Below, piece after piece: positions 1-49,787 of a stretch of DNA of 49,787 nt. A program made the translations under genes and the position numbers. The notes below the pieces were generated by a model. The model did not search any database. It was not told the origin of the DNA and was given only the letters and a program-made list of their open reading frames with translations. The DNA lies in NCBI GenBank assembly GCA_017469115.1, contig JAFUGY010000114.1, positions 1-49,787 on the forward strand, given 5' to 3'. Every line of letters begins with the position of its first letter. Positions within the stretch are counted from its first letter, which is position 1. The DNA is from Oscillospiraceae bacterium. GTDB taxonomy: Bacteria; Bacillota; Clostridia; Oscillospirales; Oscillospiraceae.

Positions 1-271
1 AGTGATAATAACAGTAAAAAGCGCAAAATGCAGTGTCAAAATGGCCTGTTGGAACTAAATCTGATGTGGATTTATCGAATCAGAGACAAAAAGTCTCTGA
101 AATCCTCAAATCCATATGTACAGAAATCTAAATGACTGTGTCTATGAAATATACCTGGCACAAAGAACCGTACTTGTCGATTTATGAATTATCCTTCACA
201 AGTATTACCAACAGGACGATTCTTTTGTTCTATTTACATAATCTTGTTTTCATAATATATATTGTACTGGT

Positions 272-480
272 TCGCCTCTCCCAATCAGCTTCACTGTTAA
301 CTCCCTCTGACGGAGCCAAGGTATAAAAAAAAGACTTACAAGCCGGTGATCGTCGTGTCATCACTGCCTGTAAGTCAGGATAGAAGCCGGAGCATTTAAC
401 CGGATTCCGTAATATTTGTTTTACTCAGTACTGCGGGTACCACACATTGCCATCGTCATCGGTAAGAATGCCGCCGTCGT
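272..480. repeat. Duplicated segment, copy 1 (small repeat, terminator and gene 3' end)
   Basis: This stretch recurs at 2178-2389. Both copies contain, in the same order, a short CTCCCTC-type imperfect inverted repeat, an A-rich run, a hairpin beginning GACTTACA and ending TAAGTC, the text AGAAGCCGGAGCATTTAACC, and the last codons of a small secreted-protein gene. The CTCCCTC element resembles interspersed repeats common in Oscillospiraceae genomes; that comparison is from memory. Positions 1-270 before it hold no gene that I can support. Confidence 0.75.
325..376 (-). terminator. Rho-independent terminator of the small secreted-protein gene
   Basis: An imperfect hairpin (arms GACTTACA...GTGAT and ATCAC...TAAGTC, 333-376) is followed in minus-strand reading by eight T residues (325-332). 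It lies about 50 bp beyond the stop codon of the minus-strand gene ending at 425. Confidence 0.8.
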
Positions 481-823
481 CCATGACTCCTTTGAAAATG
501 GTGCTGCTGTTGCTATCAAAAACTACCAGTTCCCCATTTTCGTTGACGAAGCTGCTGTAGTGTTGGCCGACTCTGAGATCATCTTTGGATCTGAACATGA
601 CAGTGCCGTCCTCATACACATAGAGTGCATTGCCATCCGGGTCGTCATCCATCTTAAAGTACTTGTAAGCATACGGATTCGGATTCATCTCATCTGCGGA
701 GGCCTGCGGGGCAAACGCGGCTGCGACGAGGCAAACGGTGAGGAGGCCGACCATCATGGCAGCACATACGATGAAGCTGACGATTTTTCTTGCAGCGAAG
801 TAAGTAAGAATTGCTTTGAACAT
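425..823 (-). CDS. Small secreted or membrane-anchored protein of unknown function
   Basis: This gene encodes 132 residues. A positively charged N-terminus (residues 1-15) is followed by a hydrophobic stretch (about 16-40) and an Ala-rich APQASA site, so it is probably exported with a signal peptide. The mature part of about 90 residues is acidic and rich in Tyr, Asp and Gly, and ends in DGNVWYPQY. I recognise no family. The start is fixed by CAAAGGAG eight nucleotides upstream, a leader identical to those of the neighbouring peptide genes at 917 and 4508. The promoter carries the same tandem operator, so the gene is probably co-regulated with the double-glycine peptides. A truncated second copy of its 3' end lies at 2331-2389. 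Confidence 0.7.
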   Translation of the reverse strand: MFKAILTYFAARKIVSFIVCAAMMVGLLTVCLVAAAFAPQASADEMNPNPYAYKYFKMDDDPDGNALYVYEDGTVMFRSKDDLRVGQHYSSFVNENGELVVFDSNSSTIFKGVMDDGGILTDDDGNVWYPQY

Positions 824-859
824 TGTTTTAATCTCCTTTGTTTTTCATTTGATGGTTTG

Positions 860-893
860 ATTTTATCACATGATCTATCACAGATTTGTCACA
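860..893 (-). promoter_or_regulatory. Promoter with tandem 11-bp operator, copy 3
   Basis: Minus-strand reading gives TGTGACAAATC followed directly by TGTGATAGATC (877-893 covers the core), then a -10 box TAAAAT at 860-865. Exactly 11 nt separate the operator core from the -10. The same arrangement occurs at 1259-1292 and 4763-4796. The geometry, direct repeats on an 11-bp period replacing a normal -35, is that of OmpR/PhoB-family response regulator sites; the regulator itself is not in this window. Confidence 0.65.
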
Positions 894-916
894 CTTATTC
901 CAGATCAGGATCTAAA

Positions 917-1183
917 TTATCTACGATCCTGAGGGAACGGAAGCGGACGGGCAGGAGCCATCGGAGCCATAGGGGCCTTATTCCCTCTGCGATCCTGGGG
1001 GAACGGAAGCGGACGTGCAGGTGTCTTGGAGTCCTGCTGGAGCTCGATGCCTTCGACAGCTTCAGCGATAGGGCTTAACAGCCATTCTACGAACGCATCA
1101 ACAACTGTCCAGTCATCATCGCCGCCGGTGACTGCATTCATTTCTACTTCATTGAGCATTTTTGCATTTTCGAACTTTTTCAT
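917..1183 (-). CDS. Double-glycine leader peptide with internal Pro/Arg repeat
   Basis: This gene encodes 88 residues. The start at 1183 is chosen because AAAGGAG lies nine nucleotides upstream; an extension to 1258 would translate the promoter leader. Residues 1-21 form a leader (MKKFENAKMLNEVEMNAVTGG) that fits the pattern of class II bacteriocin and related peptides cleaved after Gly-Gly by C39 peptidase ABC exporters. The predicted mature part begins DDDWTVVDAF and contains a 22-residue-period duplication: APARPLPFPQDRR is present twice, at about 55-66 and 77-88. At DNA level, 924-955 and 990-1021 are repeats of 32 nt with two differences. No modifying enzyme, immunity gene or C39 exporter is nearby, so whether it is a bacteriocin, a signal or another exported peptide is open. 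Confidence 0.75.
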   Translation of the reverse strand: MKKFENAKMLNEVEMNAVTGGDDDWTVVDAFVEWLLSPIAEAVEGIELQQDSKTPARPLPFPQDRRGNKAPMAPMAPARPLPFPQDRR

Positions 1184-1258
1184 TTTTTTAATCTCCTTTG
1201 TTTTCATTTGTTTATTTAGCCTCTTGGGCTGATTTGTTTTTCTCTTGTTTACAGGCAC

Positions 1259-1292
1259 AGTATAGCACGCTATCCATCACAGAACTGTCACA
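1259..1292 (-). promoter_or_regulatory. Promoter with tandem 11-bp operator, copy 1
   Basis: Minus-strand reading gives TGTGACAGTTC and TGTGATGGATA in tandem (core 1276-1292), 11 nt, then TATACT at 1259-1264 as the -10 box. About 185 bp from here through the ribosome binding site (1184-1370) is nearly identical to 4688-4873, showing that promoter and leader were duplicated together. Confidence 0.7.
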
Positions 1293-1414
1293 CGATCAGG
1301 AGATTCTGAAAATATTGTTCAGGCACTAATAAAGATTATCAGAAAGGGCAAGACAGAAGAACCGTCCGCGTCTTCCTGGACTAAGAAACACAAAAAGTAA
1401 AGCAGGTAATCGTT

Positions 1415-2101
1415 ATGGCATCACTACAACCTATGAATCATATAGAACGGCGGGATCAGCAGATCCTTTATATTTCAGATGATACGGTATTTGAAGAGCA
1501 AAAGAAATGCCGGGCAATCCTGCAAAAGCTGAATTTCATGGATCGGGCGGATTTTGCTGGTATCTCTGCACTGGTAAAAGAACTGCTCGGCACTTCGGAC
1601 GGAGCATTCCTGAATCCACCGTTCTATTGTGATTACGGCACTCACATCCATGTTGGAAAGAATTTTTTTGCCAATTACAACTGCACCATCATCGATGTGG
1701 CTCCCGTGGTAATCGGTGACAACTGCATGCTGGCACCCAATGTAGCGATTTACACTGCAGGTCATCCCGTCCACCCCGCAGCGAGAAATACTGCCTATGA
1801 ATACGGAATCAGTGTAACCATCGGCCATAATGTATGGATCGGCGGCAATGCGGTGATTTTGCCCGGGGTAAACATTGGGAATAATGCGGTGATTGGCGCA
1901 GGCAGTGTGGTGACGAAAGACATTCCTGCCTGGGGTGTTGCCGCCGGGAATCCCTGCAGGGTAATCCGCAAAATCACCGAAGCAGACCGGAATACCTATT
2001 TTCGCCATGTACCCGTGGATCAGGAGGCACTGGCACATATGCAGCAGATGTGGGCGGAGAGCAACGATCCAATCAGATATCCAACTGCCCCGGAAGGATG
2101 A
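1415..2101 (+). CDS. Maltose/galactoside-type O-acetyltransferase
   Basis: This 228-residue protein belongs to the Maa/LacA hexapeptide-repeat family, which transfers acetyl from acetyl-CoA to a sugar hydroxyl. The N-terminal helical domain is typical (EQKKCRAILQKLNF). It is followed by PPFYCDYG-HIHVG, the Asn/His-rich HPVHP loop holding the likely catalytic His at about 117, and a left-handed beta-helix with hexapeptide turns such as IGDNCMLAPN, IGHNVWIGG and IGNNAVIGAGSVVTKDIP. About 30 residues after AAGNPCRVIRKI extend beyond the usual end near 190-200 residues. The start has only a weak upstream AGGT; Met7 is an alternative. It is a single gene on the opposite strand to the peptide genes, and its sugar substrate cannot be read from the sequence. 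Confidence 0.85.
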   Translation: MASLQPMNHIERRDQQILYISDDTVFEEQKKCRAILQKLNFMDRADFAGISALVKELLGTSDGAFLNPPFYCDYGTHIHVGKNFFANYNCTIIDVAPVVIGDNCMLAPNVAIYTAGHPVHPAARNTAYEYGISVTIGHNVWIGGNAVILPGVNIGNNAVIGAGSVVTKDIPAWGVAAGNPCRVIRKITEADRNTYFRHVPVDQEALAHMQQMWAESNDPIRYPTAPEG

Positions 2102-2231
2102 GATAAATTGCAGATTTACTCATGATGTTTGAGAATTGAGAACGGTTCTCTTCCTTTCCGAGTAGTTTTGAGTCTACCACTCCCTCACTTAGCTTACACT
2201 GACAGCTCCCTCGGAGAGGGAGCCTGGGCAT

Positions 2232-2282
2232 AAAAAAAGACTTACAGGTCGGTGATCGTCTTGTCATCACTGCCTGTAAGTC
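2232..2282 (-). terminator. Orphan copy of the small-gene terminator
   Basis: The hairpin 2239-2282 (arms GACTTACAGG and CCTGTAAGTC) is followed in minus-strand reading by T residues at 2232-2238. It duplicates the terminator at 325-376 and now follows only a gene fragment; it may also serve as the terminator of the acetyltransferase region on the other strand. Confidence 0.6.
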
Positions 2283-2330
2283 GGGATAGAAGCCGGAGCA
2301 TTTAACCGGATTCCGGAATATTACCTTTTA

Positions 2331-2389
2331 TCAGTACTGCGGGTACCACACATTGCCGTCGGTATCGGTAAGCATGCCGCTATCGTCCA
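2331..2389 (-). pseudogene. 3' remnant of a paralogue of the small secreted-protein gene
   Basis: Minus-strand translation gives MDDSGMLTDTDGNVWYPQY and a stop. This matches the C-terminus MDDGGILTDDDGNVWYPQY of the gene at 425-823. Nothing upstream of 2389 continues the reading frame, so the gene is truncated after its last 19 codons. Confidence 0.8.
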
Positions 2390-2551
2390 TTCATAATATT
2401 TAAAGTCGGAATACGGAAGCGATATGGTGTTCGAGTGGCTTGATGTCACGGGGGGTATTCAGCATAAATCATCTCGCTAAGCCGATTAGTAAAAGACATA
2501 GCGAGATTTTATTGTATGTTGAAAAGCATGTAGAATAAGGAAAAGCAGTAC

Positions 2552-2613
2552 TTGCTATTTAAATAGAAGTATGATAAACTCTCGGTAAGCCATTATAAAA
2601 ATGACTTACCGAG
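2552..2613 (+). promoter_or_regulatory. Promoter and inverted-repeat operator of the DUF234 ATPase gene
   Basis: A TTGCTA -35 box (2552-2557) and TAAACT -10 box (2575-2580) are 17 nt apart. Immediately downstream lies an inverted repeat with 14-nt arms and one mismatch (CTCGGTAAGCCATT at 2581-2594, AATGACTTACCGAG at 2600-2613), which ends about 8 nt before the ribosome binding site. Its position just past the -10 suits a repressor operator or a 5' mRNA hairpin. Confidence 0.5.
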
Positions 2614-2632
2614 AAAATATAGGTGGAACAAA

Positions 2633-4072
2633 ATGATCATTGCAAGAACAGAAGAACTGAAAGCGCTAAGAAATGCGACAGAAGCGGATGAGTCAAGGTT
2701 TATTGCTGTTTATGGTCGCCGGCGTGTGGGGAAAACCTTTCTGATTAGAGAGGCGTTTGAATACCACTTTGTCTTCCAGCATGCTGGCCTCTCACCGCTG
2801 GAGGGGGGAAAAACAAAGAAAGCTCAGTTGGAAGCTTTCTCTGTATCGCTCTCCAAAGCCGGTCTGAAATACTTTAAAACGCCAGACAGCTGGCTGGAAG
2901 CCTTCAGCCTACTGGAGGATTTAATAGACCTGTCAAATGAGCCGAAAAAGGTTATCTTTATCGATGAACTATCTTGGATGGATACAAGGAGATCGGATTT
3001 GATTCCGGCACTTGAATATTTCTGGAACGCAAGAATGACGGCAAGAAAAGATATCGTGCTGGTTGTGTGTGCGTCAGCTACGAGCTGGATGATGAACAGG
3101 ATCGTCCATAACAGGGGAGGACTTTACAACAGGCTTCATCTGAAAATCTGTCTGCAACCGTTTATCCTGTCAGAATGTGAATCGTTTGCAGCGGCCAAAG
3201 GCATCAGGATGAATAGATATCAGCTGCTTGAGTGTTATATGATTCTTGGGGGAATTCCCTATTACTGGGATCAGCTGGACAAGAGCCTTGGGCTATCTCA
3301 AAATATTGATGCTATGTTTTTTGCTGAAAATCCTATCCTGGAGGATGAATTCCGGTACCTGTATGCTTCTATTTTTAACAGTCCGGAGCCGTATATCAGG
3401 ATTGTAACCGCCTTGGGAAAAAAGAAAGTTGGAATGCTGCGGGAAGAACTGTTAGCTGCAACCGGGATCCCTGATTCCGGCACGTTCTCCGAGATGCTTG
3501 AGAACCTGGAAAGCTGTGGCTTCATCCGCCATTATGATGAGTTTGGCAAGAAAAAAAGGAATAAGCGATATCAACTGATCGATAATTTTACCCTATTTCA
3601 TTTTAAGTTCCTGGATCAGAAGCCCAATGACCCACACTATTGGACAAATCAACTGAATACACCGATGAGGAATACATGGTGTGGACTGGCTTTTGAAAGG
3701 GTGTGCCTGGAACATATCAGCGCGATAAAGCACAAGCTGGGAATTTCAGGGGTCCTGACAGAAACGTTATCATGGTCATGTGACGAAAATCAGGAAAAGG
3801 GTCTTTTCGGGTCCCAGATTGATCTTTTGATCGTCAGAAAAGATCAGGTGATTAATCTGTGTGAAATGAAATATGCTTCTGCTCCATATATGATTACAAA
3901 AAGGATGGATGAAAGTATTCGGAAGAAAATCAGTGATTTAACGACAGATACCGGTACAAGATATGCGGTGCATACAACGTTCATCACACCATACGGTTTG
4001 ACGAAAAACGAGTACGAAGGAAATGTGCAGGCTCAAATTACTGCAGAAGATTTGTTTTTCCCGTACGCCTGA
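2633..4072 (+). CDS. Archaeal-type AAA ATPase with C-terminal DUF234 domain
   Basis: This 479-residue protein begins with an ATPase_2-type P-loop (YGRRRVGKT, residues about 27-35) and a Walker B stretch (VIFIDELSWMD, about 107-117). A winged-helix-like middle segment follows (about 270-330). The C-terminal DUF234 part contains GSQIDLLIV and a CEMKYA motif, resembling the D...ExK active site of PD-(D/E)XK nucleases. Such proteins are widespread in archaea and anaerobic bacteria and their role is unknown; a nuclease or defence role is only inferred from the C-terminus. AGGTGG lies upstream of the ATG. The gene stands alone with its own promoter and hairpin operator and interrupts the cluster of small peptide genes. 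Confidence 0.85.
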   Translation: MIIARTEELKALRNATEADESRFIAVYGRRRVGKTFLIREAFEYHFVFQHAGLSPLEGGKTKKAQLEAFSVSLSKAGLKYFKTPDSWLEAFSLLEDLIDLSNEPKKVIFIDELSWMDTRRSDLIPALEYFWNARMTARKDIVLVVCASATSWMMNRIVHNRGGLYNRLHLKICLQPFILSECESFAAAKGIRMNRYQLLECYMILGGIPYYWDQLDKSLGLSQNIDAMFFAENPILEDEFRYLYASIFNSPEPYIRIVTALGKKKVGMLREELLAATGIPDSGTFSEMLENLESCGFIRHYDEFGKKKRNKRYQLIDNFTLFHFKFLDQKPNDPHYWTNQLNTPMRNTWCGLAFERVCLEHISAIKHKLGISGVLTETLSWSCDENQEKGLFGSQIDLLIVRKDQVINLCEMKYASAPYMITKRMDESIRKKISDLTTDTGTRYAVHTTFITPYGLTKNEYEGNVQAQITAEDLFFPYA

Positions 4073-4232
4073 ATGTAACTTTACAATTAACAATTCAGTT
4101 AAGGCCGCATCCATTCATATAAGACAAAAGAACAGGCCATGTTGAGAATCCACACACGCAACGAGCAAAAAAGAGGTTTGCATAACTGATTTCGCATTAA
4201 CCGTCCCGTTGTCTTGTACAATAAAACAGGTG

Positions 4233-4276
4233 AAAAAACAGCAGCCTGAAGCGGAGTCACTAGTCTCGCCTCAGGC
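4233..4276 (-). terminator. Terminator of the two-peptide operon
   Basis: Imperfect hairpin 4244-4276 (GCCTGAAGCGGAG / CTCGCCTCAGGC), followed in minus-strand reading by TTTTTT at 4233-4238. It lies 20 bp past the stop of the peptide gene ending at 4296. The stretch 4073-4232 holds nothing I recognise. Confidence 0.75.
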
Positions 4277-4295
4277 CGGTTATCAATGATAAATA

Positions 4296-4505
4296 TTACC
4301 TTCCAAAATTAAAGTGTAGATTGAGGGCAGCTTGTTGTTCTTCTTCCTGACTTGCCTGCCGTCCCAAGGGACCATGTTCAGGATTTCCCGGCTCTGCCGG
4401 TACGGGCTGCGAGGAAGGGGAATAGAAAGTGAGGCCACTGCCACCACCGGCAACCTTTCCTATTTCCAGCTCGTTGAGCTCTTTCTTGTTTTCAAGATCT
4501 TTCAT
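4296..4505 (-). CDS. Double-glycine leader peptide, second gene of the operon
   Basis: This gene encodes 69 residues starting MKDLENKKELNELEIGKVAGG, a leader with the ELNELEIGKVAGG pattern of peptides processed after Gly-Gly. The predicted mature part is about 47 residues, rich in Pro, Ser and Gln, ending LHFNFGR. The start at 4505 follows GGAG at nine nucleotides; a longer start at 4520 would put that ribosome binding site inside the gene. It begins two nucleotides after the stop codon of the upstream peptide gene, so the two are translationally coupled. No modification or export genes are adjacent. Confidence 0.7.
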   Translation of the reverse strand: MKDLENKKELNELEIGKVAGGGSGLTFYSPSSQPVPAEPGNPEHGPLGRQASQEEEQQAALNLHFNFGR

Positions 4506-4507
4506 TT

Positions 4508-4687
4508 TCAAATACTCCATTTAAGACCATAGAACTCATTCATAGTTCTGTAACCCTCATCAGGATCTTCTTCATCATCTTCATCTTCATCCTGAACCGG
4601 TTCTTCATATTCATCGATGACGCAGCCACCGAATACTACATTCATTTCTTCTTCATTGAGCTCTTTCACATTTTCAAGAATTTTCAT
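4508..4687 (-). CDS. Acidic double-glycine leader peptide, first gene of the operon
   Basis: This short gene encodes 59 residues. The leader is MKILENVKELNEEEMNVVFGG, matching the leaders at 917-1183 and 4296-4505. The mature part starts with a lone Cys (CVIDEYEEPV), is followed by a strongly acidic run (about residues 33-44, almost all Asp and Glu), and ends with an aromatic NEFYGLKWSI tail. CAAAGGAG lies eight nucleotides upstream of the ATG, in the leader shared with the other small genes. The stop and the next start are arranged as TGAAAATG, so the two peptides are made together, as in two-component exported peptides. Confidence 0.75.
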   Translation of the reverse strand: MKILENVKELNEEEMNVVFGGCVIDEYEEPVQDEDEDDEEDPDEGYRTMNEFYGLKWSI

Positions 4688-4762
4688 TTTTTAATCTCCT
4701 TTGTTTTTCATTTGTTTATTTAGCCTCTTGGGCTCATTTGTTTTTCTCTTGTTTACGGGCAC

Positions 4763-4796
4763 AGTATAGCACGCCATCTATCACAGAACCGTCACA
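4763..4796 (-). promoter_or_regulatory. Promoter with tandem 11-bp operator, copy 2
   Basis: Minus-strand reading gives TGTGACGGTTC and TGTGATAGATG in tandem (core 4780-4796), 11 nt, then TATACT (4763-4768). It drives the two-peptide operon and is the near-identical partner of 1259-1292. Confidence 0.7.
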
Positions 4797-4909
4797 CGAT
4801 CAGGAGATTTTGAAAATATTGTACAAGCACTGAAATAGACCATCAGAAGGGCAAGACAAGAGAACCGCCTCCGCGGCGAGGAGAGAATCAGATCAAAAGG
4901 AGCAAACTC

Positions 4910-5152
4910 ATGGACGAAAAGAACTATCGGCTGAAAGCTTTGGTCATAAAAGCCGTTGAAAACCAAATGAAAGATAACGAGCCTCCGATTACCAATCAGA
5001 CGGTTCAGAGGCTCATTGCTTCCGGCAATACGGAGGAGCAGGCAAAAAATAAAATTGCAGATATTCTTGCTGTGCATATTTTCTATGCAACTTCGTTCGG
5101 CAGACCGTTTCACCTGGATGAGTATGAAAAAGAGCTGAATGCTCTGACATAA
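4910..5152 (+). CDS. Small conserved-type cytoplasmic protein of unknown function
   Basis: This gene encodes 80 residues, charged and helical, with no signal peptide or membrane segment. The layout (a helix rich in Lys and Ala, TNQTVQRLIASGNTEEQAKNKIADILAVHIF, then DEYEKELNAL) resembles short DUF1841-like proteins of clostridia; this is a weak recognition and I assign no function. AAAAGGAG precedes the ATG by seven nucleotides. It reads away from the peptide operon, whose duplicated upstream region ends just before it. Confidence 0.6.
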   Translation: MDEKNYRLKALVIKAVENQMKDNEPPITNQTVQRLIASGNTEEQAKNKIADILAVHIFYATSFGRPFHLDEYEKELNALT

Positions 5153-5183
5153 CCTGAAAATAAGGAGGAAAACAATATGCTGA

Positions 5184-5294
5184 AAGCTTCTGCAGGAAAA
5201 TGCAGCCGATCTCATCGGCATCGGCCGCGCTATGATCAAAACTCCCGACCGGGCAGTGAAAGCGTTGCGAAGTTTTCTCTCCCAAGAGGTTTGA
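5184..5294 (+). pseudogene. C-terminal fragment of an old-yellow-enzyme-type flavin oxidoreductase
   Basis: This frame, opened by a TGA at 5181, reads LLQENAADLIGIGRAMIKTP and continues 16 residues to a stop. ADLIGIGR-hydrophobic-KxP matches the FMN-phosphate-binding C-terminal motif of NADH:flavin oxidoreductases, normally over 330 residues long. Only the last 36 residues remain and there is no start codon in frame. An AAGGAGG sequence at 5163 serves another frame that looks non-coding. The -35 box of the next gene overlaps the fragment's end. Confidence 0.45.
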
Positions 5295-5319
5295 CACGAG
5301 ATTCGCAATATGATATAGT
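5291..5319 (+). promoter_or_regulatory. Sigma-A-type promoter of the DUF362 gene
   Basis: Consensus TTGACA (5291-5296), a 17-nt spacer and TATAGT (5314-5319). The predicted transcript starts about 30 nt before the gene. Confidence 0.75.
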
Positions 5320-5355
5320 GGATTTCTACATTACAGGAAAGAGATGGAGTTTATG

Positions 5356-6483
5356 ATGGAGAAATCTGATGTATTCTTTACCGATTTTCGTACCCAGATT
5401 GATGTCAGCCAGACCACGAAGCTGCAGAAGCTATGCCGTGCCGCAGGCATCGAGAAAATTGACTTTGACCACAAATTTGTAGCCATCAAGATGCATTTCG
5501 GTGAGCTCGGCAACTGCGCCTATCTCCGGCCGAACTATGTAAAAGCCGTCGCTGATGTGATCCGTGAGCTGGGAGGAGTCCCCTTCCTGACGGACTGCAA
5601 CACCCTTTACACCGGTTCCCGCACAAATGCAATTGACCACCTGACCAATGCGGAAATGAACGGCTTCAACACCGTGACGACGGGCTGCCATGTCATCATC
5701 GCTGACGGGCTGCGCGGAACGGATGACATTGAAATTCCCGTTCCCAACGGCGAATACTGCGAGACTGCTCTGGTCGGCAGAGCCCTGATGGATGCGGACA
5801 TTCTTGTTTCCCTTTCTCACTTCAAAGGCCATGAGATGACCGGCTTCGGCGGAGCTCTCAAAAACATCGGCATGGGCGGCGGCAGCCGCGCCGGCAAAAT
5901 GCAGCAGCACCGGGAAGGCAAGCCTTCCGTCGACAAGGAACTCTGCCGCGGCTGCAGACGCTGCGCCAAGGAATGCGGCAGCAATGCCATTTCTTACGGC
6001 AATGATAAGAAAGCCGTTATTGACTATGATTTATGCAAAGGCTGCGGCAGATGCATCGGTGCCTGCGCTTTCCATGCAATCGACACCGTGAATGAAAATG
6101 CCCTGGAGCTGCTCTGCTGCAAAATGGCTGAATATGCCCATGCCCTGTGCTATGGCAGACCCACCTTCCACGTCAGTTTGATTATGGATGTCTCCCCGAA
6201 CTGTGACTGCCATTGTGAAAATGATGCCCCGATTCTGCCGAACATCGGCATGCTGGCATCCTTCGATCCTGTGGCACTGGATCAGGCATGCGCCGATCTC
6301 TGCCAGCAGGCAACTCCGATCCGCAACAGCCAGCTGGGTGACAACCTTGCAAAACCCGATTGGCACCATCACCACGATCACTTCTTTGACAGCAACCCCA
6401 ACGTCCGTTGGAAGGAAACACTCGAGCACGCAGAGAAGATCGGCCTCGGCACGAGAAGCTACAATCTGCATGTGATCAAATAA
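5356..6483 (+). CDS. DUF362 domain protein with two [4Fe-4S] ferredoxin motifs
   Basis: This 375-residue protein has the DUF362 core at residues 1-190, with features such as KMHFGE, LTDCNTLYTGSR, SLSHFKGHEMTGFGGALKN and IGMGGGSRAGK. Two ferredoxin motifs follow, C197-x2-C-x2-C-x3-C207 and C227-x2-C-x2-C-x3-C237. A His-rich segment (HHHHDH) lies near residue 338. DUF362 proteins are uncharacterised iron-sulfur proteins of anaerobes, probably electron carriers or oxidoreductases. The start at 5356 is chosen because GGAG lies six nucleotides upstream; ATG codons at 5344 and 5353 are alternatives. The gene has its own promoter and a terminator shared with the LysR gene on the other strand. Confidence 0.85.
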   Translation: MEKSDVFFTDFRTQIDVSQTTKLQKLCRAAGIEKIDFDHKFVAIKMHFGELGNCAYLRPNYVKAVADVIRELGGVPFLTDCNTLYTGSRTNAIDHLTNAEMNGFNTVTTGCHVIIADGLRGTDDIEIPVPNGEYCETALVGRALMDADILVSLSHFKGHEMTGFGGALKNIGMGGGSRAGKMQQHREGKPSVDKELCRGCRRCAKECGSNAISYGNDKKAVIDYDLCKGCGRCIGACAFHAIDTVNENALELLCCKMAEYAHALCYGRPTFHVSLIMDVSPNCDCHCENDAPILPNIGMLASFDPVALDQACADLCQQATPIRNSQLGDNLAKPDWHHHHDHFFDSNPNVRWKETLEHAEKIGLGTRSYNLHVIK

Positions 6484-6520
6484 TTGCCGCGAGCCTGACG
6501 AGACAGGCTGAAAACACAAA

Positions 6521-6559
6521 AAGGGCTGCATAGCCGGGATTTCCGGTTATGCAGCCCTT
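6521..6559. terminator. Bidirectional terminator between DUF362 and LysR genes
   Basis: Strong hairpin with arms AAGGGCTGCATA and TATGCAGCCCTT plus an inner CCGG pairing, flanked by an A-run on the left and placed between two convergent stops. Confidence 0.75.
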
Positions 6560-6562
6560 GCT

Positions 6563-7462
6563 TTAGATGCTATCACCGATTTTTCGCTTGAAATTTGCTT
6601 TCACATAATCCGCATAGATTTTCACGCAAGGGTTGGCGGAGTTTTTATTCCAGAGGAAGGCAAGCTCAACCGTCGTCTCATCCGCCAGCGGAATAAATTT
6701 CAGCCTTCCCGAAGAGAGATGCTGATAATTATCCGAGAGGAGCGAAACATATCTCCCTGTAGCAACGCACGCCATCAGGTGCGGAACACTGTCTGCCAGT
6801 TCCTCAACATAAGGATCAAAATCTGCCGCCCTGGCCCGCTCTTTCACACCGTCATACCCTCTGCTTGCAACTGCTCGGGAGATCACAGCGAAGCGTTCCT
6901 CCTTCAGCTCTTCAAAAGAAATCTCTTCTTTCTCTGCCAAAGGGTGCCGAGGGGAAACCACCAGGCACTCCCGATACTTTTTGAGCGTGATGCGCTCAAT
7001 GGAGCGATCGGCAGGGCGGGCTGTGCAAACCGCGCAATCAATGGATCCCTCTTTCAGGTGATGGATCATTTCTTCCGAGCCGCTGCTGCTGATCTGAAGC
7101 GTGATTTCAGGGTATTGATGCTGAAACCCTTCGATGATTTCATAAACCACCGAATTGACAAAGAAGGAATGTGCCGCAAACCGGATGACACCGGAGCTGC
7201 CGTCTCTGGCATGACGAGCCTTGTCGACACTGCCGTAGTATTCAGCAAGCACCGCTTCACAGCTCTCATAAAAGCTCTGACCGGCAGATGTGAGGGAGAC
7301 GGATCTTCTGGAGCGATCGAACAGTTGAAAACCCAGTTCTTCCTCCATCTGCTGAATCGTCCTCGTCAGGGAGGACTGCGTCAGATACAGCCGATTGGCT
7401 GCATTGGTGTAAGACAGCGTTTCTGCAAGAACCCGAAAACATTCCATATCTTCAATACGCAT
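6563..7462 (-). CDS. LysR-family transcriptional regulator
   Basis: This 299-residue protein has an N-terminal winged helix-turn-helix (residues 1-60, FRVLAETLSYTNAANRLYLTQSSLTRTIQQMEEELG region) and a periplasmic-binding-like effector domain (about 90-290). It lies downstream of the HMG-CoA-lyase-like and CoA-transferase genes on the same strand but has its own promoter, so it probably controls them. AAGGAG stands 11 nt before the ATG. The effector is unknown; an acid or CoA-linked substrate of the upstream enzymes is a reasonable guess. Confidence 0.9.
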   Translation of the reverse strand: MRIEDMECFRVLAETLSYTNAANRLYLTQSSLTRTIQQMEEELGFQLFDRSRRSVSLTSAGQSFYESCEAVLAEYYGSVDKARHARDGSSGVIRFAAHSFFVNSVVYEIIEGFQHQYPEITLQISSSGSEEMIHHLKEGSIDCAVCTARPADRSIERITLKKYRECLVVSPRHPLAEKEEISFEELKEERFAVISRAVASRGYDGVKERARAADFDPYVEELADSVPHLMACVATGRYVSLLSDNYQHLSSGRLKFIPLADETTVELAFLWNKNSANPCVKIYADYVKANFKRKIGDSI

Positions 7463-7498
7463 GGCAGAACAGTCTCCTTATCGGAAAGAATAGTTCTA

Positions 7499-7527
7499 TT
7501 TTATGCTGTTTTCCGGCTCTTTTCAAG
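7499..7527 (-). promoter_or_regulatory. Promoter of the LysR gene
   Basis: On the minus strand, TTGAAA (7522-7527), a 17-nt spacer and TAAAAT (7499-7504). Confidence 0.6.
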
Positions 7528-7554
7528 CTTTCTCTCCGAATAAAGAAGGAGAAA

Positions 7555-8454
7555 TCAGTGCTTGCAGACAGCACCCTGGCAGCTCACAACGGCAGCCTGG
7601 ATTTCTTCCGCCATCTCTGCAGCTGTCTGATTGAGTTTTTCCAGATCATATCCGGTTTCGATCCCCATTTTATCCAGTATGTAAATGAGATCTTCCGTGG
7701 CGATATTGCCCTTTGCACCGGGGACGAAGGGGCAGCCGCCCATGCCTGCGAGAGACGCATCCATCATGGTGATGCCCTCTTCCATGGCGACGTAGCAGTT
7801 TGCCATGCCCATTCCATAGGTATCATGCATGTGGAGAGAGACCTTATCCAGATCCGTGTACTCGCGGATGGCGCGGATGACACGGCGGGTATTTTCCGGT
7901 GTGCTGAGGCCGGCGGTGTCGGCAATGCCGAACTCTGCAACGCCGACGCTCTGTGCCTCATCGATCAGCCATTTGACCCGATCCATCGGGACATCGTCGC
8001 CAAAGGGAGAGCCGAACACACAGGGCATAGCAAGGATGATATGCAGGCCTTCGGCTCCGGCAGCCAGCTCTTTGAAGGCATCCAGGGATTCCTGGATGGT
8101 GCGGCGGGAATTGCGCAGGTTGTGCTCTTCACTGACAGAGAGGACGAATTCCACGTTGGTGAAGCCGGCTTCCCGTGCATTGTCCACGCCTTTTTTGTTG
8201 AGCGTCAGGGCAAATGCGGTGACATTGTACTTTTCCAGATCTTCTTTCACCCCGAGGAAGACTTCTTTCGCGTCTGCCATCTGCGGAACATACTTGGGGC
8301 TGACGAAGGATGTGACTTCCATTTTTCTGGCGCCGCATGCAATCATCTTCTGAATATATTTGATCTTTGTCTCTGTAGGGATGGGGACAGGGTGGTTTTG
8401 CCATCCGTCACGAGGACCTACTTCGGAGACCAGGACTTTTTTCGGTAAAGCCAT
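7555..8454 (-). CDS. Hydroxymethylglutaryl-CoA lyase-like enzyme
   Basis: This 299-residue enzyme belongs to the HMGL-like TIM-barrel family, which cleaves HMG-CoA to acetyl-CoA and acetoacetate or performs related retro-aldol cleavages. Visible features are the N-terminal VGPRDGWQN motif with the catalytic Arg-Asp pair, the metal-binding HMHDTYGMGMAN motif (about residues 200-211), and the GGCPFVPGAKGN loop with the catalytic Cys. The start at 8454 is supported by GGAGG upstream; an upstream extension lies inside the preceding gene's end. It follows a class III CoA-transferase by 19 bp, so the two probably act in sequence: CoA activation of a hydroxyacid followed by cleavage. A citramalyl- or other hydroxyacyl-CoA substrate is possible. 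Confidence 0.85.
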   Translation of the reverse strand: MALPKKVLVSEVGPRDGWQNHPVPIPTETKIKYIQKMIACGARKMEVTSFVSPKYVPQMADAKEVFLGVKEDLEKYNVTAFALTLNKKGVDNAREAGFTNVEFVLSVSEEHNLRNSRRTIQESLDAFKELAAGAEGLHIILAMPCVFGSPFGDDVPMDRVKWLIDEAQSVGVAEFGIADTAGLSTPENTRRVIRAIREYTDLDKVSLHMHDTYGMGMANCYVAMEEGITMMDASLAGMGGCPFVPGAKGNIATEDLIYILDKMGIETGYDLEKLNQTAAEMAEEIQAAVVSCQGAVCKH

Positions 8455-8473
8455 TGTTCTTTCCTCCCTATTC

Positions 8474-9685
8474 TCAGTTGAGTGCGCCGAGTTCACGGTA
8501 TGCATCGAGCTGCTCTCTGGTGAAGCCAAGGGCTGTGAAGATGGCATCGTTGTCCTCGCCCAGCATCGGGGGCCCTTTTACATACTGCACCGGATACTCA
8601 TTCATTTTGATCGGGTTCCCGAGAACAGTGAGCTCGCCTTCGTGCCCGTCATTCGGGCGGGGAACCTTGACCAGCATCTCACGGACTTCGGTGATGTTCT
8701 TGTCGTTGCAGACTCCGGCGCAGTTGTTGATGGTAGCAGCCGGAATGCCCCAGCTGTCGATCAGATCCACGCACTCTTTGGCTGTTTTGTCAGCACCCCA
8801 TTCGTTGATAATCTCTTTGAGAGCTTCCCAGTTCTGGTTGCGGCTGGGCGTATCGCAGAAGCGCGGATCCTCCGCCAATTCCGGGCGGCCGATTCCGGCA
8901 GAGAATTTCACAAAGTGAGCATCGGTGCCGCTGGCGATCACATAGAAATCATCGCTGGCCTTGTAAGAGTCATACGGAGCAGAGGTAACATAGCGGTTGC
9001 CCGTCTTCTCCGGCATTTTGCCGCCATAGAGATAGTTCATGATTTTATTTTCCATACCGGAGACGATGGAATCCACCAGAGCAACGTCAATCTGCTGGCC
9101 CTTTCCGGTTTCGCGGCGCTTGTAAAGAGAAGCAAGGATGCCGATGCAGGCGTTCATCCCTGCCATCAGGTCGCCGATTGCCATGCCGGCGCGGGTAGGT
9201 TCGCTGCCGGGCCAGCCCGTCACGGACATGGAACCACCCTGGGCCTGGGCGATCAGATCGTAGCCGGGTCTGTAAGAGTTGGGGCCGTACTGGCCGAAAC
9301 CGGAGACAGAAGCATAGATGAGACCCGGGTTGAGCTTTTTGCAGTCTTCATACCCGAAGCCGAGCTTTGCCATAACACCGGGGCGCATGTTTTCCATGAG
9401 GACATCAGCGGATTTGAGCAGCTCAGCAAAGAGCTGCTTTCCTTCGTCCGTCTTGAGGTCGAGGGCAACGCCCTTTTTGTTACGGTTCAAGTTGCCGAAA
9501 TACATGGAGAAACCGCCGACTTTTTCCTTCGGCTGTGCATTGCGCACAAAATCGCCGTGCTGACGCAGATTCTCTACCTTGATGACTTCCGCGCCCATAT
9601 CCGCAAGATACTGCGTGCAATAGGGGCCTGCCAGAAACTGAGTAAAATCCAACACTCTGATTCCGCTTAAAAGCTGTTCTGCCAT
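8474..9685 (-). CDS. Class III (CaiB/BaiF) CoA-transferase
   Basis: This 403-residue enzyme moves CoA between acyl groups through a mixed anhydride on an active-site Asp. The N-terminus LSGIRVLDFTQFLAGPYCTQYLADMGAEVIKVE is typical, and the catalytic Asp lies in MAIGDLMAGM (about residue 170). The C-terminal PPMLGEDNDAIFTALGF segment is also characteristic. The start at 9685 follows AGGAGG; a longer reading would add 14 unlikely residues. It is the first gene of a two-gene operon with the lyase. The donor and acceptor cannot be read from the sequence. Confidence 0.9.
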   Translation of the reverse strand: MAEQLLSGIRVLDFTQFLAGPYCTQYLADMGAEVIKVENLRQHGDFVRNAQPKEKVGGFSMYFGNLNRNKKGVALDLKTDEGKQLFAELLKSADVLMENMRPGVMAKLGFGYEDCKKLNPGLIYASVSGFGQYGPNSYRPGYDLIAQAQGGSMSVTGWPGSEPTRAGMAIGDLMAGMNACIGILASLYKRRETGKGQQIDVALVDSIVSGMENKIMNYLYGGKMPEKTGNRYVTSAPYDSYKASDDFYVIASGTDAHFVKFSAGIGRPELAEDPRFCDTPSRNQNWEALKEIINEWGADKTAKECVDLIDSWGIPAATINNCAGVCNDKNITEVREMLVKVPRPNDGHEGELTVLGNPIKMNEYPVQYVKGPPMLGEDNDAIFTALGFTREQLDAYRELGALN

Positions 9686-9757
9686 GATCAATTCCTCCTG
9701 ATTTGTGTATTTTTTCTTCCTTTTCATCTTTAAGGAGTTTGGTTTCCTTATGGGCTT

Positions 9758-9787
9758 ATTTTACAGGAAACACAGCCTTTGAATCAA
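9758..9787 (-). promoter_or_regulatory. Promoter of the CoA-transferase/lyase operon
   Basis: On the minus strand, TTGATT (9782-9787), an 18-nt spacer and TAAAAT (9758-9763). The rest of 9686-9972 holds no gene. Confidence 0.5.
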
Positions 9788-9972
9788 ATCGTATTTCACA
9801 ACAGGGTTATTCGCAGTGCGGAGGGATGAAGGGCAAGGCGAAAGCGGGCAAGCTCTTTCGGTTCCCTTTTCCTTGTGCAGTGTGCACAAAACCGTCAGTT
9901 GTTTTTTATCCATTTTTCACAAAGGGAACTCCTCCCTTTCTGCAACACTGTGATGCAGAAAATGAAACAAAG

Positions 9973-10005
9973 TAAAAAAACACCCCGGCAGAAAACCTGC
10001 CGGGG
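9973..10005 (-). terminator. Terminator of the flavoprotein operon
   Basis: Perfect hairpin CCCCGGCAG / CTGCCGGGG (9983-10005), followed in minus-strand reading by a run of seven T residues (9974-9980). Confidence 0.85.
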
Positions 10006-10039
10006 GGAGTCTGATCAAAAGTCTTTTGAGTGATAACGA

Positions 10040-10510
10040 TTACTTTTGGGGAGGAGCACCGAGCTTATCCATCCCGGAAACCTTCATGGAAAGCGGGAGG
10101 AAGATCAGCACGGAGATGTATGCCGCAATCAGCATTTTGGGGAGCATCCCGAGGAAGGCGAAGAAGAAAATATTCATCGGCTGCCCACCCATCTTAAGGC
10201 CGACAAAGGTCATAATCAGCGTCATGGGAACGGTGAAAATCACCGTCAGAACCGCTGCCGGAAGCAAAAACTGGGGCATCTGCATGGGGTTTTTGCCGGG
10301 GAAGCACTTTGCGCCGATCCCCATGGCAATTTTCTGAACGGGAACCACAAAGCCGAGGATTTCAATGACCACGAGGCCGATGAAATACTGGATGATGGTG
10401 CCGGGGTTCAATCCGGCGCCGCTGGCAAAAGCGGCCGTCAGCGTCATGACGACACAGGTCGGCAGATTGAAAACGAGGTTTTGCGTGAGAATCATCTTCT
10501 TGTCAGGCAT
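10040..10510 (-). CDS. Four-helix integral membrane protein of unknown function
   Basis: This 156-residue protein has about four hydrophobic segments (around residues 12-32, 40-60, 80-105 and 112-140) and short polar loops. The C-terminus is KVSGMDKLGAPPQK. It is too short to be a complete carrier on its own, and I recognise no family with confidence. AAGGAC precedes the ATG. It is the last gene of the operon with the flavoprotein and the EthD-like protein, ahead of a strong terminator, which suggests a transport or membrane-anchoring role in that pathway. Confidence 0.6.
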   Translation of the reverse strand: MPDKKMILTQNLVFNLPTCVVMTLTAAFASGAGLNPGTIIQYFIGLVVIEILGFVVPVQKIAMGIGAKCFPGKNPMQMPQFLLPAAVLTVIFTVPMTLIMTFVGLKMGGQPMNIFFFAFLGMLPKMLIAAYISVLIFLPLSMKVSGMDKLGAPPQK

Positions 10511-10545
10511 GGTTTTGTCCTTTCAATACAATGGTTTTTTTCAGG

Positions 10546-11397
10546 TCAGCGCATGGTGATATATCCATGATACTGGGTATAATTGTCGGAAGTTGCTCTG
10601 TCACCGGTGAAGACGGATGCGATATTATGCTGCGGCTTCAGGAAGGGGAAATGCTCCTGCTGTGCCCACTCGGGCTTTTTGATCATACGGTCCGCCAGCA
10701 CGACAGCCGCCTGATACCATTCATCGGGGCCTTCAAACCAGAGCTCGCAAAGCCTGTCGAACTTGGCAGAGGGAGCACCGTAGTTGATTTTGACCTTGCT
10801 GCTGACAAAACGGTTGACGAAAACGCTCTTGGTAAAGTAGGGTACAACTTCCTCATGGAACCAGCGCTCGCCCTCTTCCTTGTCAACGCCTTCGGGATAC
10901 TGAATCATAAACTGCCAGCGATAGTTGGGGCCGTCTTCCGGGGTGCGGCCGGCGCCTTTGAAGTCTTCTTCCCAGTTGATGGGAACGAAGGCAAAGATGA
11001 AGGGCGGGAAGTCCCCTCCGCCGACTGCGCGGCCTGCATCGCCGGTCTCGGCATTCTGGTGAACGGCTGCGGTATCCACATCGGGGATGCAGCCCTGCCA
11101 GCGCAGAACGTCCATCGGCATATACTCATTGAAGATATTGTTTGCCATTTCGGGCAGATGCTCATCCACCAGCCAGTAGTGCTCGGTAATCTGCATCTTT
11201 CTGGCGCCGAAGCGGTCTCCTTCGGGGGGAGTGGGATAAGCCTGATAGAAGGCATACTTGGTGCAGTAAGGGGTGAACTTGCTGATGCTTTCGGGGACGT
11301 GGTATTTGTAAAGCCACTCTTCCAGCTTCGGGCGATACTCTTCTTTTGCGAGCCCGACATAGATCAGGCTCCGCATGATGTTGAATTCAAATGCCAT
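10546..11397 (-). CDS. EthD-like dimeric alpha/beta-barrel protein, probably two-domain
   Basis: This 283-residue soluble protein starts with an EthD-like ferredoxin-fold segment (IYVGLAKEEYRPKLEEWLYKYHVPESISKF). A second half contains FMIQYPEGVDKEEGERWFHEEVVPYFTKS, which looks like a repeat of the same fold: a strand, then an acidic helix with H/Y-x-VP. The two halves meet near residue 150. EthD-like proteins include hydroxylase partners and small catalysts, so no reaction can be assigned. It is very rich in Trp and Tyr. AAGGAG precedes the ATG. It lies directly after an iron-sulfur-type flavoprotein. Confidence 0.55.
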   Translation of the reverse strand: MAFEFNIMRSLIYVGLAKEEYRPKLEEWLYKYHVPESISKFTPYCTKYAFYQAYPTPPEGDRFGARKMQITEHYWLVDEHLPEMANNIFNEYMPMDVLRWQGCIPDVDTAAVHQNAETGDAGRAVGGGDFPPFIFAFVPINWEEDFKGAGRTPEDGPNYRWQFMIQYPEGVDKEEGERWFHEEVVPYFTKSVFVNRFVSSKVKINYGAPSAKFDRLCELWFEGPDEWYQAAVVLADRMIKKPEWAQQEHFPFLKPQHNIASVFTGDRATSDNYTQYHGYITMR

Positions 11398-11408
11398 TGT
11401 GTTTCTCC

Positions 11409-12398
11409 TTACTGTTTGGAAGGTGCCGGTGTGGGGGCAACAACGTCGGTGTAGTGCTGCTTGCGCGCCTTGAACTCCGGATCCTTGAAGAGGTTCATCA
11501 GGCGGCCTTCATTCTCAAAAATGTCTTTGCCGTGAGCAGCTTTGCCGGAAAGCAGATCGTGGCAGTGCTCGATGGTGCCGTTTTCACCCAGGGAAGGATC
11601 GTTGACCAGCGTCACACCCTCTTCTCCGATCTCCAGATGGCCTTCCAGACCACAGAGCTCGCAGACTGCATGGTTGGTTCCCGGGAAGATATAGAAGTTG
11701 TTGCTGTGGCAGTGTGGGCATCCGCCCTTCTTGCCCTTCCAGAGATCCAGATTTTCGGAACCGGGGATCATGACATGATTGTCAATGATATACTGGGCAG
11801 CTTCTACCAGGTTTCTGCCGATCTCCTGCATGCGGGCAACTTTGTCCTCCTGCATGATAACGTCTTTGCTCCAGGAGAAGAAGTCGTTGTCTACAACCTT
11901 CCAGCCGGGAGACATGGCCAGCATGGCATGATCCGTTTCGACGCGGCATGCCCAGTCAGACCCGCCGATGCCAACGAAGGAAATTGCCTTCTGCATGAAG
12001 ATGCGGGGATTCAGGCCTTCCTTCCCCTGCTCTTTCAGTTTGCCGTCCAGCATCATCAGCATGCCGGTGTCATGGCCGGGGCCCATTCTGTCGCAGAGGA
12101 CATGGAAGAGGCCGGATCCGCCGGACTCATAAATCGGGTCAACAATCAAAACGCCGTCAGCGTCCACCATTTTCTGATAGAGGGCTGCATAGTCATCCTT
12201 CTGGGTGCAGATCATGCCCTTGCCCATCACGAGGCCGCGGGAGCAGGCCACACAACCGGAGCAGAACTTAATATCCCAGTCGAATACATGGATGAATTCA
12301 ATTTCGGCACCTGCATCGCGGGCAGCTTCCAGTGCAACACGGCACATAGTGTCATTATTTCCGTTTTTCGTGCCACAAGAGAGACCAAGAATTTTCAT
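11409..12398 (-). CDS. Flavodoxin-like NAD(P)H:FMN reductase with C-terminal zinc ribbon
   Basis: This 329-residue protein begins with the FMN-reductase fold MKILGLSCGTKNGNNDTM and the Cys-rich FCSGCVACSRGLVMGKGMIC segment (about residues 46-65) typical of iron-sulfur flavoproteins. It continues with a flavodoxin-like core to about 220. The C-terminal part adds CPHC (about 228-231) and CELC (about 246-249), a zinc-ribbon-like or rubredoxin-like metal site not present in the simple family. AGGAGG stands five nucleotides before the ATG. It is the first gene of a three-gene operon divergent from the LVIVD-propeller operon, and probably supplies electrons to a reductive step on an unknown substrate. 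Confidence 0.8.
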   Translation of the reverse strand: MKILGLSCGTKNGNNDTMCRVALEAARDAGAEIEFIHVFDWDIKFCSGCVACSRGLVMGKGMICTQKDDYAALYQKMVDADGVLIVDPIYESGGSGLFHVLCDRMGPGHDTGMLMMLDGKLKEQGKEGLNPRIFMQKAISFVGIGGSDWACRVETDHAMLAMSPGWKVVDNDFFSWSKDVIMQEDKVARMQEIGRNLVEAAQYIIDNHVMIPGSENLDLWKGKKGGCPHCHSNNFYIFPGTNHAVCELCGLEGHLEIGEEGVTLVNDPSLGENGTIEHCHDLLSGKAAHGKDIFENEGRLMNLFKDPEFKARKQHYTDVVAPTPAPSKQ

Positions 12399-12443
12399 AA
12401 AAACCTCCTAAAAAGTGTATTTTACAGGACTCTCCATCCCTTA

Positions 12444-12472
12444 ATTTTATTATAATTCAACAAGCGCTACAA
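12444..12472 (-). promoter_or_regulatory. Promoter of the flavoprotein operon
   Basis: On the minus strand, TTGTAG (12467-12472), a 17-nt spacer and TAAAAT (12444-12449). Confidence 0.6.
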
Positions 12473-12492
12473 TAAAAATACGAAATCAAAAC

Positions 12493-12522
12493 ATTATCTA
12501 TAACAAATTTGTTATAGATAAT
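12493..12522. promoter_or_regulatory. Perfect 30-bp palindrome between divergent operons
   Basis: ATTATCTATAACAAA (12493-12507) is followed without a gap by its exact reverse complement (12508-12522). Its centre lies about 65 bp upstream of the predicted plus-strand transcription start and about 70 bp upstream of the minus-strand start, the usual place for a LysR-type recognition site. The LysR gene at 14022 is the natural candidate regulator. Confidence 0.75.
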
Positions 12523-12537
12523 AAAAGCAATTAATAT

Positions 12538-12566
12538 TTGCCAAATTTCCCCTCCCCTATTATAAT
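12538..12566 (+). promoter_or_regulatory. Promoter of the LVIVD/LysR/CoA-transferase operon
   Basis: TTGCCA (12538-12543), a 17-nt spacer and TATAAT (12561-12566), 55 bp before the first gene. Confidence 0.65.
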
Positions 12567-12620
12567 AAAACCAGCTTATAGCTGCATGAATCAGACTATC
12601 AGAAAACACAGGAGGTACTT

Positions 12621-14000
12621 ATGGCTGAAAAATTTTATGCAAAAAGCCCGGGAAATGAGGGTTTCATCAAAAACATGGAGGTTGTTGCCTACCATGACGC
12701 AGATAATCACTATCTCTTCCAGTCACAGCTCTATAAAACGGCTGACGGAAGATACTATCTTTACGGCGGATGCTTCTTCGGATACGGTGTTGAAATCATC
12801 GATGTGACCGACCCTGCAAAGCCGCGTCATGTGCAGTACATGCCGGTGATGGATCCGGAGGAATATCCCTACATGTCCACACCGAAAATTCAGATCTGTG
12901 ACGATCTGATGATTGTCTCCAACGGGAACTGCCTGGAGTTCCTCCACGGGCCCGCTCCTGCCCACTATAAACCCGCTCCCGGCGGCGTGCATATCTTCTC
13001 TCTGAAGGAAGATCCGGAACACCCGAAAAAGCTCTCCTTCTGGGCAACGGGCGATCCCGACAACCGGGGATCCGGCGTGCACCGCTTTTCCTACAACGGC
13101 GGGCGTTATCTGCATCTCTCCGCCACGGCAGTCGGTTTTAAAGATTTTATCTATCGCATTGTCGATATCATCGATCCGGAACATCCGGTAGAAGTCGGCC
13201 GCTGGTGGAATCCGGGGCAGTTCTTCGGCAACCAGACCGAGAAAACGCGTAAAAAAGAGTGGAACGGCTGGCAGGGATACAATACGTATCCCGGTTTCGT
13301 CCACTTCCCGTATGTGGGAACGGATGACAACCTCGCTTACCTCAGCTGCGCAGGCGGCGGATTCAAAATTCTCGACATCTCCAATCCTGCCTGGCCGCAG
13401 GTCGTCGGTGAATGCAAGATGACGCCTCCTTTCGCCACCAAGTTCGGCGGAGCACTTTGCCATACCTTTATGCCCATCCACGGCACCAAATATGCCGTCG
13501 GCATGCAGGAGGGTGAGCGCCAGTGGACCTACACCGAGAGAGAATACAACGGCTTCGGCGTGCACTCCTATTGCGGCATTGAGATGTTCGACGTCTCCAA
13601 TCCTGCCGATCCCGTGCTGATCTCCATCTTCCCCTATCCCGAAGTGCCGGAAGGCTTCCCCTACAAGAACTTCAACCAGCTCGGCCAGCCCTTCCCGACG
13701 TCCTTCGGGCCCCACAATCTGCATGAGCCCATGAGCCATAAGCCCTGGATTGAGAACCGCGCCGACAGAGTTTATGACTGCTATTTCCATGCCGGACTAC
13801 GCGTGTACGACACTTCGGATCCGTATGTTCCCAAGGAGATCGCATATTTTATTCCTCCCAATCCGGAAAAACTCTGCTTTGATGTGAAGATGGCCAACAA
13901 GCCCCTCGGCACCACCGAGGATCTCGTGGTAGACGACCGCGGATATATCTTCCTCAATGCCATGCATGACGGTGTTTACGTGCTGAAGTGCCTGGTTTAA
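12621..14000 (+). CDS. LVIVD-repeat beta-propeller protein
   Basis: This 459-residue protein contains several repeats of the form (V/F)xIxDVxxPxxPxxV: GVEIIDVTDPAKPRHV, IVDIIDPEHPVEVG, FKILDISNPAWPQVVG, IEMFDVSNPADPVLI and LRVYDTSDPYVPKEIAYF. These mark blades of an LVIVD-type beta-propeller. There is no signal peptide, so it is cytoplasmic, whereas many LVIVD proteins are exported. Conserved His residues (GVHRFSYNGG, HNLHEPMSHKPW) could bind a metal or substrate, as in carotenoid-oxygenase-like or selenium-binding-like propellers, but no enzyme activity is established. AGGAGG precedes the ATG. It heads an operon with a LysR regulator and a CoA-transferase. Confidence 0.75.
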   Translation: MAEKFYAKSPGNEGFIKNMEVVAYHDADNHYLFQSQLYKTADGRYYLYGGCFFGYGVEIIDVTDPAKPRHVQYMPVMDPEEYPYMSTPKIQICDDLMIVSNGNCLEFLHGPAPAHYKPAPGGVHIFSLKEDPEHPKKLSFWATGDPDNRGSGVHRFSYNGGRYLHLSATAVGFKDFIYRIVDIIDPEHPVEVGRWWNPGQFFGNQTEKTRKKEWNGWQGYNTYPGFVHFPYVGTDDNLAYLSCAGGGFKILDISNPAWPQVVGECKMTPPFATKFGGALCHTFMPIHGTKYAVGMQEGERQWTYTEREYNGFGVHSYCGIEMFDVSNPADPVLISIFPYPEVPEGFPYKNFNQLGQPFPTSFGPHNLHEPMSHKPWIENRADRVYDCYFHAGLRVYDTSDPYVPKEIAYFIPPNPEKLCFDVKMANKPLGTTEDLVVDDRGYIFLNAMHDGVYVLKCLV

Positions 14001-14021
14001 ACGGCAAATACTGAGAGATCG

Positions 14022-14918
14022 ATGAATTCGCGGCAGATTGATAGCTTTCTGACTACAGCGCGGCTGCTGAACTTTACCAAAGCGGCAGAGGTGCTGATTC
14101 TGCCCCAACCGGCTGTCAGCAGATATGTTTCGGGGCTGGAAGAGGAGCTCGGTGTTCAACTGTTTATCCGGGAGAACAGCCGCAAAATCTCTCTTTCCAC
14201 AGCCGGGAAAGCGTATTTTGACCTTTTTCAGCGGTTTTCACTGGAGTTTTCACACGTGCAAAACCAGCTGGCACGCAGCTCCCCTTTTCTGCGCCTGGGC
14301 TATAACACCGGCTGGAACCTGTCGGATATTCTCTTCCCTGCCATACAGCACTGCAAAAGACAATACCCCGGTTTTCGCATCGAGCTGGAATGCCTTGATT
14401 TCAAAGATCTGGTAGACAGCGTTTCCAGCAAGCAGCTTGATGCCGTGATCTCCATGGAAAATTATCTGATCCAGGAACCCGACCTGAATGTAGAGCGGAT
14501 TACAAGCATCCCCCGGTGCATCATTTACTCCGAACTGCTGGATGGGTTTCACGATATCACGTCTCCCGCAGATTTTTATGCCTATGATTTCTTCATCGTC
14601 GATGATTCCAGGGTGAAGCAGATCTGCAGAGACACCGAAGGCATTTTCGAGCCCTATCGGTTCGTGCCGCGGTTCGTCGCCCTGCGCAACCTGGACACCG
14701 TTCTTGCCTGCGTGGAGAACGGGCTCGGCGTTGCCGTGGTAGACCGATGGTTCGGTGATCTCTCCGGGCGCGGTCTTCACAGCATGGAAATTGATGACAA
14801 AATCAGCATCGCCTTTGGCCGCGGGAGATATTCCCAGCTGCCCGCGGCGGAAGCATTTCTGTCTTCCCTGAAAAGCCTGTTCCGGGAAGAAACGCCGGTA
14901 ATGCAACAAAACGATTGA
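14022..14918 (+). CDS. LysR-family transcriptional regulator
   Basis: This 298-residue protein has an N-terminal winged helix (SFLTTARLLNFTKAAEVLILPQPAVSRYVSGLEEELG region, residues 5-40) and an effector-binding domain (about 88-290). It lies 21 bp after the propeller gene and 17 bp before the CoA-transferase start, in the same operon. It is the likely reader of the palindrome at 12493-12522, controlling both divergent operons and itself. Confidence 0.9.
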   Translation: MNSRQIDSFLTTARLLNFTKAAEVLILPQPAVSRYVSGLEEELGVQLFIRENSRKISLSTAGKAYFDLFQRFSLEFSHVQNQLARSSPFLRLGYNTGWNLSDILFPAIQHCKRQYPGFRIELECLDFKDLVDSVSSKQLDAVISMENYLIQEPDLNVERITSIPRCIIYSELLDGFHDITSPADFYAYDFFIVDDSRVKQICRDTEGIFEPYRFVPRFVALRNLDTVLACVENGLGVAVVDRWFGDLSGRGLHSMEIDDKISIAFGRGRYSQLPAAEAFLSSLKSLFREETPVMQQND

Positions 14919-14935
14919 ACGAAAGGAACTATACC

Positions 14936-16270
14936 ATGGATTATTCTGCCATTTATGCACAAAAGCTTTGTTCTGCAGATGAGGCCGTAAAACTGGTCAA
15001 GGATGGCGACTGGGTGGACTACAGCCAGACCTGCTCCTTCCCCCAGCTTCTGGATGCCGCCCTTGCCCGGCGGAGCGGTGAATTACACGATGTGAAAATC
15101 CGCAATGCCATTGCTATGGTACCGGTTCAGACGATTGAGAACGATCCGGCCGGATCCTTCACCTATAATGCATGGCACTGCTCCGGGCTCGACCGCCGTT
15201 ATATCGACAAAGGCCTTGCTTATCATACCCCCATGCTGTTCCGCCATTGCGGCACCTATTACAGAAAGGGCTATGCCCCCGTCAATGTGGCAATGATCAC
15301 GGTTGCCCCCATGGATGCAAACGGCAACTTCTCTTTCGGGCTCACCAACTGCGCGATGCAGGAGCTGCTGGATTGTGCAGAGCACATTATTCTGGAAGTC
15401 AACCCCAGCATGCCGGTGGTCAACGGAATTGCCAATGACCATATCAACATCTGCGATGTAGACTGCGTGGTGGATAGCAATCTCCCGATTCCCACCGTGA
15501 AAAGCCCCTCCGCTACCGATCTTGACCGCAAGATTGCGGAGCACATCTTCCCCTACATCACAAGCGGCTGCTGCCTGCAGCTGGGCATCGGCGGAATCCC
15601 CAATTCCATCGGCAGCATGATCGCCGAGTCGGATGTGAAGGATCTGGGCATGCACACCGAGTTGATGAGCGACGGATATCTGGATCTTTACCTGGCAGGC
15701 AAGATCACCAACAAAAAGAAAAAACTGAACCGCGGCAAAGGCATTTTCTCCATCTGCAACGGTTCCCGCGCTCTTTATGATTTTCTCGATCATAACGACG
15801 CCATTCTGACGGCCCCGATGGCTTACGTCAACAATCCGCAGACGATCCGTGAGCTGGATGACTTCGTTTCCATCAACGGCTGCATCTGCACAGACCTCTA
15901 CGGGCAGGTCAGCTCGGAATCTGCCGGCACCCGCCAGATCTCCGGCACCGGCGGCCAGCTTGACTTTATCACCGGTGCTTTGGAAGCAGACCACGGCAGA
16001 GCTTTCCTGGCCATGCACTCCACCCATGTGGATAAGGAAGGAAACGCCCATTCCAACATCATCCCACACTTTACGGCGGGCGACATTATCACCACCCCGC
16101 GCACCCAGGCGCCGAACATTGTGACGGAATACGGCATTGCAAGCCTGCCCGGCAAGACGACCTGGCAGCGGGCAGAGGCGCTCATCGGCATCGCTCACCC
16201 GGACTTCCGGGAAGAGCTGATCCGTGCTGCCGAACAGCAGAAGATCTGGAGACAGAGCAACAAGCGCTGA
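14936..16270 (+). CDS. Acetyl-CoA hydrolase/transferase-family (class I) CoA-transferase
   Basis: This 444-residue enzyme is close in length and layout to butyryl-CoA:acetate and 4-hydroxybutyrate CoA-transferases. The N-terminus is YAQKLCSADEAVKLVKDGD. The LGIGGIPN loop (about residues 218-225) and the HTELMSDG motif follow, with Glu242 the expected nucleophile that carries the CoA thioester. ISGTGGQLDF near residue 343 is the conserved C-terminal substrate loop. The start at 14936 follows AAAGGAA; a start at 14915 would overlap the regulator. It probably uses acetate or acetyl-CoA as partner. The real acyl substrate is likely the compound handled by the propeller and flavoprotein operons. 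Confidence 0.85.
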   Translation: MDYSAIYAQKLCSADEAVKLVKDGDWVDYSQTCSFPQLLDAALARRSGELHDVKIRNAIAMVPVQTIENDPAGSFTYNAWHCSGLDRRYIDKGLAYHTPMLFRHCGTYYRKGYAPVNVAMITVAPMDANGNFSFGLTNCAMQELLDCAEHIILEVNPSMPVVNGIANDHINICDVDCVVDSNLPIPTVKSPSATDLDRKIAEHIFPYITSGCCLQLGIGGIPNSIGSMIAESDVKDLGMHTELMSDGYLDLYLAGKITNKKKKLNRGKGIFSICNGSRALYDFLDHNDAILTAPMAYVNNPQTIRELDDFVSINGCICTDLYGQVSSESAGTRQISGTGGQLDFITGALEADHGRAFLAMHSTHVDKEGNAHSNIIPHFTAGDIITTPRTQAPNIVTEYGIASLPGKTTWQRAEALIGIAHPDFREELIRAAEQQKIWRQSNKR

Positions 16271-16278
16271 TCGTTATG

Positions 16279-16326
16279 AAAAACGCCCTGCATCCGGTAC
16301 AGAACGACCGGATGCAGGGCGTTTTC
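16279..16326. terminator. Bidirectional terminator
   Basis: Long hairpin with arms AACGCCCTGCATCCGG and CCGGATGCAGGGCGTT (16281-16324), with A residues before and T residues after it, between the convergent CoA-transferase and MFS genes. Confidence 0.85.
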
Positions 16327-16337
16327 TATGCTCGCTT

Positions 16338-17537
16338 TCAGGATTTTCTAAGGGAAAGATTCAGCAGCATCGCCACGACACTCAGCGCAAGCAGCACAAC
16401 AAAGGCCGCTGCATAACCGCCGGTAGCACCGGAAATCAGACTGGTGCCCGTTGCGATGAAGGAAGCGAAAATCAGATTGCAGTTCATAATCGGGAAATTC
16501 ATCGAGAAATATCTGGTGCCAAACACTTCCGAGGTGAAGGCGGAGCTGATCGTCGGGCAGGTGCCGTAGGAAATACCCGTCAGACAGAGCCCAATAACGC
16601 ACAGAACGGACGAATGGGTTATAACCGCAAGCAGCGTAATACCTGCCGCCGTAATGGCGCAGAGATTGGCGGCAATCATCGTGGTGCGGCGACCAACACG
16701 GTCGAACACGATGCCGGTAATCACTCTGCCGAGCCCGTTGCAAACCGAAAGGATGCCCACCAGCACAGTGGCTGCAGAGGCTGTCACCCCAACGGAAATT
16801 GCCAGGTCTTTTGCCATGGAGATCACGGTGTTGCCGACTGCCGCAAGAAAGATCACACAGAGAAAAGCCTTCCAGAAGGTGATGCTTTTCAGCATTTCCG
16901 CGGTGGTATAATCCTTGCCGGAGGTCTGCTGCTTCTGCTTTGCTGCGGGGGCTGCGCCTTCGCCTTCCGGCTTTTTCAGAATCAGCGCCGAGACGAGGAG
17001 AACAACACCCAGCGCAATACCGATGACCCGGTATGCCATCCGCCAGCCGAAGGAAGGATTCCCAATCAGGGCATCCGCCACGCTCCCGAGAACCAGAGCA
17101 GAAGCCCCGAAGCCCATCATCAGCACGCCGGAGCACACACCTTTTTTATCCGGGAACCAGGCGCTCACCGTTGAAATAATGCAGTTATAGGCAATGCCGA
17201 TCCCGAGGCCGCTGATCACCCCGTACCCGAGATAGAGTGTGGTAATATTCCCCTGCAGCCCGCCGGAAATCAGAAACCCGGCTGCAGCCAGCACCGCACT
17301 GATCAGGCAGGCTGCGCGAAACCCAAGCTTCTTCATGAGCACGCCGCCCAGCATCCCGCCGAAGCAGAAAAAGCACATGGTTAAAGTAAAGTTCAGGCTC
17401 AGGGCGGAAGCCGTCCACCCGAATTCGCTTGCAAGAGGCGCTTTCAGGATAGACCAGCCGTAAATGATGCCGGCAAAGAGAAGCGCCGCCGTGCCCACCA
17501 CAAGATAAAGCCATCTGACAGAATTTTTTGTATTCAT
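16338..17537 (-). CDS. MFS transporter of the oxalate/formate antiporter (OFA) type
   Basis: This 399-residue protein has twelve predicted membrane helices. Its N-terminal YGWSILKAPLASEFGWTASALSLNFTLTMCFFCFGGMLGG pattern is characteristic of OFA-family carriers, which exchange or import small carboxylates. A hydrophilic loop (EGEGAAPAAKQKQQTSGKDYT, about residues 193-213) separates the two six-helix halves. The start at 17537 is placed seven nucleotides after GGAGGA; a start two codons earlier is possible. It is divergent from the GntR regulator, and an AT-rich palindrome lies between them, so it is probably regulated by it. The substrate is probably an organic acid linked to the vor pathway. 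Confidence 0.85.
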   Translation of the reverse strand: MNTKNSVRWLYLVVGTAALLFAGIIYGWSILKAPLASEFGWTASALSLNFTLTMCFFCFGGMLGGVLMKKLGFRAACLISAVLAAAGFLISGGLQGNITTLYLGYGVISGLGIGIAYNCIISTVSAWFPDKKGVCSGVLMMGFGASALVLGSVADALIGNPSFGWRMAYRVIGIALGVVLLVSALILKKPEGEGAAPAAKQKQQTSGKDYTTAEMLKSITFWKAFLCVIFLAAVGNTVISMAKDLAISVGVTASAATVLVGILSVCNGLGRVITGIVFDRVGRRTTMIAANLCAITAAGITLLAVITHSSVLCVIGLCLTGISYGTCPTISSAFTSEVFGTRYFSMNFPIMNCNLIFASFIATGTSLISGATGGYAAAFVVLLALSVVAMLLNLSLRKS

Positions 17538-17594
17538 GATCATTCCTCCGGAAACTGAAAAACGTAATTCACATGGACCTCAGGGATTTCATGG

Positions 17595-17645
17595 TTGCAT
17601 TTCCGCCGGGAAATGCTATAATATATTATAATTTATAAAATATAA
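17595..17645 (+). promoter_or_regulatory. GntR promoter with AT-rich palindromic operator
   Basis: TTGCAT (17595-17600), a 16-nt spacer and TATAAT (17617-17622). The sequence 17626-17645 (TTATAATTTATAAAATATAA) is a 20-bp palindrome with one mismatched pair, placed just past the -10 as expected for autorepression. It closely resembles the two palindromes before the vor operon at 21832-21869. Confidence 0.6.
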
Positions 17646-17662
17646 GAAATGTGGTTAAGAAA

Positions 17663-18313
17663 ATGGCTAAAATTAAAAAGCAATCGCTGGTCGATCAGAT
17701 CTATGCAAAGCTCCGGGAGGAAATTCTCACATTGAAGCTTCCCCTCGGGAGCCGGATCAACGTCAATGATATTCAGGAAGAGCTTGGCGTCAGCAGCACT
17801 CCGCTGCGGGAAGCCCTGAATCGGCTGCAGCAGGACGGGCTGATCGTCATGGAAACCAATATAGGCGCCTCTGTTCTCTCCCTCGATGAGCACGATATTG
17901 AAGAAATCGAAGAGCTTGCCTTTGTCTTTCAGTCGGCAGCCGTTCGTTTCTCCATGGTGCGGGGCGACAGAGCGCTGATGGCAGAGCGGATTGAAGAGCA
18001 GATCCGCAACTATAAGGAAGCCCGCACAGCCCGCGACTGCACCAAAGCAGTGTATGAGCTGATCGGAACTTTTTATCATTACTGCGGCAACAAGAGGCTT
18101 GACAACAGCATGATTGCCCTGCAGGGGCAGGTGCTGCTGCTGCGGTACATCTATGCCCTGTGCCCTGACTGTCACAACAATCAGGATCTGCTGGAAAAAA
18201 TTCTGTCCGGCGTGAAGGAGAATGACACCGAGGCTATTCTCAATGCGCTGCAGGAATACAGCCGGAGAAGCCAGGCTTCCATTCTGGAATGGATCCGCAA
18301 CCGGAAATCATAA
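17663..18313 (+). CDS. GntR-family regulator with FCD effector domain
   Basis: This 216-residue protein has an N-terminal GntR winged helix (residues 5-70: LVDQIYAKLREEILTLKL, then ELGVSSTPLREALNRLQQDGLI) and a C-terminal all-helical FCD domain (about 80-210) of the kind that binds small carboxylates. Key His residues appear in DEHDIEE and FYHYCG. The start is uncertain: ATG at 17663 and an upstream GTG at 17651 both lack a clear ribosome binding site. It sits between an OFA carrier (divergent) and the vor operon (convergent) and probably controls both. Confidence 0.85.
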   Translation: MAKIKKQSLVDQIYAKLREEILTLKLPLGSRINVNDIQEELGVSSTPLREALNRLQQDGLIVMETNIGASVLSLDEHDIEEIEELAFVFQSAAVRFSMVRGDRALMAERIEEQIRNYKEARTARDCTKAVYELIGTFYHYCGNKRLDNSMIALQGQVLLLRYIYALCPDCHNNQDLLEKILSGVKENDTEAILNALQEYSRRSQASILEWIRNRKS

Positions 18314-18338
18314 CAGAATCATCGTATCACTGGAAATG

Positions 18339-18367
18339 CAGGGGAGACGTTTGTCTCCCCTGTTTTT
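18339..18367 (+). terminator. Terminator of the GntR gene
   Basis: Hairpin CAGGGGAGAC / GTCTCCCCTG (18339-18362) followed by GTTTTTG. It probably also blocks read-through from the vor operon on the other strand. Confidence 0.75.
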
Positions 18368-18369
18368 GC

Positions 18370-18918
18370 TTAGTTCTTTTGTGCTTTGCCGATCTCGAGG
18401 CCCTTTTCAAAAGCCTGCTTGTTCAGCGGCAGAAGCTTTGGTTTGGAAGCGAGCTTATGCTCAATGGTGTCCCACACGATGGCGGGATCAATCACCTGGG
18501 TATATCCTACATAGACACCCAGCATGATCACGTTGAGCACTTTGGCGTTGCCCATTTCAAGAGCAAGCTCCGTTACGGGCGCTTTGACAAGCTTCACATC
18601 GTCCCGGTCAATCTGATCGGTTACGATGGAGCTGTTGATAAACAGATTGCCGCCCTGCTTCAACGTCGGGAGGAACTTGGCGAGAGACGGCCCGTTCATG
18701 ACGATGAGGTCATCCATCACATCGCCGAGGGGTGCGCCGATATCATCATCCGAGATTACCACAAAGCAGTTGGCAGTGCCGCCGCGCTGCTCCGCGCCGT
18801 AGGACGGGAAGAAGGTCACATTCTTGTCGGTAGAATTGCAGGTAGCATCAGCAAGAAATTTACCCAGGGACATAACCCCCTGGCCGCCGAATCCGGCAAC
18901 ACACAGATTGGTTTCCAT
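18370..18918 (-). CDS. vorC: 2-oxoacid:ferredoxin oxidoreductase, gamma subunit (VorC-type)
   Basis: This 182-residue protein is the gamma subunit of a four-subunit 2-oxoacid:ferredoxin oxidoreductase. METNLCVAGFGGQGVMSLG is the typical N-terminal motif, and the length is normal for the family. It is the last gene of the operon, three nucleotides after the beta subunit. The gene order ferredoxin-alpha-beta-gamma and the sequence style fit the 3-methyl-2-oxobutanoate (Vor) group, which oxidises branched-chain 2-oxoacids to acyl-CoA and reduces ferredoxin. A KorABCD-type 2-oxoglutarate specificity is not excluded. Confidence 0.8.
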   Translation of the reverse strand: METNLCVAGFGGQGVMSLGKFLADATCNSTDKNVTFFPSYGAEQRGGTANCFVVISDDDIGAPLGDVMDDLIVMNGPSLAKFLPTLKQGGNLFINSSIVTDQIDRDDVKLVKAPVTELALEMGNAKVLNVIMLGVYVGYTQVIDPAIVWDTIEHKLASKPKLLPLNKQAFEKGLEIGKAQKN

Positions 18919-18921
18919 CGA

Positions 18922-19671
18922 TTACGCCTCCTTACTGCGATCCCGGATCACACCGAGGGGGAATTCCGGGAGCATCTTCTCTTCAATAAACTCCAGGCTC
19001 TTCAGAGGATCCATACCCCAGTTGGTCGGGCAGCCGGTAACGATTTCTACCATGGAGAAGCCTTTTCCGTCAAGCTGGTTCTGGAATGCTTTTTTGATTG
19101 CGTTTTTGGTTTTTGCCACGTTGGCAGGATTGTTGCAGGAGGTACGCTCCAGATAGTACGGTGCCGTCAGCTGATTGAGAATCTCGCACATGTGCATCGG
19201 GTAGCCGTGCTCTTCGGCAATTCTGCCCTTGGGCGCGGTGGAAGCCTTCATGCCGATCAGCGTTGTCGGTGCGAGCTGACCGCCGGTCATTCCGTAAATA
19301 CCGTTGTTGATGAAGATAACGGTGATATTTTCTCCGCGGTTGGCAGCGGACATTGACTCTGCAAGACCGATGGAAGCAAAGTCACCATCACCCTGGTAGG
19401 TGAACACGAGGCTGTCGGGGTTGGTACGCTTGATGCCGGTTGCAACAGCACAGGCACGGCCGTGAGGAGCCGTTGTATTGTCGTAAGCCATATAGTCCAT
19501 CTGCAGGCCGCAGCATCCGATGCCCAGCACGCAGGAGGCTTTGTCCACAACATTCAGTTCTTCCAGTGCTTCGCCGATCAGCTTCATAACAGTGGAATGC
19601 ATGCAGCCGGGGCAGAAACCGGAAACTTTATCTTCCTGGATGGTTTTGGTTCTGGTGTAAATCTTATTCAT
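18922..19671 (-). CDS. vorA: 2-oxoacid:ferredoxin oxidoreductase, beta (TPP-binding) subunit
   Basis: This 249-residue subunit binds thiamine diphosphate. The N-terminal FCPGCMHSTVMKL motif (about residues 19-31) and the GDGD...NNGIYGMTGGQLAPTT region (about 94-119) supply the TPP/Mg site and are hallmarks of the family. It starts four nucleotides after the alpha-subunit stop, with GGAG upstream. Confidence 0.85.
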   Translation of the reverse strand: MNKIYTRTKTIQEDKVSGFCPGCMHSTVMKLIGEALEELNVVDKASCVLGIGCCGLQMDYMAYDNTTAPHGRACAVATGIKRTNPDSLVFTYQGDGDFASIGLAESMSAANRGENITVIFINNGIYGMTGGQLAPTTLIGMKASTAPKGRIAEEHGYPMHMCEILNQLTAPYYLERTSCNNPANVAKTKNAIKKAFQNQLDGKGFSMVEIVTGCPTNWGMDPLKSLEFIEEKMLPEFPLGVIRDRSKEA

Positions 19672-19674
19672 TAC

Positions 19675-20754
19675 TCAGCCCTCCACGACTTTTTTCGCTG
19701 CCTTGATGACAGCTTCACGGCTCATGATGTTACCGCCGGAGCAAAGGCATGTTTCAATCGGGGCACGGCCCTTTACTGCCGCGTCAACATCTTCCACAAA
19801 CAGAGCAGGGATAGACATTTCAACATCCAAAATAGCCTTCACCTTTGAATAGTCGATACGGTCATAGGCAGCATACGGGAACGGAAATACCGTAATGGGG
19901 CGCACGAGGCCGGCTTTGATTCCCTCGGCACGGAGCAGGTTCACTGCCGATTTGGCAATACGGCCGCAAATGCCGTAAGCGGTGAGGATGATTTCGGCAT
20001 CTTCCGTCTTGTACTCTTCTACTTTTGCTTCCTTCTGCCAGGATTTATACATGGCAGCGGCTTCTTCATTCACCTGCTGCATAACGAGCGTAGACCAGTT
20101 GCCCGGCTGAATCCAGGCGCGATGGGCATAGTCAAGCGGATGGCCGATGCAGGCCCAGCTCTTTTTCGACTCTTTGATTGCTGCAACTTCTTCGTCTGTT
20201 TTTGCTTCCGGAAGCTGCACCGGCTCCATCATGGTGCCGATGACGCCGTCTGCCAGGAGCAGGACAGGCGTGCGGTCGCGATCTGCCCAGTCAAACGCGA
20301 GAACGGTAAGGTCAACTGCTTCCTGAACCGTTGCAGGTGCAAGAACCGGCATGCGGAAGCCGCCGTTTCCGCTGGCTTTCGTTGCCTGCAGATAATCCAT
20401 CTGGGCAGGCTGGATGGAACCGACGCCGGGGCCGCCGCGTGCAAAGTTTGCATACACCATGGGAATGCGGGCAGCTGCACAATAGCTGATGCCTTCGCTC
20501 TTCAGAGAAATTCCGGGAGAGGAAGAGGACGTCATCGCACGGGTTCCCGCGGAGGCAGCACCGTAAACCATGTTTACGGAGGCGACTTCGCTCTCACCCT
20601 GCACAAACACGCCGCCGACCTCCGGAAGCCTGCGGGACATGTACTCGGGAACTTCATTCTGCGGAGTAATCGGATAACCGGCGAAGAACCGGCAACCAGC
20701 ACGCACGGCAGCTTCGGCAATCGCCTCAGTGCCCTTCATAAATACTCTTGCCAT
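19675..20754 (-). CDS. vorB: 2-oxoacid:ferredoxin oxidoreductase, alpha subunit (VorB-type)
   Basis: This 359-residue protein starts MARVFMKGTEAIAEAAVRAG, followed by FFAGYPITPQNEVPEYMS and the pyrimidine-binding VQGESEVASVN region. RAMTSSSSPGISLKSEGISY is the conserved CoA/substrate loop. These are close to clostridial proteins annotated VorB. The start at 20754 follows AAGGAGG at eight nucleotides; an upstream extension lies inside the ferredoxin gene's end. The product acyl-CoA could be isobutyryl-, isovaleryl- or 2-methylbutyryl-CoA. Confidence 0.85.
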   Translation of the reverse strand: MARVFMKGTEAIAEAAVRAGCRFFAGYPITPQNEVPEYMSRRLPEVGGVFVQGESEVASVNMVYGAASAGTRAMTSSSSPGISLKSEGISYCAAARIPMVYANFARGGPGVGSIQPAQMDYLQATKASGNGGFRMPVLAPATVQEAVDLTVLAFDWADRDRTPVLLLADGVIGTMMEPVQLPEAKTDEEVAAIKESKKSWACIGHPLDYAHRAWIQPGNWSTLVMQQVNEEAAAMYKSWQKEAKVEEYKTEDAEIILTAYGICGRIAKSAVNLLRAEGIKAGLVRPITVFPFPYAAYDRIDYSKVKAILDVEMSIPALFVEDVDAAVKGRAPIETCLCSGGNIMSREAVIKAAKKVVEG

Positions 20755-20767
20755 TCTTTCAGCCTCC

Positions 20768-20977
20768 TTAGCGATAGACATCGATTGCCCCGTCCGGGCA
20801 CATTCTTGCGCAGATTGCGCAGCCTACACAGTTTTCAGGGTTTGCAGGGTACACATATTCATACCCTTTGGAATTCACTTCCTTGCCGACGGCAAGCACA
20901 CCCTGAGGACAGAACTTGATGCAATAGCCGCAGCTCTTGCACCGTTCCTTCACAATTTCTACCCTTCCTTTTGCCAT
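20768..20977 (-). CDS. vorD: Two-cluster ferredoxin subunit of the Vor complex
   Basis: This 69-residue ferredoxin has two [4Fe-4S] motifs, CKSCGYCIKFCPQG (about residues 13-26) and CVGCAICARMCPDG (about 50-63). It is the electron-transfer subunit that passes electrons from the TPP subunit to free ferredoxin. The start at 20977 is chosen because AAGGAG lies eight nucleotides upstream. It is followed 13 bp later by the alpha subunit. Confidence 0.85.
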   Translation of the reverse strand: MAKGRVEIVKERCKSCGYCIKFCPQGVLAVGKEVNSKGYEYVYPANPENCVGCAICARMCPDGAIDVYR

Positions 20978-21045
20978 ATCCATCTCTCCTTCGTGTATAG
21001 AATAATTGATCAAACAAAGATCAAGGGAGAACAAATTCCATCCCG

Positions 21046-21747
21046 TCAAACCCACTCATAAGTGAGATAAAGCCTGATCGGGAAGATTTTGCCGGGGAAA
21101 AGCGCTTCCACTTCTGGGGCAATCTCTTCTCTGACAGTATAAAAGTCAACCGGTTTGAAAGCTTCGATCATGTCCCTGATGCTGTTGATGCCTTCCACAA
21201 CATCTTCCGGCGAGGTATCCGGGCCAAGATTCGGATTCCCGAGGAACCGAAGGCGATCGAGCTGGACGTGGGAAACCCCCAGCACCTGGGAAAGAACCGC
21301 ATCAATATGAGGGAGATCCATCGACCATGGGCGATAAGGATTCACCACATACCAGACGATTGTATCCGGTTTGTTTAAAAAAGGAGCATAGCCGCCGATG
21401 GAACGGGCACCGATATAATCCCCGCCTACATCCAGAACCGTATAGCAGTTTTCATCCCGCAGAAGCCGGCTCACGCCTCCCGATACCGTGGGCGCATCAT
21501 AAAACTGCTCTTCAAAATGCACGATAACGCCCTGCTCCGTCAGGAAAGAAGCCAGATCACGGGAGCGGAACAGGGGCTTCGTCATATCCAGGTCAAAAAA
21601 ATGAACCGGCTTTTCCCCCAGCGAAGCCAGATAGAGTGCCATATTGACAGAGACCTCGCTCTTCCCCGCTCCGGCTTCTGCAAGGAAGACAAAGTTGTGT
21701 GCATCCCCGTATTGGAAAGGCAAAACCGGCAAGTTCTGATTCTCCAT
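21046..21747 (-). CDS. P-loop ATPase of MinD/ParA-like fold linked to the vor operon
   Basis: This 233-residue protein carries a Walker A (FLAEAGAGKSEVSVN, about residues 20-34), a FFDLDMTKP segment (about 49-57) typical of deviant-P-loop MinD-like ATPases, and YTVLDVGGDYIG (about 102-113) as Walker B. There is no clear C-terminal amphipathic helix or Cys-pair metal site. It is the first gene of the vor operon, 68 bp ahead of the ferredoxin gene and behind the same promoter. I know of no role for such a protein with Vor; assembly of a cofactor or regulation of the complex is inference only. AAGGAG lies ten nucleotides before the ATG. Confidence 0.65.
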   Translation of the reverse strand: MENQNLPVLPFQYGDAHNFVFLAEAGAGKSEVSVNMALYLASLGEKPVHFFDLDMTKPLFRSRDLASFLTEQGVIVHFEEQFYDAPTVSGGVSRLLRDENCYTVLDVGGDYIGARSIGGYAPFLNKPDTIVWYVVNPYRPWSMDLPHIDAVLSQVLGVSHVQLDRLRFLGNPNLGPDTSPEDVVEGINSIRDMIEAFKPVDFYTVREEIAPEVEALFPGKIFPIRLYLTYEWV

Positions 21748-21799
21748 GGTTCCGGCGCTCCTTTTGACCCAGAATAAAAGTATCGTTTTAACTGCTATG

Positions 21800-21869
21800 A
21801 GTATAGCATACGGGAGCTTTAATTGCAAGTATTATTTTATATAAAATAAAATATATTTTATAAAATATA
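21800..21869 (-). promoter_or_regulatory. vor operon promoter with two AT-rich palindromes
   Basis: On the minus strand, TTGCAA (21823-21828), a 17-nt spacer and TATACT (21800-21805). Directly upstream lie two perfect 18-bp palindromes, 21832-21849 (half TTATTTTAT) and 21852-21869 (half TATATTTTA). Their centres are exactly 20 bp apart, about two helical turns. The second closely resembles the palindrome at the gntR promoter. Confidence 0.65.
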
Positions 21870-22115
21870 CAATTTTAAATGATGAGTTCTCTTATCAAAG
21901 CCTCTCGTCTTTTCATGATATGAAAAGATTTGGAGGGGCTTTCGCCCCTCCTCATTACCACGGAATATGAAATTCTTCTTTGCCTTTCTTCAGCCATTCT
22001 GCAGGGGCATCAGTATTTGTCCTCGCTGACTATTCGGCAAAGCAGCGAATCCTTTCATGACAAAGAATTTTTTTCGGCTGTCAGGAATGCTTCCCGACAG
22101 CCGATCAGCAACTGT
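21870..22115. other. Intergenic stretch between the vor and COG0523 units
   Basis: No gene is supported here. A GGAGGGGC/GCCCCTCC hairpin (21932-21952) is followed in minus-strand reading by AAATCTTTTC and may be a weak terminator of the COG0523 operon. A second hairpin (22077-22106, CGGCTGTC arms) has an A-run, not a T-run, after it on the minus strand and its purpose is unclear. Confidence 0.4.
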
Positions 22116-23072
22116 TTACAAAATATGAAGTTTAGGAAGCTTGCCCGTCATGAGGATACCGAGTTGATCCTCTTTGAGTCCGCTGCCGATCACAATGATA
22201 GCGCCGTGCCCGGAGGGGACGGGATCAATATGTGTTTCGCTTGCGGTTGCATTCACCTGATACCAGTGCTCCCCTTCGCTGAAGAAGCCCTTTACCCGGT
22301 TGATCCTTCCGTAATCATCACTCTGAAAGAGAATTCTGATTTTTTCTTCCAGTTCCTGCCGGGTGAGCTCCGGATTCAGATAGGAAAGGGACTGAAAATC
22401 AGCTCCTCTGCCCGCAATGGTTTTCACATAATCGGTGAGATGATAACCGCAGTTCATCAGGCGGGTATAATCCGCCTCCGTCAACTCGTCCCAATTTTTG
22501 GCAAGGATACGGCTTTCCAGGGATGCGGATGAATGAATCTGTTTTTCCGCACGGTTGAGATGAGCAATGGTGCAGTTGATCTCTTCTGCTGAGCAAAGCT
22601 GAACCCTGCTGAGCAGGATGCAGCCCGCTGTGGCGGCTTGAGAAGCGAGGAAGAAGTCGGCATCCGGTGTTGCTTCCTCCTCCAGCTTTGCATCCACAAT
22701 GGTGATGACGCTGCCCGGTTCATACCACCGGTCAAGGGGAGGTTCGTTGATGGTGTCGAAAAATTCATCTACATCAAAAACGCCGGAGGGCTCAATGAGC
22801 ACGCGGTCGTAACCAGCCATGCCCATGGCAATGAGCTTGGTGCGAAAACGGCGGCGGTGACAGTCGGCATCGCAGGCTCCCGCGAGGGTCTCCAGCTCGC
22901 AGCGGTCCCCCCGCAGTTCCTGCAGGAGAGGCAGATCGACGTTGACCGCTCCGTGATCGTAGACCAGAATGCCGATTTTCAGGTCCCTTCGAATCAGTTC
23001 CCTGGCGTAATGCAGCAGAAAGGTCGTCTTCCCCGCGCCGAGAAATCCTGTGATCAGATCCGCTTTGATCAT
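22116..23072 (-). CDS. COG0523 (CobW/HypB/UreG-type) G3E GTPase
   Basis: This 318-residue metallochaperone-type GTPase has Walker A GFLGAGKTT (residues 9-17), a KIGILVYDHGAVNVD switch segment and IEPSGVFDVDEF (G3E motif). The family's metal-binding CxCC is replaced by C67-DAD-C71 (GACDADC), a changed site. A C-terminal CobW-like domain (about 255-318) is present. It overlaps larC by four nucleotides, so a role in nickel or another metal's delivery is likely. No hypB is present in the window and this protein could take that role, although that is inference. Confidence 0.8.
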   Translation of the reverse strand: MIKADLITGFLGAGKTTFLLHYARELIRRDLKIGILVYDHGAVNVDLPLLQELRGDRCELETLAGACDADCHRRRFRTKLIAMGMAGYDRVLIEPSGVFDVDEFFDTINEPPLDRWYEPGSVITIVDAKLEEEATPDADFFLASQAATAGCILLSRVQLCSAEEINCTIAHLNRAEKQIHSSASLESRILAKNWDELTEADYTRLMNCGYHLTDYVKTIAGRGADFQSLSYLNPELTRQELEEKIRILFQSDDYGRINRVKGFFSEGEHWYQVNATASETHIDPVPSGHGAIIVIGSGLKEDQLGILMTGKLPKLHIL

Positions 23073-24286
23073 GTTTCCTCCGAAGGTTGGGCACTGAGCC
23101 GGATCGCGTCACGAATTTCAGAAAATGACCGTCCAGTTTCCGCAGCGATGCGGGCAACATCATCGTACTCCGCCTTTTCTTTGGTTACCCCGTATCCGGA
23201 GGTGTGCTTCAAATGCACTTCTCCGTATGGGGTGTTTTTTGTCATTTCTTTTCTGCTCAAAACGTAACGCTTCGTCTCGTATTCCCTGAGGCCGATCGTA
23301 GACGTATGCCGAAAGATGGCTCGAATCACATCGTCCTTTTTCTCCGGGCGGCAGATAGCGCGGATCAGCGTGCCCGGGCGATTTTTCTTCATGCCGATGG
23401 GAACGGTATATACTTCCGCAGCCCCTGCTTCAAAAATCCGATCCATGGCAAAACCGATTTCTTCCGCCGTCATGTCATCCACGTTCAGGCTGAGCTCTGT
23501 CATGGTATCGGTGTCTCCGGTCGTCTCCCCGAGAAACACACGCAGGCAATTGGCCGTTGGAAAGTCCTTGGTTCCGATTCCGTAGCCGATTCGGGAAACC
23601 GCCATCGCAGGCATATTTTCAAATCTCGTGACAAAACGGCGCAGAAGGGCTGCTCCCGTCGGGGTGCAGAGTTCTCCCTTGATCTCCCCGCTGTAAATCG
23701 GGATGCCCTTTAACAGCTCGGCAGTGGCAGATGCGGGAACCGGAAGAACCCCATGGGCGCATTTTACCGTGCCGGATCCCACATGAACAGGTGAGGCCAG
23801 AATCACATCCGGCTGAAGCTCCTCCATCAGCAGGCAAACAGCTGTGATATCGGCAACAGCGTCCAGCATCCCGACTTCATGAAAATGAATTTCACTCACC
23901 GGGGAACCGTGGACAGTGCTCTCCGCCTCTGCGAGCTGCTGATAAACTCCGCAGATGTTTTTCTTCACCGCCTCACTGACAGGGAAAGAATCCACCAGCT
24001 GCAGAATTTCTTCGAGAGAATGGTGTTCGTGATGATGGTGATGATGCTCATCCTCTTCCGGATGAGCGAGAAACGCTTCTTCATCCGTACCGTGGATCTG
24101 CACGGAAATATGGGTGCCACGGATGCCATTTTTCTGCTCTTCGGTGCGGACGTAATGCACCCCGGGGATACCGAGCCCGTTGAGTGTTTCAAGAAAAGCA
24201 TCCGGTTCGGGTAAAAGCTCCAGCAAGGCTGCTGTGAGCATATCTCCGGCGGCTCCCATGCTGCAATCAAGATAAAGTGTTTTCAT
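23069..24286 (-). CDS. larC: LarC-type nickel insertion protein (DUF111 family)
   Basis: This 405-residue protein matches LarC, the nickel-inserting enzyme for the nickel-pincer nucleotide cofactor of lactate racemase-type enzymes. The start MKTLYLDCSMGAAGDMLTAALLE is typical. A His-rich run (H81-86, H88-89), HFHEVGMLDAVADITAV, and the C-terminal NVDDMTAEEIGFAMDRIFEAGA segment follow. In Lactobacillus plantarum full-length LarC requires a ribosomal frameshift; here one continuous frame spans both parts. larA, larB and larE are not in the window. The gene lies between an ECF S component and a COG0523 GTPase. Confidence 0.85.
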   Translation of the reverse strand: MKTLYLDCSMGAAGDMLTAALLELLPEPDAFLETLNGLGIPGVHYVRTEEQKNGIRGTHISVQIHGTDEEAFLAHPEEDEHHHHHHEHHSLEEILQLVDSFPVSEAVKKNICGVYQQLAEAESTVHGSPVSEIHFHEVGMLDAVADITAVCLLMEELQPDVILASPVHVGSGTVKCAHGVLPVPASATAELLKGIPIYSGEIKGELCTPTGAALLRRFVTRFENMPAMAVSRIGYGIGTKDFPTANCLRVFLGETTGDTDTMTELSLNVDDMTAEEIGFAMDRIFEAGAAEVYTVPIGMKKNRPGTLIRAICRPEKKDDVIRAIFRHTSTIGLREYETKRYVLSRKEMTKNTPYGEVHLKHTSGYGVTKEKAEYDDVARIAAETGRSFSEIRDAIRLSAQPSEET

Positions 24287-24295
24287 GAAAAGATT

Positions 24296-24835
24296 CTATT
24301 CCTTTCTCCCGTTGAGGATATATCCGGCTTTTTCCATGGCATAAACCACAGCCGGCACCAGCAGAAGATGCAGGATAATTCCGGGCACTGCGTTGATAAA
24401 CGCACCGGCCAGAAACATCTGCAGAGTAAACCGCGTCCCTTGGGCATTCAAAAGCACATACTGGGCGCATCCCCACATGATCCGCCCCAAGAGCATGGCA
24501 AGAATGAGAGAAAGATAGATTCTCCAAGGCTTTTTCGGCAGCAATCTGTACAGGAAGCCCGTAGAAACCCCATAAACAGCAAGCTCAAACATCATGGCAA
24601 GCGCGTTGGGATACAGCTTCGGCATACCGAAAAGCAAGCTGCGCAAAATGGGCGCAACCAACCCTACGCCGAACCCCCACTGCCAGCCGCAGAGAAAGCC
24701 GCACAAAAGAACCGGAATATGCATCGGGCTCAGCATCGCCCCGATTGCCGGGATTTGCCCGGTTAAAAACGGCAGCACCAAAGCAAGTGCAAGGGACAGC
24801 GCTGCATAGGTGAGTTTTCTAACCTGTAGTTTCAT
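24296..24835 (-). CDS. ECF transporter S component
   Basis: This 179-residue protein has five or six hydrophobic helices and the conserved segment LSPMHIPVLLCGFLCGWQWG (about residues 35-54) seen in substrate-binding S subunits of energy-coupling-factor importers. It would need EcfA/A'/T supplied from elsewhere, since none is in the window. The substrate is not readable; because it is followed by larC and a COG0523 GTPase, a metal-cofactor-related vitamin or nucleotide (for example nicotinate) is possible. Confidence 0.75.
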   Translation of the reverse strand: MKLQVRKLTYAALSLALALVLPFLTGQIPAIGAMLSPMHIPVLLCGFLCGWQWGFGVGLVAPILRSLLFGMPKLYPNALAMMFELAVYGVSTGFLYRLLPKKPWRIYLSLILAMLLGRIMWGCAQYVLLNAQGTRFTLQMFLAGAFINAVPGIILHLLLVPAVVYAMEKAGYILNGRKE

Positions 24836-24905
24836 TCTGTTCTCCTGGTTTTTAAAACCGCATGTAGTGTTGCTATTCTAAGAAGAGAATATTCAATTGT
24901 CAAGT

Positions 24906-24938
24906 GAAAAAACAAAGCCGGCTGAACGCCGACTTTGT
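24906..24938 (-). terminator. Terminator of the ABC/methyltransferase operon
   Basis: Hairpin ACAAAG-CCGGC / GCCG-CTTTGT (24912-24938), followed in minus-strand reading by TTTTTT at 24907-24912, directly after the methyltransferase stop. Confidence 0.75.
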
Positions 24939-24948
24939 GGTTGATCTG

Positions 24949-25533
24949 TTATGTTCCGGCTACCTGATACATCCGGTCATCTGAAACCAGTGCAGTTACC
25001 GTCAGGCCGCAGGTCTCAAAAATGGCGGCAAGATCTTCCGCCGGCATCAAGCCGTTGGAAATATGCTTTGCACAGCCGTGGTGATGGGCATCAATCATTT
25101 CCCGGCTCATGCCGTGGGCAACCGTCAGGGTTCCGCCGGGTGCAAGGAGGGCTTTCAGCGTTGCAATCAGCCTTTTTCCGTCAGGGAAGTGCGGGAAGGC
25201 ATTGTAGACCACAATGCAGTCAAAGGTTCTGTCAAAAGTAGTTGTTTCAACATCTCCGCACAGAATGGTAACTTCCTTCTGTGGGAATTTCTTTCTTGCA
25301 ATTTCCGCCATAGCGGGAGAAATGTCGATTCCCGTTACGCTCGCTGCCTTGCGCTCCAGATAGTCCGGGATCAAAACGCCGGTTCCGCACGCCACATCCA
25401 AAACGGCTTTCCCTTCGGAGACCTGAGCATTGTCCAGAATCGTCCGGATGACTTCCTCATTTCGCTTTAATTCCCTGTCCCAGGTAGGGGCGTGGTTATC
25501 AAAAAAGGCAATAATTTCTTTTGTGTCTATCAT
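24949..25533 (-). CDS. Class I SAM-dependent methyltransferase
   Basis: This 194-residue enzyme has motif I VLDVACGTGVLIPDYL (about residues 43-58), an acidic GIDISPAM at motif II (about 70-77), and the AHHHGC region (about 150-155). It is close to COG2226-type enzymes found beside metal and cofactor transporters in clostridia. It lies 9 bp downstream of a siderophore- or cobalamin-type binding protein and ahead of a terminator. A role in metallophore synthesis is possible but not shown. Confidence 0.8.
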   Translation of the reverse strand: MIDTKEIIAFFDNHAPTWDRELKRNEEVIRTILDNAQVSEGKAVLDVACGTGVLIPDYLERKAASVTGIDISPAMAEIARKKFPQKEVTILCGDVETTTFDRTFDCIVVYNAFPHFPDGKRLIATLKALLAPGGTLTVAHGMSREMIDAHHHGCAKHISNGLMPAEDLAAIFETCGLTVTALVSDDRMYQVAGT

Positions 25534-25542
25534 TGCGGGTTT

Positions 25543-26715
25543 TTATGCAGCTTTTGCAGGTGCATCTTCTGCAAAGAAGGTTGCGGTATCAATCTTCTGG
25601 TACCCGCCGAAGCTGGAAGGTGCTGATGCAATCTGCTCGGCAAGAGGCTGCCCAAGGAAGATCTCGGTTACTTCATTGGTCTTCTCTGTGAGGTCAATAT
25701 CCGCAAAGAGCTCCGGATAGACCGTTTTGGCCAGAAACCATGTGTTGATCAGTGCAATTTCATAATTGGTGTAATAGGCATTATAAGCCATTTCGAGGTA
25801 AACTTCCCCGTTCTGCCATGCCTTGCAAACGTCAAACATATCAGGCGTCTCGGCATAAAGGGGCTTGATGTTCTTCACGGCAGCGGCATCTATAATCATG
25901 ATGTCAACATTCTCGCCAAGGGCGACGAACTTTTCTTCTTCAATCGCCTGTATCCCATTCTTTTCCAGATCATTCACAGCATTTTTCACGTTTGCGACCT
26001 GAAAAGAGATATAATTCTGCGCCGTCATAAGGTGGTTGGTGGTGCCCCAGTTTCCGAGGCCGCAGATATAGACTGATGGCTTATCTTCCTCTTTCACATC
26101 CGCTGTGCGGGAGGAAATCTCAGCCTGTTCCTCCTCAATGAACGAAACCAGCTTTTCTGCCTTCTCTTCCTGTTGGAACAGCACGCCAAGCATTCTCATC
26201 GTTGCCTTGAAGGATTCATCAAACACGCCCCCCGGACCGGCTTTCAATGTAATCACAGGCACACCGAGCTGTTCCTGCAGCGCGTCTTCTTTCTCTACAT
26301 CTTCATATTCGGAAATCACAAGATCCGGGTTGCAGGTCAGGATTTTTTCAGCCTCGGCTGCCTGGGTGTTCGGCCCGCCGACACCGCAGGAGGGCAAAGC
26401 TGTGAATACATCTCCGTAAGCAAGCATATACGGGCGTGCAACCGAATCAAACATCTTCGGCCGCTCCGAAAGGCTGAGATTGTCAATATCTTCTACTCCT
26501 GCCAACAGTTGGACATCCCCGATATAACTGAACATTCGAAGCGCTCCCGCTCCGATGCACACGACTCTTTGATAGCTGCCCGGCACAACGTTTACTTCTC
26601 TTCCGATCATGTCGGTGATCACGATTTCCTCTGTGCCTTCTGCATATACGGAAGCGCTGAGCGACAGCATCATAACAACAGCAAGCACAAACGAAAGCCA
26701 TTTTCTTGTTTTCAT
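25543..26715 (-). CDS. ABC transporter substrate-binding protein, iron/cobalamin type
   Basis: This 390-residue protein has a Sec signal peptide (MKTRKWLSFVLAVVMMLSLSASVYA) with no lipobox Cys, followed by ITDMIGREVNVVPG, the classic start of type III (BtuF/FhuD-like) binding proteins. Other signs are ICIGAGALRMFSYIG-like and VISEYEDVEKEDALQEQLGVPVI segments. It is unusual that a Gram-positive binding protein lacks a lipid anchor. It sits directly downstream of its ATPase gene. The substrate is a metal complex, possibly of nickel or cobalt, because of the hydrogenase and LarC nearby. Confidence 0.8.
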   Translation of the reverse strand: MKTRKWLSFVLAVVMMLSLSASVYAEGTEEIVITDMIGREVNVVPGSYQRVVCIGAGALRMFSYIGDVQLLAGVEDIDNLSLSERPKMFDSVARPYMLAYGDVFTALPSCGVGGPNTQAAEAEKILTCNPDLVISEYEDVEKEDALQEQLGVPVITLKAGPGGVFDESFKATMRMLGVLFQQEEKAEKLVSFIEEEQAEISSRTADVKEEDKPSVYICGLGNWGTTNHLMTAQNYISFQVANVKNAVNDLEKNGIQAIEEEKFVALGENVDIMIIDAAAVKNIKPLYAETPDMFDVCKAWQNGEVYLEMAYNAYYTNYEIALINTWFLAKTVYPELFADIDLTEKTNEVTEIFLGQPLAEQIASAPSSFGGYQKIDTATFFAEDAPAKAA

Positions 26716-26719
26716 TTTC

Positions 26720-27475
26720 TTATCCTCCGATTACTACTTTTTTCCCTTCTATTTCCATGATACGCACATCGGCGTCGAAGGTTCTTTTGATTTCTTTTTC
26801 GGTAAAGACTTCCCGCCCGCCTGAAACTTGAATCACACCGTCTCTCAGGAAGAAAAACCGATCTCCCAGCGTCAGTGCCTGATTCAGATCATGCAGGGAG
26901 GTTAAAACAGAGATGTGCCTTTCCCGGGACAGTTTTTTGGCTTCCTGCAGAATCAGCTGCTCATTGGCAATATCCAGGTTTGCAGTCGGTTCATCAAAAA
27001 CCAGCAATTTCGGCTCCTGCGCCAGTGCCCGGGCAACCGCTACTTTCTGCCGCTCCCCGCCGGAAAGCTCCAGCACATTTCTATCAGCAAATTCCTCCAT
27101 TTCCATTCCGGAAAGAATTTTCCGAACAGCTTCTTCATCTTCTCTCCCGGCTCTGAGGTGAAAGTACGAAATTCTCCCCATCAACACCGTGTCAAAAACA
27201 CTCAATGCGCCAAAGCGGATCTCCTGCGGAACATAACCCACATATCTGGCCCGTTCCCTGCGATTCATTTTCAGCAGATCCTGCCCGTCAAAAAGGATCT
27301 GCCCTCCCAGCGGTTTCCGCAGACCGAGAATTGTTTGAAAAAGGGTGCTTTTGCCTTCTCCGTTTTTGGCAAGCAGAATGCCGATTTCACCGTCTTTCAG
27401 GGTGAAGCTGACATCCCGCAACACCAGTGGTGCTCCACCGGAATAGCGAAAAGAAAGATTTTTGATTTCCAGCAT
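26720..27475 (-). CDS. ABC transporter ATPase, BtuD/FecE type
   Basis: This 251-residue protein has the signature LSGGERQKV (about residues 137-145), Walker B LLVFDEP (about 157-163) and an H-loop in TSLHDLNQAL. Walker A is AKNGEGKST at about residues 36-44, with Ala where the family has Gly. The middle Q-loop YVPQEIRFG fits importers of the iron-siderophore/B12 type. It pairs with the permease and binding-protein genes on either side, four nucleotides and four nucleotides away. Confidence 0.85.
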   Translation of the reverse strand: MLEIKNLSFRYSGGAPLVLRDVSFTLKDGEIGILLAKNGEGKSTLFQTILGLRKPLGGQILFDGQDLLKMNRRERARYVGYVPQEIRFGALSVFDTVLMGRISYFHLRAGREDEEAVRKILSGMEMEEFADRNVLELSGGERQKVAVARALAQEPKLLVFDEPTANLDIANEQLILQEAKKLSRERHISVLTSLHDLNQALTLGDRFFFLRDGVIQVSGGREVFTEKEIKRTFDADVRIMEIEGKKVVIGG

Positions 27476-27478
27476 CTG

Positions 27479-28534
27479 CTATCTACCCTCCTCTTTCCCG
27501 AAAATGATAGCAAGGAAAAAGGGTGCTCCCAGCAGTGAGGTAATGGCACCGACCGGTAGGGCAGAACCGTTACCCATACTTCTGGAAAACGTATCCGCCA
27601 ACAGGAGAAGCAGACTCCCGGCAAGTGCGGAAGCGGGAATGACCTCGCGATGATCCTGCCCCAAAAGCCGTTTGATTACGTGAGGGCATATAATGCCAAC
27701 GAAACCTATAATGCCCATGAAAGAAACACAGACCGCTGTGATAAGGGATGCCAAAAGCAGGCAGGCAAAACGAAGTGCATTGACCGATACCCCCATGCTC
27801 TTGGCAGAAGCATCTCCGCTTAGAAGCACATTCAGATGCCAACTGACAAGACTGAAAAAACCAATCCCCACTCCGACGACTGCGGCCATGATCCAGTCCG
27901 TCCGATAAGTGGCGCGGCCCAGATCCCCAAACGTCCAGATCACAGCGGCTGAAAGGCCTACATCCGTTGCATAGAACTGCAGAATCGTGGTTCCGGCTGT
28001 CCAGACGGAACCGATGGCAAGGCCTGCCAGCACAACAACCCCCGGCTGAAATGCCTTCAACCGGCACAATCCCAAAATCAGCAGGACTGACAGCACGGAA
28101 AAAAGAAACGCCATCAGAGACGTGGCATAGGGGTTTGCCCCCACAGTATAGCTTGCCAGGTTGTTCCCGGTGGAGAGGAAACCACCCGCAAAAGCAATGA
28201 TGGAAAGATTTGCCCCAAAAACAGCCGCATTGGATACTCCCAGCGTAGCCGGGGAAGCCATCGGGTTGTTCAGATTCGTCTGCATGATAAGGCCTGAAAC
28301 CGAAAGCCCGGCTCCTGCAATCACTGCCGCCAACACCCTTGGGATACGGATGTTCCAGATGATCCGGTTGTTAGCCGGTGTACTCTTCTTCAACAAGGCC
28401 TGAAACCCATCCGCAATTGACATGTGGGAAGACCCGATAAACACACAGAAGACTGCAAGCACAATCACTGCTGCCGCGAGGGAAATGATCACCGTATGTG
28501 TTTTTTTCTTTTGAATCTTTCTTTCGTTCGTCAT
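27479..28534 (-). CDS. FecCD/BtuC-type ABC permease
   Basis: This 351-residue integral membrane protein has the family's PRVLAAVIAGAGLSVSGLIMQ motif (about residues 64-84), a GDASAKSMGV coupling-helix region and GIIGFVGIICPH (about 277-288). Ten membrane helices are expected. It is the first gene of the ABC operon, followed by the ATPase, the binding protein and the methyltransferase. It probably works as a homodimer because no second permease gene is present. Confidence 0.85.
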   Translation of the reverse strand: MTNERKIQKKKTHTVIISLAAAVIVLAVFCVFIGSSHMSIADGFQALLKKSTPANNRIIWNIRIPRVLAAVIAGAGLSVSGLIMQTNLNNPMASPATLGVSNAAVFGANLSIIAFAGGFLSTGNNLASYTVGANPYATSLMAFLFSVLSVLLILGLCRLKAFQPGVVVLAGLAIGSVWTAGTTILQFYATDVGLSAAVIWTFGDLGRATYRTDWIMAAVVGVGIGFFSLVSWHLNVLLSGDASAKSMGVSVNALRFACLLLASLITAVCVSFMGIIGFVGIICPHVIKRLLGQDHREVIPASALAGSLLLLLADTFSRSMGNGSALPVGAITSLLGAPFFLAIIFGKEEGR

Positions 28535-28540
28535 GTTTCA

Positions 28541-28582
28541 AAAATACGCCCCCGGGAGGCATTTCGCAAGCCCCCCGGGGGG
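28541..28582 (-). terminator. Terminator of the secreted-protein gene
   Basis: GC-rich hairpin CCCCCGGGAGGC / GCCCCCCGGGGGG (28549-28582), followed in minus-strand reading by TATTTTTGA. It stands between the secreted-protein gene and the ABC permease start, so the ABC operon needs its own initiation or read-through. Confidence 0.7.
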
Positions 28583-28608
28583 ATAAAATCTTTCATCCGG
28601 AAAGCGGA

Positions 28609-29985
28609 TTATCCCTTTGCCGTTGTCAGGAAGATGGAATAATCCACCAAATCTCCGGGATACTGGTAAGACCCGACGTATCGCGGGTTGGTATAAATTT
28701 CATAGTCACCGTATCTGGCATCGTTGGGATAGTACTCCCAGTTATAAGGAAGCTGCAGAGCTTCTGTACGGTAAGCAAACTGCCCGGTGGAAGGATCAAA
28801 TGTCTCCCAGATTGCCGTAATCGATCGCAGTGGCTGGTCCCATCCTTTCAGCGCCTCAAAAGCAGGCGGCTCCTCGGTGTAAACAAGGGTGTTGCCGGAT
28901 GTGGGTTCGGAGCTGCCCTGATAATAGAACGCGACCTCACGGATAACAAGCGTCCCTTTATCCACGGCTGCGTCCATATGGAATCCGGCTTCATGCGTCA
29001 ACCGAATCCAGATCTGGTCATTTTCTTCCCGCAGAAATTCAACACTTTCGTAGCCTTCCAGATAGCGCTGAACCGTCTTCTCCAGATATTCAATCTCCAG
29101 GGGATCATAATTCACATATCCCACACAGGGGCGGATAACGCCGTCGGTGGAGGTCATCGTCTCAAAGGAATACATTCCGTAGGAACCAAAGCAATAGGTT
29201 CCGCAGTCGGTAATCTGTACGATCTCTCCGTTGTGCCGGAACGTCCACTGTTGAGCATCGGCATCAATTGCCGGCATACTGATTCTGACGCTGGAGTTCC
29301 ATTTCAGGATGTTTGAAAGAAGATTGGCCTCCATCAGATCTTCCCACGTGAAGTTCAGCGTGTTGTCCCACTTTGGCTGTTCCTGATACTTCTCCACAGC
29401 AATAATCTTGTGAGAGAATTTACTGGATGTTCGGTCATTTTCGGCAAAGGTAATGAGGAAAGCGTTCTCTCTTTCTCTTTCAAAAGGATGGCTGATGGCT
29501 TTGAAAACAACCGTCTCGGGCCCTGTAACGCTCACATTCATCTCGGTTGTAACACCAATCATCGCATCAAACATGTCCTTATGCTGCCGGAAATCAAAGT
29601 TTCTGGAATTGCCGGCACCCCGCACGACATTGACAATGCCGTATTCTTCCCAATCCGGGGGAAGGACGTAATCTCCTTCATACCCTGCCGACGTCAGAAA
29701 GTCTCTCACTTCCGACTCCTGCAGCAGAGCCTGCCCCGACACACGGTATTGAAGAGCCGCATACCAGCCGGCTGCATCCCATAAAACGAGATCCGTCCGC
29801 CAGGTATTCTCCACGCCGTTCAGCCACGCTGCCATGCCCAATGCAATGGTCTGATCGCCGATCTCATCCTCGCTGACCCAGCCATCCTTTTCTTCTGCAC
29901 CGGCAGGCAAGGCAAGCAGCATCAGGAAGAGCGCGGTCAGCAGCAACAACGCAACGCTCCGAAGGCTCCTTTTGCCAAACATCAT
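28609..29985 (-). CDS. Secreted protein of unknown function
   Basis: This 458-residue protein has an N-terminal signal peptide (MMFGKRSLRSVALLLLTALF through about residue 33). The mature part is acidic and rich in Trp, Tyr and Glu, with no repeats or membrane segments. Aromatic motifs include VLWDAAGWYAALQYRVSGQ, TFRHNGEIVQITDCG and YSFETMTSTDGVIRP. I recognise no family. An in-frame extension to 30336 is rejected because it lacks a ribosome binding site and covers the hydrogenase terminator. The gene lies alone between the hydrogenase operon and the metal ABC operon; a metal-related extracellular role is guessed from position only. Confidence 0.65.
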   Translation of the reverse strand: MMFGKRSLRSVALLLLTALFLMLLALPAGAEEKDGWVSEDEIGDQTIALGMAAWLNGVENTWRTDLVLWDAAGWYAALQYRVSGQALLQESEVRDFLTSAGYEGDYVLPPDWEEYGIVNVVRGAGNSRNFDFRQHKDMFDAMIGVTTEMNVSVTGPETVVFKAISHPFERERENAFLITFAENDRTSSKFSHKIIAVEKYQEQPKWDNTLNFTWEDLMEANLLSNILKWNSSVRISMPAIDADAQQWTFRHNGEIVQITDCGTYCFGSYGMYSFETMTSTDGVIRPCVGYVNYDPLEIEYLEKTVQRYLEGYESVEFLREENDQIWIRLTHEAGFHMDAAVDKGTLVIREVAFYYQGSSEPTSGNTLVYTEEPPAFEALKGWDQPLRSITAIWETFDPSTGQFAYRTEALQLPYNWEYYPNDARYGDYEIYTNPRYVGSYQYPGDLVDYSIFLTTAKG

Positions 29986-30022
29986 TGTTTCATTCCTTTC
30001 CGTGCTTTTTGCGTGTGATTGA

Positions 30023-30059
30023 CAGAACCCTCTGCAGGTTTCTCCTGCAGGGGGCTCTG
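30023..30059 (-). terminator. Hairpin ending the hydrogenase operon
   Basis: Hairpin CAGA-CCCTCTGCAGG / CCTGCAGGGGGCTCTG about 30 bp beyond the stop of the last hydrogenase gene. The T-run after it on the minus strand is poor, so termination may be partial. Confidence 0.5.
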
Positions 30060-30088
30060 TACTGCAAATCAAGTATCGAACTTTAAGT

Positions 30089-30784
30089 TTACATAATGAT
30101 TGCGTCTTTCGGGCAGGCCGTCTGGCAGGTGCCGCAGCCGACGCAGTCATCCGCATTGAGTTCCCAGGTTTTCGCCTTCCGATCGACGGTGATGGCTTCC
30201 TGCGGGCACTTCTTGGCACAAAGTGTGCAGTAAATGCACTTGGAAGGATCATTGACCGGTTTGCCGTCATCTCTGGGTTGCACAGCCGGTGCAGGTGCTG
30301 CTTCTGCGGCAGGTGCCGCCTCAGCTTTCGGTGCATCGGAAGCAGCGGCTTTTACAGGTGTCGCAGCAGCTGCAGGAGCAGCGGGTTTTGCAGCAGCAGG
30401 CTTCGGTGCCGGTTTCTTCTTCTCTTTGAAGTGGGTGCCGGTAACGATCAGGTCCTCTTCCTTCGTGGCGATCATGTGATAGTCCGTGGTAAGGGTGATG
30501 GCATTGTCATTGCAGAAGTCTGCACAGGTATTGCAGAAGGTGCAGGAACCAAGATCAAAGGTGAGGGTGATGTTCTCTCCGCCTTCTGCCGGGGTTCTTG
30601 TGAGGGTGATGGCCTTTCCGGCGCAGACACGAACACACATTCCACAGCCGATGCACTTGTTGGGATCGTATGCGATTCTGCCGCGATAGTTGGGTGCTGC
30701 CTCGATGGGGACGAAAGGATACATATCACAGCTTGGCTTGCTGAAGAGCTGGGAAATTGCCTGTTTTACAAACGGAAAATCCAT
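30089..30784 (-). CDS. mbhN: Polyferredoxin subunit of the Mbh hydrogenase, with four [4Fe-4S] motifs
   Basis: This 231-residue subunit of the peripheral arm corresponds to MbhN/NuoI. The N-terminal domain has the usual two clusters (C44-47-50-54 and C81-84-87-91). A linker of about 55 residues (121-175) made almost only of Ala, Pro and Lys follows. A second bacterial-type ferredoxin domain then carries C183-186-189-193 and C214-217-220-224, doubling the clusters. MbhN of Pyrococcus has two. The extra domain may act as a tethered entry point for electrons from ferredoxin. It is the last gene of the operon. Confidence 0.85.
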   Translation of the reverse strand: MDFPFVKQAISQLFSKPSCDMYPFVPIEAAPNYRGRIAYDPNKCIGCGMCVRVCAGKAITLTRTPAEGGENITLTFDLGSCTFCNTCADFCNDNAITLTTDYHMIATKEEDLIVTGTHFKEKKKPAPKPAAAKPAAPAAAATPVKAAASDAPKAEAAPAAEAAPAPAVQPRDDGKPVNDPSKCIYCTLCAKKCPQEAITVDRKAKTWELNADDCVGCGTCQTACPKDAIIM

Positions 30785-30787
30785 TGC

Positions 30788-31324
30788 TTATGCCTCCCCT
30801 TTCTCTTCGGTTTTTTCTTCTGCGGGCTTTGCTTCTTCCGCTGTCTTTTCAGGAGCATAGGGATTCGGGAGAGTTGCTTCCTGATTCCCGGTCTTCTTTT
30901 TCTCTGCAAGAATCTGTGCAGCGAGGAGGAGACCATCCATAATTGCTTCCGGCTTCGGTGTGCATCCGGCAATGTCGACGTCCACATGAACGTACTTGCT
31001 CAGCGGACCGCAGACGGAGTAGCTGTCACGGAAGACATTACCGCTCTGGGGGCAGGAACCGCAGGTTACAATGCAGCGCGGTTCGGGAATTTGCTCCAGC
31101 GTGCGGAGCACGCGAGGCAGGCTCTGCTTGGTTACCGGGCCGGACACCACGGCGATATCGGCGTGACGTGGGCTTCCGACCAGCTTAAAGCCGACGCGCT
31201 CTGCATCATAGCGCGGGGTGAGGACGGAAACGATTTCAATGTCACACCCGTTGCAGGAGCCGGCATTGATATGAAACAGCCAGGGGGATTTTCCGGTGCT
31301 TTCAATAATGGTTTTCTTAAACAT
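30788..31324 (-). CDS. mbhJ: [NiFe] hydrogenase small subunit, Mbh type (NuoB-like)
   Basis: This 178-residue subunit binds the proximal [4Fe-4S] cluster next to the NiFe site. The expected ligands are in NAGSCNGCDIEIV (C24, C27), TCGSCPQSGN (C88 or C91) and AGCTPKPE (C121). The final 35 residues form a Lys/Glu/Pro tail. It follows the MbhM gene and precedes the polyferredoxin gene by three nucleotides. Only one cluster is expected, as in group 4 enzymes. Confidence 0.9.
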   Translation of the reverse strand: MFKKTIIESTGKSPWLFHINAGSCNGCDIEIVSVLTPRYDAERVGFKLVGSPRHADIAVVSGPVTKQSLPRVLRTLEQIPEPRCIVTCGSCPQSGNVFRDSYSVCGPLSKYVHVDVDIAGCTPKPEAIMDGLLLAAQILAEKKKTGNQEATLPNPYAPEKTAEEAKPAEEKTEEKGEA

Positions 31325-31339
31325 AATACACGCTCCTCC

Positions 31340-32311
31340 TTACAGTCCAAACCAAGCCAGAATCAGGCTGATCGCTGCCAGACCGGAAACAACTGTCCAG
31401 TAGTATTTGAAAAGCTGCTCAATTTTAAGCCTTGCGGTAGATGCATCAATCAAAGCGACGACGCAGATGATCACAACCACACAGAAGAAGAAAGTAATCA
31501 ATCCATCGACAAGGAGAATTCCCGTTCCGAGTCCGCCGAGAAACAGCGCCACAAACAAGCTTGTGAGGGTGAGTAGTTTTACAGCGTGAGAGAGTTTGTA
31601 GACGGCAAGCGGTTTTCCGCTGTACTCAGCAAGCATACCTTCGCAGATTTCCGTCTCTGCTTCTGCTGCATCGAAGGGGTGCATCCCGGTTTCACCGGGG
31701 ATCGTCAGCAGGAAGGCAATTGCAGCGGGGATCATGGAAGCCTTAAACAGCAGGCATCCGTTTTCCGCCTGATAGGCCGCAATTGTCTGCAGGGAAAAGA
31801 CCACGCCGGATCCGATGGCATTGCCCACTGCTTTGCCGACTGCCAGGAACACCAGCACCAGAGGAAGCTCACAGGAGATAATAGTGACCATCTCACGGCT
31901 GAGGCCGACCCCTGCGAAGGGGGAACCCGTAGCTGCTGCACCGAAGATCTCCGCCAGAGCCGGGATCAGCAGCAGATAAAGCACAACGATGATATCCGCA
32001 TTGCCTGCAAACGCCGTGAAGTTGAACACCGGGATAAAGAGCTGAATCACCACAAGAGCTGCCAGCCCGACAATCGGTGCTGCGAGGTAGACCGTTTTGT
32101 TCGCGACGGTGGGAACAATCGTTTCCTTCCCGCAGAGCTTGAAGAAGTCATACAACGGCTGAAGGATCGGCGGCCCTACACGTTTCTGCATTCTTGCAAC
32201 GATTTTTCTCTCAATACCGCAAAGAAGCATGCCGCACAGGAAGCAGAACAGGAAGCCCGGGAAAATCAGGATATAACCAAGATCAACAAGAGCATTCAAG
32301 ATTACACTCAT
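31340..32311 (-). CDS. mbhM: Membrane-anchor subunit, NuoH-like
   Basis: This 323-residue protein has about eight membrane helices and conserved complex-I-type segments (RMQKRVGPPILQPLYDFFKLCGKE, GMHPFDAAEAETEICEGMLAEYSGKPLAVYKL). It anchors the hydrogenase module and links it to the ion-translocating arm. The start at 32311 follows GGAGGG; longer readings add residues without support. Confidence 0.9.
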   Translation of the reverse strand: MSVILNALVDLGYILIFPGFLFCFLCGMLLCGIERKIVARMQKRVGPPILQPLYDFFKLCGKETIVPTVANKTVYLAAPIVGLAALVVIQLFIPVFNFTAFAGNADIIVVLYLLLIPALAEIFGAAATGSPFAGVGLSREMVTIISCELPLVLVFLAVGKAVGNAIGSGVVFSLQTIAAYQAENGCLLFKASMIPAAIAFLLTIPGETGMHPFDAAEAETEICEGMLAEYSGKPLAVYKLSHAVKLLTLTSLFVALFLGGLGTGILLVDGLITFFFCVVVIICVVALIDASTARLKIEQLFKYYWTVVSGLAAISLILAWFGL

Positions 32312-32324
32312 TTCCTCACCCTCC

Positions 32325-34256
32325 TTAAAGCACAATCAACATGAAGAGCATTGCGAGCGACAGCGCCACAACTGCCCATAATGCATAGTCGTTCAGAATA
32401 CCGCTGTGGAGATCATGCATAAAGCTGAAGTAGTGTCTCCAGTTATGTTTGAAGCCCCAGAACAGATCAGACCCTCCGACCTGGCTGTAGACAGCTTCTT
32501 CACCGCTGAAGAAGAGCGCATGCTTGGCATCGGGTTCACCGGTGGCAAGTGCATTCACCTTTTCATATTTGCCGGTGACAGCAACAATCGTAACTGCCAG
32601 AAGCACAATGCACAGGATCAGCAGCCAGGAAACAGGGCTCCAGACTCCGGCTTCATAGAACACAACATTCTGAGCCGAATTCATGAAGGGGCCGAGAGCA
32701 GAAGAGGCATATCCTTCGCCCATCATGGCATCGATATATCCGTTGGCATTGAAAGCCGCCGTTGCTGCCGGATGAGTGAGGAATTTGCCGACAAGGTTCG
32801 GGAAGAGGCCGGTGATGACACACAGCACTGCGAACATACCCATGGCAAGACGCATTCCCCAGGGAACTTCCTTGACATTTTCATATTTCTCCGGCAGCCT
32901 GCCGAAGAACACGCTCTGGCTGACTTTGACGAACGATGCAAGCGTAAGCACAGAGGTGACCAGGCAGATCACAGTAACGAGCACATAGCCGATGTTGCCG
33001 CTCTCCACTGCCTTTTCATAGCAGGCCTGATAGATCATCCATTTGGAAGCAAAGCCGTTGAAGGGCGGAATGCCGCTGATGGAGAAAGCACCAATGAGGA
33101 AGAGCACCGTGGTGTGGGGCATTTTCTTGCTTAGTCCCCCGAGCTCATCGAGATTGGTGGTGCCCGTTTCATGCAAAACCGCACCGGCTGCAAGGAACAG
33201 AAGGCCTTTAAAAAGGGTGTGGTTCAGTGCATGGTAAATACCGGCAGAAAAGCCGATTGCTGTGTAAAGGCCGACAGCCGTGAGAACATACCCAATCTGG
33301 GAAATGGAGTGGAACGCAAGAAGACGTTTAAAGTCATGCTGGGCAAGAGCCATCGTCACGCACAGGAACATGGAGACGCAGCCGATGAACACCAGCAGGA
33401 ACTGGAAGGAACCGAGCCCCATGGTCTGGAAGAGGAAGTACGTCAGACGGATGATACCGTAGATACCGCTCTTCGTCAGAACGCCGGAAATCAGCACGGA
33501 GATGGATGCCGGAGCTGCGCCGTGGGCATCCGCTGCCAGTGGGTGGAACGGCACAATGAAAGCCTTGGTGCTGAAGCCCACAAAGAGCAAAGCAAAAGCG
33601 ATCTTGACAGAGTTGTTACTCATCATCCCCGGGATAATACCGGACAGCTGTGCAAAGTTCAACGTATGCGCATTGGCATAGAGCATAATTACACCTGCAA
33701 GAATACAGGTAGAACCCATGCATCCAACCACGAGATACTTGAAGGCAGCTTCCAGGGCACCGTAAACCTTGTTGCGGAAAGCAGTAAGGGCAACTGCCGC
33801 AAACGTGAGGATCTCCACCATGATGAACATGTTGAAGATATCTCCCGAAAGCACCAGACCCATAACACCGCCGGCCAGCATCAGAAACAGAGTGAAGTAC
33901 TGGGGGATATTCTCGTCATGAGACATATACTGAACGGAATAGACACAGGAGACAAAGACTGCAGTGGAAATCAGCAGTCCGAAGAAGAGCGACAGGGCGT
34001 CGACTTCCATGGCAATGCCGATGGCATAGCCGCCTGCGGGCACACGGTTCCCCATCCAGTAGGCAATCACTTCTCCGTTCAGCATAACAGGCTTGATCAG
34101 AGCAATCATGCAGGCAAGAGAAATACCGGCTGCGAGGACCGCAATCAGATGGCGGAGGAACTTGTTCTTCCCGAGCACCACAATCAGGAATGCACCGAGA
34201 AACAGAACCATTACCGAGTAGATCGGGAAATGGATATAATTCAGAAGATTACTCAT
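32325..34256 (-). CDS. mbhH: Antiporter-like subunit MbhH with C-terminal MbhI-like extension
   Basis: This 643-residue polytopic protein has the MrpD/NuoL-type core (SVQYMSHDENIPQYFTLFLMLAGGVMGLVLSGD, FKYLVVGCMGSTCIL, HPLAADAHGAAPASISVLISGVLTKSGIYGI). Lys and Glu residues typical of the proton channel are in membrane helices. It is about 130 residues longer than MbhH of Pyrococcus. The extra C-terminus (SDLFWGFKHNWRHYFSFMHD then LHSGILNDYALWAVVALSLAM) resembles MbhI, which carries the lateral helix, so two subunits appear fused. No separate mbhI gene exists in the cluster. Confidence 0.85.
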   Translation of the reverse strand: MSNLLNYIHFPIYSVMVLFLGAFLIVVLGKNKFLRHLIAVLAAGISLACMIALIKPVMLNGEVIAYWMGNRVPAGGYAIGIAMEVDALSLFFGLLISTAVFVSCVYSVQYMSHDENIPQYFTLFLMLAGGVMGLVLSGDIFNMFIMVEILTFAAVALTAFRNKVYGALEAAFKYLVVGCMGSTCILAGVIMLYANAHTLNFAQLSGIIPGMMSNNSVKIAFALLFVGFSTKAFIVPFHPLAADAHGAAPASISVLISGVLTKSGIYGIIRLTYFLFQTMGLGSFQFLLVFIGCVSMFLCVTMALAQHDFKRLLAFHSISQIGYVLTAVGLYTAIGFSAGIYHALNHTLFKGLLFLAAGAVLHETGTTNLDELGGLSKKMPHTTVLFLIGAFSISGIPPFNGFASKWMIYQACYEKAVESGNIGYVLVTVICLVTSVLTLASFVKVSQSVFFGRLPEKYENVKEVPWGMRLAMGMFAVLCVITGLFPNLVGKFLTHPAATAAFNANGYIDAMMGEGYASSALGPFMNSAQNVVFYEAGVWSPVSWLLILCIVLLAVTIVAVTGKYEKVNALATGEPDAKHALFFSGEEAVYSQVGGSDLFWGFKHNWRHYFSFMHDLHSGILNDYALWAVVALSLAMLFMLIVL

Positions 34257-34612
34257 CCGTGCAGCCTCCTGATCTCTCTGGTATCCAGAGTGCCGTAGCT
34301 CTCATGAAGCTTCATCACCAGCGACATGGACATTGCCGTGACACATGCACCGATAACGATGGAGGTAAGCGTAAGAGCCTGAGGAATGGGATCGACAAAA
34401 TAGCTGAGCTGGCTGATCTCCCCTTCGGTGAAAATCGGAGCTGTGCCGCCGGGAACGTATCCGATGGAGATGATCAGAAGGTTCACACCATAATCTGCGA
34501 TGGAAAGCCCGATCACCGCTTTCACCAGATTAAACTTGGTGATAATGGTGTAAAAACCAAGGACGATCAGGAAGAAAGATGCGATATAGTTAAATGTCAT
34601 CATGATACGCAC
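34253..34612 (-). CDS. mbhG: MrpC/MnhC-like subunit
   Basis: This 119-residue protein has three membrane helices and the NuoK-like segment LVKAVIGLSIADYGVNLLIISIGYVPGG. It corresponds to MrpC, part of the ion-translocating arm. It overlaps the MbhH start by four nucleotides and follows MbhF by a few nucleotides. Confidence 0.9.
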   Translation of the reverse strand: MRIMMTFNYIASFFLIVLGFYTIITKFNLVKAVIGLSIADYGVNLLIISIGYVPGGTAPIFTEGEISQLSYFVDPIPQALTLTSIVIGACVTAMSMSLVMKLHESYGTLDTREIRRLHG

Positions 34613-34617
34613 CTCAC

Positions 34618-35073
34618 TTAAGAATCTTGTTTCATCTGACTGAGAATGGCCAGCATGTACAGCGCAAGCATTCCCACACCGGTGAGAACCTTTGCACCGA
34701 CAGCCGCGTTCATCAGGAAGATGGTTCCGGAAGACCAGAGCTCTCCGATCTTACCGCTTTGGAAGAGGACGTTTTCGCAGAAATATCCGCCATAAACAAC
34801 ACCGAGCATCGCAAACAGCACATAGAAGATCGATGCAATGCCTTCGGAATGGTGCAGGAGCGTGCCGTTGATCGTCTTTACACTCTCGTACCCATATCCG
34901 AAATAGATCAGTGTAAATACGGCGACCATCAAAACACCACCCTGGAACCCGCCGCCGGGAGACAGATGGCCATGGAGAATAATGTCAAACAGGAGGATCA
35001 GCGTCACGGGAATCAGAAAGTCACAGCCGCAGCTAGTAATGACATGCTTTACTTTCAGCTTGCCGTTATTCAT
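34618..35073 (-). CDS. mbhF: MrpB/MnhB-like subunit
   Basis: This 151-residue membrane protein has the MnhB features VTLILLFDIILHGHLSPGGGFQGGVLMV (about residues 26-53). The start at 35073 follows GGAGGAAG; the longer reading begins inside the upstream gene's tail. It overlaps that gene by eight nucleotides. Confidence 0.9.
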   Translation of the reverse strand: MNNGKLKVKHVITSCGCDFLIPVTLILLFDIILHGHLSPGGGFQGGVLMVAVFTLIYFGYGYESVKTINGTLLHHSEGIASIFYVLFAMLGVVYGGYFCENVLFQSGKIGELWSSGTIFLMNAAVGAKVLTGVGMLALYMLAILSQMKQDS

Positions 35074-35431
35074 CTTTCGCTTCCTCCTTCTCTTCCTTTT
35101 TCTTTGCGCCGGACAGGATGACTGCCGAGCCGGCAACTGCCGTGATCAGAATAAAGGCTTCGCCCATGGTATCGTAGCCACGGAAGTCAAACACGATGGA
35201 GGTAACATCGTTGACCGAGTGGCTTTTTGCCAGATTCTGCTGCACAATGGCTGCTGCAGCACCATCGGCTGTTGAGTCGTCATAGGCATCAGGATTCTGC
35301 TGCAGTTCGTAAACCGGGACAGTAACCTGAGCCGGATCGTAGGTTGGGCCTAACTTTCCCATGGAAAGGCCCGCCAGTACACAGCAAATCAGAACTGCGC
35401 CGAGGGAGACCCACGTCAGAAATTTTTTCAT
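35066..35431 (-). CDS. mbhE: MbhE-like subunit (C-terminal MrpA-type domain)
   Basis: This 121-residue subunit has an N-terminal membrane helix (residues 5-24), an exposed loop with YDDSTADGAAAAIVQQN, and a second helix with the conserved DFRGYDTMGEAFILITAVAG (about 83-102). It corresponds to the C-terminal part of MrpA found as MbhE. A charged KKKEEKEEAKDE tail ends the protein. Overlaps on both sides show translational coupling. Confidence 0.85.
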   Translation of the reverse strand: MKKFLTWVSLGAVLICCVLAGLSMGKLGPTYDPAQVTVPVYELQQNPDAYDDSTADGAAAAIVQQNLAKSHSVNDVTSIVFDFRGYDTMGEAFILITAVAGSAVILSGAKKKEEKEEAKDE

Positions 35432-35682
35432 TTGCCGCCTCCCTTTCCGATTTTCTTCAACGTAACAATCATGATCAGCGGAGCAAGAGCCGCACCGACC
35501 GCCGCTTCCGAAATCGCCACATCAGGTGCATGGAGGATCAGAAATTCAGCTGCTGCAAACAGACCCGTGACGGAAAGCGCAATCACCGCAGAAAGAAGAT
35601 TTTCCAGTTCAGCTGCCAGAATCGCGGAAATTACGAGACCCAGCACGACGGCCACATTCAGGATAAGAACCAGATTACTCAT
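35428..35682 (-). CDS. mbhD: MbhD-like subunit
   Basis: This 84-residue protein has three membrane segments and the motif FLILHAPDVAISEAAVGAALAP characteristic of MbhD/MrpA C-terminal domains. The start at 35682 follows GGGAGGG. It overlaps MbhE by four nucleotides. Confidence 0.9.
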   Translation of the reverse strand: MSNLVLILNVAVVLGLVISAILAAELENLLSAVIALSVTGLFAAAEFLILHAPDVAISEAAVGAALAPLIMIVTLKKIGKGGGK

Positions 35683-36028
35683 TGATATCCCTCCCGTAAT
35701 CATCAGGATTCAGCTTGAGAGAATTCTTTCCTTTCCGATCTGCTTTATAGGCGCCTTTGGCAAGCACATGAGAGCCGATCGGGTTGGTAAAGAGAATCAT
35801 CAGACCGATAACAGCGATTTTAATGGCATTATCGGCTGAGTGGAGGAAGCATGCTGCATAGAGAATTCCTCCGATTGCCACACAGAGCACACCCAGCGTC
35901 GGAATGCAGGTGGATGCCTGCATCCGGCAGAGTACATCCGGCATTTTGAGGATGCCAAGCGTTCCGGCAAGCGCAAAATATGCTCCCACAACAATCAATA
36001 CATCAATCAGAAGTCTAATAGCTATCAT
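35675..36028 (-). CDS. mbhC: MrpG/MnhG-like subunit
   Basis: This 117-residue protein has three membrane helices with GTLGILKMPDVLCRMQASTCIPTLGVL, matching MnhG (GxxRLPDxxxRxHA region). The C-terminal tail is Lys-rich. The start at 36028 follows GGAG at eight nucleotides. It overlaps mbhD by eight nucleotides. Confidence 0.9.
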   Translation of the reverse strand: MIAIRLLIDVLIVVGAYFALAGTLGILKMPDVLCRMQASTCIPTLGVLCVAIGGILYAACFLHSADNAIKIAVIGLMILFTNPIGSHVLAKGAYKADRKGKNSLKLNPDDYGRDINE

Positions 36029-36029
36029 C

Positions 36030-36284
36030 TTACAGACTCCCTTCCAGATACCTGCCGACAAGCATGGTATCTATAATTCCGAGGAAAGCACCAACAAGCG
36101 CAATATTCAGATAGATTCCACGTCCGGAATACATGGAAAAAAGGATCATGGCACAGCAGAGGAGATTATCACAGGCATCTCCTGCTACCATTCGGTCTGC
36201 AGCGGAAGGACCTTTGGCCACTCTGTATACAAGGCTGAACGCCATGAGCGCAAAGAATATAGCGCCGATCAACAGCTCAATCAT
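36030..36284 (-). CDS. mbhB: MrpF/MnhF-like subunit
   Basis: This 84-residue protein has three membrane helices, with RVAKGPSAADRMVAGDACDN (about residues 22-41) the family hallmark. It shares its first base with the stop of the MrpE gene. Confidence 0.9.
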   Translation of the reverse strand: MIELLIGAIFFALMAFSLVYRVAKGPSAADRMVAGDACDNLLCCAMILFSMYSGRGIYLNIALVGAFLGIIDTMLVGRYLEGSL

Positions 36285-36802
36285 CAGTCAAACACCCTCC
36301 TTGTTCCTTTTTCCAGTTCGCCCTTGATGGCTTCGCCGGCAGCTTCGCCGCTTTCGGCTGTTACATCAATCCAATGGACATAGAGACAATTCTTTCCATC
36401 CTCTTCTGCAACATCCATTGTGATGGTGCCCGGTGTCAGCGTAATCGAGTCAGAAAGAAGGGCAAGGCCGTAGTCGCTCTTCATTTCAGTCGGTACTCTG
36501 ACAATGCCCGGGTTTACTGCCTTGCATCCGCCGTAAACCCTCTTTGCCATATCGACATTCGCTTTCACCAGCTCTTTGAAGAAGGTGAAGCTGTAGCCGA
36601 TCAGGCTGAAGATTTTGGCCGGATTAAAGAAGCGCCAGGAATCGCCGTGCGCGAAGAATCTTGAAGAAAACAGTGCTGTTGCGAGGCTTACCAGCACACC
36701 GGCCACCAGCTCCTGAACCGAGAAACTCCAGGTAATCAGGATCCAGACGACCATGCACAGGATAAACGTGGCAAGCACCGCAGAAAATCTTGTTTTTTGC
36801 AA
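36284..36802 (-). CDS. mbhA: MrpE/MnhE-like subunit
   Basis: This 172-residue protein has two or three N-terminal membrane helices and the MnhE domain SDSITLTPGTITMDVAEEDG (about residues 115-134). The start is TTG at 36802, with AAGGGGG seven nucleotides upstream and no in-frame ATG with a site. It is the first gene of the membrane-arm set, 49 bp after hypA, and a weak TATACT sequence just upstream may provide an internal promoter. Confidence 0.85.
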   Translation of the reverse strand: MQKTRFSAVLATFILCMVVWILITWSFSVQELVAGVLVSLATALFSSRFFAHGDSWRFFNPAKIFSLIGYSFTFFKELVKANVDMAKRVYGGCKAVNPGIVRVPTEMKSDYGLALLSDSITLTPGTITMDVAEEDGKNCLYVHWIDVTAESGEAAGEAIKGELEKGTRRVFD

Positions 36803-36851
36803 GAAAAAACCCCCTTACATAGTATATTGAAAAAGTCTGTTATTTACAGGT

Positions 36852-37097
36852 TTATTCAACAGTAAGATATTCCACATAGCAGCGGAACTGATCCGGGCTT
36901 TTGGTAAAAGTCAACGCCGCACCTTCGGCAATCGTCCCTTTTGCAGCGAGAGGGAAAAAATCCGTCACACACGCGGGAACAATCCCTGAGAACTCGCCGA
37001 CAGCAAGCGTGATACCCAGACACTTTTGAAAGCCCTGTTTTTCCGCTTCATCGGAAACCAGCTTGATAATACCTTCTGTTATCGCAAGCTCATGCAT
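36852..37097 (-). CDS. hypA: HypA-like nickel chaperone lacking the zinc-binding domain
   Basis: This 81-residue protein begins with MHE, the nickel-binding motif, and keeps the LGITLAVGEFSGIVPACVTDFFP core of HypA. HypA is normally about 113 residues, with a CxxC...CxxC zinc domain. Here FRCYVEYLTVE ends the protein: the segment aligns with the start of the zinc domain and then jumps to its last strand, so about 30 residues holding the Cys pairs are missing, leaving one Cys there. No continuation of the domain appears in the other frames downstream. The start abuts the large-subunit stop (TAA then ATG), so translation is coupled. Confidence 0.8.
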   Translation of the reverse strand: MHELAITEGIIKLVSDEAEKQGFQKCLGITLAVGEFSGIVPACVTDFFPLAAKGTIAEGAALTFTKSPDQFRCYVEYLTVE

Positions 37098-38180
37098 TTA
37101 TCTGTCAAGGCAGGAGAAGCATGGGTCGATACTGGCAATAATCAAACCGGCATCTGCCACCGTGTTGCCCCGCAGCATGTGCGGAATGGTCGGTGTGTTC
37201 TTAAAGCTCGGCACATGCACTGAAACACGGAAGTTTTCAAGCTTGCCGTTGCCCACAACCATGTGGCTCAGCTGTCCGCGCGGAGCCTCATGACGGCACA
37301 CGGCAATTCCTTCCTGGATTTTCGGTAACTTATTGCCGTTGTTGATCGGGCCTTCCGGCAGATTATCAAGGGCCTGCTCGATAATCTTAATGCTTTCCAC
37401 GCACTCGAGTGCTCTCACAACAACTCTGTCAAATACATCGCCGTTCTGGCAGACCGGAATATCAAACTCAAAGTCTTCATAAGAGGAATACGGTGCATCT
37501 TTACGCACATCCGTTTTCACCCCCGATGCTCTCGCGTGCGGGCCTATGGCGCCGAGGCGAACGGCGTCTTCATGCTTCAGCACACCAACGTTCTTGGTGC
37601 GCATGGCAATGGTCTTGTCATTGAGGACAATGTCTATGATCTTGTTCAGCGGTGTCTTCAACGCTTCACAACCCTTGAGCATATCACGGCGAAGGTCATC
37701 GTCGATATCTCTGCGGGAGCCGCCGATCGTCACCATCGCGTAGTTGACGCGGTTACCGCTCAGCCTTTCCAGCAGATCCATGATCAGTTCACGCTCATCC
37801 CAGATGTGCATGAACATGGAATCATGCCCGATGATGTGGCAGGCAATTCCCATCCACAGCATGTGAGAATGCAGCCGTTCCAGCTCTGCCGTAATGACGC
37901 GGATATACTGACCGCGCTTCGGCACTTCCGTCTTGTTGATTGCCTCAACGCACATGGCATAAGTGAGAGCATGAGAGTGGGAGCAGATCCCGCAGACACG
38001 TTCCACCAGAACCAGCGTTTGAATCGCATTGCGCTCCGTGCAGAGCTTCTCAATCCCGCGGTGGTTGTAACCAACGAACACTTCCGCATCCTTGATTACT
38101 TCTCCTTCGGTATAGAGCGTTGCATGAATGGGCTCCTCCAGCGCAGGATGGTAAGGGCCAATCGGAACTACATAGCTCAT
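37098..38180 (-). CDS. mbhL: [NiFe] hydrogenase large subunit, group 4 (Mbh type)
   Basis: This 360-residue subunit carries the NiFe active site. The L1 motif is ERVCGICSHSH (C63, C66, H70) and the L2 motif is DPCFSCLDR (C354, C357), which shows it is a true hydrogenase and not a complex I NuoD. The protein ends at Arg360 of L2, with no C-terminal extension to be removed, so no maturation protease is needed; none is found in the cluster. It overlaps NuoC by four nucleotides and is followed by hypA. Confidence 0.9.
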   Translation of the reverse strand: MSYVVPIGPYHPALEEPIHATLYTEGEVIKDAEVFVGYNHRGIEKLCTERNAIQTLVLVERVCGICSHSHALTYAMCVEAINKTEVPKRGQYIRVITAELERLHSHMLWMGIACHIIGHDSMFMHIWDERELIMDLLERLSGNRVNYAMVTIGGSRRDIDDDLRRDMLKGCEALKTPLNKIIDIVLNDKTIAMRTKNVGVLKHEDAVRLGAIGPHARASGVKTDVRKDAPYSSYEDFEFDIPVCQNGDVFDRVVVRALECVESIKIIEQALDNLPEGPINNGNKLPKIQEGIAVCRHEAPRGQLSHMVVGNGKLENFRVSVHVPSFKNTPTIPHMLRGNTVADAGLIIASIDPCFSCLDR

Positions 38181-38581
38181 TTTCTTTCCTCCTTCTCCGT
38201 GCCATTCAGTTTGCGGAGTTCAGAGAGAGGCTTCACCATGATTTGCCCTTTTCCCTCATCCTCCAGCAGATCGTACGGCAGGAACAGACGTTTGGAAACG
38301 TCCAGCCCCTCGAAAGTCCATCCGTAGAGCTCATTGAGCTCCCGTTCCGGCCATTCTGCTGCCACGTCATAAATCTCGCTGATAGACGGCAGAACCGTTT
38401 CTCCTACTACATGGTACGACTCCAGAACGGTGTCTACCGCATACTCATAGGAAACATCCGGATTGCCATCCTTGTCGAGAAAGCCGTGGATCATGACAAG
38501 AATGATTTCTTTCTTGCGCATCCGCTCTGCAATGGGTACGATCTCATCTTTTGTGATGTCGATTCTTTTGTACTCCTGCAT
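38177..38581 (-). CDS. mbhK: Hydrogenase subunit, NuoC-like
   Basis: This 134-residue subunit has the NuoC-like segment EIYDVAAEWPERELNELYGWTFEG (about residues 70-94), with ERE and Y/W positions conserved. It bridges the large subunit to the small subunit in complex-I-like enzymes. The start at 38581 is placed eight nucleotides after AGG. A gap of 65 bp separates it from hypE. Confidence 0.85.
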   Translation of the reverse strand: MQEYKRIDITKDEIVPIAERMRKKEIILVMIHGFLDKDGNPDVSYEYAVDTVLESYHVVGETVLPSISEIYDVAAEWPERELNELYGWTFEGLDVSKRLFLPYDLLEDEGKGQIMVKPLSELRKLNGTEKEERK

Positions 38582-38646
38582 CAACTTCACCTCTCCTTAT
38601 ATTATTCACTTGATCTTGTAATATTTAATCACGGCCGAAACCGCTC

Positions 38647-39645
38647 TTAACAGATTCTCGGCAGTTGGGCTCCTGCCAGCTTTTGCAGCACTCTGCTGCC
38701 TCCAAATTTTGTTTTCATAACCACTCTGCCCGGATAACGCGCGGTCACTGTTCCGATGACGGCAGCATTCTGCCCTTCTGAGCACTTCTGCATCTCACGT
38801 ACCACCAGATCGGCATCCTCCTGTGCCACTACGCAGAGAAGCTTCCCTTCATTGGCGCAGTACAAGGGGTCAAGCCCCAGCATCTCGCAGGCTGCTTCCA
38901 CTTCCGGGCGAACGGGAATTGCGGTTTCATCCAGTGCGATTCCGAGCGTCGAGCCTTCCACGAATTCATTCAGCGTTGTGGCAACTCCGCCCCGTGTGGG
39001 ATCCCGAAGAACACGCACCCCGGCGCCTGTCTGCAGTATCGCGCTGCACAAGCCGTTCAAGGAAGCACAGTCACTTTTCAGCTCTCCCTGCATCATCCCA
39101 CTGCGGGCAAGCATCACCGCTGTGCCATGATCTCCTGCCGTTCCGGAAAGGATCACCTTGTCCCCTTCACGAATCGCCTTCGGCGTCAATCCAGGAAATC
39201 GCAGGAATCCGATTCCGGAGGTATTGATATAAAGCTTATCGCCCCTGCCTCGTTCCACAACTTTTGTATCGCCTGTTACGATCTGCACTCCGGCGCGTTC
39301 AGCAGCTGCGCTCATGGATGCCAACACCTTTTCCAGCACTGCTGTTTCCAGCCCTTCTTCCAGAATCAGTGCACAGGAGAGGAACTTTGGCTCTCCTCCG
39401 CATACGGCAATATCATTCACCGTGCCACAGACGGAAAGCTCCCCGATGTCTCCGCCCGGAAAGAACAGCGGATCCACCACAAAACTGTCGGTGGAGAAAA
39501 CAAGATCCTTCTCTCCGGGGAGAATTGCGCCGTCACCCAGCGCAGAGAGATACGGGTTTTTCATCCGCGGCACAATCATTGTGTCAATCAGGGCCGAGGT
39601 TTTTTTCCCGCCGCTGCCGTAATCCAAAGTAATGATTTCATCCAT
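38647..39645 (-). CDS. hypE: Hydrogenase maturation protein HypE
   Basis: This 332-residue enzyme makes the thiocyanate donor for the cyanide ligands of the NiFe site, in partnership with HypF. It shows LDYGSGGKKTSALI (residues 6-19), the ATP-binding STDSFVVDPLFFPGGDIG region, and the conserved C-terminal PRIC carrying the modified Cys332. The start at 39645 is an ATG; an upstream TTG at 39663 is less likely. It overlaps hypD by eight nucleotides. Confidence 0.9.
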   Translation of the reverse strand: MDEIITLDYGSGGKKTSALIDTMIVPRMKNPYLSALGDGAILPGEKDLVFSTDSFVVDPLFFPGGDIGELSVCGTVNDIAVCGGEPKFLSCALILEEGLETAVLEKVLASMSAAAERAGVQIVTGDTKVVERGRGDKLYINTSGIGFLRFPGLTPKAIREGDKVILSGTAGDHGTAVMLARSGMMQGELKSDCASLNGLCSAILQTGAGVRVLRDPTRGGVATTLNEFVEGSTLGIALDETAIPVRPEVEAACEMLGLDPLYCANEGKLLCVVAQEDADLVVREMQKCSEGQNAAVIGTVTARYPGRVVMKTKFGGSRVLQKLAGAQLPRIC

Positions 39646-40747
39646 TTTCTTCAAAACTGTCAATATCCATATATTTATAAGCAGCAGCGCAAGCCCCTTC
39701 CGAGCTTACCATGCATGGCCCCACAGGGTCTTCCGGAAGGCAGCGCTTTCCGAATAACGGGCACTGCGCCGGAGAAATCCGCCCGGTAATGACATCTCCG
39801 CAGCGGCAGGCCGGTGTAATTCTCGCACTCTTTTGGATGCGTCTTGCCTCTTCTCCCAAGACTTCCGGGAAGCGTTTTTCTGCATCCAGCGCTGAAAACT
39901 CCGGCCGGAACTTCAGCCCACTCTTCGGAATGCTTCCGAGCCCTCGCCATTCTGTCGTCTCTGCCGTAAAACAGGCTGTCATCATCTTCTGCGCCAGAAG
40001 ATTGCCGGGCTCAGAGACCGCCCGTTTGTATTCATTTTCAAGTTTCGGCTCGCGGTTTATCAACTGTGTGAGTAAGCGCCAGATGGCTGCGAGAATATCT
40101 TCCGCCTCAAAGCCTGCAATAACTGCGGGCATCCGATACTTCTCCGGCAAAAAGGCGAACCCCTTTTCTCCGATAATGGTTGCCACATGGCCTGGGCACA
40201 AAAATCCCTGTACCCTGAAATCATCCATCGCCATTAACGCTCTGAGCGCAGGTTCAACCGTCTTCAGCATGGAAAACACGGTGAAATTCTTCACGCCTTT
40301 ATCCGATGCCGTCAATGCAGCGGCAGCAGTACCGGGAGCCGTCGTCTCAAAGCCGACGCCGAGGAAAACAACTTCCTTCTCCGGGTTCTGTTTTGCAAGC
40401 TCCACCGCATCTACCGGAGAATAGACCACCTGCACCTGCGCGCCCAGCGCTCTTCGTCTGGCAAGATTATCGCCCGGAACGCTGCCCGGAACCCTCACCA
40501 TATCTCCATAGGTTGCAAGAATCACATCAGGACGCATGGAAAGCTCCAGAATTGCATCAATTTCCGATGCCGGCGTCACGCAGACAGGACAGCCCGGGCC
40601 GGAAAGAAGTTTGACTTTCTCCGGAAGCATGCTTTTAATGCCGCTTTTCGCAATCGCCATCGTGTGCGTGCCGCAAACCTCCATGAGGCAAACTTCCTCT
40701 TTCAGGGGGAGCGCCTTGATTGCACTGCACAGTTTATCTGCATTCAT
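39638..40747 (-). CDS. hypD: Hydrogenase maturation protein HypD
   Basis: This 369-residue iron-sulfur protein assembles the Fe(CN)2CO unit together with HypC. It has the LMEVCGTHTMAIAKSGI motif (about residues 21-37), SGPGCPVCVTP (about 49-59), GFETTAPGTA and, near the C-terminus, four Cys for a [4Fe-4S] cluster (ACRCGD, CPLFGKRC). The start at 40747 overlaps the hypC stop by four nucleotides. Confidence 0.9.
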   Translation of the reverse strand: MNADKLCSAIKALPLKEEVCLMEVCGTHTMAIAKSGIKSMLPEKVKLLSGPGCPVCVTPASEIDAILELSMRPDVILATYGDMVRVPGSVPGDNLARRRALGAQVQVVYSPVDAVELAKQNPEKEVVFLGVGFETTAPGTAAAALTASDKGVKNFTVFSMLKTVEPALRALMAMDDFRVQGFLCPGHVATIIGEKGFAFLPEKYRMPAVIAGFEAEDILAAIWRLLTQLINREPKLENEYKRAVSEPGNLLAQKMMTACFTAETTEWRGLGSIPKSGLKFRPEFSALDAEKRFPEVLGEEARRIQKSARITPACRCGDVITGRISPAQCPLFGKRCLPEDPVGPCMVSSEGACAAAYKYMDIDSFEENG

Positions 40748-40998
40748 TCCGTTCTTGCCGCCTGCATCCCGTATTCCTGATAAATCGCTTCTTCCAGTTC
40801 CTCCCATGACTCCAGATCTTCCAATGCTTGCTTCTCCGGGAGCCGTTCAATGGCAAACCCGGCATGAACAATGACATAGTCTCCAACCCGGGGGTTTTCA
40901 ATAAAGTCAATTCGGATTTTCCGGCGCATTCCCATGGATTCCGCCGTTGCTTCCTTCCCGTTTATTTCAGTTATTTTAAGTGGAACTGCCAGACACAT
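40744..40998 (-). CDS. hypC: Hydrogenase maturation chaperone HypC
   Basis: This 84-residue chaperone starts MCLAVPLKITEING, and Cys2 is the conserved residue that binds iron. A second conserved stretch is GDYVIVHAGFAIERLPEKQA. It partners HypD and then delivers the Fe unit to the large subunit. The start at 40998 is required because MC must be the N-terminus. It overlaps both hypF and hypD. Confidence 0.9.
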   Translation of the reverse strand: MCLAVPLKITEINGKEATAESMGMRRKIRIDFIENPRVGDYVIVHAGFAIERLPEKQALEDLESWEELEEAIYQEYGMQAARTE

Positions 40999-43261
40999 AA
41001 TTTCCCTTCCCGAGTTGATAGAGTGCAACCGCAGCCTGCCCGAGGCTCAGCCCTTCGTCATTGCAGGATACCCTTTTATGCCTATATACATCGAACTTCT
41101 GATCCTGAAGTCGCTGCGGAAGGCGCTGCATCATATATCGATTCTGAAAGCTGCCGCCCGAAAGCACAACACGGGAAAGCCCTGTTGCTTCCCGAGCTGC
41201 CTTACACTGCAGCACCGCCATTTCAATCAATGTATTCATAAACCGTGCTGCCAGCACACCGACAGCGGTTCCTTTTTCCTTTTCCTCTGCAAGAGATGCA
41301 ATTGTTTTTCGCCAGTCAAAAAGCAGAAGCCCGGCCTGCTCCGTCAAATCAAACGGCAAAACGTCTGTTTCGTTTTCTCCGGCAGCGGCCTCCAGCAAAA
41401 CGGCCCCCTGCCCCTCATAGCTTGCATTGTTTTTCACATTCAGGACAGAAGCCACCCCGTCAAAAAGGCGCCCCATGCCGGAGGATTGCGGGCAGTTCAA
41501 CCCGCTCGCCAGCATTGCCTGGTATAAACCGGCATTTTCTATTCGCGCCGTGTTCTTCCCGGCTTCTCTCAGAAGAACATAAGCGATTCTGTCCAGGTCC
41601 ATAATCGCCCGGTCGCCCCCGATCAGTGAAATCGGGCGTAACGATCCAAAGCGCTGAAATTCGCTGTATCCGCCTGTCAGGCACTCTCCTCCCCAGATGT
41701 TCCCGTCCGTTCCGAGACCCGTTCCATCCCAGATGAGGCCGATCACTGTCCCGTCCAACCGGTTATCTGCCATGCAGGAAGCAAGATGCGCATGATGATG
41801 CTGCACCGGATAAAGAGGCAAATGCTCCTCCTTACAAACTTCATGGGCATATTCGCCGGAAAGATAGTCCGGATGCAGGTCGCAGGCAACGGCCTGCGGT
41901 TCTATGTCAAAAAGGCGCTTAAAATGTTGAATCTGATCCTGATAATGCTCAAATGTCTCAAAATTTTTCAGATCACCGATGTGCTGGCAGGGAAAAGCAG
42001 ATCCGCCTTTTGTCAGGCAAAAACTAGCTTTCTGCTCCGCCCCGCAGGCGAGAACCGACGGAAGCGTGTCCTGATCGGAAATTCTGACCGGGTAAGGCAC
42101 ATATCCGCGGCTTCTGCGTAGGAAATACTCCCCTTCTCCCAATACCATGCAAAGAGAATCGTCGCACCGCGTCTGAATCTCTCTGTTATGAAGAAGAAAG
42201 CCATCTGCTATTCCGTGCAGTTTTTCGACTGCTTCTTCATTCCGATAGAGAATCGGGGTATCACTTAAGTTCGCACTGGTCATGACGAGCGCATCAAACT
42301 CGTCTCCGAACAGCAGATAGTGAAGCGGTGTATAAGGGAGCATCACACCGAGCATACGGTTTTCGCTGAGATGCTTTAATTCTGCTTCCCGGGCAGGCTT
42401 CTTGCGAAGGAGCACAATCGGCCGCCGCTTTCCACTCAGCACTGCTGCTTCTTCCGGCGTCACTTCACAGTAGGATTGCGCCGCCGAAACCGTTCTGCAC
42501 ATAATGGCAAAAGGCTTTTCATCCCGTTGTTTTCTCCTGCGAAGCTCCCGCGCAATAGCCGGGTCATCACAGCAGCAGGCAAGATGCATCCCGCCGAGCC
42601 CTTTCACAGCCAGAATCTTTCCCTCACAAAGGAGTGCTCTCGCCTGCGCAATCGCCTCTTCTCCCTTCGAAAGTGTCTTCCCGTCTGCATCGGCAAAGAA
42701 GGCAACAGGACCGCAAACAGAGCAGGCATCCGGCTGAGCATGGTATCTGCGATTTTCAATATCGTGATATTCCGCATCACACTCCGCACACATTGGGAAA
42801 GCGCTCATGGACGTCTTGGCTCTGTCATACGGAACGTCTTTTATAATGGTGAAACGCGGCCCGCAGTTTGTGCAATTGATAAACGGGTAGTGGTATCTTC
42901 TGTCCCCCTGGGTCATCATCTCCCGGAGGCAATCGTCACAGATACAGATATCCGGAGAAATCAGCGTATTGCGAAATGCTTCCTGCTTGCTGGCTAGGAT
43001 GGTAAAAGATTCAAAGCCGGCACACGGTAATCCGTATTGTGCTTCTATTGCCTCTATGACGGCCAGAGCAGGTGCACGGTGCGGAATCTCTCTGACCAGC
43101 TTTTCAAGAATCTCCTTTTCCCCATCAAGTTCCAGCTCAACACCGGAAGAAGTATTCTTTATAGTTCCCTTCAAGCCAAAATCCCGGACGAGCCGATGGA
43201 TAAAGGGACGAAAGCCGACACCCTGTACAATCCCGTGTATTTTGATAAGGGCTCTTTCCAT
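40976..43261 (-). CDS. hypF: Hydrogenase maturation carbamoyltransferase HypF
   Basis: This 761-residue enzyme uses carbamoyl phosphate and ATP to make the cyanide precursor. Domains in order are acylphosphatase (KIHGIVQGVGFRPFIHRLV, about residues 5-23), two zinc fingers (CDDCL...CTNC and CAEC...CSVC, about 108-180), a YrdC-like domain (about 195-380) and a Kae1-like domain (HHHAHLASCMADN near 480). DEGLSLGQAAVA ends the protein. The start has a weak site; an upstream GTG is possible. It is the first gene of the hyp-hydrogenase cluster. Confidence 0.9.
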   Translation of the reverse strand: MERALIKIHGIVQGVGFRPFIHRLVRDFGLKGTIKNTSSGVELELDGEKEILEKLVREIPHRAPALAVIEAIEAQYGLPCAGFESFTILASKQEAFRNTLISPDICICDDCLREMMTQGDRRYHYPFINCTNCGPRFTIIKDVPYDRAKTSMSAFPMCAECDAEYHDIENRRYHAQPDACSVCGPVAFFADADGKTLSKGEEAIAQARALLCEGKILAVKGLGGMHLACCCDDPAIARELRRRKQRDEKPFAIMCRTVSAAQSYCEVTPEEAAVLSGKRRPIVLLRKKPAREAELKHLSENRMLGVMLPYTPLHYLLFGDEFDALVMTSANLSDTPILYRNEEAVEKLHGIADGFLLHNREIQTRCDDSLCMVLGEGEYFLRRSRGYVPYPVRISDQDTLPSVLACGAEQKASFCLTKGGSAFPCQHIGDLKNFETFEHYQDQIQHFKRLFDIEPQAVACDLHPDYLSGEYAHEVCKEEHLPLYPVQHHHAHLASCMADNRLDGTVIGLIWDGTGLGTDGNIWGGECLTGGYSEFQRFGSLRPISLIGGDRAIMDLDRIAYVLLREAGKNTARIENAGLYQAMLASGLNCPQSSGMGRLFDGVASVLNVKNNASYEGQGAVLLEAAAGENETDVLPFDLTEQAGLLLFDWRKTIASLAEEKEKGTAVGVLAARFMNTLIEMAVLQCKAAREATGLSRVVLSGGSFQNRYMMQRLPQRLQDQKFDVYRHKRVSCNDEGLSLGQAAVALYQLGKGNYVSGSST

Positions 43262-43357
43262 CCGACACACCGCTTTCAGGAATGAAATTCCTGCTTTTTC
43301 GGTATCATTCAATCAGCAGGCATTCTTACAACAATTTTATCATATAAATTCTTTTTC

Positions 43358-43386
43358 ATTATAATATTACAAGCTCCATTCTGCAA
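43358..43386 (-). promoter_or_regulatory. Promoter of the hyp/hydrogenase cluster
   Basis: On the minus strand, TTGCAG (43381-43386), a 17-nt spacer and TATAAT (43358-43363), about 95 bp before hypF. Confidence 0.7.
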
Positions 43387-43455
43387 GTGTTAACTTATTA
43401 TTCATAATCAAAATCCGGAAACTTTTGTGAAAATGTACAGTTTTTATTGTTTCTC

Positions 43456-43484
43456 TTGATTATTTTGAAAAACTATATTATATT
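43456..43484 (+). promoter_or_regulatory. Promoter of the divergent LysR gene
   Basis: TTGATT (43456-43461), a 17-nt spacer and TATATT (43479-43484). Only about 70 bp separate it from the hyp promoter, room for a shared LysR site, although I see no clear palindrome. Confidence 0.65.
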
Positions 43485-43549
43485 AACATGAAGATTCGTA
43501 ATGACGATAATCTTTTTTCTCATTGAAATTCAGAATCGCAGGAAGAATT

Positions 43550-44431
43550 ATGGATACAAAAAAAGTCAATGCTCTGCTGACGGCCGTGAACCGCGGGTCC
43601 TTATCCGCAGCCGCTGAAGAACTGGGCTATACACAGTCAGGCCTTACCCATATGATGAACGCTCTGGAAGATGAACTGGGGCTTACGCTTCTGGTCCGCA
43701 ACAAGGCAGGCGTTCAGATTTCTCCTGCCGGTCGGGAGCTGCTGGAGGACATGGAAGCATTGGTCAGCGCAGCAGAAGCTCTGGAGAAAGACGCTTCTGC
43801 CCTGCATGATCGAACCTGCAAAACCATTCGAATCGGTTCTTATTCCTCTGTCGCTCGCAACTGGCTCCCTGCCATCCTGTCGGAATACAAGTTCTCCAGC
43901 CCTGAAACCGGCACTTCCCTCTCTATGCAAAGCATTTCGGAACAGTACAGTGCTGTAAAAAACGGCCAGCTGGACTGTGCAATCGTCAGTTATCAGCCGG
44001 ACTTGATGACAGGTCTTTTCTGGACACCTTTGCGTGATGATGAGCTTGTAGCAATACTCCCCGGAACCTATTCCATAGAAGATGGGCCATTTCCCGTGGC
44101 ATATTTTGCCGGAATGGAATTCCTGATGCCGTCCGGTGGGTTTGATATGGATATCCTGCCGATCTTCCAGAATATTCCGCCGAAGCAGGCTCCCGATTTC
44201 CGCTATACGAATATGGAGGATGCCGCCATCATCTCGATGGTGGCGCATGGGCTTGGCGTCAGCATTCTCTCCCGCCTGATCATGCAGGACAGCAAAGATC
44301 ATCCCGCGATCGTTTCCCTTGATCCTCCGGCCTATCGGAAGCTTGGGATCATCGTAAAAGAAAAACGACAGAATGAAAAAGCCATCCGCACCTTTATCTC
44401 CTGCGCAAGGAATACCTTAAAAAATCTGTAA
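43550..44431 (+). CDS. LysR-family regulator divergent from the hydrogenase cluster
   Basis: This 293-residue protein has an N-terminal winged helix (NALLTAVNRGSLSAAAEELGYTQSGLTHMMNALEDELG region, residues 6-43) and an effector domain (about 88-285). The start at 43550 follows AGGAAG; an upstream start would add nine residues. Its position facing hypF suggests that it regulates the hydrogenase, although no target site is evident. Confidence 0.85.
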   Translation: MDTKKVNALLTAVNRGSLSAAAEELGYTQSGLTHMMNALEDELGLTLLVRNKAGVQISPAGRELLEDMEALVSAAEALEKDASALHDRTCKTIRIGSYSSVARNWLPAILSEYKFSSPETGTSLSMQSISEQYSAVKNGQLDCAIVSYQPDLMTGLFWTPLRDDELVAILPGTYSIEDGPFPVAYFAGMEFLMPSGGFDMDILPIFQNIPPKQAPDFRYTNMEDAAIISMVAHGLGVSILSRLIMQDSKDHPAIVSLDPPAYRKLGIIVKEKRQNEKAIRTFISCARNTLKNL

Positions 44432-44456
44432 TATTTCATTGCGATAAAAATAATTG

Positions 44457-44486
44457 TTGACAGCAGCAAGGCAAATGTGGTATTAT
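44457..44486 (+). promoter_or_regulatory. Promoter of the tRNA cluster
   Basis: TTGACA (44457-44462), an 18-nt spacer and TATTAT (44481-44486), 27 bp before the first tRNA. Confidence 0.75.
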
Positions 44487-44513
44487 CCTAAGGCTGACGA
44501 GGGGAACGGCCAT

Positions 44514-44587
44514 GCGGGTGTAGTTCAATGGTAGAACACCAGCCTTCCAAGCTGGATACGTGGGTTCGATTCCCATCACCCGCTCCA
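44514..44587 (+). tRNA. tRNA-Gly (anticodon TCC)
   Basis: The cloverleaf has acceptor arms GCGGGTG/CACCCGC, anticodon stem CCAGC/GCTGG and loop CTTCCAA with anticodon TCC at 44556-44558. The CCA end is encoded. Confidence 0.95.
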
Positions 44588-44606
44588 CGTGACCTGGCTT
44601 AGATTT

Positions 44607-44680
44607 GCGCCAATAGCTCAGCAGGATAGAGCAACTGCCTTCTAAGCAGTAGGTCGGGGGTTCGAATCCCTCTTGGCGTG
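44607..44680 (+). tRNA. tRNA-Arg (anticodon TCT)
   Basis: Acceptor arms GCGCCAA/TTGGCGT, anticodon loop CTTCTAA with TCT, and a GGTTCGAATCC T-arm. The CCA end is not encoded. Confidence 0.95.
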
Positions 44681-44693
44681 CTTTTTCAAATAT

Positions 44694-44767
44694 GGTGGGA
44701 TTAGCTCAGTTGGTAGAGCACCGGATTGTGGTTCCGGGTGTCGTGGGTTCGAGCCCCATATCCCACC
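44694..44767 (+). tRNA. tRNA-His (anticodon GTG)
   Basis: Acceptor arms GTGGGAT/ATCCCAC preceded by the extra G(-1) typical of tRNA-His, with loop TTGTGGT and anticodon GTG. The discriminator is C. CCA is not encoded. Confidence 0.95.
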
Positions 44768-44810
44768 CTCTGATTTGTTCAGTGCCGGTCGTCGGCATTG
44801 GCGGAACTGT

Positions 44811-44882
44811 TGGGATGTAGTGTAAGAGGTAACACACCGGACTTTGACTCCGTCATTGTGGGTTCGAGTCCCGCCGTCCCAG
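44811..44882 (+). tRNA. tRNA-Gln (anticodon TTG)
   Basis: Acceptor arms TGGGATG/CGTCCCA, anticodon loop with TTG in CGGACTTTGACTCCG, and T-arm GGGTTCGAGTCCC. CCA is not encoded. Confidence 0.95.
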
Positions 44883-44892
44883 TTCAATACCT

Positions 44893-44968
44893 GCCCCAGT
44901 AGCTCAGCAGGTAGAGCACCGCCCTTTTAAGGCGGGTGTCCGGGGTTCGAGCCCCCGCTGGAGCACCA
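44893..44968 (+). tRNA. tRNA-Lys (anticodon TTT)
   Basis: Anticodon stem CCGCC/GGCGG with loop CTTTTAA, anticodon TTT. The acceptor arms GCCCCAG/CTGGAGC contain one C-A mismatch at the third pair; related tRNAs have GCTCCAG. CCA is encoded. Confidence 0.92.
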
Positions 44969-44972
44969 AAGA

Positions 44973-45017
44973 AAAGTTATCGGATTTTATAGATATATTG
45001 AATCCGATAACTTTTTT
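44973..45017 (+). terminator. Terminator of the tRNA cluster
   Basis: Hairpin AAAGTTATCGGATT / AATCCGATAACTTT followed by TTTT, directly after tRNA-Lys. Confidence 0.85.
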
Positions 45018-45052
45018 CATTATTTGCCTTTATTCTGTAGGAGGTAGCAGCC

Positions 45053-45652
45053 ATGATTATTACCATCAGCAGAGAGTATGGAGCCGGTGGCCATTCCATT
45101 GGCCGAAATGTTGCGAAAGAATTGGGCATTGAGTTTTATGACAGGGATATTATCAACGCCGCTGTAAAAGAGAGTGGGCTCGAGATTCCCGAAGTCGAAC
45201 GCGTTGAAGAAGAAATCACACGTACCGAAGCATTCCTGCGGATGATCTCTCCCGCTTCCTATGTCGGTCAGCAGAATACCATTCGCACAATCGAACAACA
45301 CATCATTGTGGATCTGGCTTTGAAAGAATCCTGTGTGATTCTCGGCAGATGTGCGGACGATATTCTGGCAAAAGCTAATATCCCAAGCTTGAATGTTTTT
45401 CTCTTTGCAGACGATATTCATCGTGCAGCAAGAGTCGGCGAGCTGATCGGCAGCAAAAACCCAACGGAGATTCAGAAGAAAATGCAAAAAACCGACCATG
45501 CCCGGCGTGCTTATTATGAACAGTTCACCGGCAGGCGTTGGGGTGACAGCCGGAATTATACCCTCTCTCTGGATACCGGATTTCTCGGTTATGATACCTG
45601 CGTCCGGTTGATCTGCGATGCCGCGCGTAAGGCCGATGCTTTTCAGGAATAA
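45053..45652 (+). CDS. Cytidylate kinase-like family protein
   Basis: This 199-residue protein starts MIITISREYGAGGHSIGRNVAKELG, a P-loop-like N-terminus of the cytidylate-kinase-like (PF13189) family common in Firmicutes. YDRDII and CVILGRCADDIL follow. It is distinct from true Cmk; the substrate is not known. AGGAGG precedes the ATG. Confidence 0.8.
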   Translation: MIITISREYGAGGHSIGRNVAKELGIEFYDRDIINAAVKESGLEIPEVERVEEEITRTEAFLRMISPASYVGQQNTIRTIEQHIIVDLALKESCVILGRCADDILAKANIPSLNVFLFADDIHRAARVGELIGSKNPTEIQKKMQKTDHARRAYYEQFTGRRWGDSRNYTLSLDTGFLGYDTCVRLICDAARKADAFQE

Positions 45653-45742
45653 TCTATCAAAACATTGATTTTCCCGTATCGATGTGATAAACTTGCTCTA
45701 TCCTCTCACAAGATCCTCCAATTTCTTGCTTTGAGGTAACGT

Positions 45743-45780
45743 CCTCTGTGAAAGAAGTCCAGCTTTCACAGAGGATTTTT
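45743..45780 (+). terminator. Terminator of the kinase-like gene
   Basis: Perfect hairpin CCTCTGTGAAAG / CTTTCACAGAGG (45743-45774) followed by ATTTTTT. Confidence 0.9.
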
Positions 45781-45789
45781 TATCTCATA

Positions 45790-45828
45790 AAGAAAAGGCC
45801 TGGATATCCTGAATCGGATTTCCAGACC
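45790..45828 (-). terminator. Terminator of the RidA operon
   Basis: Imperfect hairpin GGTCTGGAAAT / ATATCCAGGCC in minus-strand reading (45797-45828), then TTTTCTTT. Confidence 0.65.
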
Positions 45829-45851
45829 CTGTCTTTTCTACGATTTCTGAA

Positions 45852-46307
45852 TCAGATCTCCACAATAGCTTCAATCTCTACCGGAGCATCCATCGGGAGT
45901 TGATTGACTCCGACTGCCGTCCGTGCATGACGCCCGGCTTCCCCGAAAACATCATACAGCAGCTGGGAAGCAGCATTCACAACGATGTGCTGTTCGTTAA
46001 ATCCGGTTTTGCTGCTGACAAAAGCCTGCACTTTTACAATGTTTTTCACTTTGTCAAGGTCCCCCAGATAAGTGCGCAGGGCTGAGAGCATATTGATGAT
46101 GCACTGTCTGGCAGCTTCCTGTGCCTGTTCCAATGTCACTTCTTCTCCGACATGGCCGGGATGGAGCATTACGCCGTCTGTCATCGGGATCTGCCCCGCA
46201 ACAAAAAGCAGATTGCCGGCTTGCTTCACGGGAATATACATTGCCTTGGGTGGGGAAGAATCGGGCAGAAGAATCCCGAGCTCTTCAATTTTTCTCTCAA
46301 TATTCAT
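45852..46307 (-). CDS. RidA/YjgF-family protein
   Basis: This 151-residue protein belongs to the RidA family of imine deaminases. It has LLFVAGQIP, and the catalytic Arg is in GRHARTAVGVNQLP (about residues 123-136), followed by PVEIEAIVEI. It is longer than the 125-residue family norm at the N-terminus, like the atypical RidA subgroup. It is the last gene of the downstream operon and its substrate is not defined. Confidence 0.85.
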   Translation of the reverse strand: MNIERKIEELGILLPDSSPPKAMYIPVKQAGNLLFVAGQIPMTDGVMLHPGHVGEEVTLEQAQEAARQCIINMLSALRTYLGDLDKVKNIVKVQAFVSSKTGFNEQHIVVNAASQLLYDVFGEAGRHARTAVGVNQLPMDAPVEIEAIVEI

Positions 46308-46324
46308 GTAAATTCATCCTCCTA

Positions 46325-46783
46325 TCAATCATTTCGTGACGATTTCTTTTTCTTTTGTAAGATGAAAAGGAACGCAAGCGTGATCGATGCTCCGACCGTC
46401 GCCCCGAAAAAATCCAGCCAGACATCCTGAATCATCGGGCCGCGCCCGGAGAAAATCTGGATTGTCTCATCCGTCAATGCCGCAAAAAGACTATGCGCCA
46501 AAGCAAGGAGCAGGGCGTCCTTTCGGTTTCTGCGCCATGCGAAAAACAGCAGCAGTTCCGCCCCGAGCACCAGGAACTCTGTAAAGTGCGCCAATTTTCG
46601 GACAAGATGCTCCGTAACATTGCCCTTTCCTACGGCCACTTCAAGAATGGGTGCAATCAACTTCATGACAAACCCGCTCTCTTCGGAAGATGCTTCTCTC
46701 CCCAGGAGAGAATGCCCCCAGATCATGGCAAGCGTAAGAAGAATCAATGCTGTCAAAACCTTTTTGGATCGATCTTTCCTCAT
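46325..46783 (-). CDS. VanZ-family membrane protein
   Basis: This 152-residue protein has four membrane helices and the VanZ pattern: KLAHFTEFLVLGAELL, SLFAALTDETIQIFSGRG and DVWLDFFGATVGAS. The start at 46783 is chosen to avoid overlap with the upstream gene; an upstream ATG at 46819 overlaps it by 25 nt. Its function is unknown. Confidence 0.8.
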   Translation of the reverse strand: MRKDRSKKVLTALILLTLAMIWGHSLLGREASSEESGFVMKLIAPILEVAVGKGNVTEHLVRKLAHFTEFLVLGAELLLFFAWRRNRKDALLLALAHSLFAALTDETIQIFSGRGPMIQDVWLDFFGATVGASITLAFLFILQKKKKSSRND

Positions 46784-46794
46784 ATCTTCTGCAT

Positions 46795-47946
46795 TTATTC
46801 CTGATCGACCAGAATCCACGAAGTATTATCAGGCAGGTAGTTGATGACCACCGGAACAAAACGGTTTTTGATACTCCCGACCGTACAGAGCGGTTCGATA
46901 TCCTTTACATTAAACGTATACGCATATTTATCGGTATTATAATAAACACGGTCAAACAGTTTAAAAAACAACTCCGTATCCTGCCCGTTTGCAGCATCTG
47001 CATGTACAAGTGCCGTCGGGCTGTTGATGTAGACGGAAAGGCGTTTGCCGCTTTCCCGATCCTCCAGCTGCTCCGCAATGTTTACTGCAAAACCGCTTAC
47101 CGCTCCCAACGGTGTGGGAGTTGTTGACATTTCTCTTGTATAGAGTACGGTTTCCGTCCTGGAGCCGTCCTCATTTTCGATCGGCTCAGCCACAGGATGC
47201 CTGACGTTATCCAGCACCACTTCGTCAAATCCCATATCCCACAGTTCCTGAACAAGCTGCACCGTGTAATTACGCGCCACCGGATTATACGGATCCAGCC
47301 AATATCCGTTTTCATCGAAATAATCACTGCCGTACTGATTCTTCAGGCTGAAGTTTTCGCTTCTGGAACCCAAGAGTTCATCCATGCAGCAGCTGATCTG
47401 GCCTGCCACATAAATATTGTCGGCTTTCAAGGCAGATACAATAGAGACAAGGTTTTCTTTTGTCTCCGGCAGCACCATATTCAGCCCATAGGCGTAGGCC
47501 AGCTGCGATTCTGAAAACCAGGCGAGATATCCGTCTTTCCGCATCAGTTCCAGAAGAAGTGCATTTCCGCTGGAAAGGCGATTGGCATAGCCGGTAATTT
47601 TCTCTTCCGAGATATCCTCGAACGGCACAAAGATGGCACGGATCGGCTGCACGCCTCTCCCGGCTACTGCAGGAACCCCTGAATAATCTGCCTCCTCAAA
47701 CTGGATGTCTACTGAAACCGGCTCGAAAACCTTTCTCTGGTTTCCTTCTTCATCATAGGTTACGCCACCCGAAGAGAGCAAAGGCAGTTCTACCGTCACC
47801 CCGTCATCGGAAACGACCGCATACTTTTGTGTGCTGTAAAATAGAACAATACCGACGCTGAAAATCAGGAGTAACGCAACGCCCGGAATGATGGCATAAT
47901 TCCGCTTTTTGCGCCTGCCCTTGTAAAATTCTGAGCGACGTGCCAT
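46795..47946 (-). CDS. Putative membrane-anchored glycoside hydrolase (DUF4015-like)
   Basis: This 383-residue protein has a short basic N-terminus and one membrane helix (about residues 17-38), then an extracellular part. It shows RAIFVPFEDISEEKITGYANRL and ELWDMGFDEVVLDNVRHPVAEP (about 236-257), the (beta/alpha)8-barrel pattern of DUF4015 putative glycosidases, with Asp as a likely catalytic residue in VVLDNVRHP. Its target is probably a cell-wall polymer. It lies immediately upstream of VanZ, and its start is two nucleotides after rpiB. Confidence 0.75.
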   Translation of the reverse strand: MARRSEFYKGRRKKRNYAIIPGVALLLIFSVGIVLFYSTQKYAVVSDDGVTVELPLLSSGGVTYDEEGNQRKVFEPVSVDIQFEEADYSGVPAVAGRGVQPIRAIFVPFEDISEEKITGYANRLSSGNALLLELMRKDGYLAWFSESQLAYAYGLNMVLPETKENLVSIVSALKADNIYVAGQISCCMDELLGSRSENFSLKNQYGSDYFDENGYWLDPYNPVARNYTVQLVQELWDMGFDEVVLDNVRHPVAEPIENEDGSRTETVLYTREMSTTPTPLGAVSGFAVNIAEQLEDRESGKRLSVYINSPTALVHADAANGQDTELFFKLFDRVYYNTDKYAYTFNVKDIEPLCTVGSIKNRFVPVVINYLPDNTSWILVDQE

Positions 47947-47948
47947 CT

Positions 47949-48380
47949 TCAGGGCTGCTCAATTTTCGAGATTCTTCTGATGTGCCGTTCATCGCCTGAG
48001 AACGGAGTATCCAGAAAGATATCCGTAATCTCAAGTGCCTTGGCCTCGCTGATCACTCGCGCACCCATACAGAGAATATTGGCATCATTATGTTCCCGTG
48101 TTGCCCTGGCAGAAAAGGCGTCACCGCAGACTGCAGCACGGATACCATGCACCTTATTTGCAGCAATCGACATGCCGATTCCTGTTCCGCAGATCAGGAT
48201 CCCTTTTTCACATGCCCCGGATGCAACTGCCTCTGCAACAGGTTGCGCAAAATCGGGATAGTCGCAGGATTCTTCCGACCAGGTTCCGAAATCTTTATAC
48301 TCCAGTTGTCTGTCTGCAAGATGCTGCATCAGCATCTGCTTGTACTGATATCCGCCATGGTCACATGCAATAGCTATCAT
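47949..48380 (-). CDS. rpiB: Ribose 5-phosphate isomerase B
   Basis: This 143-residue enzyme interconverts ribose 5-phosphate and ribulose 5-phosphate. It has IACDHGGYQYKQ (residues 3-14) with the catalytic Asp, and ILICGTGIGMSIAANKVHGIRAAVC with the catalytic Cys (about residue 66). The start at 48380 follows GGAGG at five nucleotides; an upstream reading is not supported. It could also act as a galactose-6-phosphate or allose-type isomerase, but the length fits RpiB. Confidence 0.9.
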   Translation of the reverse strand: MIAIACDHGGYQYKQMLMQHLADRQLEYKDFGTWSEESCDYPDFAQPVAEAVASGACEKGILICGTGIGMSIAANKVHGIRAAVCGDAFSARATREHNDANILCMGARVISEAKALEITDIFLDTPFSGDERHIRRISKIEQP

Positions 48381-48421
48381 AAGCGCCTCCAATTTCTGAA
48401 TTGATTTCTCCGGAAATAGAA

Positions 48422-49513
48422 TTACACATTGAATCGGAAGAGTGTTACATCCCCATCCGCCATCACATATTCTTTGCCCTCTGACCGGAGCAAGCCTTTT
48501 TCTTTTGCTGCCGCCATGCTCCCGCATGCCTTCAGATCATCAAATGCCACAATTTCTGCACGGATAAAACCGCGTTCAAAGTCACTGTGAATCTTACCGG
48601 CTGCCTGAGGCGCCTTAGTCCCTTTGCGGATCGTCCATGCACGGCATTCGTCTGCCCCACAGGTCAGGAAGGAGATCAGCCCCAGCAGATCATAGGAACA
48701 TTTGATCATCCTGTCGAGGCCCGACTCCGTAAGGCCCATCTCTTCCAGGAAGAGCTGCCTGTCCTCTTCGTCAAGCTCGGCCATTTCCTCTTCCATCTTG
48801 GCGCAGATCGGAAGCACCTTTGCCCCTTCGGAAGCCGCAATCTCAGCTACAGCCTGATAATAGGCATTGTTCTCATAGTCGGAAATCCCGTCTTCATCCA
48901 TATTCGCTGCATAAATAATCGGTTTGATGGTCAACAGATCGGAAGTTGCTATGATTTCCGCGTCTTCCTGATCGCATTCAAAGCTTCTGGCGCTCTTTCC
49001 GTCATTCAGATGTTCATAAAGTGCTTTAAAGACCTCCGCCTCATGCAGAAACTTCTTATCGCCTTTTGCGGCCTTCTGCGCCTTGTCGATCCGGCGCTCA
49101 ATCATCTCCATATCGGCGAGAATCAGCTCCATATCGATAATGTCGATATCACGTCTCGGATCAGCTCCGCCCTCCACATGGATGATATTTTCATCATCAA
49201 AGCACCGAACCACATGGACGATTGCGTCCGTCGTCCGGATATCGCCGAGAAATTTATTTCCCAGGCCTTCTCCTTTGCTTGCGCCTTTTACAAGGCCTGC
49301 AATATCGACGAATTCTATAACCGCATTTGTCACCTTTTTCGGATTGTAAAGACCGGCAAGAAAATCAACCCGTTCATCCGGAACCGTAACCATCCCGACG
49401 TTCGGCTCAATCGTGCAGAAGGGAAAGTTAGCCGACTGCGCGCCGGCGTTTGTAATTGCATTAAAAAGCGTGGATTTGCCCACATTCGGCAATCCGATAA
49501 TACCTAATTTCAT
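48422..49513 (-). CDS. ychF: YchF-family (OLA1) P-loop ATPase
   Basis: This 363-residue protein has GLPNVGKSTLF (residues 6-16), switch DIAGLVKGASKGEGLGNKFL (about 70-89) and the NMDE base-recognition motif that gives ATP specificity. A C-terminal TGS domain (about 280-363) contains GTKAPQAAGKIHSDFERGFI. YchF associates with ribosomes and stress responses. Confidence 0.95.
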   Translation of the reverse strand: MKLGIIGLPNVGKSTLFNAITNAGAQSANFPFCTIEPNVGMVTVPDERVDFLAGLYNPKKVTNAVIEFVDIAGLVKGASKGEGLGNKFLGDIRTTDAIVHVVRCFDDENIIHVEGGADPRRDIDIIDMELILADMEMIERRIDKAQKAAKGDKKFLHEAEVFKALYEHLNDGKSARSFECDQEDAEIIATSDLLTIKPIIYAANMDEDGISDYENNAYYQAVAEIAASEGAKVLPICAKMEEEMAELDEEDRQLFLEEMGLTESGLDRMIKCSYDLLGLISFLTCGADECRAWTIRKGTKAPQAAGKIHSDFERGFIRAEIVAFDDLKACGSMAAAKEKGLLRSEGKEYVMADGDVTLFRFNV

Positions 49514-49549
49514 GGCAGATCAATCTCCGTTGTGAATCATTGTTTTGTT

Positions 49550-49578
49550 ATTATACCACTATATGGTTTTTTTCTCAA
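49550..49578 (-). promoter_or_regulatory. Promoter of ychF
   Basis: On the minus strand, TTGAGA (49573-49578), a 17-nt spacer and TATAAT (49550-49555). Confidence 0.75.
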
Positions 49579-49599
49579 GTTCTTCCAGAAGAGGATTTA

Positions 49600-49787
49600 C
49601 TTTTTTCTCGCTCCGTGATAAGATATTGTTGTAAAAAGTTGAATATTTAATCCTGAGTTATTCACCGTTACCAGCAAAATAGAGCAACAAGCCTCATGAT
49701 TGCTGGCTAGGTGGAAATAGCTCTTTTCACTTAAAAAGTGATATGAAAAGAACCCCGGATCTGGTAAAATAATGGTGTCCTAAGCCA
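49600..49787. other. Window-end stretch with two short inverted repeats
   Basis: No gene is supported. CCAGCA (49671) pairs with TGCTGG (49703), and TCACTTAAAAAGTGA is a short palindrome. These could belong to the upstream region of a mobile element or another gene beyond the window, but this is not established. Confidence 0.35.

Follow-up and report, generated by a model that had tools for sequence, protein, structure and literature searches.

Three short genes in the window, by which we mean the whole 49,787-nt stretch of contig JAFUGY010000114.1 from an Oscillospiraceae bacterium, encode peptides with double-glycine (GG) leaders, and we asked how their products would leave the cell and what they would do there. 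GG-leader peptides are usually labelled as bacteriocins or pheromones, and the usual place to search for them is beside the exporter. A preliminary description had suggested that the three could be an orphan set, similar to bacteriocins or quorum peptides and dependent on an exporter encoded far away. From sequence evidence we now consider it likely, with a probability of roughly 0.75, that they are secreted cargo of a regulon of exoproteins scattered over the genome, in which the GG members would be exported by a LahT-like transporter.

GG-leader precursor genes in the window

All three precursor genes lie on the minus strand, and each is preceded by a GGAG ribosome site. The first (917..1183, 88 aa) has its leader at 1121-1183, after which an acidic/amphipathic stretch leads into a Pro/Arg tail with RPLPFPQDRR repeated twice; it was assigned from the ORF list, the leader match, a paralogue on contig C112 and relatives in genome G026. 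The second (4508..4687, 59 aa; ORF list and leader match) has its leader at 4625-4687 and an acidic mature part containing a single Cys. The third (4296..4505, 69 aa; ORF list, leader match and likeness to a G026 peptide) has its leader at 4443-4505. Since this gene begins 2 bases past the stop codon of 4508-4687, the two genes form one operon in which it stands second. Beyond the 3' end of the operon stands a terminator-like hairpin with a U run after it (4233..4279, minus strand); it comes from the fold of a 141-nt stretch with a z of -1.47 as a whole, and is absent from the hairpin-scan list. The leader sequences are MKKFENAKMLNEVEMNAVTGG, MKDLENKKELNELEIGKVAGG, which has a third G directly after it, and MKILENVKELNEEEMNVVFGG; compared with the first of these, the second shows 57% and the third 67% identity, in agreement with the common leader and the coordinates initially reported for the set.

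As also reported, the mature parts vary while the leaders stay alike, a pattern that extends across the GG genes described below. Their supposed uniqueness did not survive: the C112 paralogue of the 917 product has an identical RPLPFPQDRRGNKAPMAPxAPARPLPFPQDRR tail, the related genome G026 encodes two more peptides containing RPLPFPQDRRG, and a further G026 peptide resembles the 4296 product by eye (GPxGxQxSxEEE).

A LahT-like exporter on another contig

A profile search agrees that the window holds no C39 peptidase. The absence of a C39 exporter from the whole genome had been named beforehand as a finding that would speak against export; such an exporter is present, as the idea of a distant one had anticipated. 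It is encoded on contig C106, not adjacent to the window precursors, and contains the one C39 peptidase domain above cut-off in the genome. In pneumococcus, one peptidase-containing transporter (PCAT) serves peptides encoded away from its own locus.

The C106 exporter is an NHLP-type pair of ABC1 (with C39) and ABC2, scoring 937.6 bits for TIGR03796 (cut-off 853.3) and 710.8 bits for TIGR03797, also above cut-off. These are the ABC1 and ABC2 families of the NHLP/Nif11 (N11P) export cluster TIGR03794/TIGR03796/TIGR03797 as outlined by Haft (2010, PMC2887384). Unlike in that outline, the HlyD-like gene here is short and, with 32.4 bits, scores well under the TIGR03794 cut-off of 156.2, the cargo leaders are short and of the class II GG type instead of long NHLP or Nif11 leaders, and the cargo genes are spread over the genome.

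The C106 peptidase is identical at 114 of 145 positions (79%) to LahT150 (6mpz) from Lachnospiraceae bacterium C6A11, and its intact triad C29/H103/D119 aligns to the LahT catalytic residues Cys27/His101/Asp117 (PMC6363468). LahT is described there as a substrate-tolerant GG protease that requires leader residues -4, -7 and -12. The window leaders have these residues, and they satisfy the general PCAT/C39 substrate rule (a short leader ending in GG, GA or GS, hydrophobic at -4, -7 and -12). Similarly, the pneumococcal transporters ComAB, BlpAB and RtgAB are reported to sort GG peptides via leader positions -4/-7/-12/-15 (PMC7018657). In the account of PMC6363468, LahT serves nine Nif11-type lanthipeptide precursors from one cluster, whereas the cargo here is spread over the genome, bears no recognisable modification and consists in part of folded domains.

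Because LahT comes from a lanthipeptide operon (PMC6363468), and because sub-cut-off matches to TIGR04149 rSAM-modified RiPP leaders occur, the peptides might be modified RiPPs whose tailoring enzymes are encoded elsewhere. We regard this as very improbable, as no NHLP (TIGR03793) or Nif11 (TIGR03798) precursor scores above cut-off in this genome (89% complete), where two Nif11 matches reach 15.4 and 12.3 bits (cut-off 32.3), and other cargos are ordinary folded domains. Moreover, the 917 and 4296 products contain no Cys and the 4508 product contains one, which rules out, or very nearly rules out, rings of the lanthionine or sactionine type.

A shared promoter motif and its dispersed cargo

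The window genes have a common promoter type. TGTGAC-N5-TGTGAT-N11-TATACT, with an extended -10 (TGC), stands at 1259..1292 (minus strand), upstream of the ATG at 1183 by 75 nt, and the same motif at 4763..4796 (minus strand) precedes the ATG at 4687 by the same 75 nt and presumably serves both genes of the operon. A third site, TGTGAC-N5-TGTGAT-N11-TAAAAT (860..893, minus strand), lies upstream of 425..823 (minus strand), which encodes a presumably exported protein of 132 aa with a hydrophobic N-terminal segment and no GG leader. This protein matches nothing above cut-off in Pfam or NCBIfam, and its N-terminus is similar by eye to genes below the sites on contigs C62 and C30. Three exact matches in the window compare with 0.16 expected at up to two mismatches.

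Genome-wide, TGTGAY-N5-TGTGAY-N11-TANNNT has 20 exact occurrences and its reversed control none; two further sites with one mismatch bring the total to 22. TG precedes the -10 element in 20/20 exact sites, a position left open by the search pattern, and a repeat spacer of 5 accounts for 21 of 65 repeat pairs when spacers of 0-22 are counted. GG-leader genes recognised by motif or leader model number at least 12 in this genome, instead of the three first assumed. All 12 found sit below a motif site, and at least nine of them are scattered outside the window under the same promoter motif as the window three. The leader search that had been proposed returned 11 matches, including some on unlinked contigs, and every one lies 37-346 nt below a motif site; seven of the ten training leaders had come from the motif search, and the match on contig C12 had not. 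Because the window leaders are part of the model, their E values of 2e-9 to 5e-8 are no independent test, and independent support for them comes from the shared promoter motif. By eye, the 12 leaders all have L at -12, a hydrophobic residue at -7 and V, I or A at -4.

The idea that the leader likeness is accidental and the products are uncleaved cytosolic proteins can appeal to the fact that GG cleavage is here a prediction from sequence. It is the least credible reading we considered, given that the 57-67% identity among the window leaders is matched by similar leaders in unlinked genes with the same promoter type, that the leaders fit the LahT rule, and that they remain alike despite varying mature parts.

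Nine of the 22 sites precede Sec- or membrane-type genes (by eye) and three precede no clear gene, which means that the motif does not mark GG cargo alone. Shared as it is by at least nine more GG genes and by Sec- or membrane-type proteins, it speaks against an orphan set. The co-regulated GG cargos of this genome include LysM, CW_7 and PepSY proteins (Pfam), unlike the cargo of the pneumococcal PCATs as reported in PMC7018657. The bacteriocin or quorum-peptide assignment finds no support or goes beyond the data.

The window products could still be conventional class II bacteriocins or signalling peptides that leave through the C106 transporter, with the cell-wall-binding cargos as a side branch. 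Their leaders are of the class II bacteriocin type, and a co-regulated peptide on contig C64 is glycine-zipper rich and bacteriocin-like, all its family matches being below cut-off. The best bacteriocin-family score of the three products, that of 4508-4687 for Bacteriocin_IIc, is likewise sub-cut-off (15 bits, cut-off 27.1), and the 917 and 4296 products matched no bacteriocin family in the Pfam/NCBIfam profile search. The RPLPFP repeats are reminiscent of antimicrobial peptides of the proline-rich type, for example bovine Bac7; a PDB search with the Pro/Arg tail returned nothing but two weak ribosomal L8 matches. Of the three mature parts, two (acidic, or rich in Pro/Ser/Gln) look neither cationic nor membrane-like, no immunity-type gene was recognised beside the precursors on reading the ORF lists, which is a weak test, and in relatives many co-regulated cargos look like LysM or CW_7 proteins (by reading, with Pfam for a few). 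We therefore judge a bacteriocin or signalling role unlikely, if well worth keeping in mind, and favour the dispersed exoprotein regulon.

A response regulator that travels with the motif

The exporter locus on C106 also encodes P0001, a response regulator that joins a receiver domain to an OmpR/SARP-like DNA-binding domain, and beside it P0002, a protein without known fold. Residues 124-196 of P0001 match EmbR (2fez; E 9e-5), which according to PMC10936776 is closely related in structure to the SARP domain of AfsR. A SARP has an OmpR-like winged helix with a BTA domain after it; for P0001 the sequence matches include EmbR and PhoP-type proteins, Trans_reg_C is below cut-off, and the predicted structure of the DNA-binding domain is poor. 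Position 53 is Ser in P0001 and Asp in 12/13 orthologs.

The motif is present in 14 of 60 genomes. Orthologs of P0001 (66-100% identity) occur in 13 of these 14 and in none of the other 46, and these 13 are the genomes having both motif and exporter (Fisher p 4e-9 for the regulator-motif association within the genus, phylogeny ignored). The remaining motif genome, G009 (65% complete), has no regulator ortholog and no exporter above cut-off, and seven genus members have the exporter with neither motif nor regulator ortholog. Outside the genus, 11/11 further regulator-bearing genomes contain the motif, and cultured Butyrivibrio and Pseudobutyrivibrio have both. Across the 80 regulator loci kept, a GG-leader ORF follows 54 of 84 exact sites as against 71 of 4000 random positions, and only 27 of the loci have, within the fetched flank, an ABC1 that is 50% or more identical. 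In nine of the further regulator-bearing genomes, those of Lachnospiraceae type, none of the 25 motif sites read had a GG ORF below it, and in genome G001 one GG leader has no site within the 3-kb locus at up to two mismatches. No motif was found upstream of the exporter genes of this genome at up to three mismatches; the sole gene with a site at its exporter locus is a GG-LysM gene. A site lies between ABC2 and the P0002-regulator pair in 7 of 10 stretches containing both, which resembles autoregulation.

From this co-occurrence we infer that P0001 binds the repeats of 11-bp period. In a real regulon the motif might instead be read by another regulator or a sigma factor, with P0002 and P0001 merely co-travelling. 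The low-confidence model of the P0001 DNA-binding domain, the paralogous regulators held by many of these genomes and the neglect of kinship in the 13-genome co-occurrence would fit this. It nevertheless appears improbable, since the close ortholog class alone tracks the motif in the 60 genomes, all 11 regulator-bearing genomes tested outside the genus contain it, the DNA-binding half of the orthologs is near-invariant whereas the receiver half varies, and the site before P0002 looks autoregulatory. SARP activators such as PimR and AfsR are described as binding direct repeats of 11-bp period (PMC5930380, PMC10936776), and the motif repeats have this spacing and, as there, occupy the -35 position. 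Unlike in those descriptions, the DNA-binding half of P0001 is fused to a receiver domain, the host belongs to the Clostridia, the repeat sequence differs, and the second 7-mer ends 10 bp from the -10 element (our own count) instead of 8 bp as in classical SARPs. Control by a putative SARP/OmpR-like response regulator also differs from that by Rgg in the pneumococcal system (PMC7018657).

We propose that P0001 activates the motif promoters, with TGTGACAGTTCTGTGATA as candidate target DNA, where two TGTGAC-type repeats 11 bp apart would replace the -35 box ahead of an extended -10. Below these promoters lie short proteins with class-II-type GG leaders together with Sec- or membrane-type proteins. 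By homology, the LahT-like C39 peptidase of ABC1 would bind the leader via -12, -7 and -4 and cut after GG, and the transporter would export the remainder. The released proteins would work outside the cell, some probably bound to peptidoglycan (LysM, CW_7), and the system would therefore serve chiefly to export small surface proteins or exoproteins and would not be a single bacteriocin cluster. Somewhat short of an even chance is the broader view that the C39/GG exporter, from a bacteriocin pump, becomes a general, globally regulated secretion route beside Sec for small folded cell-wall-binding proteins, in which one response regulator and its partner P0002 would turn on exoproteins of both the Sec and the GG type.

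The GG cargo described here is scattered over the genome, was located through a common promoter motif and includes proteins with peptidoglycan-binding domains. If our reading is true, one DNA pattern would predict a large mis-labelled secretome of ruminant-gut Clostridia, and which PCATs export folded proteins would become a directly testable question.

Leader genes of the window and the exporter on C106

We examined the three double-glycine (GG) leader ORFs of the preliminary description, which lie at the positions given there (917-1183, 4296-4505 and 4508-4687), all on the minus strand, and have leaders ending in GG. The leaders are all 21 residues long and of class-II type; V occupies position -4, M or I position -7, E position -8 and L position -12. 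The other two are 57% and 67% identical to that of the 917 product. Just 2 bases separate the 4508 gene from the 4296 gene. The two make up a single operon, and a hairpin and U run lie behind it at about 4233-4279. Near-identical sequence lies upstream of the 917 and 4508 genes, and the 3' end and terminator region (330-480) of the 425-823 gene recurs, by reading, at 2234-2400, apparently as a remnant copy; local duplication may therefore have enlarged the region. An ATPase gene (2633-4072, plus strand) sits between the two GG loci; along almost its entire length it matches PDC-S27, a candidate defence family of PADLOC (627 bits), and it also matches Pfam ATPase_2. Contig C112 carries a paralogue of the 917 product that shares its Pro/Arg tail, along with a second GG gene, and the relative G026 has two further peptides with RPLPFPQDRRG and one that by eye resembles the 4296 product. 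Of 60 genomes, 3 gave homologues of the 917 product: our own, G026 and, as a weak match (E 0.009), G003.

Using a Peptidase_C39 search, we found no match on the window contig (C124), in agreement with the claim that it lacks such a transporter, and a single match above cut-off in the genome, on contig C106 (123.4 bits), which supports the distant exporter that had been proposed; the only other match, on C15, reached 11.8 bits where 22 is the cut-off. The C106 gene encodes an NHLP-type ABC1 transporter (TIGR03796, 937.6 bits, cut-off 853.3), preceded by a short HlyD-like gene scoring far under its family cut-off and followed by ABC2 (TIGR03797, 710.8, cut-off 709.4). Its peptidase domain is LahT-like, sharing 114 of 145 residues with that of the substrate-tolerant GG protease LahT (6mpz), and Cys29, His103 and Asp119 align with LahT Cys27, His101 and Asp117, as numbered in PMC6363468. 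No NHLP or Nif11 precursor reached cut-off in our genome (2.64 Mb in 148 contigs, 89% complete), so that, judged by sequence, the short GG leaders would be the sole recognisable cargo of this exporter. Also encoded in this locus is a large protein (L004:7264-9159) whose N-terminus, judged by eye, is of Sec type; it is present in many exporter loci and has zinc-ribbon matches, below cut-off, at its C-terminus.

A shared promoter motif and the genes below it

A common block, TGTGAY-N5-TGTGAY-N11-TANNNT, lies upstream of both the window genes and a GG-LysM gene in the exporter locus. Our genome contains 20 exact and 2 one-mismatch sites, and none for the motif read backwards. The window contains three of these 22 sites, one each upstream of 917-1183, the 4508/4296 operon and 425-823, compared with 0.16 matches at two or fewer mismatches in window shuffles. 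The repeat spacing is specific, since 21 of 65 TGTGAY pairs with spacers of 0-22 have a spacer of 5; the -10 is present in 20 of these 21. TG stands one base ahead of the -10 in all 20 exact sites, at positions that the pattern leaves free. At the window sites a sigma-70 scan detected no -35/-10 pair, which fits promoters that depend on an activator. SARP-type activators, according to PMC5930380 and PMC10936776, bind 7-mer repeats with 4-bp spacers that recur every 11 bp and in most cases overlap the -35; our motif is alike in period and -35 overlap, and by our count 10 bp separate it from the -10, against 8 bp.

Ten of the 22 sites precede GG-leader genes (12 genes, two sites having two each), nine precede genes with Sec- or membrane-type N-termini by eye, and three have nothing clear downstream. 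We built a leader model from ten leaders; it recovers the window's three, which were among them, by construction (E 2e-9, 5e-8 and 2e-8). Further ORFs with this leader exist: the model has 11 matches in our genome, including a new one on C12 outside the training leaders, and it misses a twelfth GG leader at C131:2030. All 11 are located 37-346 nt below a site, an agreement that is only partly independent, as most training leaders came via the motif. The cargos include LysM (Pfam) on C106, a nearly identical LysM protein by reading on C12, two CW_7 repeats on C145, PepSY on C55 and a below-cut-off, bacteriocin-like glycine-zipper on C64. No report of GG-leader LysM, CW_7 or PepSY cargo was among the literature matches listed. 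The main rival reading holds that the window's mature peptides are bacteriocins; because of the company they keep, we favour a surface or exoprotein role.

The regulator P0001 and its partner P0002

P0001, the response regulator of the exporter locus (L004:6372-7181, C106), has a receiver domain supported by PDB receivers in sequence and fold, and a DNA-binding half matching EmbR (2fez) and PhoP-type regulators. Among 13 orthologs the DNA-binding half is nearly invariant and the receiver variable; Asp53, the likely phospho-acceptor, is present in 12, and our own P0001 has Ser at this position. The structure of the adjacent P0002 (L004:5866-6375, C106, 169 aa) is predicted with confidence (pLDDT 86.6); searches of Pfam, NCBIfam, PHROGs, PADLOC and PDB folds gave no match, and it is possibly a new fold.

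Of 60 genomes including our own, 37 of them from its genus, 14 carry the exact motif, every one of them in the genus, and none carries the reversed motif. TIGR03796 exceeds its cut-off in 21 genomes (20 in the genus), including 13 of the 14 with the motif, and close P0001 orthologs (66-100% identity) occur in exactly these 13; the next matches are paralogues of at most 39% identity. The remaining motif genome, G009, is 65% complete. Within the genus, Fisher p is 4e-9, a statistic that ignores relatedness, and seven members have the exporter together with neither regulator ortholog nor motif. This co-occurrence suggests that P0001 reads the motif. Several fetched loci group the HlyD-like, ABC1, ABC2, P0002, regulator, large Sec-type protein and GG-LysM genes; in others the regulator pair lies apart from the exporter or on a different contig. 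A site lies between ABC2 and P0002 in 7 of 10 stretches holding both.

Regulator loci outside the genus

With the regulator alignment as query against the genome_contigs collection, we obtained 182 related loci and took the best 80, by title mostly ruminant-gut Oscillospiraceae, Ruminococcaceae, Clostridiales and Lachnospiraceae, including Butyrivibrio and Pseudobutyrivibrio isolates. P0002 is present in all 80 of these; it directly precedes the regulator in all 40 coordinate pairs listed, its stop overlapping the regulator start in 38. The 80 loci contain 84 exact sites, spread over 42 loci (control 0), and a GG-leader ORF follows within 260 nt of 54 of the 84, compared with 71 of 4000 random positions, in a test not fully independent of the earlier set, with which some contigs overlap. 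ABC1 of at least 50% identity is inside the flank in 27 of the 80. A GG-leader cargo of about 140-150 aa (GSFASxTGTxLNLxVNW...) recurs under the motif (L117:8566-9018, L123:19321, L125:2367 and L246), with no Pfam match in the single copy searched.

In 11 hand-picked genomes from these 80 loci, a whole-genome search found the motif in all 11, with 1-12 sites each and 80 in total (control 0). We read 30 of these sites for downstream genes. Five have a GG ORF below them, four recognised by pattern and one by eye, and all five belong to the two Ruminococcaceae-type genomes; none of the 25 sites read in the nine Lachnospiraceae-type genomes is followed by a GG ORF. These nine genomes disfavour a motif serving GG cargo alone and suggest that the regulon is older or wider than the GG route. 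Every part of the GG-exporter-motif system belongs to a known family, and the system is better described as a dispersed regulon that has a single recognisable exporter and diverse cargos. We infer an exoprotein regulon, to which GG cargo would have been added, in that order, where the exporter is present.
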